From Paragemmobacter amnigenus (GTDB lineage: Bacteria > Pseudomonadota > Alphaproteobacteria > Rhodobacterales > Rhodobacteraceae), in NCBI RefSeq assembly GCF_009908265.2, contig NZ_JAAATX020000001.1, positions 1 through 64,000 on the forward strand: a stretch of DNA of 64,000 nt, read 5' to 3'. The translations under genes were made by a program, and so were the position numbers. Of the stretch, positions 1 to 64,000 are shown piece by piece; position 1 is the first letter of the stretch; each line of letters begins with the position of its first letter. The notes under the pieces were generated by a model, which saw only the letters and a list, made by a program, of their open reading frames with translations, searched no databases and was not told the DNA's origin.

Positions 1-23
1 AAGCAGAAGACGGCATACGAGAT
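1..23 (+). other. Illumina P7 adapter remnant at contig end
   Basis: Bases 1-23 are identical to the Illumina P7 flow-cell adapter without its first C. This is library sequence, not chromosome, so the left edge is a contig end. The last bases of the adapter also read in the purL frame as Ala-Tyr-Glu-Met, which resembles what PurL homologues have at this point. Part of the 3' half may therefore coincide with genuine genome sequence. Confidence 0.93.
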
Positions 24-1260
24 GATGCTGTCGGAAAGCCAAGAGCGGATGCTGATGGTGCTGAAGCCCGAAAAAGAGGCCGAGGCGCGGGCGATCTTCC
101 AGAAATGGGATCTGGATTTCGCCATCGTGGGCGAGACGATCCCCGAGGACCGCTTCCTGATCCTGCATGGCAACGAGGTGAAGGCGGACCTGCCGCTGTC
201 GAAACTGTCCTCCAGCGCGCCGGAATATGACCGCCCGTGGGTGGAGACGCCAGCGGCGGCACCGTTGAAGGACATTCCGGCGATTGCGCCCGTCGCGGGG
301 CTGCGGGCGCTGATCGGGTCGCCCTCTTATGCCCACAAGGCCTGGGTGTGGGAGCAGTATGACAGCATGGTCATGGCCGATACGGTGGTGGCGCCGGGTC
401 TGGGGGCGGGCGTGGTGCGGGTGCATGGCACGGGCAAGGCGCTGGCCTTCACCAGTGACGTGACGCCGCGCTATGTTAAGGCCAACCCCTTCGAGGGTGG
501 CAAGCAGGCGGTGGCCGAAGCCTATCGCAACCTGACGGCGGTGGGGGCAAAGCCCCTTGCCACGACCGACAACCTGAATTTCGGCAATCCCGAAAAGCCC
601 GAGATCATGGGGCAGTTCGTGGGCGCGATCAAAGGGATCGGCGCGGCGGTGGCGGCGCTGGACATGCCCATCGTGTCGGGCAACGTGTCGCTTTACAATG
701 AAACCGACGGGTCGGCGATCCTGCCCACGCCGACGATCGGGGCGGTGGGCATCCTGTCCTCGCTGGACGAGCTGATCGCGGGGCGTCCGGTGGCGGGCGA
801 TGCGGCGGTGGTGATCGGGGCGACGGCGGGGCATCTGGGCCAGTCGGCGGTGCTGGCCGAGATGTTCGGGATCGAGGCGGGCGATGCGCCGCCGGTCGAT
901 CTGGCGGCCGAGCGCGCGCATGGCGAATTCCTGCGCGCCAACCGCGCGCTGGTGCGGGCCTGCACCGACCTTGGCGATGGCGGGCTGGCGCTGGCGGCAT
1001 TCGAGATGGCCGAGGGCGCGGGTCTGGGCGTGACGCTGGACAGCGGCGATGCGGCCTTCCTGTTCGGCGAGGATCAGGCGCGCTATCTGGTGGCCACGGA
1101 CAAGGCGGAGGCGCTGGTCGCGGCGGCCAAGGCGGCGGGGGTTCCCGTGGCCGTGGTTGGCCGGTTCGGCGGCGATGCGGTGGCCTTTGGCGGGGATACG
1201 GCGGCGCTGGCGGAGTTGTCGGCGCTGTATCGTTCGGCCTTTGCCAAGGCGGTGGCGTGA
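22..1260 (+). CDS. purL: PurL, phosphoribosylformylglycinamidine synthase large subunit (3' part)
   Basis: Carboxy-terminal part of FGAM synthase II, which uses ATP and glutamine-derived ammonia to convert FGAR to FGAM in purine synthesis. About 412 residues remain of the roughly 720 usual for the small alphaproteobacterial type that works with PurS and PurQ. They cover the second AIRS-type ATP-binding half, with the block [18 protein letters not shown] and a [19 protein letters not shown] loop. The ATG at base 22 is not the true start: the frame is open to the edge and enters adapter sequence upstream. The stop overlaps the start of the following acetyltransferase gene. Identity is secure; the 5' part is missing from the assembly, not mutated. 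Confidence 0.93.
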
Positions 1261-1763
1261 CCCTTCGCCCTGCCCTGCCCGATGATTTCGCCTTCATCCG
1301 GTCGCTGGCGCAGCGGCCGGATTATGCGCCCTTCATCACCGACGAGGATGAGGGGCGGTTGGCCTTTTACGCCACGGATCCCGCGCACCGTTTGCTGATC
1401 TGGGAAGAGGCGGGGCGTGCGGCGGGATTCGCGCTCTGGACCGAGATCGGGGAGCCTTCGGGGCGGGTGGAGTTGCGGCGTCTGGCGCTGGCCGAGGCGG
1501 GCGGCGGGCGGGGTTTGGGCTTTGTCCATGCCCTGACGGACTACGGGTTTCGGGTGCTGGGGGCGCGCAAGGTCTGGCTGGATGCGAGCGGCGAGAACCT
1601 GCGGGCGCAGAAGGTCTATGCGCGGGCGGGATACCGGCTGGAGGGGCGGCTGGTGGATCACTGGTTCCGGCCCGTGCTGGGGCGGAATGTCGATGTGATG
1701 CTTTATGGCATCCTGCGCGACGACTGGATGGCGGCGCGGGGACTTGCGGCCCCTGCCCCGTAG
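1257..1763 (+). CDS. GNAT family N-acetyltransferase
   Basis: A 168-residue single-domain protein of the GNAT superfamily (acetyl-CoA dependent acyl transfer). The fold is indicated by the N-terminal [16 protein letters not shown] segment, the central [17 protein letters not shown] acetyl-CoA loop and the late [20 protein letters not shown] block, where GNAT proteins carry the N-x2-A-x2-x-Y helix. It starts with GTG overlapping the purL stop (GTGA), so it is probably translationally coupled. The substrate cannot be told from sequence; RimI-like or small-amine acetylation are both possible. Confidence 0.8.
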
Positions 1764-1800
1764 GCATACATCTTCGGTCAGAAATACCGGAGACCCCCGA

Positions 1801-2037
1801 ATGCCGATCACCGCACGCGATATCGAGAACCTGATCCGCGCAAGCTTTCCCGAAGCGAAGATCACGGTGCAGGGCGATGACGGGCAGCATTTCGCGGCAG
1901 AGGTGATCGACGCGAGCTTCAAGGGCATGAACCGGGTGCAGCAGCAGCGGGCGGTCTATGCCGCGCTGAAGGGCAAGATGGATGGCGCGCATGGGGAACT
2001 CCATGCGCTGGCGCTGACGACCAAGGCGCCGGAGTGA
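1801..2037 (+). CDS. bolA: BolA family protein
   Basis: A 78-residue protein with the BolA/IbaG fold. The hallmark stretch [17 protein letters not shown] lies around residues 41-57, and a His in the GQHF motif is at the position used for Fe-S ligation in BolA-Grx complexes. It lies 13 bases upstream of a CGFS monothiol glutaredoxin. The two families form a [2Fe-2S]-bridged heterodimer involved in iron-sulfur trafficking, so shared expression makes sense. The ATG at 1801 was chosen because homologues begin at this point and the ORF upstream belongs to another reading context. Confidence 0.9.
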
Positions 2038-2050
2038 GAGGAACAGGAAG

Positions 2051-2410
2051 ATGAGCGCTGAGGCACAGATCCGCGAGACGATCGAGAAGAACGACGTGGT
2101 GCTGTTCATGAAGGGCACCAAGATGATGCCGCAATGCGGGTTCTCGTCCCGCGTGGCGGGGGTGCTGAATTACATGGGCGTGAATTTCGCCGATGTGAAC
2201 GTGCTGGCCGATGCGGACATCCGGCAGGGCATCAAGGATTTCAGCGACTGGCCGACGATCCCGCAGCTTTATGTGAAGGGCGAGTTCGTGGGCGGCTGCG
2301 ATATCGTGACGGAAATGACGCTGTCGGGCGAGCTGGACGCGCTGTTCGAGGCGAAGGGCGTGGCCTTCGACAAGGACGCGGCGAACAAGATCCGCGAGGC
2401 GAATGCCTGA
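2051..2410 (+). CDS. grxD: Grx4-type monothiol glutaredoxin
   Basis: A 119-residue CGFS glutaredoxin. The active-site CGFS is at residues 29-32, followed by the glutathione-binding [20 protein letters not shown] segment. Proteins of this class bind a glutathione-ligated [2Fe-2S] cluster and deliver it to clients, usually together with BolA, encoded just upstream. AGGAACAGGAAG before the ATG supplies a ribosome binding site. The length matches single-domain Grx4. The gene ends in a strong intrinsic terminator, making it the last gene of the purL-GNAT-bolA-grxD run. Confidence 0.95.
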
Positions 2411-2435
2411 GGGTGTTCGCGGCAGCGTGACGGAT

Positions 2436-2458
2436 GGCCCGCCTCTGGCGGGCCTTTT
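2436..2458 (+). terminator. Intrinsic terminator after grxD
   Basis: Perfect 8-bp stem GGCCCGCC / GGCGGGCC with a TCT loop, followed by TTTTCC. It lies 25 bases after the grxD stop and just before the converging ccdB gene. Confidence 0.88.
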
Positions 2459-2463
2459 CCGTT

Positions 2464-2766
2464 TCAGGTGCCCGAATAGAGCAGATCGAAAGCCCGCGTG
2501 ATGCGATCGCGCAGATGCGCGTAATTGCCCACTTTTTCCCCCATGCGGCCCAATCGCGCGGTACCCAGAAGGTGCAGCATCACGAGATAGTCCCGCTCGC
2601 CAAAGGACAGGGGCACGGAAAGCCTGTCCAGCACCGCCACGCCACCCTTCCCCGCGGGAACCACCGACGCGAAGACGCGGGTGTCGAGGGTGTCGACCGC
2701 CTCGTTCTGGAGGACGAGAAGCAGGCCGCCCTGCGGATCACGATACAGATCGAACTGGTCCGCCAT
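2464..2766 (-). CDS. ccdB: CcdB family toxin
   Basis: A 100-residue protein of the CcdB family, which poisons DNA gyrase in its best-known members. It opens with MADQFDLYRDPQGGLLLVLQN, the usual start of CcdB (F-x-VY-N-PS...Y-L-x-x-VQ...). The C terminus is LLYSGT, where F-plasmid CcdB carries the Trp-Gly-Ile needed for gyrase poisoning. That toxin tail is not conserved here, so potency is uncertain. It follows the antitoxin gene by 6 bases. The pair sits on the minus strand, converging on grxD. The family call is firm; target and activity are inferred. Confidence 0.85.
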   Translation of the reverse strand: MADQFDLYRDPQGGLLLVLQNEAVDTLDTRVFASVVPAGKGGVAVLDRLSVPLSFGERDYLVMLHLLGTARLGRMGEKVGNYAHLRDRITRAFDLLYSGT

Positions 2767-2772
2767 GGCCGT

Positions 2773-3000
2773 TCACAGGATCCGGACCAAGGGATTCGGG
2801 ATGCCGTTCTCGTCGATCCACCTGTTGTAAGCGGCGACGGCTTCGGCGTTTTCGTCCTTCCAGCGGCGGGCGCGTTCGGCGCGGACGCGGGCAAGGATGC
2901 CTTCCTCGGCCGCGCGCGAGAGGTTGACGCCGAGGGCGCGCGCCTCGTCCAGAAGGGCTGCGTCGAGGGTCATGGAGGTGGCGCGGCGGGTGGCGGTCAT
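2773..3000 (-). CDS. ccdA: CcdA family antitoxin
   Basis: A 75-residue protein with an N-terminal ribbon-helix-helix DNA-binding segment (RRATSMTLDAALLDEARALG) and a charged C-terminal tail (DENAEAVAAYNRWIDENG). That tail is the typical CcdA toxin-neutralising region. I start it at ATG 3000: it has GGAG upstream and begins like other CcdA proteins, whereas the longer frame adds 21 residues with no family similarity. It probably represses its own operon together with CcdB; paired CATACCGCA repeats lie 30-50 bases upstream. Confidence 0.87.
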   Translation of the reverse strand: MTATRRATSMTLDAALLDEARALGVNLSRAAEEGILARVRAERARRWKDENAEAVAAYNRWIDENGIPNPLVRIL

Positions 3001-3027
3001 GGGCGGGCTCCGGTCCTGTGGGGGGCG

Positions 3028-3050
3028 ATCATACCGCAGAACATACCGCA
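3028..3050 (-). promoter_or_regulatory. Candidate ccdAB promoter/operator with direct repeats
   Basis: Two exact CATACCGCA direct repeats (3030-3038 and 3042-3050) spaced 12 bases apart, so about one helical turn. On the ccdA-coding strand the proximal repeat forms a TATGAT -10-like hexamer. Ribbon-helix-helix antitoxins commonly bind such tandem sites. Inferred from position and repeat only. Confidence 0.5.
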
Positions 3051-3090
3051 TGGATAGCGGCATGTCGGCCCTGCCCCCCGCGCGGAACGG

Positions 3091-3459
3091 TCAGGCGGGC
3101 CTGCGGCTGTCGTCGATGCGGTCGGCCAGCGCTTCGGCCCGCGCGGCGATCTCGGCCAGTGTCTCGGTCACCTGCGGGGGGATGACGGGCACCTCGACGC
3201 GGGTTTCGGGACGGGCTTCCAGCTCTTCGATCCGCGCGCGCAGGGTGCGGATCTCGTCCTCGGCGGCGGCGGTCTTGTCGGCGAGCATCAGGCCCGCCAT
3301 CAGCAGCATCCGCCCCTCGGGCAGGCGGCCCATCTGCGCCACGAGGGGCTGCGCCTCGGCATCGAGCATGGCGGCGGCGGTGCTGAGGAAATGCTCCTCT
3401 CCCTCCTGACAGGCGACAGAGAAGGCGCGGCCACCGATGGTGATGGTGAGTTCAGGCAT
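3091..3459 (-). CDS. zapA: Cell division protein ZapA
   Basis: A 122-residue ZapA protein, a cytoplasmic factor that bundles FtsZ protofilaments at the Z-ring. The N-terminal domain starts MPELTITIGGRAFSVACQEG, followed by LMLADKTAAAEDEIRTLRA leading into the C-terminal coiled coil used for dimerisation. The gene overlaps the end of the upstream coiled-coil gene by 8 bases, as expected for an operon. In many alphaproteobacteria 6S RNA follows zapA; here only about 90 bases separate zapA from ccdA and no 6S candidate is visible. Confidence 0.92.
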   Translation of the reverse strand: MPELTITIGGRAFSVACQEGEEHFLSTAAAMLDAEAQPLVAQMGRLPEGRMLLMAGLMLADKTAAAEDEIRTLRARIEELEARPETRVEVPVIPPQVTETLAEIAARAEALADRIDDSRRPA

Positions 3460-3976
3460 CGAGGGGCTCCTCGCGGATGAGAGGGGTGAGTTCGGTGATG
3501 ATCTCGTCCAGTTCGGCCACTTCGGACAGGCGCGTGACGCGGACGGCTTCGAGTTCGGCCATCATGGCGCGGTTGATCTGTTCGGGATCGGCAAGGTTCG
3601 CCGCCTGTGCCCGCCGCAGGCCGCGCAGGTTTTCGCGCAGTTGCACCATGGTCTTTCGCATCCGGTGCATCTCGAGCCCCTGCACATCCAGCTGGCGCGT
3701 CATCTGGTCGATCCGCGCCTGAAGGTCGGCCCCTTGGCCATCGGCAGGCGTGGGGGCGGGTTCGGTCGATTGCAGGGCCGCGATGCGGGCGCGCAGTTCG
3801 GCGGTGAGCTGGCGTTCCGCTGTCAGCGCGGCGGTCAGGCGGGCGATCTCGCCGGAGGCGTCCCCCCCCGCCGCAGGGTCCGTCGCGGGGGTGGCGGCCT
3901 GCAACGCCTCGACCCCTGCGCCGATGCGGTGCAAGGCGGCGGCGATGCGGCGTTCAAGCTCTGCCAGTTCCTGCAT
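3452..3976 (-). CDS. Coiled-coil protein upstream of zapA
   Basis: A 174-residue protein with no recognised catalytic domain. It is strongly helical and charged, with heptad-like stretches at roughly 1-25, 45-70 and 85-165, the middle ones separated by an Ala/Pro/Thr linker. There is no signal peptide or membrane segment. Genes of this kind precede zapA in many Rhodobacterales, and the 8-base overlap with zapA suggests co-translation. A role as a ZapA or division partner is inference from position only. Confidence 0.75.
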   Translation of the reverse strand: MQELAELERRIAAALHRIGAGVEALQAATPATDPAAGGDASGEIARLTAALTAERQLTAELRARIAALQSTEPAPTPADGQGADLQARIDQMTRQLDVQGLEMHRMRKTMVQLRENLRGLRRAQAANLADPEQINRAMMAELEAVRVTRLSEVAELDEIITELTPLIREEPLDA

Positions 3977-4191
3977 TCGGGTGCCTTTCCGTTGGCGTCG
4001 TTTCTTGTCGTTGCGGCTGCCCGCGCCCGGGGACGAATCGGACGGCCGCAGCCCCGCTGTCAGTGTAGCGCAAGAATATGGCGCAACTCACCCCTTTGCA
4101 CCCAAGGGCTTGCGCGGATTGCTTGATCTTGCCCGACCAAGACACTAGAGCGGGGCCGCAAACCCCTTCCTTTTCAGACAGGATAACGGCC

Positions 4192-6207
4192 TTGGATATC
4201 GAGACGCTCCGCGCCCGCCACCCGGACCACTGGAAGCGCGCCTGCGCGATCCGCACCCTGACGCTTGACGCGGTGGCGGCCGCGAATTCGGGCCATTCGG
4301 GGATGCCGATGGGCATGGCGGATGTGGCGACGGTGCTGTTCGAGAAGCATCTGAACTTCGATCCCGCAGCACCGCGCTGGCCGAACCGCGACCGGTTCAT
4401 CCTGTCGGCGGGGCATGGGTCGATGCTGATCTATTCGCTGCTTTACCTCACCGGCTATGCCGACATGACGCTGGACCAGGTGAAGAACTTCCGCCAGTGG
4501 GGCGCGATCACGGCGGGTCACCCCGAATTCGGCCATGTGGCGGGGGTCGAGACGACGACGGGGCCGCTGGGTCAGGGGATCGCGAATGCGGTCGGTTTCG
4601 CCATGGCGGAAGAGAACCTGCGCGCGCGCTGGGGGGCGAAGATCGTCGATCACTTCACTTATGTGATCGCCGGTGACGGCTGCCTGATGGAGGGCGTTTC
4701 GCAGGAGGCCATCGCGCTGGCCGGCAAGCAGCAGTTGAGCCGGCTGATCGTGCTGTGGGATGACAACGGCATCACCATCGACGGCAAGGTGTCGATCGCC
4801 GATGTGACGGATCAGAAAGCGCGCTTTGCGGCCTCGGGCTGGAACGTGCTGTCCTGCGACGGGCACGACCCCGAGGATATCGACCGCGCGCTGGTGGCGG
4901 CCAAGGCGTCGGACAAGCCCACGATGATCGCCTGCAAGACGCATATCGCCTTGGGCCATGCGGCGCAGGACACGTCCAAGGGGCATGGGGCGCTGACCGA
5001 TGCGGCGCAGATGGCGGCGGCGAAGGCGGCTTATGGCTGGGATTATCCGGCGTTTGAAATTCCGGCTGATGTGAAGAAAGCATGGGAAGCCAAGGGCAAG
5101 CGCGGGGCAGCGGCCCATGCGGAATGGCAGGCGCGGCTGGGCGCGCTGTCGGCGGCCAAGCAGGCGGAATTCGCGCGCATCTTCGCGGGCGAGGCCCCGG
5201 CCAAGCTGGCCTCGGTGATCCGCGGCGTGAAGAAGGCGGCGGTGGAGGCGATGCCGAAGCTTGCCACCCGCGCGGCGTCGGAAAAGGTGCTGGCGGCGGT
5301 CAATCCGGTGATGACGGAAACCATGGGGGGGTCGGCGGACCTGACCGGGTCGAACAACACCAAGACCGCCGATCTGGGCGTCTTTACCCCCGAGGATCGC
5401 AAGGGCCGCTATGTCTATTACGGCATCCGCGAACACGGGATGGCGGCGGCGATGAACGGGATGGCGCTGCATGGCGGCGTGCGGCCCTATGGCGGCACCT
5501 TCATGTGCTTTACCGATTACGCGCGGCCTTCGATGCGCCTGTCGGCGCTGATGGGGCTGCCGGTCGTCTATGTGATGACGCATGACTCCATCGGTCTGGG
5601 CGAAGATGGGCCGACCCACCAGCCGGTCGAGCATCTGGCGATGAGCCGCGCGACGCCGAACACGCTGGTAATCCGCCCCGCCGATCTGGTGGAGACGGCG
5701 GAGGCGTGGGAAGTGGCGCTGAGCTCGAGGACGACGCCCACGGTGCTGGCGCTGTCGCGGCAGAACCTGCCTGCGGTCAGGAAGGCCCATGTGAACCAGA
5801 ACCTTGTCGCCAAGGGCGCCTATGTTCTGGCCGAGGCGACGGGCAAGCGGCAGGTGATCCTGATCGCGACGGGGTCCGAGGTGGAAATCGCGCTGAAGGC
5901 GCGCGAGGCGCTGGAAGCCGAAGGGATCGGCACGCGGGTCGTGTCGATGCCGTCGATGGAGCTCTTCGCGCAACAGGACGAAGCCTATCGCAAGCGCGTG
6001 CTGCCCGGCGGGCCGGTGCGTGTGGCGATCGAGGCGGGCGTGCGTCAGGGCTGGGACCGCTGGCTCTTGGGCGAGCGCGGCAAAGAGACGAAGGCCGGGT
6101 TCGTGGGCATGTCGTCTTTCGGGGCCTCGGCACCGATGGAGCGGCTTTACAAGGAATTCGGCAACACGGCAGAGAATGCGGTGGCTGTGGCGAAGTCGCT
6201 GCTCTGA
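4192..6207 (+). CDS. tkt: Transketolase
   Basis: A 671-residue thiamine-diphosphate enzyme that moves two-carbon ketol units in the pentose phosphate and Calvin cycles. Visible features are the substrate-binding [12 protein letters not shown] near residue 35, the ThDP/metal [12 protein letters not shown] segment near residue 161 with the downstream DDNGITIDG, and the catalytic [17 protein letters not shown] around residue 415. I place the start at TTG 4192: it is preceded by AGGATA at good spacing and begins as homologues do ([13 protein letters not shown]). The frame upstream to 4078 is low-quality coding and overlaps the divergent promoter region. Confidence 0.95.
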
Positions 6208-6240
6208 CGGAGAGGCGCAAAAGTTTTCGAAAATTTTTGC

Positions 6241-6287
6241 AAATTTCTTCGAAGAAATTTGAAAGGCCGCGCGCTGCGCGGCCTTTT
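6241..6287. terminator. Palindrome plus bidirectional intrinsic terminator between tkt and DUF2934 gene
   Basis: A perfect 20-base palindrome, AAATTTCTTCGAAGAAATTT (6241-6260), is followed by the stem GGCCGCGC / GCGCGGCC with a GCT loop (6265-6283), flanked by AAA and TTTT. It can terminate the two converging genes. The T-run overlaps the stop codon of the minus-strand gene. Confidence 0.85.
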
Positions 6288-6592
6288 CATTTTCGCCTGA
6301 CGGGGGATTCCACGGTCGCCTGTTCGTCGGGGAACAACTGGTCGTCGCCCTGATCGGTGAGCCCCGGGAATTCGCCCTGGTTTTCCACGGCGGCCAGCGG
6401 TTCGATGGCAGGTTCGGCGGCCTTTTCGGGGTCGATGCGTCCGGCATCGGGGTTTTCGGTGATGGCGACCAGTTCGCGCGCCCGATCCATGAAGCGGTCG
6501 GGGCCACCGTCGGGTTCGCCCGCCTCCTGCCACAGATGGCGGGCGCGCTGGGCGATGCGGTCTTGAAGGGCCTGAAAGGCGCGGCGGTCCAT
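6287..6592 (-). CDS. DUF2934 domain small protein
   Basis: A 101-residue acidic protein. The segment QDRIAQRARHLWQEAGEPDG near the N terminus matches the DUF2934 pattern (IRxRAYxLWExxGRPxG) seen in small alphaproteobacterial proteins of unknown role. The rest is low in complexity and rich in Glu, Asp and Pro, with no signal peptide or membrane segment. It lies alone between tkt (converging) and the DUF808 gene (same strand, 58 bases upstream). Function unknown. Confidence 0.7.
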   Translation of the reverse strand: MDRRAFQALQDRIAQRARHLWQEAGEPDGGPDRFMDRARELVAITENPDAGRIDPEKAAEPAIEPLAAVENQGEFPGLTDQGDDQLFPDEQATVESPVRRK

Positions 6593-6650
6593 GGTGTTTC
6601 CCCCCTGTGTCGGGGGGAAACGGGGGACGGGCGGGGTGGTTCCCCCTGCC

Positions 6651-7616
6651 CTAATGCGCGCGCTTGCCCGTGACGGCGGCGATGGCGGGGCCGATCACGC
6701 GGGTGGCGACGGGGATCAGCGCGGCGCCGAGGATCAGGCCGAAGATGCCGTCCAGCGTCGCGGTCACCAGCCATGCGACGAAGCCCTGTGCGGCGGGGGC
6801 GGCATGGGCCACGATGTCGGCGATGTGGTGGATTTCGTGATAGAGCCACGGCCAGCCCAGCACCTCGAGCCCGTGGGTGACGATATTGCCGCCGACCCAG
6901 AGCATGGCGGCGGTGCCGACGAGTGACAGGAAGGCCATGAGTTTCGGCATGGCAAGCACCAGACCGCGCCCCGTCGCGCGCCCTGCCCCCGTGCGGCCCG
7001 TGGCGGCCATGTGCAGCCCCACGTCATCCATCTTCACGATCAGCGCCACCGCGCCGTAGACGGCAACGGTGATGAGCGCGCCGACCACGGCCAGTGTGAT
7101 GGCCTGCATCCAGAAGCTGGGGCTTTCGATGGTGGCGAGCGCGATGGTCATGATCTCGGCCGACAGGATGAAGTCGGTCTTGATGGCGCCTGCGACCTTT
7201 TCCTCTTCCAGATGGGCGGGGTCTTTGGTGTCGAAATCCTCTTCGACCGCGTGGTCGGCATGGGGGGCGAAGGCGTGAAGAACCTTTTCCGCCCCTTCGA
7301 AGCAGAGATAGGCGCCGCCCAGCATCAGGAGCGGCGTGATCGCGGCAGGCAGGAAGTGGTCGAGCGCGAGGAGCGCGGGCAGCAGGATGAGGAGCTTGTT
7401 CTTGAACGACCCCAGCGAGATGCGCCAGATGATGGGCAATTCGCGGTCGGCCGAGAAGCCGTGCACGTATTTCGGCGTGACGGCGGCGTCGTCGATCACC
7501 ACGCCTGCGGCCTTGGTCCCCGCCTTGGCGGCGGCGGCGGCGATGTCGTCGACCGAGGCTGCGGCGACCTTGGCGATGGCCGCGACGTCATCCAGCAGGG
7601 CAAGCAAACCACTCAT
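6651..7616 (-). CDS. DUF808 (YedI) family inner membrane protein
   Basis: A 321-residue polytopic membrane protein of the DUF808/YedI family. The start MSGLLALLDDVAAIAKVAAAS and the following VIDDAAVTPKYVHGFSADRE block are diagnostic. Several hydrophobic helices are visible, for example around residues 90-115, 170-200, 235-260 and 285-310. I use ATG 7616, preceded by GGAAGAAGGAAG. The function of the family is not established. The gene diverges from gap across a region carrying LacI-type operators. Confidence 0.85.
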   Translation of the reverse strand: MSGLLALLDDVAAIAKVAAASVDDIAAAAAKAGTKAAGVVIDDAAVTPKYVHGFSADRELPIIWRISLGSFKNKLLILLPALLALDHFLPAAITPLLMLGGAYLCFEGAEKVLHAFAPHADHAVEEDFDTKDPAHLEEEKVAGAIKTDFILSAEIMTIALATIESPSFWMQAITLAVVGALITVAVYGAVALIVKMDDVGLHMAATGRTGAGRATGRGLVLAMPKLMAFLSLVGTAAMLWVGGNIVTHGLEVLGWPWLYHEIHHIADIVAHAAPAAQGFVAWLVTATLDGIFGLILGAALIPVATRVIGPAIAAVTGKRAH

Positions 7617-7683
7617 GCAAATCTTCCTTCTTCCGGTGCCGACCATCTAGCGCGGCTGCGACCATTTGGCAAAGCCCGCCAAT

Positions 7684-7716
7684 TGTTAGCGCAAACCGCG
7701 CATGTTTGCGGTAACA
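7684..7716 (+). promoter_or_regulatory. Tandem LacI-type operator half-matches upstream of first gap gene
   Basis: TGTTAGCGCAAACC (7684-7697) and TGTTTGCGGTAACA (7703-7716) are both close to the palindrome TGTTAGCGCTAACA and lie 19 bases apart on one face. They sit about 95-125 bases before the gap start. Related sites precede the second gap gene and a DUF1127 gene. The motif resembles operators of LacI-family carbon-flux regulators (CceR/PckR type); that assignment is from memory of the family. Confidence 0.55.
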
Positions 7717-7810
7717 TATTGATTTTGTGTCGTTTTTGGACTTTTCGATTCTGTCCCCCTTCGGTAAGCGCAAGGCATCCCACTGTATGCAACGGAATGG
7801 AGCGGCGCGC

Positions 7811-8815
7811 ATGACCATCACCATCGGCATCAACGGCTTCGGACGCATCGGGCGCTGCACGCTGGCCCATATCGCCGAAAGCGCCCGCAACGACGTTCAG
7901 GTGGTGGCAATCAATGCCACGGGGCCGATCGAGACGAATGCACATCTGTTGAAATACGACTCGGTCCATGGCCGGTTCCCCGGGGTGGTGAAGGTGAAGG
8001 ACAATACGCTGGATCTGGGCCGCGGGCCGATCCGCGTGATGTCGACCTACAACCCCGAAGAGCTGGACTGGGAAGGTGTGGACGTGGTGCTGGAATGCAC
8101 CGGCAAGTTCAACGACCGCGACAAGGCCGCCGTCCATCTGGGCCGTGGGGCCAAGCGGGTGCTGGTGTCGGCCCCTGCCAAGCGGGCAGACAAGACGGTG
8201 GTCTACGGCGTGAACCACCGCGCCCTGACGGCCGAGCATCTGGTGGTGTCGAACGGGTCCTGCACGACCAACTGCCTTGCGCCGCTGGCAAAGGTCCTGA
8301 ACGACGCGATCGGGATTGAATCGGGCATCATGACCACGATCCATTCCTATACCGGCGACCAGCCGACGCTGGACCGGCGGCACAAGGACCTGTACCGCGC
8401 GCGGGCTGCGGCCATGGCGATGATCCCGACCAGCACGGGCGCGGCCAAGGCGCTGGGCGAGGTGCTGCCGGAACTGGCGGGGCGTCTGGACGGAACCGCG
8501 ATCCGCGTGCCGACGCCGAATGTCAGCGCGGTGGACCTGACCTTCGTGGCGGGGAAATCGGTGACGGTCGCCGACGTGAACGAGATCGTGCGCGAGGCGG
8601 CGGCGGGTTACATGGGCATGGTTCTGGCCTATGACCCCGAACCCAAGGTGTCGATCGACTTCAACCACACGCCGCAATCGTCTATCTTCGCGCCGGACCA
8701 GACCAAGGTGGTCGGGGGCCGCACGGTGCGCGTGCTGGCATGGTATGACAACGAGTGGGGCTTCTCCTGCCGGATGGCCGATGTGGCCGGGGTGATGGGG
8801 CGGCTCCTCCACTGA
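7811..8815 (+). CDS. gap: Glyceraldehyde-3-phosphate dehydrogenase, first paralogue
   Basis: A 334-residue class I GAPDH interconverting glyceraldehyde-3-phosphate and 1,3-bisphosphoglycerate. The Rossmann start is [12 protein letters not shown]; the catalytic Cys lies in SNGSCTTNCLAP; the [12 protein letters not shown] and [12 protein letters not shown] motifs are intact. ATG 7811 was chosen by alignment to the family start. A second, clearly paralogous gene lies 250 bases downstream. The two differ in the residues flanking the catalytic Cys (NGS here, NAS there) and may differ in cofactor or flux direction; the sequence does not settle that. Confidence 0.95.
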   Translation: MTITIGINGFGRIGRCTLAHIAESARNDVQVVAINATGPIETNAHLLKYDSVHGRFPGVVKVKDNTLDLGRGPIRVMSTYNPEELDWEGVDVVLECTGKFNDRDKAAVHLGRGAKRVLVSAPAKRADKTVVYGVNHRALTAEHLVVSNGSCTTNCLAPLAKVLNDAIGIESGIMTTIHSYTGDQPTLDRRHKDLYRARAAAMAMIPTSTGAAKALGEVLPELAGRLDGTAIRVPTPNVSAVDLTFVAGKSVTVADVNEIVREAAAGYMGMVLAYDPEPKVSIDFNHTPQSSIFAPDQTKVVGGRTVRVLAWYDNEWGFSCRMADVAGVMGRLLH

Positions 8816-8825
8816 TGGAGGGGTC

Positions 8826-8969
8826 GTGACCGACCGTATCGCGCTTGCACTCGCGCTGGCCGTCATCGGCCTTCTGGTTGCGGACTTCGCCGTCAATGGC
8901 GGCGAGGCCACGCTTTTTCTGACGAGAAAACTCTTCGTCTTTGTGGAATTCTTGGCATTCTGGCGCTGA
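8826..8969 (+). CDS. 47-residue single-span membrane protein between the gap genes
   Basis: A short reading frame starting with GTG at 8826 behind an excellent GGAGGGG Shine-Dalgarno, 10 bases after the first gap stop. It encodes 47 residues: a hydrophobic helix (IALALALAVIGLLVADFAV) followed by a second apolar stretch ending in EFLAFWR. Similar tiny hydrophobic ORFs beside gap are, as I recall, present in other Rhodobacteraceae, but I cannot check this here. Function unknown; a small inner-membrane protein co-expressed with gap is the simplest reading. Confidence 0.7.
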   Translation: MTDRIALALALAVIGLLVADFAVNGGEATLFLTRKLFVFVEFLAFWR

Positions 8970-9009
8970 CCCTGCGAAAGTCGGGTTGAATTTCCGGTCG
9001 TTCTGCGGA

Positions 9010-9023
9010 TGTTAGCGCTATCG
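9010..9023 (+). promoter_or_regulatory. LacI-type operator upstream of second gap gene
   Basis: TGTTAGCGCTATCG matches TGTTAGCGCTAACA at 12 of 14 positions, including the full core TTAGCGCTA. It is 43 bases before the gap2 start codon, close enough to overlap a promoter or its start site. Confidence 0.6.
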
Positions 9024-9065
9024 GAGCGGCGGATTCGCCGCGCCTTCCCTTTTGGAGGACATGCC

Positions 9066-10067
9066 ATGACCGTCAAGGTTGCCATCAACGGATTCGGCCG
9101 CATCGGCCGTAACGTGCTGCGCGGGATCATCGAGTCGGGTCGCAAGGATATCGAGGTCGTGGCGATCAACGATCTGGGGCCGGTCGAGACGAATGCGCAC
9201 CTTCTGCGCTTCGATTCGGTGCACGGGCGGTTTCCGGCGACGGTGACGACGGGCGAGGACTGGATCGACGTCGGCCGCGGGCCGATGAAGGTGACGGCGA
9301 TCAGGAACCCCGCCGAACTGCCCTGGGGCCATGTGGATATCGTGATGGAATGCACGGGCATCTTCACGTCCAAGGAAAAGTGCATGGCCCATCTGGAAAA
9401 CGGGTCCAAGCGCGTGCTGATCTCGGCCCCCGGGGACGGGGCGGACAAGACCATCGTCTATGGCGTGAACCATCACACGCTGACGAAGGATGACGTGGTC
9501 GTCTCCAACGCCTCCTGCACCACCAACTGCCTGTCGCCGGTGGCGAAGGTGCTGAACGAGGTGGTGGGGATCGAGAAGGGGATGATGACGACCATCCATT
9601 CCTATACGGGCGACCAGCCGACGCTGGATACGATGCACAAGGACCTGTACCGCGCCCGCGCTGCGGCGCTGTCGATGATCCCGACCAGCACGGGGGCGGC
9701 CAAGGCCGTGGGTCTGGTTCTGCCGGAGCTGAAGGGGAAGCTGGACGGATTCGCCATCCGCGTGCCGACACCGAACGTGTCGGTCGTGGATCTGAAGTTC
9801 ATCGCCAAGCGCGCGACCAGCGTGGAAGAGATCAACGCGGCGATAAAGGCGGCGGCGGACGGGCCGATGAAGGGCATTCTGGGCTATACCGAGTTCAAGA
9901 ATGTCTCGATGGACTTCAACCATGACCCGCATTCGTCGGTCTTCCACATGGACCAGACCAAGGTGATGGATGGAACCTTCGTCTCCATCCTGTCCTGGTA
10001 TGACAATGAATGGGGCTTCTCGAACCGCATGGCGGATACGGCCGTGGCGATGGGCAAGCTGATCTGA
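9066..10067 (+). CDS. gap: Glyceraldehyde-3-phosphate dehydrogenase, second paralogue
   Basis: A 333-residue GAPDH with all family hallmarks: [16 protein letters not shown] start, catalytic Cys in [24 protein letters not shown] and [13 protein letters not shown] near the end. The start ATG at 9066 follows TTTTGGAGGAC. It is clearly paralogous to the gene just upstream along its whole length, so the pair looks like an old tandem duplication with later divergence. A LacI-type operator precedes it. An array of hairpins follows within 6 bases of the stop. Confidence 0.95.
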
Positions 10068-10072
10068 CGGCG

Positions 10073-10189
10073 GAAGGATTTTCTGGCGAAAATCCTTCGG
10101 GGCGAACCTTCTTGCGAAGGTTCGGACAGCGCGGGCGGTGATCTTTCGCAGAAAGATCGGGGTCGAAATCCTTCGCCAGAAGGATTTCG
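10073..10189 (+). repeat. Array of four tandem hairpins downstream of gap
   Basis: Four hairpins in 117 bases: GAAGGATTTT...AAAATCCTTC (10073-10098), CGAACCTTC TTGC GAAGGTTCG (10103-10124), GATCTTTC GCA GAAAGATC (10140-10158) and CGAAATCCTTC GCCA GAAGGATTTCG (10164-10189). The first and last share the AAGGATTT stem. No T-run follows any of them, so they are not ordinary terminators. A similar array lies at 33098-33217. Confidence 0.85.
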
Positions 10190-10251
10190 GTCCTTGCGTT
10201 TCCGGACCGACCCATGCGCGGGGCGCATGGCGGCTTCCCCGCATCGGGCGT

Positions 10252-10265
10252 TGTTGGCGCTAACG
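10252..10265 (+). promoter_or_regulatory. LacI-type operator upstream of DUF1127 gene
   Basis: TGTTGGCGCTAACG matches TGTTAGCGCTAACA at 12 of 14 positions. It lies 75 bases before the small DUF1127-like gene and is the third locus with this motif within 2.6 kb. Confidence 0.55.
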
Positions 10266-10339
10266 GAAAGGTCCATCTAGGGGGCACGCCGAAGGGATAA
10301 CCGAGAAGCCCTTGGCGCGTTCGTGAAAGGAACAGGACC

Positions 10340-10501
10340 ATGAAACTGATCGAAACGCTGAAAGCCGCCCGCGCGCGCAATGCGCTGTACAAGCGGACCC
10401 GCGACGAGATCGCCCATATGCCCCGCGACGTGGCGCTGGATCTGGGGATCTTCCCCGAGGACGCGCATCGCATCGCCTGGGCGGCAGTCTACGGCAACTA
10501 G
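10340..10501 (+). CDS. DUF1127-like small protein, 53 residues
   Basis: A short gene encoding 53 residues, starting MKLIETLKAARARNALYKR and continuing with an RDEIAHMPRDVALDLGIFPED segment. The Arg-rich helix followed by (L)xDIG-x-x-x-x-D/E is the pattern of DUF1127 (YjiS-like) proteins. In other alphaproteobacteria small proteins of this type affect RNA turnover and phosphate or carbon metabolism. AGGAACAGG precedes the ATG and a strong terminator follows the stop. A LacI-type operator upstream suggests control together with the gap genes. The family call is moderate because the match is loose. Confidence 0.7.
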   Translation: MKLIETLKAARARNALYKRTRDEIAHMPRDVALDLGIFPEDAHRIAWAAVYGN

Positions 10502-10527
10502 GGATTTGCGCGCCGACAGGTGCGGAA

Positions 10528-10550
10528 GGGGGCCGGTCGGCCCCCTTTTT
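10528..10550 (+). terminator. Intrinsic terminator after DUF1127 gene
   Basis: Stem GGGGGCC / GGCCCCC with loop GGTC, followed by five T. It lies between two converging genes and abuts the coaD stop codon. Confidence 0.9.
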
Positions 10551-11044
10551 CATGCGCGCAGGCGGCGGCGCAGCGCATCCTCGACCGGCGGGGTGACGAA
10601 TTTCGACACATCCCCGCCAAGCCGCGCGATCTCTTTCACCAGCTTGGACGCAATCGCCTGACGGCGCGCATCGGCCATGAGGAAGACCGTCTCGATGCTG
10701 GCATCCAGCGCGCGGTTCATGCCGACCATCTGGAATTCATATTCGAAATCCGCCACGGCGCGTAGGCCGCGGACGATCACGGTGGCGCCCACGTCACGGG
10801 CGCAGTCGATCAGCAGGTTCTCGAAAGGGTGGACGACGATTTCGCCGCCGGTCCTGGCCTGGATGGCGGCGCATTCGGCGGTGACCATGGACACGCGCTC
10901 TTCCAACCCGAAGAGCGGGCCTTTGTCGCGGTTGATCGCCACGCCGATCACCAGTCGGTCTACCAGCGCCATGGCGCGCTGGATGATATCGACATGCCCC
11001 AGCGTGATGGGATCGAAGGTTCCCGGGTAAAGTCCGATGCGCAT
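10550..11044 (-). CDS. coaD: Phosphopantetheine adenylyltransferase
   Basis: A 164-residue PPAT catalysing the penultimate step of coenzyme A synthesis (4'-phosphopantetheine + ATP to dephospho-CoA). The nucleotidyltransferase signature TFDPITLGH lies at residues 9-17, with GVAINRDKGPLFGLEERV and the later TVIVRGLRAVADFEYEFQM substrate segment. The length is standard. It is transcribed alone from a good candidate promoter 40-68 bases upstream. Confidence 0.95.
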   Translation of the reverse strand: MRIGLYPGTFDPITLGHVDIIQRAMALVDRLVIGVAINRDKGPLFGLEERVSMVTAECAAIQARTGGEIVVHPFENLLIDCARDVGATVIVRGLRAVADFEYEFQMVGMNRALDASIETVFLMADARRQAIASKLVKEIARLGGDVSKFVTPPVEDALRRRLRA

Positions 11045-11083
11045 TGGGGCCCCCTTCCCTGTCGTGCCGCAATTTTACGCAAC

Positions 11084-11112
11084 ATTATTGCGCACAGGGA
11101 TGCAAGGGGCAA
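11084..11112 (-). promoter_or_regulatory. Candidate coaD promoter
   Basis: On the coaD strand: TTGCCC, 17-base spacer, AATAAT (five of six matches to TATAAT). The -10 lies inside a CGCAA-N5-TTGCG inverted repeat (11078-11092). Predicted by eye only. Confidence 0.5.
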
Positions 11113-11145
11113 AACCGACAGGATGCCGCGCTGCGGCACCCTGTC
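11111..11145 (-). terminator. Intrinsic terminator of the CBS-domain gene
   Basis: A 13-position stem GACAGG-x-TGCCGC / GCGGCA-x-CCTGTC with one mismatch and a 3-base loop. On the minus strand it is followed, after two G, by TTTT. It lies 12 bases downstream of the CBS gene stop. Confidence 0.65.
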
Positions 11146-11156
11146 CGCGCGGGGGG

Positions 11157-11591
11157 TCAGAAGCCCTTGATCATGCCTTCGAGGGCGTCCTTTTCCATGG
11201 AAAGTTCGGTGAGCCGCGCCTTGACCACGTCACCGATGGAGATGAGGCCGACCATCTGCGTCCCCTCCATCACGGGCATGTGGCGGAAGCGGCCGTCGGT
11301 CATCTTCTGCAGCACCTCGTTGGCCTGTTCGTCGCGGCGGCAGCCGACGATGTTGGCGGTCATGATGCTGTCGACGGTGTCGGTCAGGCAGGCGGTGCCG
11401 CGGCGGCCGAGTTCGCGCACGATGTCGCGTTCCGAGACGATGCCTGCGACACGCTTGCCATCGGGCGAGACGATCACCGCGCCGATGCGGCGGCTGGAGA
11501 GCATCTCGGCGGCCTTGGCCACCGTCGTACCCGGGGTCACCGTCACCACACCGTCATCCGACTTTGTCTTGAGGATTTGCTGGACGAGCAT
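11157..11591 (-). CDS. CBS domain-pair protein
   Basis: A 144-residue protein consisting of two CBS motifs: roughly residues 10-60 (VVTVTPGTTVAKAAEMLSSR...GAVIV...GIVSERDIVREL) and 75-130 (TANIVGCRRDEQANEVLQKM...HMPVMEGTQMVGLISIGDVV). Such stand-alone pairs bind adenosine nucleotides and sense energy state, but the client is unknown. ATG 11591 is preceded by GGGAGGT; the longer frame adds nine residues without support. It is monocistronic. Confidence 0.88.
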   Translation of the reverse strand: MLVQQILKTKSDDGVVTVTPGTTVAKAAEMLSSRRIGAVIVSPDGKRVAGIVSERDIVRELGRRGTACLTDTVDSIMTANIVGCRRDEQANEVLQKMTDGRFRHMPVMEGTQMVGLISIGDVVKARLTELSMEKDALEGMIKGF

Positions 11592-11642
11592 TCGCGGACC
11601 TCCCTTTCCGATGTCCAAGGGTCTGCCCGCATTGGATTTCTG

Positions 11643-12545
11643 TCAAGTCGGGGATTTTGCGGAACGGGATTCGAGCCGCGCCACCTCGCGCCGCAGACCG
11701 TGGGCCAGAAGGTCGGCAAAACGGTTCAGCCGTTCGACGCGCCCGTCATCGGCGTGGCGGATCAACCAGAAGCTGCGGGTCAGCGCGACCTGTTGCGGGA
11801 TGACCTGCACCAGTTCGGGGGCGGCGGGAAGCGCGAAGTCGTGCACGACCCCCACCCCTGCCCCCGCGCGGAGCCAGTTCAACTGCACCGAAACGGAGTT
11901 GGAGGCGAGCGCCACGGTCCCCGCGCCGAGTTCGGCGAGGTAGTCGAGTTCCTTGTCGTGGATCATGTCGGGGATATAGCCGACGAGGCGGTGTCGGCGT
12001 AGGTCGGCAGGGGTGTAGAGGGGCGCGGCCCGTGACAGGTAGTCGGGATGGGCGGCAAGGTGCAGGTGGTAGTCGGTCAGTTTCTGAACGGTCAGGCGGC
12101 CTGCCGTCGGGCGGCTGACGGCGATGGCGAGGTCGGCCTCTCGTTTCGACAGGTTGAAGACGCGGGGGAGTGCGACGATCTGCACCTCGAGCCCCGGGTT
12201 GGCATCGCAGATTTCGGCCAGCACCTGCGGCAGCAGGTAATTGGCGCAGCCGTCGGGGGCACCGATGCGGATCTGGCCCGACAGTCCTTCGGGGCCCGTC
12301 AGCGCCTCGCGCGCACCGTCGAGGGCGGTTTCGGCGCGTTCGGCATGGGGAAGGAGGCGGGCGCCTTCCTCGGTCAGGGCATAGCCTTGCGGGGATTTGG
12401 CGAAGAGGCGGGCACCCATCGCCTCTTCCAGACGCGCGATGCGGCGGCCCACGGTGGCGGCGTCTATCTTGAGCCGCTTGCCCGCGCCCGACAGGCTTTC
12501 GCTGCGGGCGACGGCGAGGAAGATGCGGAGGTCGTCCCAATCCAT
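11643..12545 (-). CDS. LysR family transcriptional regulator
   Basis: A 300-residue LysR-type regulator. The N-terminal winged helix-turn-helix is MDWDDLRIFLAVARSESLSG followed by AGKRLKIDAATVGRRIARLE. The effector domain extends from about residue 90 (LSGQIRIGAPDG) to the C terminus. ATG 12545 has AGGAG upstream. It diverges from mmsA, and a GCAAAA-based palindrome lies in the shared region, so mmsA is the likely target. This is inference from divergence; the inducer is unknown but could be a valine or inositol breakdown intermediate. Confidence 0.9.
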   Translation of the reverse strand: MDWDDLRIFLAVARSESLSGAGKRLKIDAATVGRRIARLEEAMGARLFAKSPQGYALTEEGARLLPHAERAETALDGAREALTGPEGLSGQIRIGAPDGCANYLLPQVLAEICDANPGLEVQIVALPRVFNLSKREADLAIAVSRPTAGRLTVQKLTDYHLHLAAHPDYLSRAAPLYTPADLRRHRLVGYIPDMIHDKELDYLAELGAGTVALASNSVSVQLNWLRAGAGVGVVHDFALPAAPELVQVIPQQVALTRSFWLIRHADDGRVERLNRFADLLAHGLRREVARLESRSAKSPT

Positions 12546-12562
12546 CTGTGGCTCCTGTATGT

Positions 12563-12673
12563 GCAACGGTGGGGGATCGACCGTGGCCAAAAGCCACGGG
12601 CGGCGGCCGTCCCGCCCCCCCGGGGCGGCCGCACGTATACGTGCAACCACCCCGGCGTGACGGCCACCGCCCT
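12563..12673 (+). repeat. Multi-hairpin intergenic element, copy 1
   Basis: A ~110-base element starting GCAACGGT. Stem 1 is CCGTGGC/GCCACGG (12581-12599). Stem 2 is 12 bp including one G-U pair (12603-12632). Stem 3 is the palindrome GCACGTATACGTGC (12631-12644). The tail is CACCCCGGCGTGACGGCC...CCCT. Copies 2 (34736-34847, minus) and 3 (36948-37053) have the same order of stems with different stem sequences. It fills most of the lysR-mmsA spacer. Confidence 0.8.
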
Positions 12674-12687
12674 AGCGGCACGCCCCT

Positions 12688-12710
12688 GCAAAATTGCAAA
12701 ATGCTTTTGC
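12688..12710 (+). promoter_or_regulatory. Candidate operator of the LysR regulator at mmsA
   Basis: GCAAAATT (12688) is followed by the inverted repeat GCAAAA-TGC-TTTTGC (12696-12710), 68 bases before the mmsA start. A dyad with an extra half-site in a divergent lysR-target spacer is the usual arrangement of LysR activation sites. Confidence 0.5.
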
Positions 12711-12777
12711 CTTATCTTCTCTGTTCCCCGCATTTCCGCAAGGCTATTCTGCCGCCAGAAAATCGAGGGAGGCTCCG

Positions 12778-14277
12778 ATGAAAGAGATCGGTCACTGGAT
12801 CAACGGCAAGCACGTCAAGGGCACGTCGGGCCGCTTTGCCGACGTCTTCAACCCCGCCACGGGCGAGGTCCAGGCCAAGGTGGCGCTTGCGACCAAGGCA
12901 GAGCTGGATGCCGCAACGGCGGACGCCGCCGCCGCGCAGGTGAAATGGGGTGCCACCAACCCGCAGCGCCGCGCGCGGGTGATGATGGAATTCGTCCGCC
13001 TTCTGAACCGCGACATGGACAAGCTGGCCGAAGCCCTGTCGTCCGAGCATGGCAAGACCATTCCCGACGCCAAGGGCGACATCCAGCGCGGGTTGGAGGT
13101 GATGGAATTCTGCATCGGCGCGCCGCATCTTCTGAAAGGCGAGTTCACCGACAGCGCAGGTCCGGGGATCGACATGTATTCGATGCGCCAGCCCATCGGC
13201 GTGGCGGCGGGTATCACGCCTTTCAACTTTCCGGCCATGATCCCGATGTGGAAGATGGGTCCGGCGCTGGCCTGCGGGAACGCCTTCATCCTGAAGCCTT
13301 CGGAGCGTGACCCTTCGGTCCCGCTGATGCTGGCGGAACTCATGCAGGAGGCGGGGCTGCCCGATGGCGTGCTGCAGGTGATCAACGGCGACAAGGAGGC
13401 GGTGGACGCGATCCTCGACTCGCCCATCATCGCGGGGATCGGCTTCGTCGGGTCCACCCCCATCGCGGAATACATCTATGGCCGCGGCTGTTCCAATGGC
13501 AAGCGCGTGCAGTGCTTTGGCGGTGCCAAGAACCACATGATCATCATGCCGGACGCCGACATGGATCAGGCGGCGGATGCTCTGGTCGGTGCGGGCTATG
13601 GCGCTGCGGGCGAGCGGTGCATGGCAATCTCGGTCGCGGTGCCGGTGGGCGATGCGACGGCGGATGCGCTGATCGAAAAGCTGATCCCGCGGATCGAGAA
13701 GCTGAAGGTCGGGCCCTATACCGCCGGCAACGATGTGGATTACGGCCCCGTCGTCACCGCGGCGGCGAAGGCGAACATCCTGAAGCTGGTCGAGAGTGGC
13801 GTGGCGCAAGGCGCGAAGCTGGTCGTCGACGGGCGGAACTTCAAGCTGCAGGGCTATGAGGACGGGTTCTTCGTCGGCCCGCACCTGTTCGACCATGTGA
13901 CCCGCGACATGGACATCTATCGCAAGGAAATTTTCGGGCCGGTCCTGTCCACCGTCCGCGCCAAGACCTATGAGGAAGCCTTGGCCTATGCGATGGACCA
14001 TGAATACGGCAACGGGACCGCGATCTTCACCCGCGACGGCGACACGGCGCGCGACTTTGCCGCCCGCGTCAATGTGGGGATGATCGGGATCAACGTGCCG
14101 ATCCCGGTGCCGCTGGCCTATCACACCTTCGGCGGCTGGAAGAAATCGGCCTTCGGCGATCTGAACCAGCATGGCCCCGATGCCTTCCGCTTCTACACGC
14201 GGACGAAGACCATCACCTCGCGCTGGCCGTCGGGAATCAAGGAAGGCGCGAGCCTGAACTTCAAGCCGATGGATTGA
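12778..14277 (+). CDS. mmsA: Methylmalonate-semialdehyde dehydrogenase (CoA-acylating)
   Basis: A 499-residue aldehyde dehydrogenase of the MmsA class. It oxidises methylmalonate semialdehyde (valine, inositol) or malonate semialdehyde to propionyl- or acetyl-CoA with release of CO2. The start MKEIGHWINGKHVKGTSGRF, the ITPFNFPAMIPMWKMGPALA cofactor block and the catalytic Cys in GAAGERCMAISVAVPVG (about residue 281) are typical. GGGAGG precedes the ATG. A LysR gene diverges from it. An intrinsic terminator follows. Confidence 0.95.
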   Translation: MKEIGHWINGKHVKGTSGRFADVFNPATGEVQAKVALATKAELDAATADAAAAQVKWGATNPQRRARVMMEFVRLLNRDMDKLAEALSSEHGKTIPDAKGDIQRGLEVMEFCIGAPHLLKGEFTDSAGPGIDMYSMRQPIGVAAGITPFNFPAMIPMWKMGPALACGNAFILKPSERDPSVPLMLAELMQEAGLPDGVLQVINGDKEAVDAILDSPIIAGIGFVGSTPIAEYIYGRGCSNGKRVQCFGGAKNHMIIMPDADMDQAADALVGAGYGAAGERCMAISVAVPVGDATADALIEKLIPRIEKLKVGPYTAGNDVDYGPVVTAAAKANILKLVESGVAQGAKLVVDGRNFKLQGYEDGFFVGPHLFDHVTRDMDIYRKEIFGPVLSTVRAKTYEEALAYAMDHEYGNGTAIFTRDGDTARDFAARVNVGMIGINVPIPVPLAYHTFGGWKKSAFGDLNQHGPDAFRFYTRTKTITSRWPSGIKEGASLNFKPMD

Positions 14278-14301
14278 TCGCCCTTCGGCGGAATTCGGAA
14301 C

Positions 14302-14328
14302 GGGGCTGCCGGATCGGCGGCCCCTTTT
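14302..14328 (+). terminator. Intrinsic terminator after mmsA
   Basis: Stem GGGGCTGCCG / CGGCGGCCCC with one T-G pair and loop GAT, followed by TTTT, 25 bases after the stop. Confidence 0.85.
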
Positions 14329-14390
14329 CTTTTGCCGCTTGATCGGGGCGCGGCGCGCTGTTTTCCTTTGCGAAGAAGACGGAGGCGCGC

Positions 14391-15029
14391 ATGGACTGGA
14401 TGGCGGAACTGGGGGCGATCACGGCCGAGACGCGGGGGGAACTGGGCGGGTTGCAGCGGCGCGCGCTGCCCAAGGGGTTGGACCTGTTCGCCCCCGGCGA
14501 CCGGGCGCAGGGCTTTCCGCTGGTGCTGGCGGGGCGGGTGGAGGTTTATCTGACCGGCCCGTCCGGGCGCGAGATCCTGCTTTACGCGGTGGAGCCGGGG
14601 CAGAGCTGCATCCAGACAACGCTGGGCCTGTTGGGGGACGAGCCCTATTCCGGCACGGCGGCCACGGTCAGCGAGGCCGAGGTGGTGACAATCCCGAAGC
14701 CGCTGTTCCTGCGGCTGATGGATCGCGATCCGGCCTTTCGCGGATTCGTGCTGCGGTCTTTCGGGCAGCGGATGGCGGACCTGACGCGGCTGCTGGAGGC
14801 GGTGGCCTTCGGCAAGGTCGAGGCGCGGCTGGCGGGGGCGCTACTGGATCTGGCCGAGGGGGGCGTGGTGCGGGCGACGCAGTCCGACATTGCGGCGCGG
14901 ATCGGGTCGGCGCGCGAGGTGGTGTCGCGCAAGCTGGATGCCTTTGCCAAGGCGGGATGGGTCGTGACCGAGCGGGGCGAGGTGCATCTGCGCGACGAGG
15001 CGGCGTTGCGACGGGCGCGGGGGCATTGA
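14391..15029 (+). CDS. Crp/Fnr family transcriptional regulator
   Basis: A 212-residue regulator with an N-terminal cyclic-nucleotide-like beta barrel (roughly residues 20-115) and a C-terminal winged helix. The recognition segment is TQSDIAARIGSAREVVSRKLD near residue 165. The Fnr iron-sulfur cysteines are absent (one Cys is visible), so it is not an FnrL orthologue. Its effector is unknown. It precedes a DUF2892 membrane protein gene across a spacer with a GTGAC-CTA-GTCAC palindrome, which could be its own binding site. Confidence 0.88.
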   Translation: MDWMAELGAITAETRGELGGLQRRALPKGLDLFAPGDRAQGFPLVLAGRVEVYLTGPSGREILLYAVEPGQSCIQTTLGLLGDEPYSGTAATVSEAEVVTIPKPLFLRLMDRDPAFRGFVLRSFGQRMADLTRLLEAVAFGKVEARLAGALLDLAEGGVVRATQSDIAARIGSAREVVSRKLDAFAKAGWVVTERGEVHLRDEAALRRARGH

Positions 15030-15035
15030 AGGCCC

Positions 15036-15048
15036 GTGACCTAGTCAC
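15036..15048 (+). promoter_or_regulatory. Palindrome GTGACCTAGTCAC, candidate Crp/Fnr-type site
   Basis: A perfect 5-3-5 palindrome lying 7 bases after the regulator stop and 79 bases before the DUF2892 start. The half-site resembles the TGTGA of Crp-type sites but the spacing is shorter than the usual N6. Assignment to the neighbouring regulator is inference. Confidence 0.4.
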
Positions 15049-15126
15049 AGACAGAAGATGCATGATTCGCTATGTTTCTGTCAGGCACCGGAAGAACCGG
15101 GCCATGAGACAGGAAAGGGAACCATC

Positions 15127-15333
15127 ATGTTGAAGAAGAATGTCGGTGGAATCGACCGTGTGCTTCGGATCGTTGTCGGGCTGGCGCTGCTTGCAGGGTT
15201 CTTCCTGAACGCGGACGCGACCTATCGCTGGGCCTATCTGATCGGGATCGTGCCGCTGGCGACGGGGCTGCTGTCGTCTTGCCCGCTTTATTCCATCCTC
15301 GGGCTTTCGACCTGCCCGATGAAGAAGGCGTGA
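15127..15333 (+). CDS. DUF2892 small inner membrane protein
   Basis: A 68-residue protein matching DUF2892 (YgaP membrane-part-like). It starts with KNVGGIDRVLRIVVGLALLA, has two transmembrane helices (about 10-27 and 33-52), and ends in a Cys-containing SSCPLYSILGLSTCP motif. ATG 15127 follows AAAGGGA. In many bacteria this domain is found with rhodaneses and sulfur handling, but here it is alone behind a Crp/Fnr regulator. Role unknown. Confidence 0.88.
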   Translation: MLKKNVGGIDRVLRIVVGLALLAGFFLNADATYRWAYLIGIVPLATGLLSSCPLYSILGLSTCPMKKA

Positions 15334-15353
15334 CATTCCTTCGAAGAAAATTG

Positions 15354-15380
15354 GACGCCGCCCGTCGGGGCGGCGTCTTT
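15354..15380. terminator. Bidirectional intrinsic terminator between DUF2892 gene and uvrA
   Basis: Ten-base-pair stem GACGCCGCCC / GGGCGGCGTC with loop GTCG, followed by TTT on the plus strand. It separates two converging genes and abuts the uvrA stop. Confidence 0.82.
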
Positions 15381-18238
15381 CATTCCGCCGCCACGCGGCG
15401 GGGTTTCAGCATGTCCTTGAGGTAGCGGCCCGTATGGCTGCGGTCCACCTTGGCCACATCCTCGGGCGTGCCTTCGGCCACGATCTGCCCGCCCCCGTCA
15501 CCACCTTCGGGGCCGATGTCGATGATCCAGTCGGCGGTCTTGATGACGTCAAGGTTGTGTTCGATCACCACGACCGTGTTGCCCTGATCGACAAGTTCAT
15601 GCAGCACTTCAAGAAGCTTGCGCACATCCTCGAAATGCAAGCCTGTTGTCGGCTCATCAAGAATGTAAAGCGTGCGCCCCGTCGCGCGGCGCGACAGTTC
15701 CTTGGACAGTTTGACCCGCTGCGCCTCACCCCCTGAGAGGGTCGTCGCCTGTTGGCCGACCTTGATGTAGCCAAGCCCTACCTGACAGAGCGCATCCATC
15801 TTTTCGCGGATCGACGGGACGGCGGCGAAGAAGGTCTGGGCGTCTTCGCACGTCATATCAAGAACGTCTGATATGCTTTTGTTCTTGAACTTTATTTCCA
15901 GCGTTTCACGGTTGTAGCGGTGGCCCTTGCAGGTTTCGCAGGTCACATACACGTCGGGCAGGAAGTGCATCTCGATCTTGATGACGCCGTCGCCCTGGCA
16001 CGCCTCGCACCGCCCACCCTTGACGTTGAAGCTGAACCGTCCGGGCTGATAGCCGCGCGCCTTGGCCTCGGGCAGGCCCGCGAACCAGTCGCGGATGGGG
16101 GTGAAGGCGCCGGTATAGGTGGCGGGGTTGGACCGGGGCGTGCGGCCTATGGGGCGCTGGTCAATGTCGATGACCTTGTCGAGATGTTCGAAGCCCTTGA
16201 TCGTCTCACACGGAGCGGGGGTTTCGCGCGCGCCGTTCAGGCGCATGGCGGCGGTCTTGAAGAGCGTCTCGATGGTCAGGGTGGATTTGCCGCCGCCTGA
16301 CACGCCGGTGACGCAGACGAACTTGCCCAAGGGGAAGTCCACTGTGACGTCCTTCAGGTTGTTGCCGGTGGCGCCGACGACCGTCAGCTTCTTGCCGCTG
16401 CCCTTGCGGCGGGTCTTGGGCACCGCGATCTCCCGCTGGCCCGACAGGTATTGCCCCGTCAGGCTGACCGGATCGGCCGCGACCTGCTGGGGCGTGCCGT
16501 GGCTGACCACGCGGCCGCCATGGACGCCCGCGCCGGGGCCGATGTCGAAGACGTAATCGGCTTCGCGGATCGCGTCCTCGTCATGTTCCACCACCAGCAC
16601 CGTGTTGCCCTGATCGCGCAGGTTCTTCAGCGTGGTGAGCAGCCGGTCATTGTCGCGCTGGTGCAGGCCGATGGAGGGTTCGTCCAGCACGTAAAGCACG
16701 CCCGTCAGGCCGGAGCCGATCTGCGAGGCCAGACGGATACGCTGCGATTCCCCGCCCGACAGCGTGCCCGCATTGCGCGAGAGCGTGAGGTAATCCAGCC
16801 CGACATTCACAAGGAATCCAAGGCGTTCGCGGATTTCCTTGAGGATCGCGCGGGCGATTTCGTTCTTCTGGTTGGAAAGGTGGTCGGGAACCGTGCCGAT
16901 CCAGGCGAAGGCCTCCTTGATCGACATGCGGACGACCTCGCCCACATGCAGCCCCGCGATCTTGACCGCCAGCGCCTCGGGCTTCAGGCGGTAGCCGTGG
17001 CAGGTGCCGCAGTCGCGGTTGTTCTGGTAACGCTCGAACTCCTCGCGCACCCAAGCCGAGTCCGTTTCGCGGTAGCGGCGTTCCATGTTGGGGATGACGC
17101 CTTCGAAGACGCGGGAGACTTCGTAGATGCGCCCGCCTTCGTCATAGCGGAACCTGATCTCCTCCTCGCCCGACCCATAGAGGAACAGCTGCTGCACATG
17201 GGCGGGCAGGTCCTTCCATTTCTTCTTGGGGTCGAATTCGTAGTGCTTCGCCAGCGCCTGGATGGTCTGGGTGAAATAGGGGCTTTTCGATTTCGCCCAA
17301 GGCGCCAGCGCGCCCTGCATCAGGGTCAGGCCCTGATCGGGGACGACAAGGCGGTCGTCGAAGAACAGCTCCACCCCCAAGCCGTCGCAGGAGGGGCAGG
17401 CGCCGAAAGGCGCGTTGAAGGAAAAGAGGCGCGGTTCGATTTCGGGGATGGTGAAACCCGAAACCGGACAGGCGAAGTTTTCCGAATAGGTGATGCGTTC
17501 CGGCTCGCCCTCACTGGGCGCGGTTTCGAGGATGGCGATGCCGTCGGCAAGGTCCAGCGCGGTGCGGAAGCTGTCGGCAAGGCGCGTCTCGATCCCTTCG
17601 CGCACGACGATGCGGTCCACCACCACGTCGATGTCGTGGCGGAATTTCTTGTCGAGGATGGGAGGCTCTTCCAGCTCGTAGAACTGCCCGTCCACCTTGA
17701 CCCGCTGGAAGCCCTGTTTGCGAAGGTCGAGGAATTCCTTTTTGTACTCGCCCTTGCGGTCGCGGATGATGGGGGCGAGCAGATAGGCGCGCGTCCCTTC
17801 CGGCATGGCCATGACGGCGTCCACCATATCCTGCACCTGCATCGCGGTGATGGGCAGGCCGGTGGCGGGGCTGTAGGGGGTGCCAACGCGGGCAAAGAGC
17901 AGGCGGAGATAGTCGTAGATTTCCGTGACCGTCCCGACGGTGGAGCGGGGGTTCTTCGACGTGGTCTTCTGTTCGATCGAAATGGCCGGAGAGAGGCCCG
18001 AGATGTGGTCCACATCCGGCTTGCCCATCATGTCGAGGAATTGCCGCGCATAGGCCGAGAGCGATTCCACATAGCGGCGCTGGCCTTCGGCATAGATCGT
18101 GTCGAAGGCCAGCGAGGATTTGCCCGAACCCGACAGGCCGGTGATGACCACAAGCTTGTCGCGCGGGATGTCGACATCCACGCCCTTCAGGTTGTGTTCG
18201 CGCGCGCCGCGCACCTCGATGAACTTCTGTTCGGCCAT
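15380..18238 (-). CDS. uvrA: UvrA, excinuclease ABC subunit A
   Basis: A 952-residue DNA damage recognition ATPase of nucleotide excision repair. Two ABC modules are present: Walker [13 protein letters not shown] near residue 31 and [13 protein letters not shown] in the second half. ABC signatures are [12 protein letters not shown] and [15 protein letters not shown]. Zinc-binding Cys pairs include CEACQGDG and [11 protein letters not shown] use ATG 18238 ([19 protein letters not shown]), the family start; the ORF upstream has no similarity. A GAAC-N7-GAAC LexA box lies 67-81 bases upstream, so SOS control is likely. Confidence 0.97.
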
Positions 18239-18304
18239 GCCACCATCCCCGCAAGGTTGGGCCAGAGATAGGGCATCGGGCGCGAGTCTCCAATGCAAAA
18301 ATGT

Positions 18305-18319
18305 GAACATTGGGTGAAC
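18305..18319 (-). promoter_or_regulatory. LexA (SOS) box of uvrA
   Basis: GAAC-ATTGGGT-GAAC, which on the uvrA strand reads GTTC-N7-GTTC, the exact direct-repeat LexA site of alphaproteobacteria. On that strand TTGTTC overlaps it as a candidate -35. Confidence 0.82.
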
Positions 18320-18352
18320 AAGCGGGGGCTTTTGTGCGATCCGCGCGCCGGA

Positions 18353-18808
18353 TCAGCGTTCGGCCTTCTTTTCCCAGCGGCCACTCTCTTCGGACCAGTA
18401 TTGCGCGGGAAGGCCCGCCTCGGTGAGGGATTTCCATTTGGCGCGGGCATCGGCGAGTTGCGCCCCGTCGCCACCGTCGAAGAGCAGCCAGACACGGTCC
18501 AGCGGGCGCGCCTCGTCCGGTGTGGTGGCGGCGCCGTCGATCAGGAACAGGCCCTGCGCGCCGTTGGTGATGGGGCCGCGCCCGATCAGCACGGGCTGGT
18601 GGGCGTCATGCGGGCCCCCTTCCAGACCATGCGGCAGGAAGGGGTGATCCTCGGCCAGCCAGAGCCGCGCGTCGAGACGGTCGAGCGCGGCGGGATCGGT
18701 GCCGCGCAACATGACGCGCCAGCCCTGCGACAGGGCGCGGGGAAGGATGGTCATGAGCGTCTCTTCGACCGAGGAGCGCGTCAGGTGGTAGAACATGACG
18801 GTGCCCAT
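18353..18808 (-). CDS. holC: DNA polymerase III chi subunit
   Basis: A 151-residue HolC protein, which links the clamp loader to single-strand binding protein. It begins with GTVMFYHLTRSSVEETL, contains VMLRGTDPAALDRLDARLW and LIGRGPITNGAQGLFLIDGA, and ends with WLLFDGGDGAQLADARAKW followed by a Lys-rich tail. All are typical of the family. It lies 7 bases downstream of pepA, the usual holC partner. Confidence 0.93.
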   Translation of the reverse strand: MGTVMFYHLTRSSVEETLMTILPRALSQGWRVMLRGTDPAALDRLDARLWLAEDHPFLPHGLEGGPHDAHQPVLIGRGPITNGAQGLFLIDGAATTPDEARPLDRVWLLFDGGDGAQLADARAKWKSLTEAGLPAQYWSEESGRWEKKAER

Positions 18809-18815
18809 CGGGGGC

Positions 18816-20288
18816 TCACTTCGCCTCGTACCGGTCGCGGATCAGGCGGTTGAGCGCCATGACACCCCAGCCCGTGGCGCCCTTGGGGGCCAGCGCCGTG
18901 TCGGATTTCAGCAGCGCGGTTCCCGCGATGTCGAGGTGGCACCACGGGGTTTCCGGCTTGACGAAGCGCTGCAGGAACTGCGCCGCGGTGATAGCCCCGC
19001 CGTCGCGGCCGCCCACGTTCATCATGTCCGCAATGCGCGATTTCAGCTTGGCGTCATACGCGTCGCCCATGGGCATGCGCCATGCGCCCTCGCCCTCGGC
19101 CTTGGCGGCCTTGAGCAGGGCGTTGCAGAAGTCGTCATTGTTGGAGAAGACGCCGGTGTTTTCATGCCCCAGCGCGATGATGATCGCGCCGGTCAGGGTG
19201 GCAAGGTCCACCATCGCGGCGGGTTTGAAGCGTTCCTGCGCGTACCAGAGCACATCGGCAAGGACGAGGCGGCCTTCGGCATCGGTGTTGATGACCTCGA
19301 TCGTGTCGCCTTTCATCGAGCGGACCACGTCGCCCGGACGCTGGGCGCGGCCATCGGGCATGTTTTCCACCAGCCCGACCAGACCCACGACATTGGCCCG
19401 CGCCTTGCGGAGCGCCAGCGTGCGCATGACGCCCGCGACGACCCCTGCCCCGCCCATGTCCATCGTCATCTCTTCCATGCCCGCGGCGGGCTTGATCGAG
19501 ATGCCGCCCGTGTCGAAGACGACGCCCTTGCCGACAAGGGCCAGCGGGGCCGCGCCCGCCTCGCCGCCGTTCCACTGCATGACGACGACCTTCGAGGGGC
19601 TTTCGGACCCCTGCCCCACCCCCAGAAGCGCGCCCATGCCCAGACGTTCGAGCTGCTCCTCCTCGAGGATCTCGACGTCCAGACCGAGTTCCTGCATGGC
19701 GGCAAGGCGCGCGGCGAAATCGTAGGTGGTCAGGATATTGGCCGGTTCGTTGACCAGATCGCGGGTGAAGAAGATGCCTTCGGCCACGGCGGCACCGGGG
19801 GCGGCGGCGGCGGCGACGGCTTCGGGGTTGGTCACCATGAAGGCGACGTGGCCGGGTTCCTTGCGTTCGCCGGTCTTGTGGGCGGTGAAGTCATAGGCGC
19901 GCAGCGCGATGCCGAAGGCGATTTCGGCGGCCTGCGGGTGGCCTTCGGCCAGCACGGTGGTGCCGGCGGGGGTCAGGGCGCGGCCGATGGCCCCGCCCGC
20001 CTTGCGCGCCTGCGCCATATCGGCGCGGCGCGGCAGGCGGATCACCTGCACCGCATCGGCCAGCAACCCCGAAGGCCATGCCAGTTCTGCCCCCTCGCCA
20101 GGCTTCAGCCGCGAGAAGGCGTCGCTTTCCAGAAAGCGCGAGAGCGCCCCGCGCATCAGTCGGTCGATCCGGCGCAGGGCGGGCGTAAGCCCCTTCGGTC
20201 CATCGGCAAAGGCCACGATCCGCCCCGTCAGGCGCGGCAGAGCATCAAGGTCGACGGCGCGGAAATGGATCGGAACGGGGTGGGTCAT
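18816..20288 (-). CDS. pepA: Leucyl aminopeptidase
   Basis: A 490-residue M17 aminopeptidase, a cytoplasmic hexamer with two catalytic metals. The C-terminal catalytic domain shows VGKGVVFDTGGISIKPAAGM and the family signature NTDAEGRLVLAD. The N-terminal macro-like domain (about 1-170) is divergent, as usual. The start lies 180 bases from divergent lptF. PepA proteins can also bind DNA in some bacteria; nothing here shows that. Confidence 0.95.
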   Translation of the reverse strand: MTHPVPIHFRAVDLDALPRLTGRIVAFADGPKGLTPALRRIDRLMRGALSRFLESDAFSRLKPGEGAELAWPSGLLADAVQVIRLPRRADMAQARKAGGAIGRALTPAGTTVLAEGHPQAAEIAFGIALRAYDFTAHKTGERKEPGHVAFMVTNPEAVAAAAAPGAAVAEGIFFTRDLVNEPANILTTYDFAARLAAMQELGLDVEILEEEQLERLGMGALLGVGQGSESPSKVVVMQWNGGEAGAAPLALVGKGVVFDTGGISIKPAAGMEEMTMDMGGAGVVAGVMRTLALRKARANVVGLVGLVENMPDGRAQRPGDVVRSMKGDTIEVINTDAEGRLVLADVLWYAQERFKPAAMVDLATLTGAIIIALGHENTGVFSNNDDFCNALLKAAKAEGEGAWRMPMGDAYDAKLKSRIADMMNVGGRDGGAITAAQFLQRFVKPETPWCHLDIAGTALLKSDTALAPKGATGWGVMALNRLIRDRYEAK

Positions 20289-20468
20289 CTGGCAATCCTC
20301 GGATCAGAAGGCAGGCTGGCACGACAGCGCCGAAAGGCAGACCGGCAAAGCCCTGCCGGACGCTAGCCCGCGGGGGCCGGATTGACCAGATATGAGTTTT
20401 CCCCGCCCCCGAATTCCGCTAGCGTCGGCCCCAACGATAAACGGACAACGAGACGGGACGGAGACGGG

Positions 20469-21590
20469 GTGTCGCGATTCGACAGATATCTGCTGTCGCA
20501 GCTGCTTGCCCTGTTCGGCTTTTTCGCGCTTGTGCTGGTGGCGGTCTATTGGGTGAACCGCGCGGTCGGGCTGTTCGACAGGCTGATCGGGGACGGGCAA
20601 TCGGCGCTGGTCTTTCTGGAATTCTCGCTTCTGATGCTGCCCAATGTGATCCGGCTGGTGCTGCCGATCGCGGCCTTTGCGGCGACGGTCTATGTCACCA
20701 ACCGCCTGACGCAGGAAAGCGAACTGGTCGTGATGCAGGCGACGGGATTCTCGGCCTTTCGCCTTGCGCGTCCGGTCATGATGTTCGGCGGCATCGTCAC
20801 GGCGCTGCATCTGGTGCTGATGAACGTGCTGGTGCCATGGAGCGGCGAGATGCTGTCGGCGCGCGAGGAGCAGCTGTCGCGCAACGTGACGGCGCGCTAT
20901 CTGAAGGCGGGCGAGTTCATGCATCCCGCAAGCGGTGTCACGCTGTTCATTCGCGAGATCACGCCGCTGGGCGAGTTGCGCGATATCCTGTTGTCGGACG
21001 AGCGCGACAGCCAGACGCGTACCCTCTATACCGCCCGCAGCGCCCTACTGGCGCGGGGGAATGACGGGCCGGTGCTTCTGATGTTCGACGGGATCGCGCA
21101 GCGTCTGTCACGGGACGCGTCGGCGCGTCTTTCGGTCACGCGCTTTGCCGACATCACCTATGATCTTGGCGCGATGGTCGACACGGCGGTGCTGGAACGG
21201 GTGTCGATCGAAACCGTCAGCACGTGGAGCCTCGTGCAGATGGACGATGCGACGCGCGAGGCGCGGCTTGGCCTGCCGCCCGAGGTGGTGCTGGAGGAGA
21301 TCCATTCCCGCCTTGCCCAGCCTTTCCTGAGCGTGGCGGCGGCGCTGGTGGGCTTTGCCTCGCTGCTGATCGGGGCCTTCAGCCGGTTCGGACTGTGGCG
21401 GCAGATTCTGGGCGCGGTGGGCATCCTGATCTTCCTGCAGCTTCTGAACACGAGCGGGGCGTCGATGGCGATGCGCGATGCGTCGGCATGGCCCGCCGTC
21501 TATGCGGCACCGGTGGCGGGGCTGGTGATCGGGGCGGGGCTTTTGTACCTGTCGCAGCGGCCGCGCCGGCGGCGGGAGGCGGCGGCATGA
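20469..21590 (+). CDS. lptF: LPS export permease LptF
   Basis: A 373-residue inner membrane permease of the LptB2FG transporter that extracts lipopolysaccharide. It opens SRFDRYLLSQLLALFGFFAL (TM1) and has TM segments around 50-80 and 100-120. A periplasmic beta-jellyroll follows (about 130-260), then three C-terminal helices. I choose GTG 20469 behind CGGAG; the ORF extends to 20382 but those residues are hydrophilic and unlike the family. Overlaps lptG by ATGA. Confidence 0.93.
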   Translation: MSRFDRYLLSQLLALFGFFALVLVAVYWVNRAVGLFDRLIGDGQSALVFLEFSLLMLPNVIRLVLPIAAFAATVYVTNRLTQESELVVMQATGFSAFRLARPVMMFGGIVTALHLVLMNVLVPWSGEMLSAREEQLSRNVTARYLKAGEFMHPASGVTLFIREITPLGELRDILLSDERDSQTRTLYTARSALLARGNDGPVLLMFDGIAQRLSRDASARLSVTRFADITYDLGAMVDTAVLERVSIETVSTWSLVQMDDATREARLGLPPEVVLEEIHSRLAQPFLSVAAALVGFASLLIGAFSRFGLWRQILGAVGILIFLQLLNTSGASMAMRDASAWPAVYAAPVAGLVIGAGLLYLSQRPRRRREAAA

Positions 21591-22684
21591 CGCTGAGCCT
21601 GTATTTCGCGCGGCGCTTTCTGGGATCGCTCCTGCTGGTGCTGTCGATCTTTTTCGGAATCATGCTGCTGATCGGCACCATCGACGAATTGCGCGGCCTG
21701 ACCGCCCGTGGCGGCGGATTGGTGATGGCGCTCAAGCTGGCGGCGCTGGATGTGCCGGACGGGCTGTACCGTATCCTTCCGCTGATCGTGGTTCTGGCCT
21801 CGATCGCCATGTTCATCGGGCTGGCGCGGTCGAGTGAGTTGGTCGTTGTGCGCGCGGCGGGGCGCAGCGGGTTGCGCTTTCTGCTGGCCCCCGTGACGGC
21901 GGCACTTGTCTTCGGGGTGCTGGCGGTGGGGGTGCTGAACCCGCTGGTGGCGGCGACGACGAAACTCTATGACACGGCACAGACCGAACTGGCGACGGGC
22001 GGTACGCAGATCCTGTCGGTCACGGGAAACGGACTTTGGCTGAGGCAAGGGGGCGAGACGGGACAGACCGTGATCCAGGCGGGGCGCACCAATCAGGACG
22101 GGACCGAGCTTTTCGGCGTGACCTTCCTGCTGCTTGATCCGAGCGGGCTTCCCTCGGCGCGGATCGAGGCCGCGAGCGCGCGGCTGGAGCCGGGCCGCTG
22201 GGTTCTGACGGGGGCGAAACGCTGGGATCTGACGGCAAGCAATCCCGAGCAGATGGCCCAGACCCTGCCCGACGGAAACGGTGTGCCGTCTGATCTGACG
22301 CGCGAACGGATCATGGACAGTTTCGGCACGCCTTCGGCGATCGCCTTCTGGGCGCTGCCTGCCTATATCGGCGGTTTGGAGCGGGCGGGATTTTCGGCGC
22401 GCACGCATGAGGTGTGGTTCCAGATGGAGCTGGCGCATCCCCTGTTGCTGATGTCGATGGTTCTGGTGGCGGCGGGCTTCACCATGCGCCATGCGCGCTT
22501 TGGCAAGACGGGGACGATGGTGCTGCTGGCGGTGCTGTCGGGCTTTGCCATCTTCTTCCTGCGGAACTTCGCGCAGGTGCTGGGCGTGAACGGGCAGATC
22601 CCCGTCATGCTGGCGGCTTGGGCACCACCGCTGGCCGCCGCCATGCTGGCGCTGGGGCTTTTGCTGCATCTGGAGGATGGCTGA
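21587..22684 (+). CDS. lptG: LPS export permease LptG
   Basis: A 365-residue partner of LptF with the same topology. N-terminal TM helices include SLYFARRFLGSLLLVLSIFF and the DVPDGLYRILPLIVVLASIA segment. A periplasmic jellyroll follows, with C-terminal helices starting AHPLLLMSMVLVAAGFTMRH. The start overlaps the lptF stop by four bases. The order lptF-lptG-lptD places the inner membrane extractor next to the outer membrane translocon. Confidence 0.94.
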   Translation: MTLSLYFARRFLGSLLLVLSIFFGIMLLIGTIDELRGLTARGGGLVMALKLAALDVPDGLYRILPLIVVLASIAMFIGLARSSELVVVRAAGRSGLRFLLAPVTAALVFGVLAVGVLNPLVAATTKLYDTAQTELATGGTQILSVTGNGLWLRQGGETGQTVIQAGRTNQDGTELFGVTFLLLDPSGLPSARIEAASARLEPGRWVLTGAKRWDLTASNPEQMAQTLPDGNGVPSDLTRERIMDSFGTPSAIAFWALPAYIGGLERAGFSARTHEVWFQMELAHPLLLMSMVLVAAGFTMRHARFGKTGTMVLLAVLSGFAIFFLRNFAQVLGVNGQIPVMLAAWAPPLAAAMLALGLLLHLEDG

Positions 22685-22685
22685 C

Positions 22686-24866
22686 ATGCGGCGCCATCTT
22701 CGCCCCTTTGCCTTTGCCACGGTGCTGGCCGCGCTCTTTGCCTCGGCCAGTCCCATCGGGCTTGCGGCGCAGGAAAGCGCCACGCTGGTCGCGGACCGGC
22801 TGGAGATCGCGGCGGACCGGCAGTTGGTCGCGGAAGGCGGGGTCGAGGTCTTCTATCAGGGGCGCAGGCTGACCGCAGAGCGGATCGTCTATGACCAGAC
22901 CAGCGACCGTCTGCGGATCGAGGGGCCCATCCGGCTGACCGATGCGGCGGGGACGAGCGTGATCGTCGCCGCGCAGGCCGATCTTGCGGCGGACCTGACC
23001 GAGGGCATCCTGCAAAGCGCGCGGATCGTTCTGGACCAGCAGTTGCAGATGGCCGCAGCCGAGATGCGGCGCAGCAACGGGCGCTTTCTGCAGTTGGACA
23101 ATGCCGTCGCCTCGAGCTGCCGCGTCTGCGCGGGAAGTTCGACGCCACTGTGGGAAATCCGGTCGCGTCGCATCCTGCATGACCAGCAGGAACGGCAGAT
23201 CTATTTCGACCACGCCCAGTTGCGCTTTGGCGGGGTGCCCGTGCTCTATATCCCGCGCCTGCGGATACCGGACCCGACGCTGGACCGCAGTACGGGGTTC
23301 CTGATGCCCTCCTTCTCCAGCCGGACGGGTTTGGGCTTCGGGGTGACGGTGCCCTATTTCGTCACGCTCGGCCCGTCGCGGGACCTGACCTTCTCGCCCA
23401 CGATCACGGCGGCGGGGGGGCGGACGCTGGGACTGCGCTACCGGCAGGCCTTTGCCGGCGGACAGATCGACGTGACGGGGGCGGTGTCGCGTGACGACAT
23501 CCAGCCCGGCGAGATGCGGGGCTATGTCATGGCCGATGGCAGCTTTGCCTTGCCAAAGGGATTCCGCCTGTCCTTCCACGGCGAGGGGGTCAGCGATGAT
23601 GCCTATCTGGCGGATTACGGGATTTCCGATCAGGACCGGCTGACGAATACGGTGCAGGTCGATCGCACGCGCCGCAAGGATTACGCCGAGGCGCGGATCG
23701 TGAATTTCGACAGCCTGCGGGCGGGCGAATTGCCGTCCGCCACGCCATATCTGGTGACCGATTCCACCTATATCCGGCGGTTCCAGCTGGGGCCGCTGGG
23801 GGGCGAGGGCAACCTGCGCTTTGGCACGCATACCCATACGCGGCAGTCGTCGAACGGGGTGGATGACGCCACACCCACGGGGGATGCGGATGACATCGCG
23901 GAAGGCGCGGATATGCAGCGGCTGTCGCTGGGCGCGGACTGGCGGCGGGATTGGGTGACCGGCGGCGGGCTGGTCGTGGCCGTGCTGGGCGAGCTGCGCG
24001 CGGACAGCTTCAACGTGACCGACGACGTGGTCTATGCGGGCCAGACAACGCGGCTTTATGGCGGGGGCGCGGTGGAGTTGCGCTATCCGCTGGTGCGGGG
24101 CGGTGCGGGCGGCGCGATGCAGGTTCTGGAACCCGTTGTGCAACTGGCCTGGACCGATGACGGCAGCGCGGGGCCGATCCCGAACGAGGACAGCCGTCTG
24201 GCGGAGTTCGACGAGGCCAATCTCTTCTCGCTCAGCCGGTTTCCGGGGATGGATGCGGTCGAGACGGGGGTACGCGCGAATGTCGGCCTGTCCTGGACGC
24301 GGATCGATCCGGCGGGCTGGAGCATGGGCGTGACCGTCGGCCGCATCTTCCGCGACCGGCCCGCAACGGACTTCAGCACGGCATCGGGCTTGTCGGGGAC
24401 GACCTCGGACTGGCTGCTGGCCATGACGGCGGAAACGGCGGGGGGGCTGGAACTGGCCGGACGGCTGATCGCGCAGGACGACCTTTCGGTGACGCGGGGC
24501 GAGATGCGGGTGGATTACGGGGCCGAGCGCTTTTCGGTAAGTTCCACCTATATCTGGTCCATCGCGGATACCGCCGAAAGCCGCCCCGAGGCCGTTTCGG
24601 ACCTTGTCCTTGGCGGCAGTTACCGGTTGACCCCCTATTGGCAGGCCAGTGCGGCGGGTCGCTACGATTTCCAAGGGGACAGCTACCGCAGTGCGGATTT
24701 CGGGCTGACCTTCCGTAACGAGTGCCTGAATGTCGATCTTTCTCTCTCGCGTCGGTTCACGACGTCGACTAGTGTACGGCCCGGAACAACGGTGGATCTG
24801 TCGGTGGAGCTTCTGGGCTTTGGCGGCGGCACCGAGGCCGGACCGTCGCGGACGTGCAGACGATGA
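22686..24866 (+). CDS. lptD: LPS assembly outer membrane protein LptD
   Basis: A 726-residue outer membrane beta-barrel that inserts LPS into the outer leaflet with LptE. A signal peptide (RPFAFATVLAALFASASPIGLAAQ) precedes an OstA/LptA-like N-terminal domain (about 30-150), then the barrel. I choose ATG 22686, not ATG 22677: TGGAGG ends directly against 22677 but lies 9 bases from 22686. Cysteines are present in SSCRVCAGSS and near the C terminus (NECLNVDL, SRTCRR), consistent with the disulfides LptD needs. Confidence 0.94.
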   Translation: MRRHLRPFAFATVLAALFASASPIGLAAQESATLVADRLEIAADRQLVAEGGVEVFYQGRRLTAERIVYDQTSDRLRIEGPIRLTDAAGTSVIVAAQADLAADLTEGILQSARIVLDQQLQMAAAEMRRSNGRFLQLDNAVASSCRVCAGSSTPLWEIRSRRILHDQQERQIYFDHAQLRFGGVPVLYIPRLRIPDPTLDRSTGFLMPSFSSRTGLGFGVTVPYFVTLGPSRDLTFSPTITAAGGRTLGLRYRQAFAGGQIDVTGAVSRDDIQPGEMRGYVMADGSFALPKGFRLSFHGEGVSDDAYLADYGISDQDRLTNTVQVDRTRRKDYAEARIVNFDSLRAGELPSATPYLVTDSTYIRRFQLGPLGGEGNLRFGTHTHTRQSSNGVDDATPTGDADDIAEGADMQRLSLGADWRRDWVTGGGLVVAVLGELRADSFNVTDDVVYAGQTTRLYGGGAVELRYPLVRGGAGGAMQVLEPVVQLAWTDDGSAGPIPNEDSRLAEFDEANLFSLSRFPGMDAVETGVRANVGLSWTRIDPAGWSMGVTVGRIFRDRPATDFSTASGLSGTTSDWLLAMTAETAGGLELAGRLIAQDDLSVTRGEMRVDYGAERFSVSSTYIWSIADTAESRPEAVSDLVLGGSYRLTPYWQASAAGRYDFQGDSYRSADFGLTFRNECLNVDLSLSRRFTTSTSVRPGTTVDLSVELLGFGGGTEAGPSRTCRR

Positions 24867-24910
24867 GCGGGCAGACGGCAGGGGCAAGAAGGCAGGAGAC
24901 GGTATTGCGA

Positions 24911-26209
24911 ATGACGGAACGTCCGTTCAAGACATCGGCAGGATCGCTGCGGGCCCTGCTGCTTTGCCTTTCGGTCTCGGGTCTGGGGCTGGGGGCGGTG
25001 GGCGGTGCGGCCCTAGCGCAGGAGGGGATGTTCGCCCCGCGCATGATCATCAACGGCCAGACCGTGACGAATTTCGAGGTGGAGCAGCGGATGCTGTTCC
25101 TGCGCGCGCTGCGCGCGCCCGGCGATCTGGAGAAAGAGGCGCTGCGGGCGTTGCAGCGCGACCGTCTGGCGGCGCAGGCGGCAGAGGATCTGAAGATTTC
25201 GGTGACGGCCGAGCAGGTCAAGGACGGCATGAGCGAATTCGCCAGCCGCGCCAACCTGTCGGTCGAGGAGTTCACCAAGGCGCTGGGGGACGAGGGCGTG
25301 GCGCCCGAGACCTTCCGCGATTTCGTGGCCAATGGCGTTCTGTGGCGCGAGGTGGTGCGGGCCAAGTTCGGCCAGCAGGTGAAGATTTCCGAGGCGCAGG
25401 TCGACCGCGCCCTGGCCGAGAATGCCAAGACCACGCAGGTGCAGGTCCTGCTGTCCGAACTGATCCTTCCGGTGCAGGGGGACGAGGTGGGCGTCGTGGT
25501 CGATCAGGCGCGTGAAATCCGCGCCGGCGTCGCCTCGGAGCAGGGGTTTGCTGCGGCGGCGCGCCAGTATTCGGCGGCGCCGACGGCCGATAATGGCGGG
25601 CGGCTGGACTGGTTGCCCATCTCGAACCTTCCTCCCGCGATTGTCGAGCAGGTGCTGACGCTGTCGCCGGGCGAAGTGTCCGACCCGATCGTTGCCCCGC
25701 AGGCGGTGGTGCTGTTCCAGCTCAACGGGATCAGCGATGTGGAAAGCCGGATGCCCGCGCGGGTCGAGGTGGAATATGCCCGCTTCGCCCTGTCCGCTTC
25801 GGCCGATCCGGCGGCGATCCGGGCGCAGGCGGATGATTGCGGCGACCTTTATCCGCTGGCGCGCGGCCTGCCGGCCGAGGCCCTGCAGGTGGTGACGCAG
25901 GATATGGGCGCGGTGCCGCAGGATATCGGGCTGGACCTGGCCAAGCTCGACCCGGGCGAGAGTGTGCTGCGGGTGAACGGGGCGGCGCGCGAGCTGTTGA
26001 TGCTCTGCCTGCGGACGGGGATTCCCGAGGCGGACCCCGCGGCCGAGACCGCCGTTCCGGTCACGACCGAAGAGGGCGAGGCGGCCGAGGATAAGCCTGC
26101 CGTCGACCGCGAGGCGGTACGGAGCCGTCTGGGCAACCAGCAGCTCAACGCGCTGGCCGAGGCCTTCATGGAAGAGCTGCGGTCGGAAGCCATCATCGAA
26201 GAGCCGTGA
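24911..26209 (+). CDS. surA: Periplasmic peptidyl-prolyl isomerase SurA
   Basis: A 432-residue periplasmic chaperone for outer membrane proteins such as LptD. It has a signal peptide ending ...GGAALAQ, a SurA N-domain (IINGQTVTNFEVEQRMLFLR) and one parvulin domain (about 195-290) with AAARQYSAAPTADNGGRLDW and LSPGEVSDPIV. Possible starts are 24863 (ATGA overlap with the lptD stop) and 24911; the latter gives a normal-length signal peptide and has AGGAG 12 bases upstream. The operon order lptD-surA-pdxA-rsmA is widespread. Confidence 0.9.
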   Translation: MTERPFKTSAGSLRALLLCLSVSGLGLGAVGGAALAQEGMFAPRMIINGQTVTNFEVEQRMLFLRALRAPGDLEKEALRALQRDRLAAQAAEDLKISVTAEQVKDGMSEFASRANLSVEEFTKALGDEGVAPETFRDFVANGVLWREVVRAKFGQQVKISEAQVDRALAENAKTTQVQVLLSELILPVQGDEVGVVVDQAREIRAGVASEQGFAAAARQYSAAPTADNGGRLDWLPISNLPPAIVEQVLTLSPGEVSDPIVAPQAVVLFQLNGISDVESRMPARVEVEYARFALSASADPAAIRAQADDCGDLYPLARGLPAEALQVVTQDMGAVPQDIGLDLAKLDPGESVLRVNGAARELLMLCLRTGIPEADPAAETAVPVTTEEGEAAEDKPAVDREAVRSRLGNQQLNALAEAFMEELRSEAIIEEP

Positions 26210-27183
26210 GCGCGGGGCGTCCCGTCGCGCTGACCTGCGGCGATCCGGCGGGGATCGGGGCGGAGATCGCGCTGGCCGCGCGGGCGCGGCTGGGGGACGA
26301 GGTGCCGTTCTTCTGGATCGGGGACCCGTCGCATCTGCCGCAGGGCGCGGCGTTTCAGGTGATTGCCGCGCCGGACGAGGCAGTATCGGTCGCGGCAGGG
26401 CGGATGGCGGTTCTGGCGCATGACTTCCCGCGCCCTGCCCTGCCGGGGCAGCCCGATCCGGCCAATGCGCAGGGTGTCATCGACGTCATAGCGCGGGCGG
26501 TGGCGCTGGTGCAGGGGGGGCAGGCGTCGGCCGTCTGCACGCTGCCCATCAACAAGAAGGTGCTGAAGGACGGGGCGGGATTCGCCTTTCCCGGCCATAC
26601 CGAGTTTCTGGCCCATCTGGGCGGTGTCGGCCGGGTGGTGATGATGCTGGCCTGCCCTGCCCTGCGCGTGGTGCCCGCGACGATCCATATCGCGCTGTCC
26701 GAGGTGCCACGGGTGCTGACGCCGGAGCTGCTGGAAGAGACGATCCGCATCACGGTCGCGGGGCTGCGGCGGGATTTCGGGATCGCGGCACCGCGCGTGG
26801 CGGTGGCGGGGTTGAACCCCCATGCGGGCGAAGGCGGGGCCATGGGGCGCGAGGAGATCGACTGGATCGCGCCCTTGCTGGAGCGGTTGCGGGCCGGGGG
26901 TTTCGACCTGCGCGGGCCGATGCCGCCCGACACGATGTTCCACGCGGCGGCGCGGGCGCGCTATGACGTGGCGGTCTGCATGTATCATGATCAGGCGCTG
27001 ATCCCGATCAAGACGGTGGATTTCGACGGGGGCGTGAATGTCACGCTGGGGCTGCCCTTCATCCGCACCTCGCCCGACCACGGCACGGCCTATGACATCG
27101 CGGGGCGCGGGATTGCCAATCCGTCAAGCCTTGTGGCGGCGTTGAAGATGGCGCAACAGATGGCGGCGGCGCGCGGGGTCTAG
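26206..27183 (+). CDS. pdxA: 4-hydroxythreonine-4-phosphate dehydrogenase
   Basis: A 325-residue NAD-dependent enzyme of pyridoxal phosphate synthesis. It begins with [16 protein letters not shown], contains the metal-binding His in [11 protein letters not shown], the [10 protein letters not shown] loop and [12 protein letters not shown]. The GTG start overlaps the surA stop (GTGA), indicating coupling. It is the fifth gene of the lpt-surA-pdxA-rsmA operon. Confidence 0.95.
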
Positions 27184-27192
27184 GGCGTCGTG

Positions 27193-27240
27193 GCGGGGGC
27201 CAGCCCCCGCACCCCCGGAGTATTTGGGCCGAGATGAAGG
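27193..27240 (+). repeat. Hairpin plus CCGGAGTATTTGGGCC repeat, copy 1
   Basis: A GCGGGGG-CCAG-CCCCCGC hairpin (27193-27210) followed by a 28-base core (27213-27240) beginning CCCCGGAGTATTTGGGCC and ending GATGAAGG. The core is identical to 31368-31395, which is also preceded by a G/C hairpin of different sequence. The end of the core supplies the only purine-rich tract before rsmA. Confidence 0.85.
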
Positions 27241-27253
27241 GGCTGTGTCAGGG

Positions 27254-28093
27254 ATGGCGACGATCGACGGGCTTCCGCCCCTGCGCGAGGTGATCCGCGC
27301 GCATGATCTGGTGGCGAAGAAGCAGCTGGGGCAGAACTTCCTGCTGGACCTGAACCTGACGGCGAAGATCGCGCGGCAGGCGGGCGACCTGTCGGCCTGC
27401 GACGTGCTGGAGGTGGGGCCGGGTCCCGGCGGGTTGACGCGGGGGCTGCTGGCCGAGGGCGCGCGGCGCGTGCTGGCGGTGGAGAAGGACGCGCGCTGTC
27501 TGCCCGCGCTGGCGGAGGTGGCGGCGGCCTATCCCGGGCGGCTGGAGGTCATCAACGGCGACGCGCTGGAGGTGGATGCCCTGTCGCATCTGACACCGCC
27601 GGTGCGGGTGGTGGCGAACCTGCCCTATAATGTGGGGACGGAACTGCTGATCCGCTGGCTGACGCCTGCGGTCTGGCCGCCCTTCTGGGAGAGCCTGACG
27701 CTGATGTTCCAGAAGGAGGTGGCCGAGCGGATCGTGGCCAAGCCGCGCAGCGACCATTACGGGCGGCTGGCCTTGCTGGTGCAATGGCGGGCGGAGGCGA
27801 AGATCGTGCTGCACCTGCCGCCCGAGGCATTCACCCCTGCGCCGAAGGTCCATTCGTCGGTCGTGCATATCACGCGGCTGGCCGAGCCGCGCTATCCCGC
27901 CGACGGGGCGGTGTTGCAGCGGATCACGGCGATGGCCTTCAACCAGCGGCGCAAGATGCTGCGATCCTCGCTCAAGGGGTTGGGGGGCGATGTGGAGGGG
28001 ATGCTGGTCGCGGCGGGGATCGAACCCACGGCGCGGGCGGAGGAGATTTCGCTGGAGAAGTTCTGCGCGCTGGCCCGCGTCGTGGCGGGATGA
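27254..28093 (+). CDS. rsmA: 16S rRNA dimethyladenosine transferase RsmA (KsgA)
   Basis: A 279-residue SAM-dependent enzyme that dimethylates two adjacent adenines near the 3' end of 16S rRNA. Motifs are [11 protein letters not shown] at the start, [13 protein letters not shown] (SAM), the catalytic NLPYN and the C-terminal [19 protein letters not shown] 27254 ([13 protein letters not shown]) fits the family. The upstream repeat replaces a normal spacer between pdxA and rsmA. Confidence 0.95.
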
Positions 28094-28094
28094 G

Positions 28095-28121
28095 AAAGGC
28101 CGGGCGCAGGGCCCGGCCTTT
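28095..28121. terminator. Bidirectional intrinsic terminator after rsmA
   Basis: Stem AAAGGCCGGGC / GCCCGGCCTTT with a 5-base loop. It starts one base after the rsmA stop and faces the converging DUF4167 gene. Confidence 0.85.
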
Positions 28122-28146
28122 GAATGGTTAACGAAACCTTTACGCC

Positions 28147-29139
28147 TTATTCGGCGGCCTCGGCGGGGCCGTTGCCGCCGCCTTCGCCACCCTTGTCAGC
28201 CTTGGGCTTGCGCGGGGCGCGGGGTTTCTTGGGGGCCTCGGGCGCGGCGGCCTCAGGGGCCGGAGCCGGTGCGGGGGCCGGCGCGGGCTGTGGCGCGGGC
28301 TGTGGCGCGGGGGCTTCGGCGGCTGCGGCGGCCTGTTCGCGGGCTTCGCGCGGCTGGTCGGGGCGGTTGTCGCGGTCGCGGTTGCGATCACGGTCGCGGT
28401 CGCGGCGGAAGTTGCGGTCCCCGCGATCCTCGCGCCGTTCACCGCCCTGCTGGCCTTGCGGACGGTCGCCACGGTCGTCGCGACGCTCGCCGCCCTGCTG
28501 GCCTTGCGGACGGTCGCCGCGGTCATCGCGACGCTCGCCCTGCGGGCGGTCGCCACCTCGATCACCACCGCGATCGCCACGGTCGCCGTCGCGGCGTTCG
28601 TAACGGTCGCCGCGATCCCCGCGGTCGTCACGGTCGCGGCGGTTCTGGTAGGGGCGGGCTTCGGGGGTTTCGACCAGCGTTGTCTCGCCGTCGGCCAGTT
28701 CGATCACGTCGGCGGTCTGGCTGTCGTCGCCGCCACGGTCGTCGCGGTAGTCGCCGCGATCCTGACGGTCGCGCCAATGGTCACGGTTGCCGTCGCGGTC
28801 GCGGTAGCCGCCGCCATTGCCGTTGTTGCCCTGCTGCCCGCCGCCGCCATTCTGCTGCTGCTGGCGCTGGCGTTCCTCCTGCTCGGCGGCCATTTCGCGC
28901 TGCGCCTCGCCCAGCATGCGGGTGTAGTGTTCGGCGTGCTGGAGGAAGTTCTCGGCGGCCACACGGTCATTGGACAGCTGCGCGTCACGGGCGAGAAGCT
29001 GGTACTTCTCGATGATCTGCTGCGGGGTGCCGCGCACCTTGCCTTCGGGGCCGGAGCTGTCGAAGACGCGGTTGATGATGTTGCCGAGGGTGCGCGGGCG
29101 GTTCGCCTTGTTGCGCGAGCGGGACTTGGAAGATCTCAT
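28147..29139 (-). CDS. DUF4167 protein with long Arg/Asp/Gly-rich disordered tail
   Basis: A 330-residue protein. The N terminus (about 1-85) is the conserved DUF4167 domain: RSRNKANRPRTLGNIINRVF, GTPQQIIEKYQLLARDAQLS and the AAENFLQHAEHYTRML helix. The rest is disordered: Gln-rich, then RDRDGN-type and RDDRGDRPQGQQGGER repeats, then an Ala/Pro-rich tail and an acidic end. RGG-like, charge-patterned tails suggest RNA binding or condensate behaviour, but no function is established for the family. ATG 29139 has AGGA upstream; the longer ORF to 29286 lacks family similarity. Confidence 0.85.
   Translation of the reverse strand: MRSSKSRSRNKANRPRTLGNIINRVFDSSGPEGKVRGTPQQIIEKYQLLARDAQLSNDRVAAENFLQHAEHYTRMLGEAQREMAAEQEERQRQQQQNGGGGQQGNNGNGGGYRDRDGNRDHWRDRQDRGDYRDDRGGDDSQTADVIELADGETTLVETPEARPYQNRRDRDDRGDRGDRYERRDGDRGDRGGDRGGDRPQGERRDDRGDRPQGQQGGERRDDRGDRPQGQQGGERREDRGDRNFRRDRDRDRNRDRDNRPDQPREAREQAAAAAEAPAPQPAPQPAPAPAPAPAPEAAAPEAPKKPRAPRKPKADKGGEGGGNGPAEAAE
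28442..28537 (-). repeat. 48-base tandem duplication in the DUF4167 gene
   Basis: Two adjacent 48-base units (28442-28489 and 28490-28537) differing at only two positions. They encode a 16-residue repeat of the RDDRGDRPQGQQGGER type. The period is a multiple of three, so copy-number change would keep the frame. Confidence 0.88.
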
Positions 29140-29393
29140 CTTGTCCTTTGGTCCAGATGACCTGGCTTTCTGCGAGCGCCTCTGGTCTTGTGATCCCTTG
29201 CGGGACCGGGAGGCGTTCAAGCTGTCTGGCAGTTCCGGCGCGGGGGAGCCTGCGCCCGGCCCCGTCACCTGAGAGCGACTAAACATTCTCTGTGCCGCAT
29301 GACAAGGGGATTCTGCGGGATTCTGTTCCGAGCGCGCGGCGCGCGGTGTTTTTGCCGCAGGGAACGGGCGGGATGTGGCCGATTTCGCGCAGG

Positions 29394-30248
29394 TCAGGCC
29401 GTGCCGCAGCCAGTGTCGTCCTGCGGTTTGCGTGCCGTGACAACGCGGTCGCGTCCGTCGAGGTCGGGCAGGATGCGGATGTCGGTCAGGCCGTGCGCGG
29501 CGAAGAGGGCGGCGACGGCGGCGCCTTGGGTGGGGCCGATTTCCACGATCAGGCGGCCTTGCGGCATCAGGCGGGCGGGGGCGCCGCGCGCAATGGCGCG
29601 GTAGGGGTCGAGCCCGTCACCCCCCGGCGTCAGGGCGCGGCGGGGTTCGTGCAGGACTTCGGGCGAGAGGTCGGCCATTTCGTCTTCGGTGATGTAGGGG
29701 GGGTTGGAGACGATCAGGTCGAAGCGGCCCGGGATCGCGGTGAACCAGTCGGACAGGACGAAGCGCGCGCGGGGCGCGAGGTTCAGGCTGCGGGCGTTTT
29801 CCTCGGCCACGGTCAGGGTGGCGGGGTGGATGTCGGTGCCGGTGCCCGTCGCCATGGGCATCCCCGCAAGGCAGGAGAGCAGGATGCAGCCCGTGCCGGT
29901 GCCAAGGTCGAGGAGTTTCAGGAAGGGTTCCTGTAACGCCTCCTCAACAAGGATTTCGGTTTCGGGGCGGGGGTCGAGCGTGTCGGGCGTCACGCGGAAG
30001 GGGCGGCCCCAGAACAGGCGGGTGCCGGTGATGTGGCTGACGGGTTCGCGGTTGGTGCGGCGGGTGATGGCGGTGGCGAAGGCTGTTTCGGCCTCGGGCG
30101 TCAGGGGGTCGGCAAGGTGAAGCGTCAGGCGGTCGGGCGCGATGCCTGCGGCATGGGCCAGCAGCGCGCGGGCGTCGCGGGGGGCGTCGGTTATGCCTGC
30201 GGCCTGCAGGCGGGGAATGGCAAGGCGGAGCGCCTCGTTCCCTGTCAC
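29394..30248 (-). CDS. prmC: Release factor glutamine methyltransferase
   Basis: A 284-residue class I SAM methyltransferase that methylates the Gln of the GGQ motif in peptide release factors. It has an N-terminal helical domain (1-75), the SAM loop [18 protein letters not shown] (about 112-129) and the catalytic NPPY at 182-185. Its start overlaps the prfA stop (ATGA), so enzyme and substrate are translationally coupled. Confidence 0.95.
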
Positions 30249-31300
30249 CCTTCCATCTCCGCCAGTTTTTCGGCCTGGTCATGGGCCACCAGCGCATTGA
30301 CCACGGCGTCGAGGTCGCCCGCCATGATCTGCGGCAGGGAATAGAGCGTCAGGTTGATGCGGTGGTCGGTCAGGCGGCCTTGCGGGAAGTTGTAGGTGCG
30401 GATGCGTTCGGAGCGGTCGCCGGAGCCGACCTGCGATTTGCGTTCGGCGGCGCGTTCGTTGGCCTGACGGTCACGCTCCATCTCGTAAAGGCGCGCGCGC
30501 AGGACCTGCATGGCGATGGCGCGGTTCTGGTGCTGGGATTTCTCCGACGAGGTCACCACGATTCCCGTCGGGATATGGGTGATCCGGACGGCGGAATCGG
30601 TGGTGTTGACGTGCTGGCCCCCTGCCCCGCTGGAGCGCATGGTGTCGATGCGGATGTCGGATGCGGGGATGTCGATATCCACTTCCTCGGCCTCGGGCAG
30701 GACGGCGACGGTGGCGGCGGAGGTGTGGATGCGGCCCCCTGCCTCGGTTTCTGGCACGCGCTGGACGCGGTGGACGCCGGATTCGAATTTCAGTTTGGCA
30801 AAGACCCCCTCGCCCTGGATATGGGCGGTGAGTTCGCGGATCCCGCCAAGGTCGGAGAGTTGCTGTTCGAGGATCTCGAAGCGCCAGCCCTGACGTTCGG
30901 CGTAGCGTTGATACATGCGGAGGAGGTCGCATGCGAAGAGCGATGCCTCCTCGCCGCCCGTGCCGGGGCGGATTTCGAGGATGGCGGGGCGGGCGTCGGC
31001 GGCGTCCTTGGGCAGGAGGGCGATGCGCAGCGCCTGTTCGTAATCGGGGATCAGGGCGCGCAGGCGGGGAAGTTCGTCCTCGGCCAGCGCGCGCATTTCG
31101 GGGTCGCAGAGCATCGCCTCGGCCTCGGCCAGATCGTCCAGCGCGCGGCGATAGGCGGCGATCTGGTCGGCCACGGGGCGCAGGTCGCTGTATTCGCGCG
31201 AGATTTTCGCGATCTCCGCCGGATCGGCGCCAGCGTTGAGGCGCGCCTCGAGATATTCGAAGCGCTGGGTGATCTGGGCGAGTTTGTCGAGCGGGACCAT
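30245..31300 (-). CDS. prfA: Peptide chain release factor 1
   Basis: A 351-residue RF1 recognising UAA and UAG. The stop-codon reading tripeptide is PET (183-185, within [15 protein letters not shown]), fitting the PxT rule for RF1. The catalytic GGQ is at 227-229. The length is typical. It is first in a two-gene operon with prmC. Confidence 0.96.
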
Positions 31301-31348
31301 GGGGGGGGTTTGGCGCGATAAGGGGGGCCGGTCAAGGGGTGGCTGGCC

Positions 31349-31395
31349 TCCGGGGCGCTGCCCCGGACCCCGGAGTATTTGGGCCGAGATGAAGG
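31349..31395 (+). repeat. Hairpin plus CCGGAGTATTTGGGCC repeat, copy 2
   Basis: Hairpin TCCGGGGC-GCT-GCCCCGGA (31349-31367) followed by the 28-base core (31368-31395) identical to 27213-27240. Here it lies between two minus-strand genes, antisense to both, 6 bases beyond the DUF1499 stop. Confidence 0.85.
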
Positions 31396-31400
31396 CGCTG

Positions 31401-31844
31401 TCAGAGCCTTGGCAGCCAGTCGCGCAGGCGGGCGGCGTTGATGCCCATGTCGCTGCTGCCGAAGCGGAGGCGGGCGTGGACGGTCAGACGGGTGCCGGTG
31501 GCATCGGGCGCGGCCTCGGCCGTGGTGTAGTCGGGAAAGCCCCAGAGGGCGGAGCGGGTGATCCATGTAATACGCCCCTCTCCGGCCGAACCGGCGAGGC
31601 GGGTGGTGCGGGGGGTGGCCATGGCGATGGCGTCGAGGGCGGCCAGAGCCTCGGCCGGTTTGGCGGGCAGGAGGCAGGTGGCGCGGGCGTCGCCTTCGCC
31701 CTGTTCCACCGTGCAATCCTGCGTGGCGGCGGGCGCGGGCATGACGTGCCAGCGCGCGGGGTCGGAGGGGGCGAGGCGGACGTAAAGGGCAAAGCCCAGA
31801 ACCAGAAGGGCCAGCGCCCCGACTATCATGCCCATCCTGCCCAC
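31401..31844 (-). CDS. DUF1499 family membrane-anchored protein
   Basis: A 147-residue protein with one N-terminal membrane helix ([20 protein letters not shown]) and a DUF1499 domain. In that domain one sees [39 protein letters not shown] and [21 protein letters not shown]; the RFGxSDxGxNxxR motif is the family signature. It is probably periplasmic and anchored; its role is unknown. Either Met1 or Met6 may be the start. Fifteen bases separate it from speB. Confidence 0.88.
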
Positions 31845-31859
31845 CCCGTTTGCCCTTCT

Positions 31860-32825
31860 TCAGCGTTGCGTCCGCGCCCAGTGATAGAGGCAGATCAGGT
31901 CATAGGCCACATGCGCCCCCGCCACCGCCGTCGCCCCCGTCGTATCATAGGGGGGCGAGACTTCCACCACATCGCCGCCCACCATGTTGATCCCCGCAAG
32001 GTCGCGCAGGATGGCGGCGGCCTGCCACGAATGCAGCCCGCCCCAGACGGGGGTTCCCGTGCCCGGCGCGTAGGCGGGGTCGAGCGCGTCGATGTCGAAG
32101 GTGACATAGGTCGGGCGGTCGCCCACGATGTCCTTGGCCAGCGCCACGGCATGGGCCGTGCCCTTTTCGTGCAACTCGCGCGCCGTCAGGACATGGACAC
32201 CCAGATAATCCTCGGTCGTCGTGCGGATGCCGATCTGGAGCGAGCGTTTCGGGTCGACATAGCCCGCCTTCACCGCCTTGTAGAGCATGGTGCCGTGGTC
32301 GATCCGGTCGGGGTTGTCGTCGGGCCAGAGGTCGGAATGCGCGTCGAAATGGATCAGGCCGAGGGGGCCGTATTTTTCCGCATAGGCGCGCAGGATGGGG
32401 AAGGTGATGTAATGGTCGCCGCCAAGGGTGATGGCCCCTGCCCCTGCGGCAAGGATGGTGGCGATGTGGTCGGTCAGCGCGGCGGGAAAGCCTGCGGTAT
32501 GGGCGTAGTCGAAGGCGAGGTCGCCGTAGTCGATCACCGCCATGTCCGAGAGCGGATCGGTGCCCCAGCCGAAGGGCGCGTCGGCGGCGAGGAGCGTGGA
32601 CGCCTCGCGCAGGGCGCGGGGGCCGAAGCGCGTGCCGGGGCGGTGGGTGGTGGCCTGATCGAAAGCGACGCCGGTGATGGCGAGGTCCACGCCGGACAGG
32701 TCCTTGGTATAGGTCCGCCGCAGGAAAGAGGTGGCGCCCGCGAAGGCGTTTTCGAAGGAGGGGCCGCGCAGACCCTTGCGGGTGAAGGCGGTGTCGATGT
32801 CGGACTTAGCGTCTTCCAGTGCCAT
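31860..32825 (-). CDS. speB: Agmatinase (ureohydrolase family)
   Basis: A 321-residue manganese ureohydrolase. The metal ligands are in TLGGDHYITFP, IHFDAHSDLW and FDIDALDPAYAPGTGTP. Closest in pattern to agmatinase (agmatine to putrescine plus urea), but guanidinobutyrase or other guanidino substrates cannot be excluded. ATG 32825 fits homologue starts; the ORF extends upstream without support. Nearby same-strand genes for an amine aminotransferase and an M20 amidohydrolase suggest a polyamine/amine catabolic neighbourhood. Confidence 0.88.
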   Translation of the reverse strand: MALEDAKSDIDTAFTRKGLRGPSFENAFAGATSFLRRTYTKDLSGVDLAITGVAFDQATTHRPGTRFGPRALREASTLLAADAPFGWGTDPLSDMAVIDYGDLAFDYAHTAGFPAALTDHIATILAAGAGAITLGGDHYITFPILRAYAEKYGPLGLIHFDAHSDLWPDDNPDRIDHGTMLYKAVKAGYVDPKRSLQIGIRTTTEDYLGVHVLTARELHEKGTAHAVALAKDIVGDRPTYVTFDIDALDPAYAPGTGTPVWGGLHSWQAAAILRDLAGINMVGGDVVEVSPPYDTTGATAVAGAHVAYDLICLYHWARTQR

Positions 32826-32985
32826 GAGGGGAATCCCTGAACGCGAGGCGCAGTCGTTTGGAGGCCGAGACGCGCGGATCGGGTGGGTGGAGGGTGCCAG
32901 TTGCGGGGCGGTTGTCAAGCAACGGGGCGGAGGGACGGCGCGCGGTGGGGTAATGTTTTGATCCTGTGGGGTTTTCCCAAAACGG

Positions 32986-33070
32986 GGCTGTGCAGGCGGT
33001 TGTGCAGAGGGCTGTGCCGCAAACTGTCAGCACGCAGCGGGCGGCGGGTTAAGCCTTAGGGGGCGTTAAC
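32986..33070 (+). repeat. 12-base-periodic GGCTGTGC element ending in GTTAAC, copy A
   Basis: Four units start at 32986, 32998, 33010 and 33022: GGCTGTGCAGGC, GGTTGTGCAGAG, GGCTGTGCCGCA, AACTGTCAGC. A G/C-rich stretch follows, then GGGGGCGTTAAC at 33059-33070. Copy B lies at 60815-60876 on the minus strand. The rest of the 32826-32985 spacer shows nothing I recognise. Confidence 0.75.
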
Positions 33071-33097
33071 CATGCGGGACGAATCGGAGGGGCGGAG

Positions 33098-33217
33098 GCG
33101 ATTTCTGACGCAGAAATCGCACCGAAATCTGACGCAGATTTCGGAGACCCACGGGCGGCACAGGGGGCGGGAAAATCCTGCGTCAGGATTTTCCGCGATT
33201 TCTACGTCAGAAATCGC
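33098..33217 (+). repeat. Array of four tandem hairpins with TGACGCA-type loops
   Basis: GCGATTTCTG-ACG-CAGAAATCGC (33098-33120), CCGAAATCTG-ACG-CAGATTTCGG (33122-33144), GGAAAATCCTG-CGT-CAGGATTTTCC (33170-33194) and GCGATTTCT-ACGTC-AGAAATCGC (33195-33217). Stems vary while the loop region TG-ACG-CA (or its reverse complement) recurs. There is no T-run. It lies 6 bases beyond the stop of the aminotransferase gene. Confidence 0.88.
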
Positions 33218-33222
33218 CTTGC

Positions 33223-34626
33223 TCAGCCGATGCGGTGGCCTTCGCGGACCAGTTCGTCGGTGACCTGGCGGATCGCCTTTTCCAGCGTGGTGGCTATGAA
33301 GTCGACCTCGTCTTCCGTGATGGTCAGGGGGGGCGACATGACGTTCAGATGCGCCATCGGGCGGACCATCAGGCCCATCGCCTCGGCCGCGTTGGAGATG
33401 CGTTTGGATTCGTTCACGCCGTCGGGCAGCGGTTCGCGGGTCGCCTTGTCCGCCACATTCTCGGTGCAGAGCATGAGGCCCCTGCCCCGCACCTGACCGA
33501 CGAGGGGCAGGTCTTCCAGCCGTTTCAGGCGGGACTGGAACAGCGCGCCCATGCGGGTGGCGTTGGTGAGAAGGTCCTCGCGTTCCATGATCTCGATGTT
33601 CTTCAGGGCGGCGGCGCAGGCGACGGGGTGGCCGGAATAGGTGAAGCCTGCGGTGAACCAGCGGTCGGGGTCCTGTTCCATGATCGACCAGAGCCGGTCG
33701 GAGAAGATCATGGCGCCAAGGGGGATGTAGCCCGAGGTCAGGCCCTTGGCGGTGCAGATGATGTCGGGCTGGACGTCGAAGAGATCGCGCGAGGCGAACC
33801 AGTGGCCGAGGCGGCCGAAGGCGGTGACGACCTCGTCCGCGATGAAGAGGATGCCGTGGCGCTGGCAGACCTGCCACATGGCGTGGAGGTAGCCGTCGGG
33901 GGGCACGATGACGCCGCCGCTGGCCTGGATCGGTTCGGCGATGAAGCCGCCGATGCGGTCGGCGCCGACGGTGGCGATCAGGGTTTCGAATTCATCGACC
34001 AGCCAGTCGCGGAATTCGGTCTCGGTCATGCCCGACGGGCGGCGGTAGGGGTTGGGGGGCGTCAGGTGCCAGATGCCGTCTTCCTTGTAGCGGAATTCGG
34101 GGACGCGGTCGCCGGGGCGTTTGCCAACGGATTGCGAGAGGTAGGTGGAGCCGTGATAGCTGTGGTCGCGGGCGACGATGCCGGTTTTCGACGGCTGGCC
34201 GAGGCAGGATTGCACATAGGCCACCATGCGCACGGCGGTGTCCACGGCGGTGGAGCCGCCGGTGGTGAACATCACGCGGTTGAGGTCGCCGGGGGCAAGG
34301 GCGGCGAGTTTCGCGGCAAGGCGGGCGGAGGGGTCGTTGGCCATGTCGACGAAGGTGTTGGAGAAGGCCAGCCGTTCGGCCTGTTCCGCGATGGCCTGCG
34401 CCATCTCGCGCCGTCCAAGGCCGATATTGGTGCACCACAGCCCCCCCACCGCGTCGAGATAGCGGCGGCCTTCGGCATCCCAGAGCCAGCAGCCCTCACC
34501 CTTCGTGATGACGAGGGCGCCTTCGCGCTGGAAGCTGCCGAAATTCGTCCATGGGTGGAGGGAATGGCGGTGGTCCATCTGCCACAGGTCCTGCGGGGCG
34601 GGCGAATTCAGGGCGGCGGGGGGCAT
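33223..34626 (-). CDS. Class III (omega) aminotransferase
   Basis: A 467-residue PLP-dependent class III aminotransferase. Visible are the TTGGSTAVDTAVRMV PLP-phosphate segment, DHSYHGSTYLSQSV, IADEVVTAFGRLGHWFAS (PLP Asp) and CTAKGLTSGYIPLGAMIFS with the Schiff-base Lys. Closest in style to putrescine/diamine- or beta-alanine:pyruvate-type enzymes. The agmatinase upstream in the strand order makes putrescine a plausible substrate, but specificity cannot be read from sequence. ATG 34626 has GGAG at good spacing. The longer ORF is unsupported. Confidence 0.88.
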   Translation of the reverse strand: MPPAALNSPAPQDLWQMDHRHSLHPWTNFGSFQREGALVITKGEGCWLWDAEGRRYLDAVGGLWCTNIGLGRREMAQAIAEQAERLAFSNTFVDMANDPSARLAAKLAALAPGDLNRVMFTTGGSTAVDTAVRMVAYVQSCLGQPSKTGIVARDHSYHGSTYLSQSVGKRPGDRVPEFRYKEDGIWHLTPPNPYRRPSGMTETEFRDWLVDEFETLIATVGADRIGGFIAEPIQASGGVIVPPDGYLHAMWQVCQRHGILFIADEVVTAFGRLGHWFASRDLFDVQPDIICTAKGLTSGYIPLGAMIFSDRLWSIMEQDPDRWFTAGFTYSGHPVACAAALKNIEIMEREDLLTNATRMGALFQSRLKRLEDLPLVGQVRGRGLMLCTENVADKATREPLPDGVNESKRISNAAEAMGLMVRPMAHLNVMSPPLTITEDEVDFIATTLEKAIRQVTDELVREGHRIG

Positions 34627-34646
34627 TGCGGACTCCGTCTCGAATA

Positions 34647-34666
34647 TGTTGCACAAACGTATAACA
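34647..34666 (-). promoter_or_regulatory. Imperfect inverted repeat upstream of the aminotransferase
   Basis: TGTTGCAC-AAAC-GTATAACA, an 8-4-8 dyad with six of eight positions complementary, 21-40 bases before the start codon in an A/T-rich patch. It could be an operator overlapping the promoter; no regulator is evident nearby. Confidence 0.35.
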
Positions 34667-34735
34667 AATCCGGGGTGATCTTTCCAGAGCGGCCGACGGG
34701 GGCGTGAGGTTCCTCTGACGAAAGGGCGCGGCGGC

Positions 34736-34847
34736 AGGGTGGCGGCCGTCACGCCGGGGTGGCTGCACGGACCCCGTGCGGCCGCCCCGGGGGGGGCGGG
34801 ACGGCCGCCACCCGGGGCTTTGGCCCCGGGTGAGACCTGACCGTTGC
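34736..34847 (-). repeat. Multi-hairpin intergenic element, copy 2
   Basis: Read on the minus strand: GCAACGGT, stem 1 ACCCGGGGC/GCCCCGGGT (34810-34831), stem 2 of 12 bp with one G-U (34778-34808), stem 3 GCACGG/CCGTGC (34765-34779), then the CACCCCGGCGTGACGGCC tail. It begins 19 bases after the stop of the M20 amidohydrolase gene, in the sense orientation. Confidence 0.8.
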
Positions 34848-34866
34848 GATTTGGATGATTTGGAAG

Positions 34867-36042
34867 TCAGGCCACCGGCTGGGCGCGTTCCACGAGCCTT
34901 GCGAAGAAGCTGGCGCCGACGGGGGCGGCCTCGTCGTTGAAGTCATAGGCGGGGTGGTGCAGGCCCGCACCGGGGCCGGTGCCGAGGAAGAGATAGGCGC
35001 CGGGACGCGATTCCAGCATGTAGGAGAAATCCTCGGACCCCATCTCGCGGTTGGCCTTGTCGTTCACCGCGCCCTCGCCCGACACCTCGCGCGCGACATC
35101 GGCGGCGAAGGCGGCGGCGTCGGCATGGTTCACGGTGGCGGGATAGCCCCAGTCATAGTCGATGCGGGCGGTGACGTTGTAGGCCAGCGCATGGCCTTCG
35201 ACGATCTCGTGGAAGCGGCGCTTCAGGAGCGCGCGGACCTCGGGGTTGAAGCAGCGGATGGTGGCGCAGAACATCGCCTCTTCGGGGATGATGTTGGACG
35301 CCGTGCCGGTGTGGATCTGGGTGACCGAAATCACCGCCTCGTCCAGCGCATAGACGTTGCGGGGGATGATGGTCTGCACCGCCTGCACCATGCCCACCAC
35401 GGCGACGACGGGGTCGATGCAGTCATGCGGCGTGGCACCGTGGCCGCCCTTGCCGGTGATATAGACAAAGGCCGTGTCGACCGAGGCCATGAGCGCGCCG
35501 GGATTGGTGTGGAAATGGCCGAATTCGACGTTGGGGGCGTTGTGGATGCCATAGACCGTGTCGATGCCGAAACGGTCCATCACGCCTTCCTTCACCATGA
35601 CCTCGCCGCCGCCGCCATCTTCCTCGGCCGGCTGGAACAGCAGCGCGACGCGGCCCCGGAAGCGGCGCGTCTCGGTCAGGTATTTGGCGGCGCCGAGCAG
35701 CATGGTGACATGGCCGTCATGGCCGCAGGCATGCATCTTGCCGGGGATGGTGGAGGCGTGGTCGGCCCCCGTGATCTCGTGGATCGGGAGCGCGTCCATG
35801 TCGGCGCGCAGGCCGATGACGGGGGCGTCGGGGTCGTCGGCCCCCTGCCCCTTGATGATGGCGACGATGCCGGAGGTGGCGATGCCGGTGTGGATTTCGT
35901 CCACGCCAAAGTCGCGCAGGCGGTCGGTGATGAAGGCCGCTGTCTGGTGGCAGTCGAAGCCAAGCTCGGGATGGGCGTGCAGATGGCGACGCCAGACCTT
36001 CATTTCCTCGGCATAAGCGGCGATACGGTTGAGGACGGGCAT
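34867..36042 (-). CDS. M20 family metallo-amidohydrolase (hippurate/N-acyl amino acid hydrolase type)
   Basis: A 391-residue zinc amidohydrolase. It has RHLHAHPELGFD at the N terminus, GLRADMDALP, the metal/catalytic MHACGHDGHVTMLLG and LLFQPAEEDGGGG, and a dimerisation domain with GKGGHGATPHDCIDPV. This is the HipO/AmhX-like branch hydrolysing N-acyl amino acids or hippurate. With the neighbouring aminotransferase and agmatinase it could act on acylated amines. Substrate not determinable. Confidence 0.9.
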   Translation of the reverse strand: MPVLNRIAAYAEEMKVWRRHLHAHPELGFDCHQTAAFITDRLRDFGVDEIHTGIATSGIVAIIKGQGADDPDAPVIGLRADMDALPIHEITGADHASTIPGKMHACGHDGHVTMLLGAAKYLTETRRFRGRVALLFQPAEEDGGGGEVMVKEGVMDRFGIDTVYGIHNAPNVEFGHFHTNPGALMASVDTAFVYITGKGGHGATPHDCIDPVVAVVGMVQAVQTIIPRNVYALDEAVISVTQIHTGTASNIIPEEAMFCATIRCFNPEVRALLKRRFHEIVEGHALAYNVTARIDYDWGYPATVNHADAAAFAADVAREVSGEGAVNDKANREMGSEDFSYMLESRPGAYLFLGTGPGAGLHHPAYDFNDEAAPVGASFFARLVERAQPVA

Positions 36043-36067
36043 TGCGGTTTCCTTGCGCGTGGTGGTC

Positions 36068-36077
36068 TTTGATCAAA
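36068..36077 (+). promoter_or_regulatory. Palindrome TTTGATCAAA between the M20 gene and mazG
   Basis: A perfect 10-base palindrome in the 57-base divergent spacer, 23 bases before the mazG start. It resembles the core of Fnr-type TTGAT-N4-ATCAA sites but lacks the N4 spacing, so I do not assign it to a regulator. Confidence 0.3.
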
Positions 36078-36099
36078 TCTTAAAACGGAGGGGGCTGCA

Positions 36100-36939
36100 A
36101 TGGCCGCACCTGAAAGTGACGCGACGGCAGGCGGGAAGCTGATCAATGATCCCGAAGGGGGGATGGACAGGCTGCGCGCGATCATGCGGGCGCTGCGCGA
36201 TCCGGTGACGGGGTGCCCGTGGGATATCGAGCAGGATTTCGCCTCGATCGCGCCCTATACGATCGAGGAGGCGCATGAGGTGGCCGACGCCATCACGCGG
36301 CGGGCCTGGGGGGAATTGCCGGGCGAGTTGGGCGATCTGCTGTTGCAGGTGGTCTATCACGCGCAGATGGCCGAGGAGGCGGGGCTGTTCGCCTTTGACG
36401 ATGTCGTGCGGGCGATTGCCGACAAGATGGTGGCGCGGCATCCGCATGTCTTTGGCGACGAAAGCCGCGAGAAGAGCGCGGCGCAGCAGACCGCCGACTG
36501 GGAGCGGATCAAGGCCGCCGAACGGGGGCCAGCGCGGGTGCTGGAGGGCGTCGCGCTGGGCCTGCCTGCGCTGACGCGGGCGGTGAAGCTGCAAAAGCGC
36601 GCGGCGCGGGTGGGGTTCGACTGGCCCTCGACCGACGAGGTGGTGGCGAAGATCGCGGAAGAGGCGGCGGAGCTGGTGGAGGCGCGGGAGAGGCTGACGG
36701 CGGCGGAGGTGGAGGAGGAATTCGGCGACCTGCTGTTCGTCATGGCCAATCTGGCGCGGCATCTGGGGGTGGACCCCGAGGCGGCCCTGCGCGGGGCGAA
36801 TGCGAAGTTCACGCGGCGCTTCGGGCGGATCGAGGATTGGCTGGAGGAGGCGGGCAAGCGGCCTGCGGACAGCGATCTGGCCGAGATGGATGCGCTGTGG
36901 AACCGCGCGAAGGCGGAGGAGAAGGCGGGGAAAACCTGA
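36100..36939 (+). CDS. mazG: Nucleoside triphosphate pyrophosphohydrolase MazG
   Basis: A 279-residue all-alpha NTP pyrophosphohydrolase with two MazG domains. The first carries CPWDIEQDFASIAPYTIEEA and ELPGELGDLLLQVVYHAQ; the second carries KIAEEAAELVEARERL and VEEEFGDLLFVMANLARHLG. Both show the ExxE...ExxD metal pattern. The enzyme removes aberrant nucleotides and lowers NTP pools. It is followed within 9 bases by multi-hairpin element copy 3. Confidence 0.95.
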   Translation: MAAPESDATAGGKLINDPEGGMDRLRAIMRALRDPVTGCPWDIEQDFASIAPYTIEEAHEVADAITRRAWGELPGELGDLLLQVVYHAQMAEEAGLFAFDDVVRAIADKMVARHPHVFGDESREKSAAQQTADWERIKAAERGPARVLEGVALGLPALTRAVKLQKRAARVGFDWPSTDEVVAKIAEEAAELVEARERLTAAEVEEEFGDLLFVMANLARHLGVDPEAALRGANAKFTRRFGRIEDWLEEAGKRPADSDLAEMDALWNRAKAEEKAGKT

Positions 36940-36947
36940 AGCTTTTC

Positions 36948-37053
36948 GCAACGGTGGGGTTTGGCCCGTGGCCCAAAGCCACGGGCCGCGCACGACCCGC
37001 CCCCACGGGTCGTGCGCCAGAGGCGCCCGCCCCGGCGGGTCATGCGCGCCCCT
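36948..37053 (+). repeat. Multi-hairpin intergenic element, copy 3
   Basis: GCAACGGT, then stem 1 GGCCCGTGGC/GCCACGGGCC (36963-36987), stem 2 a perfect 12-bp GCGCACGACCCG/CGGGTCGTGCGC (36988-37017), stem 3 GCGCC/GGCGC (37014-37026), stem 4 CCCGC/GCGGG (37026-37039), ending near CCCCTA. This copy has the most stable stems; most stem bases differ from copies 1 and 2 while pairing is kept. Confidence 0.82.
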
Positions 37054-37135
37054 ACCGGCGGACGGACGAAACGCGCCACTGGCGCCTTTCCTCCGTCCTC
37101 GACCTGTCACAGGGATGCTCACTTTTTTGTTTAGC

Positions 37136-37178
37136 ATTTCACTCGGATATTGACCTGAGTGAAATTGTAAGGTTTATC
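37136..37178 (+). promoter_or_regulatory. Promoter with overlapping inverted repeat upstream of the iron-binding protein gene
   Basis: Perfect repeat ATTTCACTC (37136-37144) and GAGTGAAAT (37157-37165), 12 bases apart. TTGACC (37150-37155) lies between the arms and, after 17 bases, TTTATC follows as a possible -10. An operator over the -35 fits repression; an iron regulator is a natural guess but the sequence is not a clear Fur, Irr or RirA box. Confidence 0.5.
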
Positions 37179-37212
37179 ACCCGCATCGGATTTCTGACCA
37201 AAGGACTCGACA

Positions 37213-38214
37213 ATGCGCCTTCCGTTTCTGGCCCTTGCCCTTGCCACCACCGCCCTTCCCGCGCTGGCCGAGGAGATCAACGTCTATTCCCACCGCCAGC
37301 CCGAGCTGATCCAGCCGCTGGTCGATGCCTTCACCGCCGAGACGGGGATCACCGTCAATGTGGCCTTCGTGGACAAGGGGATGGCCGAGCGTCTGGTGGC
37401 CGAGGGCGACCGGTCGCCCGCCGATCTGGTGCTGACCGTCGACATCGCGCGGCTGACGCAGATCGTGGATGCGGGGGTGACGCAGGCCGTGCAGTCGGAC
37501 GTGCTGGAGGCCAATATCCCCGAGACGCTGCGCGATGCGGGGGACCAGTGGTTCGGCCTGACCAGCCGCGCGCGGATCGTCTATGCCAGCAAGGACCGCG
37601 TGGCCCCGGGCGAGGTGACGACCTATGAGGATCTGGCGGACCCGAAATGGCAGGGGCGCATCTGCATCCGGTCGGGGACCAATGACTATAACGTGGCGCT
37701 GGTGGCCGCGATGATCGCCCATCATGGCGAGGATTACGCGCGGACCTGGCTGGAAGGCGTGAAGGCCAATCTGGCGCGCAAGCCCGATGGCGGCGACCGT
37801 GACCAGGTCAAGGCCATTGCGGCGGGCGAATGCGACATCGCGGTCGGCAATACCTATTACATCGGCCAGATGCTGAAAGACCCCGAGCAGCAGGCGGCGG
37901 CCGAGGCGGTGCGGATCGACTTTCCCGTCTTCGAAGGCGACGGCACCCATCTGAACGTGTCGGGCATCGCCATGACCAAGGCCGCGCCGAACCGCGAGGC
38001 GGCGCTGAAATTCATGGAATGGCTGTCGGGCGACGAGGCGCAGCGCATCTATGCCGAGACGAACAGCGAATTCCCCGTGAAGCCCGGCGTGGCCAAGTCG
38101 GAACTCGTGGCAAGCTGGGGCGAATTCACGCCGGACAGCATGGCGCTGACCGAGGTGGCGAAGCTGCGCCCCGACGCGCTGAAGCTGGTGGAGCAGGTGG
38201 ATTTCGACGGCTGA
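37213..38214 (+). CDS. Fe(III) ABC transporter substrate-binding protein
   Basis: A 333-residue periplasmic binding protein of the FbpA/FutA type. It has a signal peptide (RLPFLALALATTALPALA), the mature start EEINVYSHRQPELIQPLVD, and Tyr residues in SNTYYIG-like position (VGNTYYIGQML) that ligate ferric iron in the family. No permease or ATPase gene adjoins it: the next gene is a nucleoside hydrolase after a terminator. The rest of the transporter must be elsewhere. Confidence 0.92.
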   Translation: MRLPFLALALATTALPALAEEINVYSHRQPELIQPLVDAFTAETGITVNVAFVDKGMAERLVAEGDRSPADLVLTVDIARLTQIVDAGVTQAVQSDVLEANIPETLRDAGDQWFGLTSRARIVYASKDRVAPGEVTTYEDLADPKWQGRICIRSGTNDYNVALVAAMIAHHGEDYARTWLEGVKANLARKPDGGDRDQVKAIAAGECDIAVGNTYYIGQMLKDPEQQAAAEAVRIDFPVFEGDGTHLNVSGIAMTKAAPNREAALKFMEWLSGDEAQRIYAETNSEFPVKPGVAKSELVASWGEFTPDSMALTEVAKLRPDALKLVEQVDFDG

Positions 38215-38243
38215 TCCGCCGCGACGGGCCACAGGACGCCAAA

Positions 38244-38268
38244 GGGGGGCCCTTGCGCCCCCCTTTTT
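38244..38268 (+). terminator. Intrinsic terminator after the iron-binding protein gene
   Basis: Stem GGGGGGC / GCCCCCC with loop CCTTGC followed by five T, 29 bases after the stop. Confidence 0.88.
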
Positions 38269-38336
38269 CCTTGACCGTCTGGACAATAATCGCGCCTTCG
38301 GTTTTCCTGCGCCGCGCGAGCAGGACAGGACACAAG

Positions 38337-39281
38337 ATGACACAGCCGAGAAAGATCATCATCGACACCGATCCCGGTCAGGATGATGCCGTGGCGATCC
38401 TTCTGGCGCTGGCCAGCCCCGGGGATGTGGAGGTGCTGGGCATCACCGCCGTGGCGGGGAACGTGCCGTTGGCGCTGACGCAGAAGAATGCGCGGATCGT
38501 CTGCGAACTTGCGGGCAAGCCCGACATGCGGGTCTTTGCGGGCTGCGACCGGCCGATGCGGCGCAAGCTGGTCACGGCGGAACATGTGCATGGCAAGACG
38601 GGGCTGGACGGGCCGCAGATGGCCGATCCGGTGATGCCCTTGCAGGCCGAGCATGCGGTCGATTTCATCATCGACACGCTGCGGCGCGAACCGGCGCATA
38701 CGGTGACGCTCTGCCCTCTTGGTCCCTTGACCAACATCGCCACAGCCTTCGAGCGCGCGCCGGATATCGTGGGGCGGGTGCAGCAGATCGTGCTGATGGG
38801 TGGCGCCTATTTCGAGGTGGGCAACATCACCCCCGCCGCCGAGTTCAACATCTATGTCGACCCCGAGGCGGCAGGGATCGTTTTCCGGTCGGGCGTGCCG
38901 CTGGTCGTGATGCCGCTGGATGTGACGCACAAGGCGCTGACCACGCGGGCGCGGGTCGAGGCGTTCCGCGCGCTGGGCAACGAGCCGGGGCGGATGGTGG
39001 CGGAGTGGACGGATTTCTTCGAACGCTTCGACATGCAGAAATACGGCAGCGAGGGCGCGCCGCTGCATGACCCCTGCGTCATCGCCTATCTGATCCGGCC
39101 CGAGCTGTTTGCGGGGCGGCATATCAATGTCGAGATCGAGACGCAGTCCGAACTGACGCTGGGCATGACGGTGGCCGACTGGTGGGGCGTGACCGACCGT
39201 CCGGCCAATGCGCTGTTCATCGGGTCGGTCGATGCCGACGGCTTCTATGCCCTGCTGACCGAACGGATCGGGCGGCTGTAG
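38337..39281 (+). CDS. Inosine/uridine-preferring nucleoside hydrolase
   Basis: A 314-residue IUNH-family enzyme that cleaves the N-glycosidic bond of nucleosides. The calcium/active-site motif DTDPGQDDAVAIL is at residues 10-22, with VTLCPLGPLTNIATA, LMGGAYFEVGNITPAAEFNI and the later LHDPCVIAYLI (His-Asp). ATG 38337 follows AGGACAGGA. Substrate preference (purine, pyrimidine or ribonucleoside-like) cannot be told. It stands alone. Confidence 0.92.
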   Translation: MTQPRKIIIDTDPGQDDAVAILLALASPGDVEVLGITAVAGNVPLALTQKNARIVCELAGKPDMRVFAGCDRPMRRKLVTAEHVHGKTGLDGPQMADPVMPLQAEHAVDFIIDTLRREPAHTVTLCPLGPLTNIATAFERAPDIVGRVQQIVLMGGAYFEVGNITPAAEFNIYVDPEAAGIVFRSGVPLVVMPLDVTHKALTTRARVEAFRALGNEPGRMVAEWTDFFERFDMQKYGSEGAPLHDPCVIAYLIRPELFAGRHINVEIETQSELTLGMTVADWWGVTDRPANALFIGSVDADGFYALLTERIGRL

Positions 39282-39402
39282 CGCCCTCCCCCTTCCCCGT
39301 CCGTCCTGACCGTCAGGTCCGCCCCCCGGGCGGGCCGCGGCACCCTTTCGCCTGATGCATGGCTGCCATGCGCGGATGCGGTGATCTGTCCGGTTTTTTG
39401 TT

Positions 39403-39430
39403 TTGACCCAAGAAACCCCGATGCTGTATG
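39403..39430 (+). promoter_or_regulatory. Candidate promoter of the pdh operon
   Basis: TTGACC (39403-39408), 16-base spacer, TGTATG. The -35 is strong and the -10 weak. About 54 bases separate the -10 from the pdhA start codon. Confidence 0.4.
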
Positions 39431-39483
39431 GGTCGTTTAACGTTGAACTACTTTTACAGCCAGCCGAGGGGAGGACACCGCCG

Positions 39484-40473
39484 ATGGCCGCGAAGATGCC
39501 AGCCGATCGACCGAATGTGTCGAAGGACGAATTGCTGAAATTCTACCGCGAGATGCTGCTGATCCGCCGGTTCGAGGAGAAGGCGGGACAGCTTTACGGG
39601 ATGGGCCTGATCGGGGGGTTCTGCCACCTCTATATCGGGCAGGAGGCGGTGGTCGTGGGGCTGGAAGCCGCGGCCAAAGAGGGCGACAAGCGCATCACCT
39701 CTTACCGCGATCACGGGCATATGCTGGCCTGCGGGATGGATGCCAAGGGCGTGATGGCCGAATTGACGGGGCGCATCGGCGGCTATTCCAAGGGCAAGGG
39801 CGGGTCGATGCACATGTTCTCGAAGGAGCGCCATTTCTACGGCGGCCACGGGATCGTGGGCGCGCAGGTGCCGCTGGGCGCGGGTCTGGCCTTTGCCGAC
39901 AAGTATCTGGGCAATGACAACGTGACGTTTGCCTATTTCGGCGATGGTGCGGCGAACCAGGGTCAGGTCTACGAGACCTACAACATGGCCGAGCTCTGGT
40001 CGCTGCCGGTGATCTTTGTCATCGAGAACAACCAGTATGCGATGGGGACCAGCGTGAAGCGGTCGACCAAGTCCACCACGCTGTTCGGGCGGGGTCTGGC
40101 CTATGGCATTCCGGGCGAGCAGGTGGATGGCATGGATGTGCTGGCGGTGAAGGCGGCGGGCGAGAAGGCCGTGGCGCACTGCCGCGCGGGGAATGGTCCC
40201 TATATCCTTGAAATGATGACCTACCGCTATCGCGGCCATTCCATGTCGGACCCGGCCAAATACCGGACGCGGGAAGAGGTGGAGAAGATGCGGTCGGAGA
40301 AGGACGCGATCGAGCATGTGCGCGACCTGCTGCTGCAGGGCGGCCTTGCCTCGGACGACGATCTGAAGGCGATCGACAAGGAGATCAAGGCGCTGGTCAA
40401 CGAAAGCGCCGAGTTCGCCAAGGACAGCCCGGAGCCCCCGCTTGAGGAGCTCTGGACGGATATCTACGCGTAA
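39484..40473 (+). CDS. pdhA: Pyruvate dehydrogenase E1 alpha subunit
   Basis: A 329-residue ThDP-binding subunit of the E1 heterotetramer that decarboxylates pyruvate. The ThDP/magnesium motif [20 protein letters not shown]...ENN is intact, with the phosphorylation-loop region [23 protein letters not shown] 39484 has GGGGAGG upstream and fits the family start. It is first of three genes, with 14 bases before pdhB. No E3 (lpd) gene follows. Confidence 0.96.
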
Positions 40474-40487
40474 GGGGGGAAAGACAG

Positions 40488-41864
40488 ATGGCAACGCAAG
40501 TTCTGATGCCCGCGCTTTCTCCGACGATGGAGGAAGGCACGCTGGCCAAATGGCTGGTGAAAGAGGGTGATGTGGTCAAATCCGGCCAGATCATCGCCGA
40601 GATCGAGACCGACAAGGCCACGATGGAATTCGAGGCCGTGGATGAAGGGATCGTGGGCAAGCTGCTGGTGGCCGAAGGCACGGCGGCGGTGAAGGTGAAC
40701 ACGCCCATCGCCGTGCTGGTGGAAGAGGGTGAAAAGGCCGATGCGGCCCCTGCCCCCGCTGCGGCGGCGGCTCCGGCTTCCGCGCCTGCGGCCTCCGCTC
40801 CGGCGGAGGCGGCTCCGGCGGCGACCCCTGCCCCCGTGGCGGCGCAGGGCTGGCCCCATTCCGACCTGCCCGAAGGCGTGCCGACCAAGACCATGACGGT
40901 CCGCGAGGCGCTGCGCGAGGCGATGGCCGAAGAGATGCGCGCCGATCCGTCCGTCTTCCTGATGGGCGAGGAAGTGGGCGAATATCAGGGCGCCTACAAG
41001 ATTTCCCAAGGTCTGCTGGACGAATTCGGGGCCAAGCGCGTGGTGGACACCCCCATCACCGAGCACGGCTTTGCCGGTATCGCGGTCGGCGCAAGCTGGG
41101 GCGGGGTCCGGCCCATCGTCGAATTCATGACCTTCAACTTCGCAATGCAGGCCATCGACCATATCATCAACTCGGCGGCCAAGACGCTCTATATGTCCGG
41201 CGGGCAGATGGGCAGCCCGATCGTGTTCCGCGGCCCGAACGGGGCGGCGGCGCGGGTGGGGGCACAGCACAGCCAGGACTATGCCGCATGGTATGCGGCC
41301 ATTCCGGGGATCAAGGTGGCGATGCCCTATTCGGCGGCGGATGCAAAGGGTCTGCTGAAATCCGCGATCCGCGATCCGAATCCGGTGATCTTCCTTGAGA
41401 ACGAAATCCTCTACGGGCGGTCCTTCGAGGTGCCCGCCGAGGGCGATTTCACCATCCCCTTCGGCAAGGCGTCGATCCTGCGGGCGGGGACGGATGTGAC
41501 CGTCGTCTCCTTCGGCATCGGCCTGACCTATGCGCTGCAGGCGGCGGAAGAACTGGCGAAAGAGGGGATCAGCGCCGAGGTCATCAACCTGCGGACCCTG
41601 CGCCCCATCGACTATGACACGGTGCTGGCGTCGGTGATGAAGACCAACCGCTGCGTGACGGTCGAGGAAGGTTTCCCCGTGGGTTCCATCGGCAACCATA
41701 TCGCCGCGACGATCATGCAGCGCGCCTTCGACCATCTGGACGCGCCTGTGGTGAACTGCACAGGGAAAGACGTGCCGATGCCCTATGCGGCGAACCTTGA
41801 AAAACTGGCCCTGACGACGACCGCCGAGGTTGTCGCCGCCGTCAAATCCGTCTGCTACCGGTAA
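40488..41864 (+). CDS. pdhB: Pyruvate dehydrogenase E1 beta subunit with N-terminal lipoyl domain
   Basis: A 458-residue fusion. Residues 1-80 are a lipoyl domain with the lipoylated Lys43 in ETDKATME. An Ala/Pro-rich linker follows (about 85-120), then the E1 beta domain from about 135 ([20 protein letters not shown]). The E1 beta domain includes [32 protein letters not shown] and [19 protein letters not shown]. This layout is known in rhizobia and Rhodobacterales. Its lipoyl domain is nearly the same as that of pdhC. Confidence 0.96.
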
Positions 41865-41875
41865 GGGAGGGGATC

Positions 41876-43165
41876 ATGGCAACCGAAATCCTGATGCCCG
41901 CCCTGTCCCCCACGATGGAGGAAGGGACGCTGGCAAAATGGCTGGTCAAGGAAGGCGATACCGTCAAATCCGGCCAGATCATCGCAGAGATCGAAACCGA
42001 CAAGGCCACGATGGAATTCGAGGCCGTGGATGAGGGGATCGTGGGCCGCATCCTCGTCTCCGAAGGGACGGCAGGGGTGAAGGTCAACACGCCCATCGCG
42101 GTGCTGGTCGAAGAGGGCGAAAGCGCCGATGCCGCGCCCGCGCCGGTGAAGGCGGCGGCTCCGGCTGCTGCTGCCCCTGCGGCGGCTCCGGTCGCGGCGG
42201 CGGCCCCTGCGCCTGCGGCCCCCAAGGTCGCCGGTGCGCGGGTCTTTGCCTCGCCTCTGGCCCGTCGCATCGCGGCGGAAAAGGGTTTGGACCTGACCAA
42301 GGTTGCAGGCTCCGGCCCGCATGGCCGCATCGTGAAGGCGGATGTCGAGGGGGCAAAGCCCATGGCGGCTGCGTCCGCTCCGGCAGCGGCGGCCCCTGTC
42401 ACGGCGGCCCCAGCGCCTGCGGCAATGCCTGCGGGTCCGGCGGCGGAAACGGTGCTGAAGATGTACCAAGGCCGCGAGTTCACGGAAATGCCGCTGGACG
42501 GCATGCGCCGCACCATCGCGGCCCGCCTGACCGAGGCCAAGCAGACCATCCCGCATTTCTACCTGCGCCGCGAGGTGCGTCTGGACGCGCTGATGGTCTT
42601 CCGCGAACAGATCAACAAGCAGCTGGAACCGCGCGGCGTGAAGCTGTCGGTCAACGACTTCATCATCAAGGCCTGTGCGCTGGCGTTGCAGGCGGTGCCG
42701 GATGCCAATGCCGTCTGGGCGGGCGACCGTATCCTGAAGCTGAAACCGTCGGATGTGGCGGTTGCGGTGGCGGTGGACGGTGGCCTCTTCACCCCCGTCC
42801 TGAAGGACGCGCAGCAGAAATCGCTCTCGGCGCTCTCGGCGGAAATGAAGGATCTGGCGACGCGCGCCAAGACCAAGAAGCTCGCCCCGCACGAATATCA
42901 GGGCGGCAGCTTCGCCATCTCGAACCTCGGGATGATGGGGATCGAGAATTTCGATGCCGTCATCAACCCGCCGCACGGGGCGATCCTCGCCGTGGGCGCG
43001 GGCATCAAGAAGCCGGTGGTGATGAAGGATGGCACGATCGGCGTGGCGACGGTCATGTCCATGACGCTGTCGGTCGATCACCGCGTGATCGACGGCGCGC
43101 TGGGGGCGCAACTCCTGCAAGCCATCGTCGACAATCTGGAAAACCCGATGGCGATGCTGGCCTGA
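41876..43165 (+). CDS. pdhC: Dihydrolipoamide acetyltransferase (E2)
   Basis: A 429-residue E2 core protein. It has a lipoyl domain (1-80, Lys43), an Ala/Pro linker, a peripheral-subunit-binding domain (about 122-158, [18 protein letters not shown]...[12 protein letters not shown]) and a catalytic domain ending [16 protein letters not shown] with His402 and Asp406. It transfers the acetyl group from lipoamide to CoA. It lies 11 bases after pdhB and is followed by a strong terminator. Confidence 0.96.
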
Positions 43166-43188
43166 GCCACGCGCGGGACAGGAAAAAA

Positions 43189-43218
43189 CCCCCGGAAGCC
43201 AGCGCTTCCGGGGGTTTT
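43189..43218 (+). terminator. Strong intrinsic terminator of the pdh operon
   Basis: Eleven-base-pair stem CCCCCGGAAGC / GCTTCCGGGGG with loop CAGC, A6 before and TTTT after, so it can serve both the pdh operon and the converging cysE. Confidence 0.92.
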
Positions 43219-43237
43219 GCTTTGCCCGCAGGACAGG

Positions 43238-44056
43238 TCAGTCGCAGTCGACGCAACCCGTCAGCTTGTGGTCCATCGACACCGCGGGTTGCGAGCATCC
43301 CGCCTCGCCCACGATCTTGGCAGGCACACCCGCCACAGTCTTCATCGGCGGGATGTCCTGCAACACCACCGAACCGGCGGCGATGCGCGAGCAGTTGCCG
43401 ATGGTGATGTTGCCCAGCACCTTCGCCCCCGCCCCGATCAGCACGCCATTGCCGATCTTCGGGTGGCGGTCGCCATCCTCTTTCCCTGTCCCGCCCAGCG
43501 TGACGGAATGCAGCATCGACACGTTGTCGCCCACCACTGCGGTTTCCCCGATCACGATGGAATGGGCATGGTCGATCATCAGCCCCTTGCCCACCTTCGC
43601 TGCGGGGTGGATGTCCACCCCAAATACCTCGGACACCCGCATCTGCACGAAATAGGCCAGATCCTTGCGCCCCTCGGTCCACAGCCAATGGCCGATGCGA
43701 TAGGCCTGCACGGCCTGATAGCCCTTGAAGAACAGGATGGGCTGGATGAAGCGGTGGCAGGCGGGATCGCGGTCATAGACCGCCATCAGGTCGGCCCGCG
43801 CCGCGGCACCCAGTTCGGGATCGCTGTCATAGGCCTGATCCGCGATCTCGCGCAGGATCTGCTCGCTCATCTCGCCCGAGGCAAGCTTCAGCGAAAAGCG
43901 GTAGGCCAGCGCGCGCTCCATGCCGGAATGGTGCAGAAGGCTGGAATGGATCAGCCCGCCCAGCAGCGGTTCCGCCGCAATGGCGTCGCGCGCCTCGTCG
44001 CAGACGCGGGTCCAGACCGGATCGACGGCGGTGACTTTCGGTTTGATCTCGGCCAT
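43238..44056 (-). CDS. cysE: Serine O-acetyltransferase
   Basis: A 272-residue acetyltransferase producing O-acetylserine for cysteine synthesis. An N-terminal helical domain (1-150) precedes the left-handed beta-helix of hexapeptide repeats, with IDHAHSIVIGETAVVGDNVS and the LGGTGKEDGDRHPKIGNGVL loop. The cysteine-feedback C-terminal tail is present. ATG 44056 has GGAGGG 7 bases upstream and its own promoter, yet the reading frame stays open upstream through the preceding small GTA-linked ORF. An N-terminally extended fusion product is therefore possible. Confidence 0.95.
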   Translation of the reverse strand: MAEIKPKVTAVDPVWTRVCDEARDAIAAEPLLGGLIHSSLLHHSGMERALAYRFSLKLASGEMSEQILREIADQAYDSDPELGAAARADLMAVYDRDPACHRFIQPILFFKGYQAVQAYRIGHWLWTEGRKDLAYFVQMRVSEVFGVDIHPAAKVGKGLMIDHAHSIVIGETAVVGDNVSMLHSVTLGGTGKEDGDRHPKIGNGVLIGAGAKVLGNITIGNCSRIAAGSVVLQDIPPMKTVAGVPAKIVGEAGCSQPAVSMDHKLTGCVDCD

Positions 44057-44392
44057 GCGGTGCCCTCCGTTCCGGACTTCGCTTCTATCATACAGGCAAA
44101 TGCAGGGACAGGCCAAGCCGTCACCGACCCGCGCAAGGATCGCCCCGCAGACAGCCGCCAGAGCCTGCAGCGCGGGCCTGTCCAGCGGCCGCGACGGCAC
44201 CCCACCCTCGGCCAGCACCCGCGCCATCAGGCTGCCATTGCCCCAGCGCGGATGCGCCCTGCCGAAACGGCGCATATAGCGGTGGGCGGCGTGGGCCTCG
44301 TCCACCCATCGCCCCGCCAGCCGCGCCGGATCGGCCTGCCCCGCCAGACGGTCCGCCGCGACCAGAAGATCGCCCGCCACCACCCGCCGCAT
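44057..44392 (-). CDS. DUF7742-like small ORF at the end of the GTA cluster, open into cysE
   Basis: A 112-codon frame starting at ATG 44392 (MRRVVAGDLLVAADRLAGQA), overlapping the megatron stop by one base. The block AHRYMRRFGRAHPRWGNGSLMARVL matches the small DUF7742-type proteins I recall directly after the last GTA gene in Rhodobacterales. Such proteins normally end after 85-100 residues. Here no stop occurs, and the frame continues through the cysE leader into cysE itself. Probably a real small gene that lost its stop, or a natural fusion. Function unknown. Confidence 0.65.
44087..44116 (-). promoter_or_regulatory. Candidate cysE promoter
   Basis: TTGGCC, 18-base spacer, TATGAT (five of six) on the cysE strand, inside the upstream small ORF. 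It would let cysE be expressed independently of the GTA operon. Confidence 0.55.
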
Positions 44393-47300
44393 CAGAGCGC
44401 AAGGTCGCGGAACCGCCCCGCCCCGAAACGCGCCGAAAGCTGCGCCACCCTCAGCACCACCCCCGGCCCATCCGCCGCCCGCCATGCAGCGGGGTAAAGC
44501 CAGACCGGAACGGTCGTCTCCACCTCGTGCAGCACGGCACCGCCCCGCTCCAGCCGCAGGACATAGGCTTCGCGCTCCTCGCCCAGCGGAACTTCGGGGG
44601 CGGTCCAGCTGTCGCCGTCCACCCGCGTGCGGCGGATCCAGCGGATTTCGGTACCACCCGCCACAGCCCGCGCGCGCAGATGCGCCACCGAATAGGGACG
44701 CAGACCGATCCCGTCGAAACTGTCGATCCGTTCCACGACATCGGCATCGTCAAAGCCCTGCGCGGCATCGCCGATCCGCCATGTCCGCTGCAGCCCGCGT
44801 TTTTCTGGCGACAGGGAAATCTGGCCGACTGCGGGCGTCATCAGCACCACAAGACTGCCCGCGGGCCAGAGATCGGGCATCCCCGCATCGCTGCCGAACT
44901 GTCCGCGCAGACGCATCCCCAGCGCCCATTCCCCCGCTCCCACCGGCTCGGCACCGGCGAACTGGAACAACTCCCACCCCGACGCGCTGCCATCCCCGAT
45001 GGCCGCCAGATTGGCCCCGTTCAGCACCGCCCGCTCGGCCGCCGCCGATACTGCGCCTGCCGCAAAGCGCACCCGCAGCGCCGGTCCGCGATCCCACAGC
45101 CCCGCCCGCGCGGCGGCCAGCGGCTCTTGCGTCTGCCCGATCACCGCCCGCGCGGTGAAGGTGCCGTCCAGCTGGAACCCGGCCCCGCCATCCGACGACC
45201 ACAGCGCCACCCGCCCCGGCCATGGCTCGGCCGTCACCGCCAGATGCGGCGCGTGCGGCTGCTCCTGCCCCGTCATCAGCGGCAGGTCGAGGAAGACGGG
45301 CCAGACCGGACCCGCCGGATCGAAGCGCGCGGCACGGCTGCTCCGCCGCCCCTCGGGGCCGGGCAGATAGACCCCCGGCTCCACCCGCACCGCCTCGACC
45401 GCCAGCGCCTCGGCCTGTTCGATGCGGTCGATCCGCCAGCGCCGCCCGTCCAGCAGTGCCACATCCCCCACCGACAGCGGCAGGGCCGACCGGGGCAGGG
45501 TCATCCGCAGGCTATCCCGCGACACCCGCACCTCGGTCAGCCAGCGGTCGGCCAGACGCTGCGCCTCGTCCGGCAGCAGGGCGAGCGGCACCTCCTGATC
45601 CTGCACCGCGCCAAAGCTTCCCTCGCGCTGCGCCTCGACCACGCTGCGGTCCAGATCACCGCCCGCGTCCAGCGTGACCACCCGCACCCGCGCCGCACCC
45701 TCGGCATCCGACCCGCGCAGGGTTTCGGTCACCGCCGCCTCGCCATCCGCCACCAGCCGCGCCCGGTCCAGCACATGGTCGACCCGCGCGGTCCGGTCAC
45801 GAAAGGCCACCTTGCCCGCGCGCTCGGCCACATCGAACCCCACCGCCAGCATCAGCGGCTGCAGCGCGGCGCGCGCCGTGGCAGGCTCGCCCACCGCAAA
45901 GCCGCGCACCAGTCCCGTCAACCCGTCCAGATCCGGCGCGGGCAGCCCCGCGCGCCCCACGATCTCGGCCACCACGGCCCCCACCGGCTGCGCCGTCGCC
46001 CGCCCGTTCAGCCAGTGCCCGCGCTCGTAATTCGGCCCGTCCGACCAGACATCCGTCCGCAGCGGAAAGGCCGGATGCGGCCGCGCATCCCACGCCCAGG
46101 CATGGGCGCGCGCCATGTCGATCATCGGCCCGCCATAAAGCGGCGAGACGGGATTCACCCCCGCCCTGCCCCAATAGGCGTTGATGGCGCGGAAATACTG
46201 CATCTGCGCCAGATCGTCCCGCTGCCCCGTCGAGGCCCGCGGCAGCGCCGATTCCGACGAGACCCCGTCGAAGAACAGGTTGGGCTGGTTTGTCCCGCGG
46301 TCGATCGCCGCGCAGCCATATTCGGTGAACCGGATCGGCTTGGACATCGGCACCCAGCCCGTCGGCTGCTCCGACCGCGCGCCGTCGATGCGCGGATGGT
46401 GCGGCTGCGCCCACCAGTTCCGCATATCCTTCACGCGCCAGATCCACGGCTCTCCCGCGTCATCCGTGATGGGCTCGCGCCGCTGCGCCGCCTCCCCCTC
46501 GACCGAGGAATAGTACCAGTCATAGCCCTCGCCCCCCTCGACCCCGGCCATCAGGTAACGCAGGTCATGGGCCGACCGCGCGGCATCCGCCTGCGCCTCG
46601 CTGTCGCGCCAGTCGGTCAGGGGCAGGTAATTGTCGATCCCCACGAAATCCACCGCCGGATGCGACCACAGATCGTCCAGATGGAAATAGCGGTTCCCGT
46701 CGCGGGCAAAGCCGGAATACTCGCTCCAGTCCGCCGCATAGCTGATCGCGCAATCCGGACCGAGGATCGCCCGCACCTCCGCCGCCAGCTGGCAGAGCGC
46801 CGCCACCGCCGGAAAACTGTCCGCCGCGCCGCGTATCTCGGTCAATCCGCGCAGCTCGGACCCGATGCAAAAGGCATCCACCCCGCCTGCCAGCACGCAA
46901 AGATGCGCGTAATGCAGGATGAACCGCCGGAATCCCCAATCCGTCGCGGGACCGCTGTAACTCACCCGCCCGCCACTGCGAGAGAAGTGCCACGGCTGGG
47001 CCGCGCCGAAAAAGGCCGCCACCTCCGCCTCTGCCGCCGCCGTCCGGTCCGGCGTCCCCGCCCGTCCCGGCGCGGTGGACAGCGTGATCCGCCCGCGCCA
47101 CGGCAGCGCAGGCTGTCCTTGCGTGCCCCCGTAGGGATCGGGCAGCGTATTGCCCGCCAGCTGGTCCATCAGGATGAAGGGATAGAACATCACCTCCTGC
47201 CCGCCCGCACGGATCGCGCGGATCGCCTCGACCACCGCCGCATCGGCGGGCGTTCCGCCATAGACCGGCCGCCCCTCGCGCTGCGGCACCTCGGCCGCCG

Positions 47301-48270
47301 CCGATCGCGCGATCCCGCCCGACCGCCACGGCATGTCGCGGCTGTCGCTTGCCCTCTGCTCCACCTTCGGGCGCAGCTTGCACTGCCCGCAGCGCAGATC
47401 GTCCCCGAACCACGACACCACCAGCGACACCGACCCGCACTGCGACAGCTCGCGCCGCAACTGGCGCAGCGAGACGGCCAGATCGCTCCCGCCCCCCGCG
47501 CTGTGACGGTTGACGGCGCGGCCCGAGGCGAACAGCCCACTGCCCATCCGCACCGTGCGTTCCGCCAGCGTGTATTCCCCCGTTCCCGGGATCAGGGCGA
47601 CGGCGCGTATCGCCGCGGCAAAGGGTTCCACCTCCTCCGCCAGTGGCCCCTGCGCGGGACGGATCACCTCGAAACTCATCTGCGGCACGCGGTTGCCAAA
47701 GGGCGCCAGCGCAAGGTTCTCGAAGACGACATAGGCGGTGCCACGATAGGCGGGCGCGTTTTCAGTGCCCAGCACGGCGGCAATCTTGGGGTCGGGCAGC
47801 TGCGTCTCGGAACCGGTATAGACACGCATCTCCAGCTTGGACGTGTCGATCTCGGACCCGTCCGCCCAGACCCGACCGATCCCCGTGATCTCCCCCTCGC
47901 ACAGGGCGACGGCAAAGCTCACGGCATAGCTGTAGCTGGTGACAGTCGGGCTCGGCGCGCCCTTCCCGCCGCCGCCCGTCGTCGTGACCGTCTCGGTAAA
48001 GGGACCGGCCCAGATCACCTGTCCACCCACCCGCATCCGGCCCCAGAGCACCGGCAGCGCCACACCCTCGCCCGACGCCATCACGCGCAGCCGGTCCATC
48101 CGGCCCACTTCCACCGGCTCGGACCCCGCCCCCATCAGCCGCGCATCGATCGCACGCCCCAGCGTCGCCCCCACCGCACGCCCGATCACCGCCCCCGACA
48201 GCCCCAGCACCGTGCCGCCGAAGCCTCCACCGATGAAGGCACCGACCGCCCCCAGTAGGATCGTCGCCAT
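44392..48270 (-). CDS. GTA g15, host-specificity/megatron baseplate protein
   Basis: A 1292-residue protein, the largest in the cluster, equivalent to RcGTA g15. It has a hydrophobic Gly-rich N terminus (LLGAVGAFIGGGFGGTVLG), a central TIM-barrel-like region (about 420-730, with AADWSEYSGFARDGNRYFHL and FVGIDNYLPLTDWRD), then a Phage-tail_3-like region and a beta-rich C terminus. In RcGTA the trimer caps the baseplate, contacts the cell surface and forms part of the channel. It starts 3 bases after the g14 stop. Confidence 0.92.
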   Translation of the reverse strand: MATILLGAVGAFIGGGFGGTVLGLSGAVIGRAVGATLGRAIDARLMGAGSEPVEVGRMDRLRVMASGEGVALPVLWGRMRVGGQVIWAGPFTETVTTTGGGGKGAPSPTVTSYSYAVSFAVALCEGEITGIGRVWADGSEIDTSKLEMRVYTGSETQLPDPKIAAVLGTENAPAYRGTAYVVFENLALAPFGNRVPQMSFEVIRPAQGPLAEEVEPFAAAIRAVALIPGTGEYTLAERTVRMGSGLFASGRAVNRHSAGGGSDLAVSLRQLRRELSQCGSVSLVVSWFGDDLRCGQCKLRPKVEQRASDSRDMPWRSGGIARSAAAEVPQREGRPVYGGTPADAAVVEAIRAIRAGGQEVMFYPFILMDQLAGNTLPDPYGGTQGQPALPWRGRITLSTAPGRAGTPDRTAAAEAEVAAFFGAAQPWHFSRSGGRVSYSGPATDWGFRRFILHYAHLCVLAGGVDAFCIGSELRGLTEIRGAADSFPAVAALCQLAAEVRAILGPDCAISYAADWSEYSGFARDGNRYFHLDDLWSHPAVDFVGIDNYLPLTDWRDSEAQADAARSAHDLRYLMAGVEGGEGYDWYYSSVEGEAAQRREPITDDAGEPWIWRVKDMRNWWAQPHHPRIDGARSEQPTGWVPMSKPIRFTEYGCAAIDRGTNQPNLFFDGVSSESALPRASTGQRDDLAQMQYFRAINAYWGRAGVNPVSPLYGGPMIDMARAHAWAWDARPHPAFPLRTDVWSDGPNYERGHWLNGRATAQPVGAVVAEIVGRAGLPAPDLDGLTGLVRGFAVGEPATARAALQPLMLAVGFDVAERAGKVAFRDRTARVDHVLDRARLVADGEAAVTETLRGSDAEGAARVRVVTLDAGGDLDRSVVEAQREGSFGAVQDQEVPLALLPDEAQRLADRWLTEVRVSRDSLRMTLPRSALPLSVGDVALLDGRRWRIDRIEQAEALAVEAVRVEPGVYLPGPEGRRSSRAARFDPAGPVWPVFLDLPLMTGQEQPHAPHLAVTAEPWPGRVALWSSDGGAGFQLDGTFTARAVIGQTQEPLAAARAGLWDRGPALRVRFAAGAVSAAAERAVLNGANLAAIGDGSASGWELFQFAGAEPVGAGEWALGMRLRGQFGSDAGMPDLWPAGSLVVLMTPAVGQISLSPEKRGLQRTWRIGDAAQGFDDADVVERIDSFDGIGLRPYSVAHLRARAVAGGTEIRWIRRTRVDGDSWTAPEVPLGEEREAYVLRLERGGAVLHEVETTVPVWLYPAAWRAADGPGVVLRVAQLSARFGAGRFRDLAL

Positions 48271-48273
48271 CGC

Positions 48274-48708
48274 TCACTCCTGAATCGGAAAGGAATAGCG
48301 CGCCACGATCCGGCGCGCCCATGGGGCCGAAAGGGGGCTCTCCACCACCCCGTGGCCGTTATAGGCGTGAATGAACGTCTCCATCCCGTCGCGCCGCGCC
48401 GATATGCCCAGATGCTTTGCCACGGCATCGGACCGCATCCGGAACAGCAGCGCCTGCCCCTCGCCCTCCTGCCCCGCCGGAACCGGCCGCAGCCAGCGCG
48501 CGGCGGCCTGCGCCAGAACCTCGGCCCGCGCCGCCTCGTCCCAGTCGGCGGTATAGGGCGGCACGGGTTCGGGCTCGGGCCCCACGACCTCGCGCCAGAC
48601 CCCGCGCAACAGGCCCAGACAATCTGTCCCGACGCCCCTGACGCTCGCCTGATGCAGATAGGGCGTCCCGATCCAGCCCCGCGCGGCCGTGACGACCCGC
48701 GCGCTCAT
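48274..48708 (-). CDS. GTA g14, NlpC/P60 family peptidase
   Basis: A 144-residue cysteine peptidase-like protein. The catalytic Cys is in GVGTDCLGLLRGVW, a His in KHLGISARRDG and a further His in HAYNGHGVVESP, consistent with the NlpC/P60 triad. In RcGTA it is part of the baseplate and thought to cut peptidoglycan during delivery. It overlaps g13 by four bases. Confidence 0.92.
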   Translation of the reverse strand: MSARVVTAARGWIGTPYLHQASVRGVGTDCLGLLRGVWREVVGPEPEPVPPYTADWDEAARAEVLAQAAARWLRPVPAGQEGEGQALLFRMRSDAVAKHLGISARRDGMETFIHAYNGHGVVESPLSAPWARRIVARYSFPIQE

Positions 48709-49574
48709 CCGCCCCTCCCCGCCGCCACCTCGCGCGGGGGCGAGGCGACGATCCAGTCCTCGCGCGGCACATCGGGAAAGCCGCGGAAATTGGCAAAATT
48801 GGCGAATTTCGTCCGGCAGGTCGCCGCCGTCCGGTCACATCCCGCCCGCAGATCGACCGCGTCGCCCACCGCAGGCAGCGCGCCGGGTTCCTGCCACAGC
48901 TCGATCTCGCGCCCCTCGGGGCCGAAGCGGTCGGTCTTGATGTCGCCAGACAGCCCCGCCGCCGCGCCACCCGTGAACCGGCACCGCCCCCGCGCGAAGA
49001 ACCCCGCCGCAAAGCCCGCCCCCCCCGCCACCACAAGCACCCGCCGCTCGCGGAGCGCCACGATGCGATAGGCCCCGCCATAGTCGGCACCCTCCAGCGC
49101 AACGCCACAGCGCGCATCGCCCAGAACCGCGTCGCAGGCGGACTGGATCACCCGCCCCTGCACACGGTTCAGGCCATCCGTCAGGCCGCGCAGCTCGGCG
49201 CGGAAGGCCCCGTCGCTTTCCGCCACCTCGCCGATGCTTCCGGCAAAGCGCAGCATCCGCTGCTCCGGATCGGCCCAGTTGACCAGCCACATCGTCACCG
49301 CTGCCCCGTCGAAACGCCCCGCCCGCAGATCCGCCTCCGCGATCCCCTCGTCCGACAGCGCGCCCGCCGCCTCGGAATTGTCCACCGCCAGCCCCGCCAC
49401 CTGTTGCAGCGCCCGCGCCGTCAGTCCCGTGCCCGCGCGGAACACGACGCCCCCGAAGGCCAGATCGCGGTCATGATCGGTGAACCCCATCCGGACCCCG
49501 TCCCGCCGCACCACCTCCCAGCAGAAGCAGGTCGTCGTGACCCCGCCCGCCAGATGCTCTACCAGCCCGCTCAA
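48705..49574 (-). CDS. GTA g13, hub protein (DUF2163)
   Basis: A 289-residue DUF2163/BR0599-type protein equivalent to the RcGTA baseplate hub. It begins SGLVEHLAGGVTTTCFCWEV. Four well-spaced cysteines in the C-terminal half, two in QSACDAVLGDARCGVAL and two in LRAGCDRTAATCRTKF, fit the iron-sulfur cluster reported for the RcGTA hub. It overlaps g12 by four bases. Confidence 0.9.
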   Translation of the reverse strand: MSGLVEHLAGGVTTTCFCWEVVRRDGVRMGFTDHDRDLAFGGVVFRAGTGLTARALQQVAGLAVDNSEAAGALSDEGIAEADLRAGRFDGAAVTMWLVNWADPEQRMLRFAGSIGEVAESDGAFRAELRGLTDGLNRVQGRVIQSACDAVLGDARCGVALEGADYGGAYRIVALRERRVLVVAGGAGFAAGFFARGRCRFTGGAAAGLSGDIKTDRFGPEGREIELWQEPGALPAVGDAVDLRAGCDRTAATCRTKFANFANFRGFPDVPREDWIVASPPREVAAGRGG

Positions 49575-50203
49575 ATCCGCACCTCCACCACCGGCACCGA
49601 CGGCACCTCGCCCGCCTGAAAGGACGCCACCGACACGGCGATCCGGTCCGTGTCGAACCGCACCGGCACGTCGAATTCGAACCCCGCCGTGATCACCGTC
49701 CCCAGATCGGGCGCCAGCGCAAAGCGCACCACCCCTGCCGCTGTATCCAGCGTGTAATCCACCGTCTCGACCTGCGGATCGCCCGACAGCGCCACCAGCA
49801 CCGTCCCCGCCACCGGCTTCAGGATCGGGCGGCGATAGGCATTGCCGTCCGGGTCATAGGTCTTGGCCAGCGCGAACTCCCGCGTCTCGCCATCCCCCGT
49901 CCCCAGCACCTGATCCAGCGCCGACACCGTCCCCGAAGGCCGGCACGACTTGAAATCCGCCCAGTCCTTCCAGCGGAACCCGTAAAGCTGCCCCCGCCGC
50001 GCCTCGAAGAACGCGACCAGCGCCGCCACATCGTCCAGCGACCGCAACCCCAGCCCCGCGTCATAGCGCCGCCGCGACTGCGCCCATGGCGTGTTGCGCT
50101 CCTCGAACCCGTTGGCCAGCGTGACGATCTCGGTCCGCCGCTCCGGCCCGCCGGTCGACCCGAAACTCAGGTTCGCCGGAAACCGCACCTCATGAAACGC
50201 CAT
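49571..50203 (-). CDS. GTA g12, distal tail protein (DUF2460)
   Basis: A 210-residue DUF2460 protein. The start AFHEVRFPANLSFGSTGGPE and ETEIVTLANGFEERN-like segment (RRTEIVTLANGFEERNTPWA) are diagnostic, as is the FRWKDWADFKSC block. In RcGTA it forms the hexameric distal tail ring between the tail tube and hub. It lies 9 bases downstream of g11. Confidence 0.92.
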   Translation of the reverse strand: MAFHEVRFPANLSFGSTGGPERRTEIVTLANGFEERNTPWAQSRRRYDAGLGLRSLDDVAALVAFFEARRGQLYGFRWKDWADFKSCRPSGTVSALDQVLGTGDGETREFALAKTYDPDGNAYRRPILKPVAGTVLVALSGDPQVETVDYTLDTAAGVVRFALAPDLGTVITAGFEFDVPVRFDTDRIAVSVASFQAGEVPSVPVVEVRI

Positions 50204-50212
50204 GCCCCGCCC

Positions 50213-50854
50213 TCACCTGTTCCGCTGCCCGCGCGCCAGCGCCCGCGACGCCTGCGCCGCGATCTGGCTCTGGCTGCGCTGGAATCCCTGCACATCCGGC
50301 GTGGTGATGTTCATCACCACCGTCACCGGCCGCCCTGCGCCGCCGCCCGCCTGCACGCCCAGCCGCCCGTCCGCGCCCCGCGCCAGCGGCAAGATCGCCT
50401 CGGGCCCCGCCTCGCCCATCAGCCCGATCCCGCCCCGCATGGGAAAGGTGACCGGAGAGCTGACCACGCCCCCCTTGGCAAAGGGCATCACCCGCCCCGC
50501 CGAGAAAGTCCCCCCCTTGGCAAAGGGCAGCACCCCCGACAGCATCGCGTTGATCCCCTCGGCCAGCGCGCCGCCCACCGCATTCTGCACAGGCCGCATG
50601 GCGACGTTGTAGACCGCCCCCACCATCGACTGCGCCACGCCCTTCAAAGCATCCGACAGCCGCATCCCGTCGAACACCACCCCGTCAAAGGCCCGCCGCA
50701 GCCCCGTTCCCAAGGCCCCCGACAGGCTCGACACCTCGCGCCCCGTGAACAGCATCGTCTGCCCCAGCCGCGCCAGTTCCTGCTCGAAGGCCACCGTCAC
50801 CGGCACCGCCCCCTCCAGCCGCGCCTCCAGCGCCGCCAGCCCGTCATTCTCCAT
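50213..50854 (-). CDS. GTA g11, short tape measure protein
   Basis: A 213-residue tail length protein. Residues 1-100 are helical (ALEARLEGAVPVTVAFEQEL...); the rest is Gly-rich with two FAKGG motifs (VLPFAKGGTFSAGRVMPFAK) and MGEAGPEAILPLARG, the conserved C-terminal signature of tape measures. The small size fits the short GTA tail. It overlaps g10.1 by 11 bases. Confidence 0.9.
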   Translation of the reverse strand: MENDGLAALEARLEGAVPVTVAFEQELARLGQTMLFTGREVSSLSGALGTGLRRAFDGVVFDGMRLSDALKGVAQSMVGAVYNVAMRPVQNAVGGALAEGINAMLSGVLPFAKGGTFSAGRVMPFAKGGVVSSPVTFPMRGGIGLMGEAGPEAILPLARGADGRLGVQAGGGAGRPVTVVMNITTPDVQGFQRSQSQIAAQASRALARGQRNR

Positions 50855-51041
50855 CCGCCCTCTCCCTGTCCGGAAACGCCGCCGCCAGTTCCTCCAGCCG
50901 CGCGCGCGACAGGGGCGGCACCAAGGCCGCCCCCATCCCCATCATCAGCCGCAACTCCGCAGGCGTCAGCGCCCAGAACTCCGCAGGCCGCAACCGCAGC
51001 CCCCCGATCCCCGCCCGCATCAGCCCCGCCCAATCCATCAT
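50844..51041 (-). CDS. GTA g10.1, tail assembly chaperone-like protein (rcc01693 type)
   Basis: A 65-residue protein, MMDWAGLMRAGIGGLRLRPA, with FWALTPAELRLMMG in the middle. This is the small DUF2376-type product found between g10 and the tape measure gene in GTA clusters. It probably acts as a second tail assembly chaperone, by analogy with the gpG/GT position in siphophages. Its start overlaps the g10 stop by four bases. Confidence 0.85.
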   Translation of the reverse strand: MMDWAGLMRAGIGGLRLRPAEFWALTPAELRLMMGMGAALVPPLSRARLEELAAAFPDRERADGE

Positions 51042-51361
51042 GCCCCCTCGCCCGGCATCGCGAAGGCCCGCGCCAGCAACTCCGCCGCCGCCCGCGCCGC
51101 GCCCACGGGGCCGCCGCCGATCTCCACCGTCACCAGATCGCCCGCACCGCCCCGCCAGCCGCCCCCGCGCAACCCCGCCACCAGCAGCGCCAGCACGTCG
51201 CGGCTGGAAAACCGCCCAGCCTCGAACCGCGCCACCAGCTCCATCAGCGACCCCTCGCCCAAAAGCGCCTCCAGCTCGGCGAGCGCCCCCAGCGTCAACT
51301 TCGCGCGGTGCGGAACCCCGTCCAGCACCACCTCCACCTCGCCCGCAAAAGGGTTCGCCAT
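51038..51361 (-). CDS. GTA g10, gene transfer agent family tail chaperone
   Basis: A 107-residue GTA_gp10 family protein: ANPFAGEVEVVLDGVPHRAK, then LTLGALAELEALLGEGSLME and FSSRDVLALLVAGLRGGG. Members lie between the tail tube and tape measure genes and act in tail assembly. I start at ATG 51361, which shares one base with the g9 stop; a GTG one codon upstream is possible. Confidence 0.9.
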   Translation of the reverse strand: MANPFAGEVEVVLDGVPHRAKLTLGALAELEALLGEGSLMELVARFEAGRFSSRDVLALLVAGLRGGGWRGGAGDLVTVEIGGGPVGAARAAAELLARAFAMPGEGA

Positions 51362-51774
51362 CACAGCGCCGTAAAGGTCAAAGCCCCGGCCGAGGCCAGC
51401 GTCAGCTCGTAACTCGCCTCGCCATTGAAACTCCCCGCATATTCGATCGCGGTGATCTGGAACGGCCCCTCCACCACGCCGAAATCGGGGATGATGACCT
51501 GGAATTCGGGCATCTCGCCGTCAAAGAAGATCTGCCGCGCGCGTTCATCCGTGCCCGCATCGCGGAACACCCCCGCCCCGCTCACCTGCGCCGACCGCAC
51601 GCCCGCGCCCGCCAGCAGCTCGCGCCACCCCCCCGCACTTTCCAGCGAGGTCACATCCACCGTCTCGGCGTTAAAGCTGATGCGCGTCGCGCGCAGCCCC
51701 GCCACCGTCTCGAACTGCCCGTCCCCCGTCAGATCGACCTTCAGCAACAGGTCCTTGCCATTCTGAACCGCCAT
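51361..51774 (-). CDS. GTA g9, major tail protein
   Basis: A 137-residue tail tube protein: AVQNGKDLLLKVDLTGDGQF, GLRATRISFNAETVDVTSLE, AGAGVRSAQVSGAGVFRD and EYAGSFNGEASYELTLASAG. This is the TP901-type tail tube pattern shared by GTA g9. It lies 9 bases downstream of g8. Confidence 0.92.
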   Translation of the reverse strand: MAVQNGKDLLLKVDLTGDGQFETVAGLRATRISFNAETVDVTSLESAGGWRELLAGAGVRSAQVSGAGVFRDAGTDERARQIFFDGEMPEFQVIIPDFGVVEGPFQITAIEYAGSFNGEASYELTLASAGALTFTAL

Positions 51775-51783
51775 CGCGCCCTC

Positions 51784-52182
51784 CTAGAAATCCACCCGCA
51801 CGCGGAACGCCAGATCGATCCGCCGCACCGCCCCGTCCTCCAGCCGCCGCGCGACCGCCTTCTGGAAGGCCACGCCCACCACCCGCCCCGCAGGCGCGGG
51901 CAGCGAAAGCCCCTCCATCGCGTCGCAGACCGCCGCCGCCGCCGCCTTGGCCGCCAGAAACCCCGCCGCGTCCGACAGGACCGACACATCCACCCGATGC
52001 GCCACCCCCGCCCCCGTCGCATCGGATGCATCCCGCGCCTCCTCCGGTCCGATCAGGACGAAGGTTCCCGTCCCGCCCCCCGTCGGCACCGCATCCACCA
52101 CAGGCACGCCCGCCAGATCGGGATGCCCCGCCAGCGCGGCATGCACCGCCGCCTGCACCGCCCCCGCCGCCCGATAGCTCAT
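51784..52182 (-). CDS. GTA g8, tail terminator (DUF3168)
   Basis: A 132-residue DUF3168 protein beginning SYRAAGAVQAAVHAALAGHP, with FVLIGPEEARDASDATG and the VSVLSDAAGFLAAKAAAAAV block. Members complete the head-proximal end of the tail. ATG 52182 overlaps the g7 stop (ATGA); the longer ORF is out of register with the family. Confidence 0.9.
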   Translation of the reverse strand: MSYRAAGAVQAAVHAALAGHPDLAGVPVVDAVPTGGGTGTFVLIGPEEARDASDATGAGVAHRVDVSVLSDAAGFLAAKAAAAAVCDAMEGLSLPAPAGRVVGVAFQKAVARRLEDGAVRRIDLAFRVRVDF

Positions 52183-52514
52183 CCCGTCACCTCCTCGGCG
52201 GAACACAAGAGATGCCGCCCCGTCCCGTCGCTCTCGGTCACAGCCAGCACGCGGAACACCCGCGCCCCATCGCGGAACCGCTGCCCCGCCACGGGCCGCA
52301 GCGCATGCCCCTGCGCCAGCCCCCGCACCACGATCCGCAACGCCTGGACCGAGGCTGCCGCCCCCATCCCCGCCGCCTCGCGCCCCGCCCCGGGCCGCAC
52401 ATGTGCCCAGAGCGTGCCGCGCGGAACCCATGTCTCCACCCAGCCGCCCGCCCCGTCGCCCGCGCGCTCCATCGCCTCCAGAACCAGCGGACGGTCCAGC
52501 CGCGGCCCGCTCAT
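52179..52514 (-). CDS. GTA g7, head closure protein
   Basis: A 111-residue phage head-tail joining protein: ETWVPRGTLWAHVRPGAGRE and RFRDGARVFRVLAVTESDG are typical. It seals the portal/adaptor channel. ATG 52514 overlaps the g6 stop by four bases. Confidence 0.88.
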   Translation of the reverse strand: MSGPRLDRPLVLEAMERAGDGAGGWVETWVPRGTLWAHVRPGAGREAAGMGAAASVQALRIVVRGLAQGHALRPVAGQRFRDGARVFRVLAVTESDGTGRHLLCSAEEVTG

Positions 52515-53113
52515 GCGCCACCCCCGCCCAGCAGACGCACCGTCCGCCACCGCCCGATCAGCGCCAGCACCGAGGCAGGCATCCCGCCCCGCCCGTCGCC
52601 CGGATCGTGCCGGTTCTCGTAGAACTCGGCGGCCAGCAGCAGCACCGCCTGCGCCAGATCGTCCGGCACATCCTCCCACAGGGCGGCGAACCCCGCCGTC
52701 AGCCCGATCTCCACATGCCCGCCCGCAGGGATCGCGGGCAGCGCGCCCGCCACCGCCACCAGCCTTGGCCGATGCGCATCGGGCACCAGTGCAAAGCGCC
52801 CCGCCTCCGCGACCACCCGCGCGCCATCGGCGCCGATCACCGCCACCTCGCCCAGCACCGCCACCGGCGCCACGGGCAGCGGCTGCACCCCCGCCTCGCG
52901 CCAGCGTTCCAGCCGCAGCCGGAACCCCCGCCGGATCAGCGCCTTTCCCGTCCGCGCCTCGATCGCCGCCATCGCCGCGCGCAGGTGGCTTGCCAGCAAC
53001 CCCGCCTGCAACCCCTCGGGTTCAAAGGCCGTCCCCAGCCGCAGATGCCCCGCCAGCGCCGCCACCGGCAGCACCGCATCCGGCACCGCCCCGACCTCTT
53101 CCAACACCATCAC
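52511..53113 (-). CDS. GTA g6, head-tail connector protein
   Basis: A 200-residue gp6-like connector (phiE125 gp8 family). It has PVAALAGHLRLGTAFEPE, HLRAAMAAIEARTGKALIRR and the C-terminal LAQAVLLLAAEFYENRHDPG helix. It binds beneath the portal. It is the first gene after the capsid terminator, 64 bases from the capsid stop. Confidence 0.9.
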   Translation of the reverse strand: MMVLEEVGAVPDAVLPVAALAGHLRLGTAFEPEGLQAGLLASHLRAAMAAIEARTGKALIRRGFRLRLERWREAGVQPLPVAPVAVLGEVAVIGADGARVVAEAGRFALVPDAHRPRLVAVAGALPAIPAGGHVEIGLTAGFAALWEDVPDDLAQAVLLLAAEFYENRHDPGDGRGGMPASVLALIGRWRTVRLLGGGGA

Positions 53114-53137
53114 CGCCTCCGCACCGACACCCGCGAA

Positions 53138-53171
53138 AAAACCGGGCCGGCCCCCTGCGGGACCGGCCCCA
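53138..53171 (-). terminator. Intrinsic terminator directly after the GTA major capsid gene
   Basis: On the minus strand: stem GGGCCGGTCCC / GGGGCCGGCCC (11 bp with one G-U), loop GCAG, then GG and six T. It begins 7 bases after the capsid stop and lies inside the otherwise compact GTA operon. Confidence 0.85.
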
Positions 53172-53177
53172 CACCGC

Positions 53178-54371
53178 TTACGACACCGCGAATTTCAACA
53201 GCTTGATCGCCGCATAGTCGGTCACGTCGCCCCCCACGCGCTTGGACGCATAGAACAGGACATGCGGCTTGGCACTGAACGGATCGCGCAGGATGCGCAG
53301 GTCGGGACGTTCCGCGATGGTGTAACCCGCGCGGAAATCGCCGAAGGCGATGGCATGGGCATTGGCGGCGATATCCGGCATGTCCTCGCAGACCAGCACC
53401 GGATAGCCCATCAACCGCGCAGGCTCCCCCGCCGCCAGCCCGTCCGACCACAGGAAGCGCCCGTCGGCATCCTTCATCTTCCGCACCGCGCCGGCGGTCT
53501 TGGAATTCATCACGAAGGACGCGTTGGCGCGGTATTCCGCCCCCAGCGCATAGACGAGGTTGATGATGCAATCCGCCGGATTGGTCGTCGCGAAATCCGA
53601 CGCCGCCCCCGACGGGACATAGCCCAGACTGCCCCACGCCCAGGTCGCATTCGCCACCTTCGGCACCGTCAGGAACCCGCGCGGCTTGTCCACGCCATCC
53701 CCGCTGACGAAGGCCGCCGATTCCGCGCGCAGGAACCGCGTCGCGATCTTGCCCGCAAGCCAGCCCTCCACGTCGAAGGCGCTGTCATCCAGCAGGCGCT
53801 GGCTCGCCTTCGGCATGGCCGACAGCTCGTGCAGCGCGATCGACACGCGCTCCAGCAGCGGCGTCGCCGTCTCGGCCTGCGCCCCCGTCTCGGTCGCCCA
53901 GCCCGACCCGACCTCGGACCGGTCCACCAGCACGTCGAAGGACGCCGCCTCCACCTGCACCACCTGCGCGATGGCGCGCAGCGACGCGGTCGAGACCAGC
54001 ATGGACTTCACCGTCTCGGCCGTCTGCGGATCGACCAGATAGCCGCCATCCGCCGCGACCGAAGACGTCATCGCCTTCCCCTCCAGCACCAGCCCGCGCA
54101 GCCCGTCATCATCGCCCGTCCGCAGATAGGCGCCAAAGGCCCTGCGATGGGGCACCCCCACCTCGGCCGCCTGCGACAGGGGCGGACGCCCGTAACCCGT
54201 CATCTTCCGGTCCAGCATCACCACACGCTCTTCCTGCTGTTTCACCAAAGCCTTCACCTCGCCCTGGAACTCCCTGACCTCGCCCAGAAATCCCTCCAGC
54301 GCGTCCTTCACGTCCAACGCCGCCGCCATCCCGTCCGGGTCCATCCCGGCGGGTCCGTTCCGCTCGTCCAT
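53178..54371 (-). CDS. GTA g5, HK97-fold major capsid protein
   Basis: A 397-residue major capsid precursor. An N-terminal charged coiled-coil delta domain (about 10-65, EGFLGEVREFQGEVKALVKQ) is followed by the mature HK97 fold from about residue 105 (MTSSVAADGGYLVDPQTAET), with VLVDRSEVGSGWATETGAQA and MGYPVLVCEDMPDIAANAHA. The prohead protease upstream would remove the delta domain. ATG 54371 has GAAGGAT upstream. Confidence 0.94.
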   Translation of the reverse strand: MDERNGPAGMDPDGMAAALDVKDALEGFLGEVREFQGEVKALVKQQEERVVMLDRKMTGYGRPPLSQAAEVGVPHRRAFGAYLRTGDDDGLRGLVLEGKAMTSSVAADGGYLVDPQTAETVKSMLVSTASLRAIAQVVQVEAASFDVLVDRSEVGSGWATETGAQAETATPLLERVSIALHELSAMPKASQRLLDDSAFDVEGWLAGKIATRFLRAESAAFVSGDGVDKPRGFLTVPKVANATWAWGSLGYVPSGAASDFATTNPADCIINLVYALGAEYRANASFVMNSKTAGAVRKMKDADGRFLWSDGLAAGEPARLMGYPVLVCEDMPDIAANAHAIAFGDFRAGYTIAERPDLRILRDPFSAKPHVLFYASKRVGGDVTDYAAIKLLKFAVS

Positions 54372-54399
54372 GCCGTATCCTTCCCTCAAAGACGCGGGA

Positions 54400-54933
54400 T
54401 CACCGCGCCGCCAAACCGGCCCGCGCCGCACGCAGCGCCGCCGCCACCTCGCGCAGGGGATGCGCCCCCTTCGCCGCCACCCGCGCCTCGGGCAGCATGG
54501 GGAATGTCACCAAGGACACCTCCCACAGATCGACCTCGGCCAGCAGCCGCCGCCCCCGCCCGTCCCGCTCGGCCCTGACCGTGCGATAGCCGATCGACAA
54601 CCCGTCGATCGCCCCCGCCGCCAGCAGCTCCGCCGCCTCGCGACCGCGCGCCAGTCCGGTCAGCAACCGCCCCGACACCCGCAGCCCGCGCGCATCCTCC
54701 ACCACCTCGTCCCAGACCCCGATGGGCTGGGCCGGGTCATGCTGCCACAGCATCTTCACCCGCCGCCCCGCCGCCGCCAGCCGCGCCAGCGACGCGCCAT
54801 AGGCCCCCGCCAGCACCACATCCCCGCCCTGATCCGCTACCCCGAAGACCGAGGCATAGCCCGCCACCCGCGCGCCCTCGACCACCAGCCCGCCCTCGCC
54901 TGCGGTGAACTTCCGCTCCAGTCCCATCCTCAT
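54400..54933 (-). CDS. GTA g4, HK97 family prohead protease
   Basis: A 177-residue serine protease of the U35 type. GYASVFGVADQGGDVVLAGA, the catalytic His in KMLWQHDPAQPIGVWDEV, the Ser in DGLSIGYRTV and EVDLWEVSLVTFPM all match the family. It matures the capsid protein encoded 28 bases downstream. It overlaps g3.5 by four bases. Confidence 0.94.
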   Translation of the reverse strand: MRMGLERKFTAGEGGLVVEGARVAGYASVFGVADQGGDVVLAGAYGASLARLAAAGRRVKMLWQHDPAQPIGVWDEVVEDARGLRVSGRLLTGLARGREAAELLAAGAIDGLSIGYRTVRAERDGRGRRLLAEVDLWEVSLVTFPMLPEARVAAKGAHPLREVAAALRAARAGLAAR

Positions 54934-55184
54934 CTCCCCATCGCCGCCGACAGCACCGCCTCCGCCCCCTGCGCCAGCAGGAAGGCCGCCACCCCGTAGA
55001 CCATCACCCAGATCCGCCGCTCCAGCCGCTCCAGCGACCCTTCGATATGGGCCAGCCGGTAATCCAGCGCGGCCCAGCGTTCCTCGGCCACCCGCTCGTT
55101 CGCCTCGATCCGCGCGGCGGCGGCGTCGAAACTGTCGAACAGGAACCGCGACCCGCCCGCAGGGCGCGGGGACCGCCCGCTCAT
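54930..55184 (-). CDS. GTA g3.5, small membrane protein of the head-formation group
   Basis: An 84-residue protein: an N-terminal basic stretch, a coiled-coil helix (AARIEANERVAEERWAALDY...IEGSLERLERRI) and a C-terminal membrane helix (VMVYGVAAFLLAQGAEAVLS). It corresponds to the small gene between portal and protease in RcGTA-like clusters. Role unclear. ATG 55184 overlaps the portal stop (ATGA); the rest of the longer ORF is portal in another frame. Confidence 0.88.
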   Translation of the reverse strand: MSGRSPRPAGGSRFLFDSFDAAAARIEANERVAEERWAALDYRLAHIEGSLERLERRIWVMVYGVAAFLLAQGAEAVLSAAMGR

Positions 55185-56353
55185 TCCGCCTCGACCGGCG
55201 GCAGACCCAGCGCCCGCCGCTTCTCTGCCGCCGTCAGGAAATCCGCCGCCGCCACCCGCGCCCAGGCCGCATCCCGCTCCACCGCCAGCGCGGGGATCAG
55301 GTCCAGATCGGGCCGCATCTCCACCGCCTCGCCCGTGAACCCCGCCAGCCAATGCGACACCGCCGCCAGCACCCGCCCCGCCAGCGGCAGCACCGTCAGC
55401 CGGTAGAACGCCCGGTTCGCCTCGGCATAATTGGCATAGGTCGCATCCCCCGGTATCCCTAGCATCATCGGCGGCACGCCGAAGGCCGTGGCGATCTCGC
55501 GCGCCGCCGCCTCCTTGGTCTTCTGGAATTCCATGTCGCTGGGCGAAAACCCCATCGGCTTCCAGTCCAGCCCCCCTTCCAGAAGCATCGGCCGCCCCGC
55601 ATTGCGCGCGCCCTGATGATGCGCCTCCATCTCGGCCACCAGCCGCTCGTACTGGTCCTCGCTCAGCCCCTGCCCGTCCGCGCCGCGATAGACGATCGCC
55701 CCCGAAGGCCGCGCCGCATTGTCCAGAAGAGCCTTTGACCACGCACTCGCGCTGTTATGCACGTCGATCGCCACCGCCGCCGCCTGCAGGGGCGAAAACC
55801 CGTAATGGTCGTCCTGCGGGTGGAAACTGCGGATATGGCAGACCGGCACCACCCCGCCGCCCAGCGTGAAACGGTGCGTCCGCCCCCCCACCGAATAGTC
55901 ATACCCCACCGGCCAGCCATCCGCGCCGGGCACCACCGCCATCCGGTCCGACCGTAGCACGTGCAACTCCGACGGCAGCGCGCCCTCCCCCGGCACCGCC
56001 TCCAGATAGGCATTCCCCGTCAGCAGGATCTGCCCATAGACCGCCTCCAGCAGCTCCGCCCGCCCCTGCGCCGGATTGGGCCGCGCCAGCAGCGCCGCCA
56101 GCGGATGCACGTCATAGCGCCGCTCGGCATCCTGCACGACCACGGGCAGCGCCGCCGCCGCCTCCGCGATCAGCCGCACCGCGCGGAACCCCACGGGATT
56201 GCCCATGAACCCCGTGCGCCCCAGCGATCCCGTATCCCGCGCCGACCAGGCCACGCGCCCCGACGTGCCCCAGGCGATCACGCGCCCCGCCGCACTCGCC
56301 TTGCGCTCCACCGCTGCCACCTCGGGCGCCTTCCTCAGAAACCGCAACACCAT
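55181..56353 (-). CDS. GTA g3, portal protein
   Basis: A 390-residue HK97-type portal. Visible are MGNPVGFRAVRLIAEAAAAL, TGNAYLEAVPG, the DDHYGFSPLQAAAVAIDVHN wing segment and FGVPPMMLGIPGDATYANYA. It forms the dodecameric DNA entry channel. ATG 56353 (MVLRFLRKAPEVAAVERK) fits homologues; nine upstream residues in the open frame are unsupported. It begins 63 bases after terL. Confidence 0.94.
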   Translation of the reverse strand: MVLRFLRKAPEVAAVERKASAAGRVIAWGTSGRVAWSARDTGSLGRTGFMGNPVGFRAVRLIAEAAAALPVVVQDAERRYDVHPLAALLARPNPAQGRAELLEAVYGQILLTGNAYLEAVPGEGALPSELHVLRSDRMAVVPGADGWPVGYDYSVGGRTHRFTLGGGVVPVCHIRSFHPQDDHYGFSPLQAAAVAIDVHNSASAWSKALLDNAARPSGAIVYRGADGQGLSEDQYERLVAEMEAHHQGARNAGRPMLLEGGLDWKPMGFSPSDMEFQKTKEAAAREIATAFGVPPMMLGIPGDATYANYAEANRAFYRLTVLPLAGRVLAAVSHWLAGFTGEAVEMRPDLDLIPALAVERDAAWARVAAADFLTAAEKRRALGLPPVEAE

Positions 56354-56416
56354 GCACGCCTCCACCCTCCGGCCCGCCACAGGCGTCCGGTTCCCCGTCC
56401 AAATCCGTCGAAAAGC

Positions 56417-57760
56417 CTACAGCGACCGCACCTGCGGCCGCCGCCAGCGGCCCGCCCGATCCAGCATCAGATCGGTCAAGGCCCAGACCAGCGCATCCAC
56501 GCGGTCGGGCGATCCGCGCCCGACATAGCCGCCCCGCGTCATCTGCCCCATCTGCGCCTCCAGCCGGCCCAGACCCGCCAGATGCGCCACCCGCCCCTGC
56601 TCGTAAAGCGCGGCAACGGGTTCGGCGCGCACCGATTTTCCCTTGCTCGCCCGCACCATCTTCAACGGCAGGAACGCGTCCTGCTGGCGGATCACGGCGG
56701 CGACCAGATCGCCGCCCATGTTCACCTCGGCCACCATCCGGTCCGCGCCATGGCGGCGGAAGGCATCGACGGCCACCGCCGCCCATTCCGCCGCCCCCTT
56801 GCCCTGGACGCTCGCATCCTCGATCACCACCGCCCGCCATTCCTGCGGCGGCCCCTCCAGACAGGCGCCCACGACAAGGATGCCGCATTCATCCGCCGCG
56901 GCCCCCGCACTGGCGGGCGGGTCCACGGCGACGACCACCTCGGTCAACCCTTCGGCCTTGCCACCCTGCGCCCGCGCGATCACCTCGCGGCTCCACAGCG
57001 CGCCTTCGGCATCCTCGACCAGCAGCCCCTCCAGCTCCTCCATCCCCTGCCGCGTGCCGCCATAGCGCGCCTCCATCTCGTGCAGGAAGGACGCCGCCAG
57101 ATTGGCCTTGTTCGCCTCAGTCGGGGCATGGCTGACGACGGTCGACGGGTTCTTCAGCACCGCCTTCAGAACCGCCACATTGCGCGGCGTCGTCGTCACC
57201 ACCGCCTGCGGCAGCGGCCCCAGCCGCAGTGCGAACTGCAGCATGTCCCAGGTCTCCTGCGCCTTGGGCCACTTGGCCAGCTCATCCGCCCAGGCCGCAT
57301 CGAATTGCGGCCCGCGCAGGCTGTCGGGATCATGCGCCGACACCACCTGCGCCACCGCACCATTGGGCCAGAGCAGCCGCTTGCGCCCCGCCTCCCACAC
57401 CGGCCTCCGGTCGGGCGGCGCGCAGGCCATGATCCCGCTCTCGCCAAAGACCATCACCTCGCGCACCTGATCCACCGTCTCGCCCACCAGCGCCACCCGC
57501 CGCGCGCGCCCCGCATCCGCAGGCCCCGCGCCCTCGACCTGCGCGCGCACCCATTCCGCGCCCGCCCGCGTCTTGCCCGCGCCCCGCCCGCCCATCACCA
57601 CCCATGTCCGCCACGCCCCGTCGGGGGCGATCTGGTGCGGCAGCGCCCAGAACTCGAACAGCCAGGGCAGCGCCAGAAAGGCCCCGTCGCTCAACCCCGA
57701 CAGGAACTCATGCACCGTCTCCGGCGTCGCGGAGGCGAGCCAGACGGCGCCCGATCTCAT
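56417..57760 (-). CDS. GTA g2, large terminase
   Basis: A 447-residue packaging ATPase/nuclease. Walker A GGRGAGKTRAGAEWVR is near residue 60, the Walker B region has FDAAWADELAKWPKAQETWD, and the nuclease domain contains VVAVDPPASAGAAADECGI. I start at ATG 57760 (MRSGAVWLASATPETVHEFL), like homologues; a TTG at 57829 would add 23 residues. The gene overlaps g1 by 53 bases. Confidence 0.93.
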   Translation of the reverse strand: MRSGAVWLASATPETVHEFLSGLSDGAFLALPWLFEFWALPHQIAPDGAWRTWVVMGGRGAGKTRAGAEWVRAQVEGAGPADAGRARRVALVGETVDQVREVMVFGESGIMACAPPDRRPVWEAGRKRLLWPNGAVAQVVSAHDPDSLRGPQFDAAWADELAKWPKAQETWDMLQFALRLGPLPQAVVTTTPRNVAVLKAVLKNPSTVVSHAPTEANKANLAASFLHEMEARYGGTRQGMEELEGLLVEDAEGALWSREVIARAQGGKAEGLTEVVVAVDPPASAGAAADECGILVVGACLEGPPQEWRAVVIEDASVQGKGAAEWAAVAVDAFRRHGADRMVAEVNMGGDLVAAVIRQQDAFLPLKMVRASKGKSVRAEPVAALYEQGRVAHLAGLGRLEAQMGQMTRGGYVGRGSPDRVDALVWALTDLMLDRAGRWRRPQVRSL

Positions 57761-58037
57761 CGCGCGCAGCGTCGAGGTCGAGAGCACGCTCTCCGACGAC
57801 GCCGGCAACTTCACTGCGAAGCCTGTCAACTTTCACCCTCTCGTCCATCAGCACCATCAGCGCGGCCTGCAACTCGCGCACGGCCTGCACCGTCCGCTGC
57901 GGCCCGTCCGCATGGTTCGCCCTCAGCCGACCGATCGCCAGCGCCACCTCCTCGGCGGCCCGCTCGAACACCCGCAACGCCCGCTCCAGGATTTCCGCCT
58001 GCGTCGGGGGCGCCGGTCCCCCTTCCCTGTCCCGCAT
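57708..58037 (-). CDS. GTA g1, small terminase
   Basis: A 109-residue mostly helical protein (PTQAEILERALRVFERAAEE, then RTVQAVRELQAALMVLMDER). In R. capsulatus the g1 product was identified as the small terminase that recruits TerL. GTA TerS has lost strong sequence-specific recognition, consistent with packaging of host DNA at random. ATG 58037 is preceded by GGCGGAG; a GTG at 58097 is an alternative start. Confidence 0.85.
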   Translation of the reverse strand: MRDREGGPAPPTQAEILERALRVFERAAEEVALAIGRLRANHADGPQRTVQAVRELQAALMVLMDERVKVDRLRSEVAGVVGERALDLDAARDEIGRRLARLRDAGDGA

Positions 58038-58093
58038 AGAACTCCGCCCCCTGCCAACCCGAACGGCGGAAAAGGCAAAAGCGGCGAGGGGTG

Positions 58094-58126
58094 TCACCCC
58101 TGCCGCTTGCCCACCTGTTCCATCAT
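58094..58126 (-). CDS. Possible 10-residue leader peptide before GTA g1
   Basis: MMEQVGKRQG followed by TGA. The stop overlaps the alternative GTG start of g1 (GTGA) and lies in a GGGGTG-T-CACCCC dyad (58088-58100). It may be chance; listed because it sits exactly between the candidate promoter and g1. Confidence 0.25.
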   Translation of the reverse strand: MMEQVGKRQG

Positions 58127-58133
58127 GTCACAA

Positions 58134-58163
58134 GTCCTACACCGGACCGGACGCCAAAGTCAA
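58134..58163 (-). promoter_or_regulatory. Candidate promoter of the GTA structural operon
   Basis: TTGACT, 18-base spacer, TAGGAC on the minus strand, in the only sizeable spacer (58038-58219) upstream of g1. The -10 is poor, as expected for a promoter needing an activator such as GafA; no GafA gene is in the window. Confidence 0.4.
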
Positions 58164-58219
58164 GGAAATTCACCCGCCAAATCAAAGACTTGCCGCGCGC
58201 CGCCTTAACCTTTCGTCAA

Positions 58220-59395
58220 TCAGTCCTGCACACCGCCCGCGCCATCCTCGCCCTGCTGCCGCTCGATCTCGCGCCAGCGCGCCACGTTCTCGTTATGCTC
58301 GGCCAGAGTGCGGGCAAAGGCATGGCCCCCGCTGCCATCCGCCACGAAATACAACAGGTCCGTCGTCTCGGGGTTCAGCGCCGCCTCGATGGACAGCCGC
58401 CCGGGATTGGCAATCGGCGTCGGCGGCATCCCGTCGATGACATAGGTGTTATAGGGCGTCTCGCGGCGCAGCTCGCTCTGCCGCAGCCCGCGCCCCAGCA
58501 CGCCCTCGCCCTTGGTAATGCCATAGATCACCGTCGGGTCCGTCTGCAGCCGCATCCCCTGCGCCAGACGGTTGATGAACACGCTCGCCACACGCTTGCG
58601 TTCCTCGGCGATCCCCGTCTCCTTCTCGACGATCGACGCCATGATCAGCGCCTCCTCCGGCGTCTCGTAAGGCAGCCCCTCGGCCCGCGCCGCCCAAAGC
58701 TCGGCCAAGGTCGCCGCCTGCCGCTCGGCCATCTGGCCCAGCAGCGCCGCACGGTCCGCGCCCCGCTCCACCTCGTAACTGTCCGGCGCCAGCGACCCCT
58801 CGGGCGGCACCTCTGCGATCTCGCCCGTCAGGAACTCAGCCCGCCGCAGCGAATCCACCACCTGCCAGCTTGTCACCCCTTCGGCCAGCGTCACCCGCCA
58901 GCGGATATCATCCGCCTCGGCCACATCCAGATATTCCGCAGGCACCGCCTCGGCGGCGGGATCGAACTTCACCACATCGACATAGCGGTTGGTCTCGGGG
59001 TCCAGCTCGCGCAGCACCACCTCGGCACTCGCCACCGAAATGCGGTAATTCACCTCGCGGCCACAGGTCGACTGCCCGCCCACCGTCACGCTTTCCAGCA
59101 CCTGCGCCATCGACTGGCCGGGCATGACAAGGTACGAGCCGAATTTCAACCCGTCCGCCTTGCCGGAATACTCCGCCCCGATCCGGAAGATGCGCGCATC
59201 ACTGACCGCGCCCTGCTCCTCCAGCGCGCGGCTCACCGCCGACAGCGACGCCCCCCGCTCCACGCGGAAACAGATCGCCTGCGTCAACGGCCCCGGCCCC
59301 GTGAACTGCTCGCGCCCCCAGGCCAGCAGGCCCGCCGCCGCGACCAGCAGAACGATGAACAGCGTCAGCGCGTTCGAGGCGACCGACCGCCACAT
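58220..59395 (-). CDS. mltG: Endolytic murein transglycosylase MltG
   Basis: A 391-residue inner-membrane protein that cuts nascent peptidoglycan glycan strands. It has an N-terminal TM helix (ASNALTLFIVLLVAAAGLLA), a LysM-like region, then the YceG domain with the catalytic Glu in ASIVEKETGIAEERKRVASV (about 262), LQTDPTVIYGI and LYFVADGSGGHAFARTLAEH. The start shares a base with the fabF stop. The fabF-mltG order is common. Confidence 0.95.
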   Translation of the reverse strand: MWRSVASNALTLFIVLLVAAAGLLAWGREQFTGPGPLTQAICFRVERGASLSAVSRALEEQGAVSDARIFRIGAEYSGKADGLKFGSYLVMPGQSMAQVLESVTVGGQSTCGREVNYRISVASAEVVLRELDPETNRYVDVVKFDPAAEAVPAEYLDVAEADDIRWRVTLAEGVTSWQVVDSLRRAEFLTGEIAEVPPEGSLAPDSYEVERGADRAALLGQMAERQAATLAELWAARAEGLPYETPEEALIMASIVEKETGIAEERKRVASVFINRLAQGMRLQTDPTVIYGITKGEGVLGRGLRQSELRRETPYNTYVIDGMPPTPIANPGRLSIEAALNPETTDLLYFVADGSGGHAFARTLAEHNENVARWREIERQQGEDGAGGVQD

Positions 59396-60657
59396 CAGCC
59401 CGCCACCTTGCCCAGCACGAGGCTCGCATTCGTCCCGCCAAAGCCGAAGGAATTGGACAGCGCCACGTCGATCTTCCGCTTCACCGCCTTGTTCGGCGCA
59501 AGGTCCAGCTTCGGCTGCACCGCCGGATTGTCCAGATTGATCGTCGGCGGCGCGATCTGGTCACGGATCGCCAGCACGCAGAAGATCGCCTCCACCGCGC
59601 CCGCCGCGCCCAGAAGATGCCCGATGGACGACTTGGTCGACGACATGGTGGCCTTGCCCGCCGCATCCCCCATCAGCCGCTCCACCGCGCCCAGCTCGAT
59701 GGTATCCGCCATGGTGCTCGTGCCATGCGCGTTGATGTAATCGATATCCGAAGGTTGCAGCCCCGCCCGCTTCAGCGCGGCAGACATCGACCGGAAGCCC
59801 CCGTCGCCATCCTCGGACGGCGCCGTGATGTGATAGGCATCGCCCGACAGGCCATAGCCCAGCACTTCAGCGTAAATCTTCGCGCCCCGCGCCTTGGCGT
59901 GCTCGTATTCCTCCAGCACGACCACACCCGCGCCCTCGCCCATGACGAACCCGTCGCGGTCCGCGTCGTAGGGACGGCTTGCCTTGGCCGGATCATCCGC
60001 CCGCTTGGTCGACAGCGCCTTGCAGGCGTTGAACCCCGCAATCCCGATCTCGCTGATGGGGCTTTCCGCTCCGCCCGCGACCATCACATCCGCATCGCCC
60101 CACTGGATCAGCCGCGCCGCGTCGCCAATGGCATGGGCCCCCGTGGAACAGGCCGTCACCACCGCATGGTTCGGCCCCTTGAAGCCGAACCGGATCGACA
60201 CCTGCCCCGAGATCAGGTTGATCAGCGCGCCGGGGATGAAGAAGGGCGACACCCGCTTCGGCCCCTTCTCCTTGATCAGCACCGCCGTCTCGGCGATCGA
60301 GGTCAACCCCCCGATCCCCGACCCGATCATCACGCCCGTGCGCAACCGGCCTTCCTCGTCCTCTGGCATCCAGCCCGAATCCCGCACCGCCTGCTCGGCC
60401 GCGGCCATGCCATAGAGGATGAAGTCATCCACCTTGCGGCGATCCTTGGGCTCCATCCAGTCATCGGGATTGAAGGTGCCGTCGCTGCCATCCCCGAACG
60501 GGATCTCGCAGGCATATTGCGTCACGACATTGGACGCATCAAAGCGCGTGATCGGCCCCGCGCCGGATTTCCCCGCCAGCAGACGGCTCCAGGTTTCCTC
60601 CACCCCGCAAGCCAGCGGCGTGACCATCCCCAGACCCGTGACAACGACCCGACGCAT
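59395..60657 (-). CDS. fabF: 3-oxoacyl-ACP synthase II
   Basis: A 420-residue condensing enzyme that elongates fatty acids, including the C16:1 to C18:1 step behind cis-vaccenate. Catalytic Cys170 lies in VVTACSTGAH, one His in NAHGTST and the other in SIGHLLGAAGA. ATG 60657 (MRRVVVTGLGMVTPLACGV) is the family start; 90 upstream codons in the open frame are not coding. No acpP gene adjoins it within the window. Confidence 0.96.
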   Translation of the reverse strand: MRRVVVTGLGMVTPLACGVEETWSRLLAGKSGAGPITRFDASNVVTQYACEIPFGDGSDGTFNPDDWMEPKDRRKVDDFILYGMAAAEQAVRDSGWMPEDEEGRLRTGVMIGSGIGGLTSIAETAVLIKEKGPKRVSPFFIPGALINLISGQVSIRFGFKGPNHAVVTACSTGAHAIGDAARLIQWGDADVMVAGGAESPISEIGIAGFNACKALSTKRADDPAKASRPYDADRDGFVMGEGAGVVVLEEYEHAKARGAKIYAEVLGYGLSGDAYHITAPSEDGDGGFRSMSAALKRAGLQPSDIDYINAHGTSTMADTIELGAVERLMGDAAGKATMSSTKSSIGHLLGAAGAVEAIFCVLAIRDQIAPPTINLDNPAVQPKLDLAPNKAVKRKIDVALSNSFGFGGTNASLVLGKVAG

Positions 60658-60814
60658 TCCGTCCTCCGCGCAAGTGGCATATCCAGTCGCGTGATACACG
60701 CCCCCCCGTGCCCGCGCAACATGGCGCCCCCCTGAGCGGCACGCCGAACGGCATTCCCGCCCACAACCCGCGCGCCCCTCCACCCGCGCCGCGCGAATCC
60801 CGCGCGCCGGAAAA

Positions 60815-60876
60815 GTTAACGCCCCCCGACCCCGCCGCGCGTATGTACAGCCTGCGGTACAGCCATCGGCACAGCC
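60815..60876 (-). repeat. 12-base-periodic GGCTGTGC element ending in GTTAAC, copy B
   Basis: On the minus strand: GGCTGTGCCGAT, GGCTGTACCGCA, GGCTGTACATAC, then a G/C-rich stretch and GGGGGGCGTTAAC at 60815. Same architecture as copy A (32986-33070). It lies 158 bases upstream of fabF in sense orientation. The remainder of the 344-base fabF-guaA spacer (60658-60814 and 60877-61001) shows no gene or clear signal. Confidence 0.72.
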
Positions 60877-61001
60877 ACCGGTCCTCTTCCCCGCTGCCCT
60901 CGCCGGAAATAAACCCAGCGCGCGCAACCCCTTGGGCGCTCCGCCCCGCGCCCCCCGATCCCGCCTCTTGAAGATTCCGCCGCATAAGGCTACGCGGGCG
61001 C

Positions 61002-62575
<1,574 letters not shown>

Positions 62576-62579
<4 letters not shown>

Positions 62580-62854
62580 TCCGCCTCTCCGGCCGCCTTG
62601 TCTGCATGACCGGGGAGGAGCGCGCCGCCGTGCTCCTCCACCGCCCCGCCCACATTCAGGCAACGCTGGCCGAAGCGGGCTGCCTCTCCTTCACCATCGA
62701 CGACACCGACGATCCCCTGATCTTCGACGTGCGCGAATCCTTCCGAGACCGCGCCGCCTTCGACGCCCACCAGTCCCGCACCCGCGAAAGCGCGTGGTTC
62801 GCCGCCACCCGCCACATCCTGCGCGACTTCCGGGTCGAGGAACTGCGGGATTGA
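62576..62854 (+). CDS. ABM-fold (antibiotic biosynthesis monooxygenase-like) protein
   Basis: A 92-residue dimeric alpha/beta-barrel-type protein. It starts [20 protein letters not shown], contains [20 protein letters not shown] and the [20 protein letters not shown] segment, whose F-x-D-x-x-A-F-x-x-H is typical of the YgiN/quinol monooxygenase group. It starts inside the guaA stop (ATGA), so it is coupled to it. Substrate unknown. Confidence 0.88.
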
Positions 62855-62901
62855 CGAAAGCCCCCGCTTTGCGCCCCAATGCGAGCCGGGGGGAACAGCA
62901 C

Positions 62902-63891
62902 ATGCGCGCCACACGCCTTTTCGCCATAAATGACATCCGCACCGTCGATGTCCCCGTCCCCGTCCCAGCGGCGGGCGAGGTTCTGGTACAGGTCGAAGCC
63001 TGCGGCATCTGCGGCACCGACCGCCACCTCCTGCACGGGGAATTCCCGTCAAAACCGCCCCTCACGCTGGGGCATGAATTCTCCGGCATCGTCGTAGGCC
63101 GCGGCGCGGGCGTGTCGATCCCCGAAGGCACCCGCGTCACCTGCGATCCCAACACATGGTGCGGCACCTGCGAGAATTGCCTGCGCGGGCGGGTGAACCT
63201 CTGCCTGAACAACGTGGCGACCGGCATCCACCGCGACGGCGGCTTTGCCGAATTCTGCGCCTATCCCGCCCACAAGGCCCACCCCCTCCCCGCCGACCTC
63301 GACCCGCTGCACGGCGCCTTTTGCGAACCGCTGGCCTGCACGATCCACGGCGTCGACATGGGCGCGCCGAAAGCGGGCGAGCGCGCCCTCATCCTCGGCG
63401 GCGGCGTCATCGGCATGCTGGCGCTGCAACTCTGCGTCGCCGCGGGGTCCGAGGTGATGCTGCTCACCCGTTCCCCCGCGAAACAGGCGCTCGGCCGCAG
63501 CCTGGGCGCCGCCATCACTGCCGCGACCGAGGAAGAGGCCCGCGCGCTCTGGCCCAAGGGGGCGGATCTGGTGATCGAATGCGCGGGCGTCACCGACACG
63601 GTGGAATGCGCCCCGCGACTGACCCGTTCGGGCGGGCGCGTCGTGATCCTCGGCGTCCTGCCTGCGGGCCAGACCGTGCGGATCGAACCCTTCGACCTTC
63701 TGTTCCGCGAGGTGCAGCTCCTTTCCTCCTTCATCAACCCCTTCACGCAGGACCGCGCCGCCCGCATGATCGCCACGGGGGCGATCCGCATCGACCCGGT
63801 CATCTCGCGCATCCTGCCGCTGGAAGAGGCCGCAGCCGCAATCATCGCCCCCGCCCCGCCGGGCGAGATCCGCGCCATCGTCCGCCCCTGA
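62902..63891 (+). CDS. Zinc-dependent medium-chain alcohol/polyol dehydrogenase
   Basis: A 329-residue MDR enzyme. Catalytic zinc ligands are Cys in GICGTDRHLLHG and His in LGHEFSG. Four structural-zinc Cys lie in WCGTCENCLRGRVNLC. The NAD(P) Rossmann motif is LILGGGVIGMLALQL. It resembles sorbitol/threonine dehydrogenase-like enzymes acting on sugars or polyols; substrate not determinable. ATG 62902 was chosen by homology; the open frame upstream runs through the ABM gene. The final 109 bases of the window (63892-64000) show nothing identifiable. Confidence 0.9.
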   Translation: MRATRLFAINDIRTVDVPVPVPAAGEVLVQVEACGICGTDRHLLHGEFPSKPPLTLGHEFSGIVVGRGAGVSIPEGTRVTCDPNTWCGTCENCLRGRVNLCLNNVATGIHRDGGFAEFCAYPAHKAHPLPADLDPLHGAFCEPLACTIHGVDMGAPKAGERALILGGGVIGMLALQLCVAAGSEVMLLTRSPAKQALGRSLGAAITAATEEEARALWPKGADLVIECAGVTDTVECAPRLTRSGGRVVILGVLPAGQTVRIEPFDLLFREVQLLSSFINPFTQDRAARMIATGAIRIDPVISRILPLEEAAAAIIAPAPPGEIRAIVRP

Positions 63892-64000
63892 GGCCAGCGC
63901 GCCCGTCTGCTGCTTGCGCCCGTCCCGCCAGTGCGGCGCGTCTTCGGTGCAACCGGCTTCATGGTGGAACCGGTCAGAGGCTGTCCGACCGCCCTGCCAC

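Follow-up and report, generated by a model that had tools for sequence, protein, structure and literature searches.

The 64,000-nucleotide stretch of Paragemmobacter amnigenus DNA analysed here (hereafter the window) contains three copies of a hairpin-rich element that is real, covarying, present in many copies and distributed across the Rhodobacteraceae. The element probably represents a non-autonomous, REPIN/MITE-like family of palindromic repeats served in trans by a putative mobiliser. It is not assigned to the REPIN, CIR or any Rfam family, and a REPIN/MITE-like repeat rather than a classical RNA gene is the best reading of the element.

Architecture and covariation of the element

Reading of the window confirmed the positions, strands and stems of the three look-alike elements described in the initial annotation. 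Copy 1 (family A, 12563..12681, + strand) occupies the spacer between divergent genes for a LysR-type regulator (11646..12545, −) and an aldehyde dehydrogenase (12778..14277, +), the latter of which we take to be mmsA-like. Copy 2 (family A, 34729..34847, −) starts 19 nt past the stop codon of an upstream M20 peptidase gene (34867..36042, −), and copy 3 (family B, 36948..37060, +) starts 8 nt past the stop codon of mazG (36100..36939, +), with an extracellular solute-binding protein gene (37213..38214, +) located downstream. The start motif GCAACGGTNNGG, described as common to all three, has exactly three occurrences in the window, compared with a mean of 0.23 in shuffled sequence, and none of 100 shuffles reached this count. 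At three loci of the window's genome (L001, L003 and L015), the copies have an aldehyde dehydrogenase-like gene adjacent to them or close by, probably by coincidence.

The element measures approximately 105–155 bp, lacks coding capacity and carries terminal inverted repeats of about 10–14 bp that are visible in the copies. In copy 1, the 5′ terminal box GCAACGGTGGGG (12563..12574, +) constitutes such a repeat, for which reading of the copies gave the consensus GCGCAACGGTnGGG. The box is followed by the covarying hairpin 1 (CCGTGGC/GCCACGG; 12581..12599, +) and by a core of four arms, namely a (12602..12614, +; partner b or d), b (12621..12634, +; partner a or c), c (12641..12653, +; partner b, with a GTATAC centre between the two) and d (12654..12672, +; partner a). 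As a:b, a:d and b:c all covary, with hairpin 1 standing separately, the core can fold either as tandem hairpins or as one nested hairpin. The C-rich tail reported previously consists of arms c and d, which are part of a long imperfect palindrome; the partner of arm d is the 5′ arm of the former stem 2, and the former stem 3 corresponds to the tip of the b:c stem. The three copies share their stems, and copy 3 represents a longer subtype that has a single additional 3′ hairpin (GAAACGCGCCACTGGCGCCTTTC core; 37060..37098, +), the stem letters of which differ among copies while pairing is kept. In two genomes, and at loci chosen for their elements, this additional hairpin was located within 120 nt of an element in 15 of 15 cases. 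An extra loop with GAGTCTGAACGG or a near form was observed between arms a and b at six loci (L258, L256, L105, L259, L261 and L233), and orthologous copies differ in the presence of a loop of this type.

For covariation analysis, 134 near-full copies were thinned to 51 sharing less than 86% identity, 50 of which came from the genus and the remaining one from a different genus. Without any structure being supplied, the column pairs with the highest corrected mutual information were mostly stem pairs, and certain columns covaried with a second partner as well: 50 paired with both 87 (98%) and 123 (88%), 87 also with 105 (82%), and 45 with both 16 and 128. In counts that ignore the relatedness of the copies, the nested fold (hairpin 1, a:d and b:c) left 91.8% of cells paired, compared with 76.0% in shuffled alignments and 32–48% for slid structures, and reached a covariation score of 0.343 (0.097 when shuffled) that none of 500 shuffles equalled. 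Its 16 pairs changed on both sides and its further pair types were unexceptional, with values as high in 38 and 229 of 500 shuffles, respectively. Counted in the same way, the alternative fold (hairpin 1 and a:b) gave 94.7% paired cells against 77.5%, and a score of 0.398 against 0.106. Stem 2 of the initial annotation (a:b) represents one of two competing pairings, with both-side changes in seven of 11 pairs across the 51 diverse copies; among the 17 full copies of family A in the window's genome, none of its pairs had changed on both sides. The view that the element is not drifted spacer and that its pairing is kept while letters change holds over the 51 copies, for which pairing and covariation exceeded the shuffled and slid controls on the main measures. 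The same behaviour was seen in other genera: at locus L300, arms a, b and d changed together (CCT/AGG/GAGG), and in Leisingera caerulea M561 every stem at the rfbB site differs from that of Phaeobacter with pairing kept.

Distribution and genomic placement

The search for further copies was productive in the same genome, in the genus and in the family. With copy 1 as query, BLAST returned 53 matches in the window's genome (4.14 Mb), whereas a covariance model built from 17 full copies gave 57 matches at E ≤ 0.01 at 44 distinct places, 13 matches being the other strand of a place already counted because the element is nearly palindromic. At the same threshold, ten of 19 genomes of the genus contained matches (57, 54, 47, 44, 42, 12, 12, 8, 7 and 1, both strands counted) and nine contained none. 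A pattern scan of named genomes revealed 40 stretches in six genomes, including Gemmobacter straminiformis CAM-8 and Rhodobacter sp. CACIA14H1. At the family level, the first model matched four of 295 genomes at 1e-6, and a broader model derived from the 51 diverse copies had matches at 1e-5 in 57 of the 394 Rhodobacteraceae genomes searched, with only nine candidates scored per genome. Applied to a class-wide sample, the broader model matched three of 385 genomes, comprising the window's own genome, a further family member and another genome at the threshold. A 30-base core pattern, which misses the window's own subtype, was present with at most two mismatches in 73 of the 394 family genomes (up to 18 per genome), and the reversed-pattern control gave zero among the rows listed.

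The core is kept across many genera and is near-identical in distant ones. Among named plasmids, 152 records matched the family-wide pattern, including 35 from Phaeobacter and 26 from Leisingera; Pseudosulfitobacter plasmids accounted for 87 records, and those listed were short partial matches. The genus version of the element had no match in the plasmid records, and the phage records contained no match with the element. The element is a family of repeats in many Rhodobacteraceae, probably old in this group and expanded in some of its genomes.

Placement was determined with our own gene calls for 96 copies from five genomes, leaving out 22 copies at contig or locus edges, and yielded 41 copies in convergent, 47 in tandem (29 sense, 18 antisense) and eight in divergent spacers; for comparison, the window's own gene neighbours are 41 tandem, six convergent and six divergent. 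Tandem and convergent copies lie at a median of 31 nt past the nearest upstream stop codon, and one copy separates a TRAP solute-binding gene from its permease gene. A position near gene ends, past stop codons, is also described for REPs (PMC3733652).

Orientation and occupancy of orthologous sites

Comparison of the LysR/aldehyde dehydrogenase spacer in 19 genomes revealed eight filled sites, split three to five between the two orientations, while nine genomes were element-free with a short spacer, one gave no match and one had the site at a contig edge. A tree of the LysR and dehydrogenase sequences, in which some nodes were weakly supported, placed the window's genome and its nearest relative among element-free species. 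In one genome (G023, L126), a long perfect palindrome on GACCGTTAGGCAAACGTCC, a second kind of hairpin, adjoins the element in this spacer. The copy 1 site was element-free in four relatives and the copy 3 site in three, and two relatives carry other sequence instead of the element at the copy 2 site. The replacing sequence in these two (G008 and G005; L157 and L169) has a GGATATTTGCAGACAGAAAG or GGGGGTATTTGG-like motif and is perhaps another intergenic repeat.

Out of 164 unique copies, 27 groups of orthologous filled sites were formed; the groups 65/144 and 110/132 were dropped on reading of the sequences, as the flanks differ in the former and neighbouring paralogues are involved in the latter. 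Three genomes of the genus (G023, G024 and G009) have 17 sites in common, of which one was dropped, and the element is oppositely oriented at eight of the remaining 16 (eight of 17 when the separately seen LysR site is added); one of the eight was checked on a single flank, the other being unknown sequence, and two of the same-orientation sites were not read by eye. Between G000 and G012, one of nine sites is opposite, and the partner copy there is truncated. At two sites in the window's genus the opposite copies are 96–97% identical, as would suit a true inversion. At the aminotransferase site of Leisingera aquaemixtae, the element of strain M602 is inverted relative to strains S166 and M583 between collinear flanks of 98% and 92–93% identity, whereas the element itself is 82% identical over 90 nt. 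Simple inversion as the sole cause of opposite orientations is therefore insufficient, and because the element is less identical than its flanks, replacement by another copy appears as likely at this site. Judged from these comparisons, true inversion and replacement would both be alive as explanations. The identity difference between orthologous copies and random pairs was suggestive only.

Empty and decayed sites were also found in other genera. The TRAP spacer is without the element in four Leisingera lineages (L. thetidis, L. caerulea S141 and strains NJS204 and M527) and holds a copy without the inner hairpin in L. aquaemixtae M602. At the rfbB site, where the element of Phaeobacter and Leisingera looks vertically inherited and has one orientation, P. 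inhibens DSM 17395 has a remnant only. Behind the doc toxin gene (L396 and L399), a different hairpin-rich sequence replaces the element in L. aquaemixtae M602 and strain NJS204. No target-site duplication was recognised at the compared sites, the flanks of which are too diverged for a clear reading, and the searches brought up neither a transposition event nor a mobilising enzyme.

Interpretation and relation to known repeat families

The initial annotation had left the choice between a structured RNA and a MITE/REP-like family. Its mobile-repeat half is favoured by the element-free orthologous sites, the patchy copy number, the terminal inverted repeats and the opposite orientations at one site, while the RNA half is less favoured and a strict RAYT-associated REP found no support in what was testable. 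In a mobile repeat of this kind, the hairpins would be recognised in single-stranded DNA by an enzyme acting in trans, which would place copies in intergenic DNA near gene ends. The copies would then decay, lose inner hairpins, be replaced by other copies or be turned round, and the arms may copy each other, through template switching or gene conversion, so that pairing would persist while the letters change. Hairpins in the transcript may incidentally stabilise or insulate mRNA ends.

A structured RNA family or an mRNA 3′-end or intercistronic element (a stabiliser, insulator or RNase block), whose fold is selected and whose copies are kept where they help their neighbours, would account for the strong covariation, for the copies close past stop codons including the one between the TRAP genes, and for a core kept over many genera and near-identical in distant ones. 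The rfbB-site copy, with its vertical appearance and single orientation, speaks against a mobile repeat. A further point in favour of an RNA comes from the strands. On the strand of the initial annotation, the b:c stem contains 82 A·C versus five G·T mismatches, and the opposite lean was found for hairpin 1 (0 to 9) and a:b (4 to 20); for 49 of 51 copies, folding energy was lower on the reverse strand (mean −79.3 versus −70.9 kcal/mol). This better folding, however, could fit RNA or single-stranded DNA with G·T pairs on that strand alike. Moreover, both orientations are used in tandem spacers and even at one site, many relatives are element-free at the same sites, and template switching between arms can keep pairing without selection on RNA (PMC8604942). 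In the window, no Rfam 15 family scored at or above its gathering threshold, in agreement with the earlier statement that no named family was recognised; among 12 loci searched, two tRNAs located elsewhere than the element were the only hits, and permissive searches that included copy 1 gave sub-threshold matches only. We consider selection on an RNA rather unlikely as the main explanation.

Equally doubtful is a MITE that depends on an ordinary insertion sequence of the DDE type, whose transposase would act via the terminal repeats GCGCAACGGTnGGG. As in MITEs, terminal inverted repeats are combined with a lack of coding capacity, and the length of these repeats, the two orientations and the intergenic insertion would all be expected. 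However, the one facing GCAACGGT pair examined in detail in the search for an insertion sequence with the same ends (G000:C2) encloses ordinary genes and no transposase, and the lack of a recognised target-site duplication, in diverged flanks, may also count against this origin. In all-against-all comparisons of neighbouring genes, no transposase-like neighbour recurred, although 172 neighbour clusters were taken without individual annotation; aldehyde dehydrogenases and orthologues made up the largest clusters.

REPINs, in turn, are REP doublets that form hairpins and are moved by RAYTs (PMC3116915). The core resembles them in its pair of mutually complementary hairpins, arranged in inverted order, which can fold into either a single long hairpin or a two-leaved clover, and also in its compensatory changes, its location between genes and its many copies per genome (same source). 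A strict REP/REPIN family whose RAYT was lost or missed would explain this topology and also the CTAC motif that complements a GTAG head and stands within 20 nt of the 3′ end in ten of 51 copies, but we judge it to be quite improbable. In contrast to REPINs, the element carries terminal repeats and, next to the doublet, hairpin 1 as a third hairpin, a consistent GTAG head is absent, and no RAYT was found beside the fetched copies. The Pfam model Y1_Tnp, which is weak here, had no match in the window's genome and none over its cut-off in the 19 genomes of the genus. One sub-cut-off match (G008, L211:1378-1956) is a true RAYT according to NCBIfam NF047646 (150 bits, cut-off 80), and thus the Pfam search is too insensitive to exclude RAYTs. 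This RAYT, the only one found in the genus, adjoins its own GTAGGATGGGC hairpins in a genome that is element-free, and a tblastn search with it against the loci fetched by then returned itself and one match at E = 0.23 only. As mobiliser of the element, a RAYT accordingly found no support in the flanks or by Pfam. A similar GTAGGATGGGC hairpin was seen beside an element copy at L004 in the window's genome.

Among other repeats, the RIME of rhizobia is an alphaproteobacterial element with two palindromes in a length of about 110 bp. CIR elements, which occur in Caulobacter, Brucella and further alphaproteobacteria, resemble the present element in their length of about 110 bp, intergenic location, two long inverted repeats and conserved fold (PMC2229807), but their defining GANTC methylation motif occurs in one of 51 copies. 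ERIC/IRU and other MITE-like repeats are likewise intergenic imperfect palindromes of about 100–170 bp with terminal repeats and a possible RNA fold, whereas a four-arm core with double pairing is absent from their accounts in the part of PMC2229807 drawn upon here. Finally, although hairpins are plentiful in GC-rich genomes, chance similarity of GC-rich hairpins has a negligible probability, being contradicted by the shuffles, the slid structures, the class-wide sample and the reversed pattern among the rows listed.

In the open-licence literature we found no description of this repeat family, and its novelty is provisional. The element extends the known repeats of a group rich in model organisms, such as Phaeobacter, Ruegeria and Leisingera, by a family that is widely distributed and apparently uncatalogued. 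More speculatively, and with considerable doubt on our part, these repeats might be mobile palindromes that are repeatedly turned or swapped at fixed addresses throughout the Rhodobacteraceae by a putative new mobilising or recombining enzyme, with four-arm pairing kept by copying at the DNA level and not by selection on RNA. Covariation between arms would usually be taken as proof of an RNA; since the same loci also show orientation reversals and replacements, the family offers a good test case for distinguishing RNA selection from DNA template switching, and the opposite orientations in named Leisingera strains make mobility or inversion directly testable.
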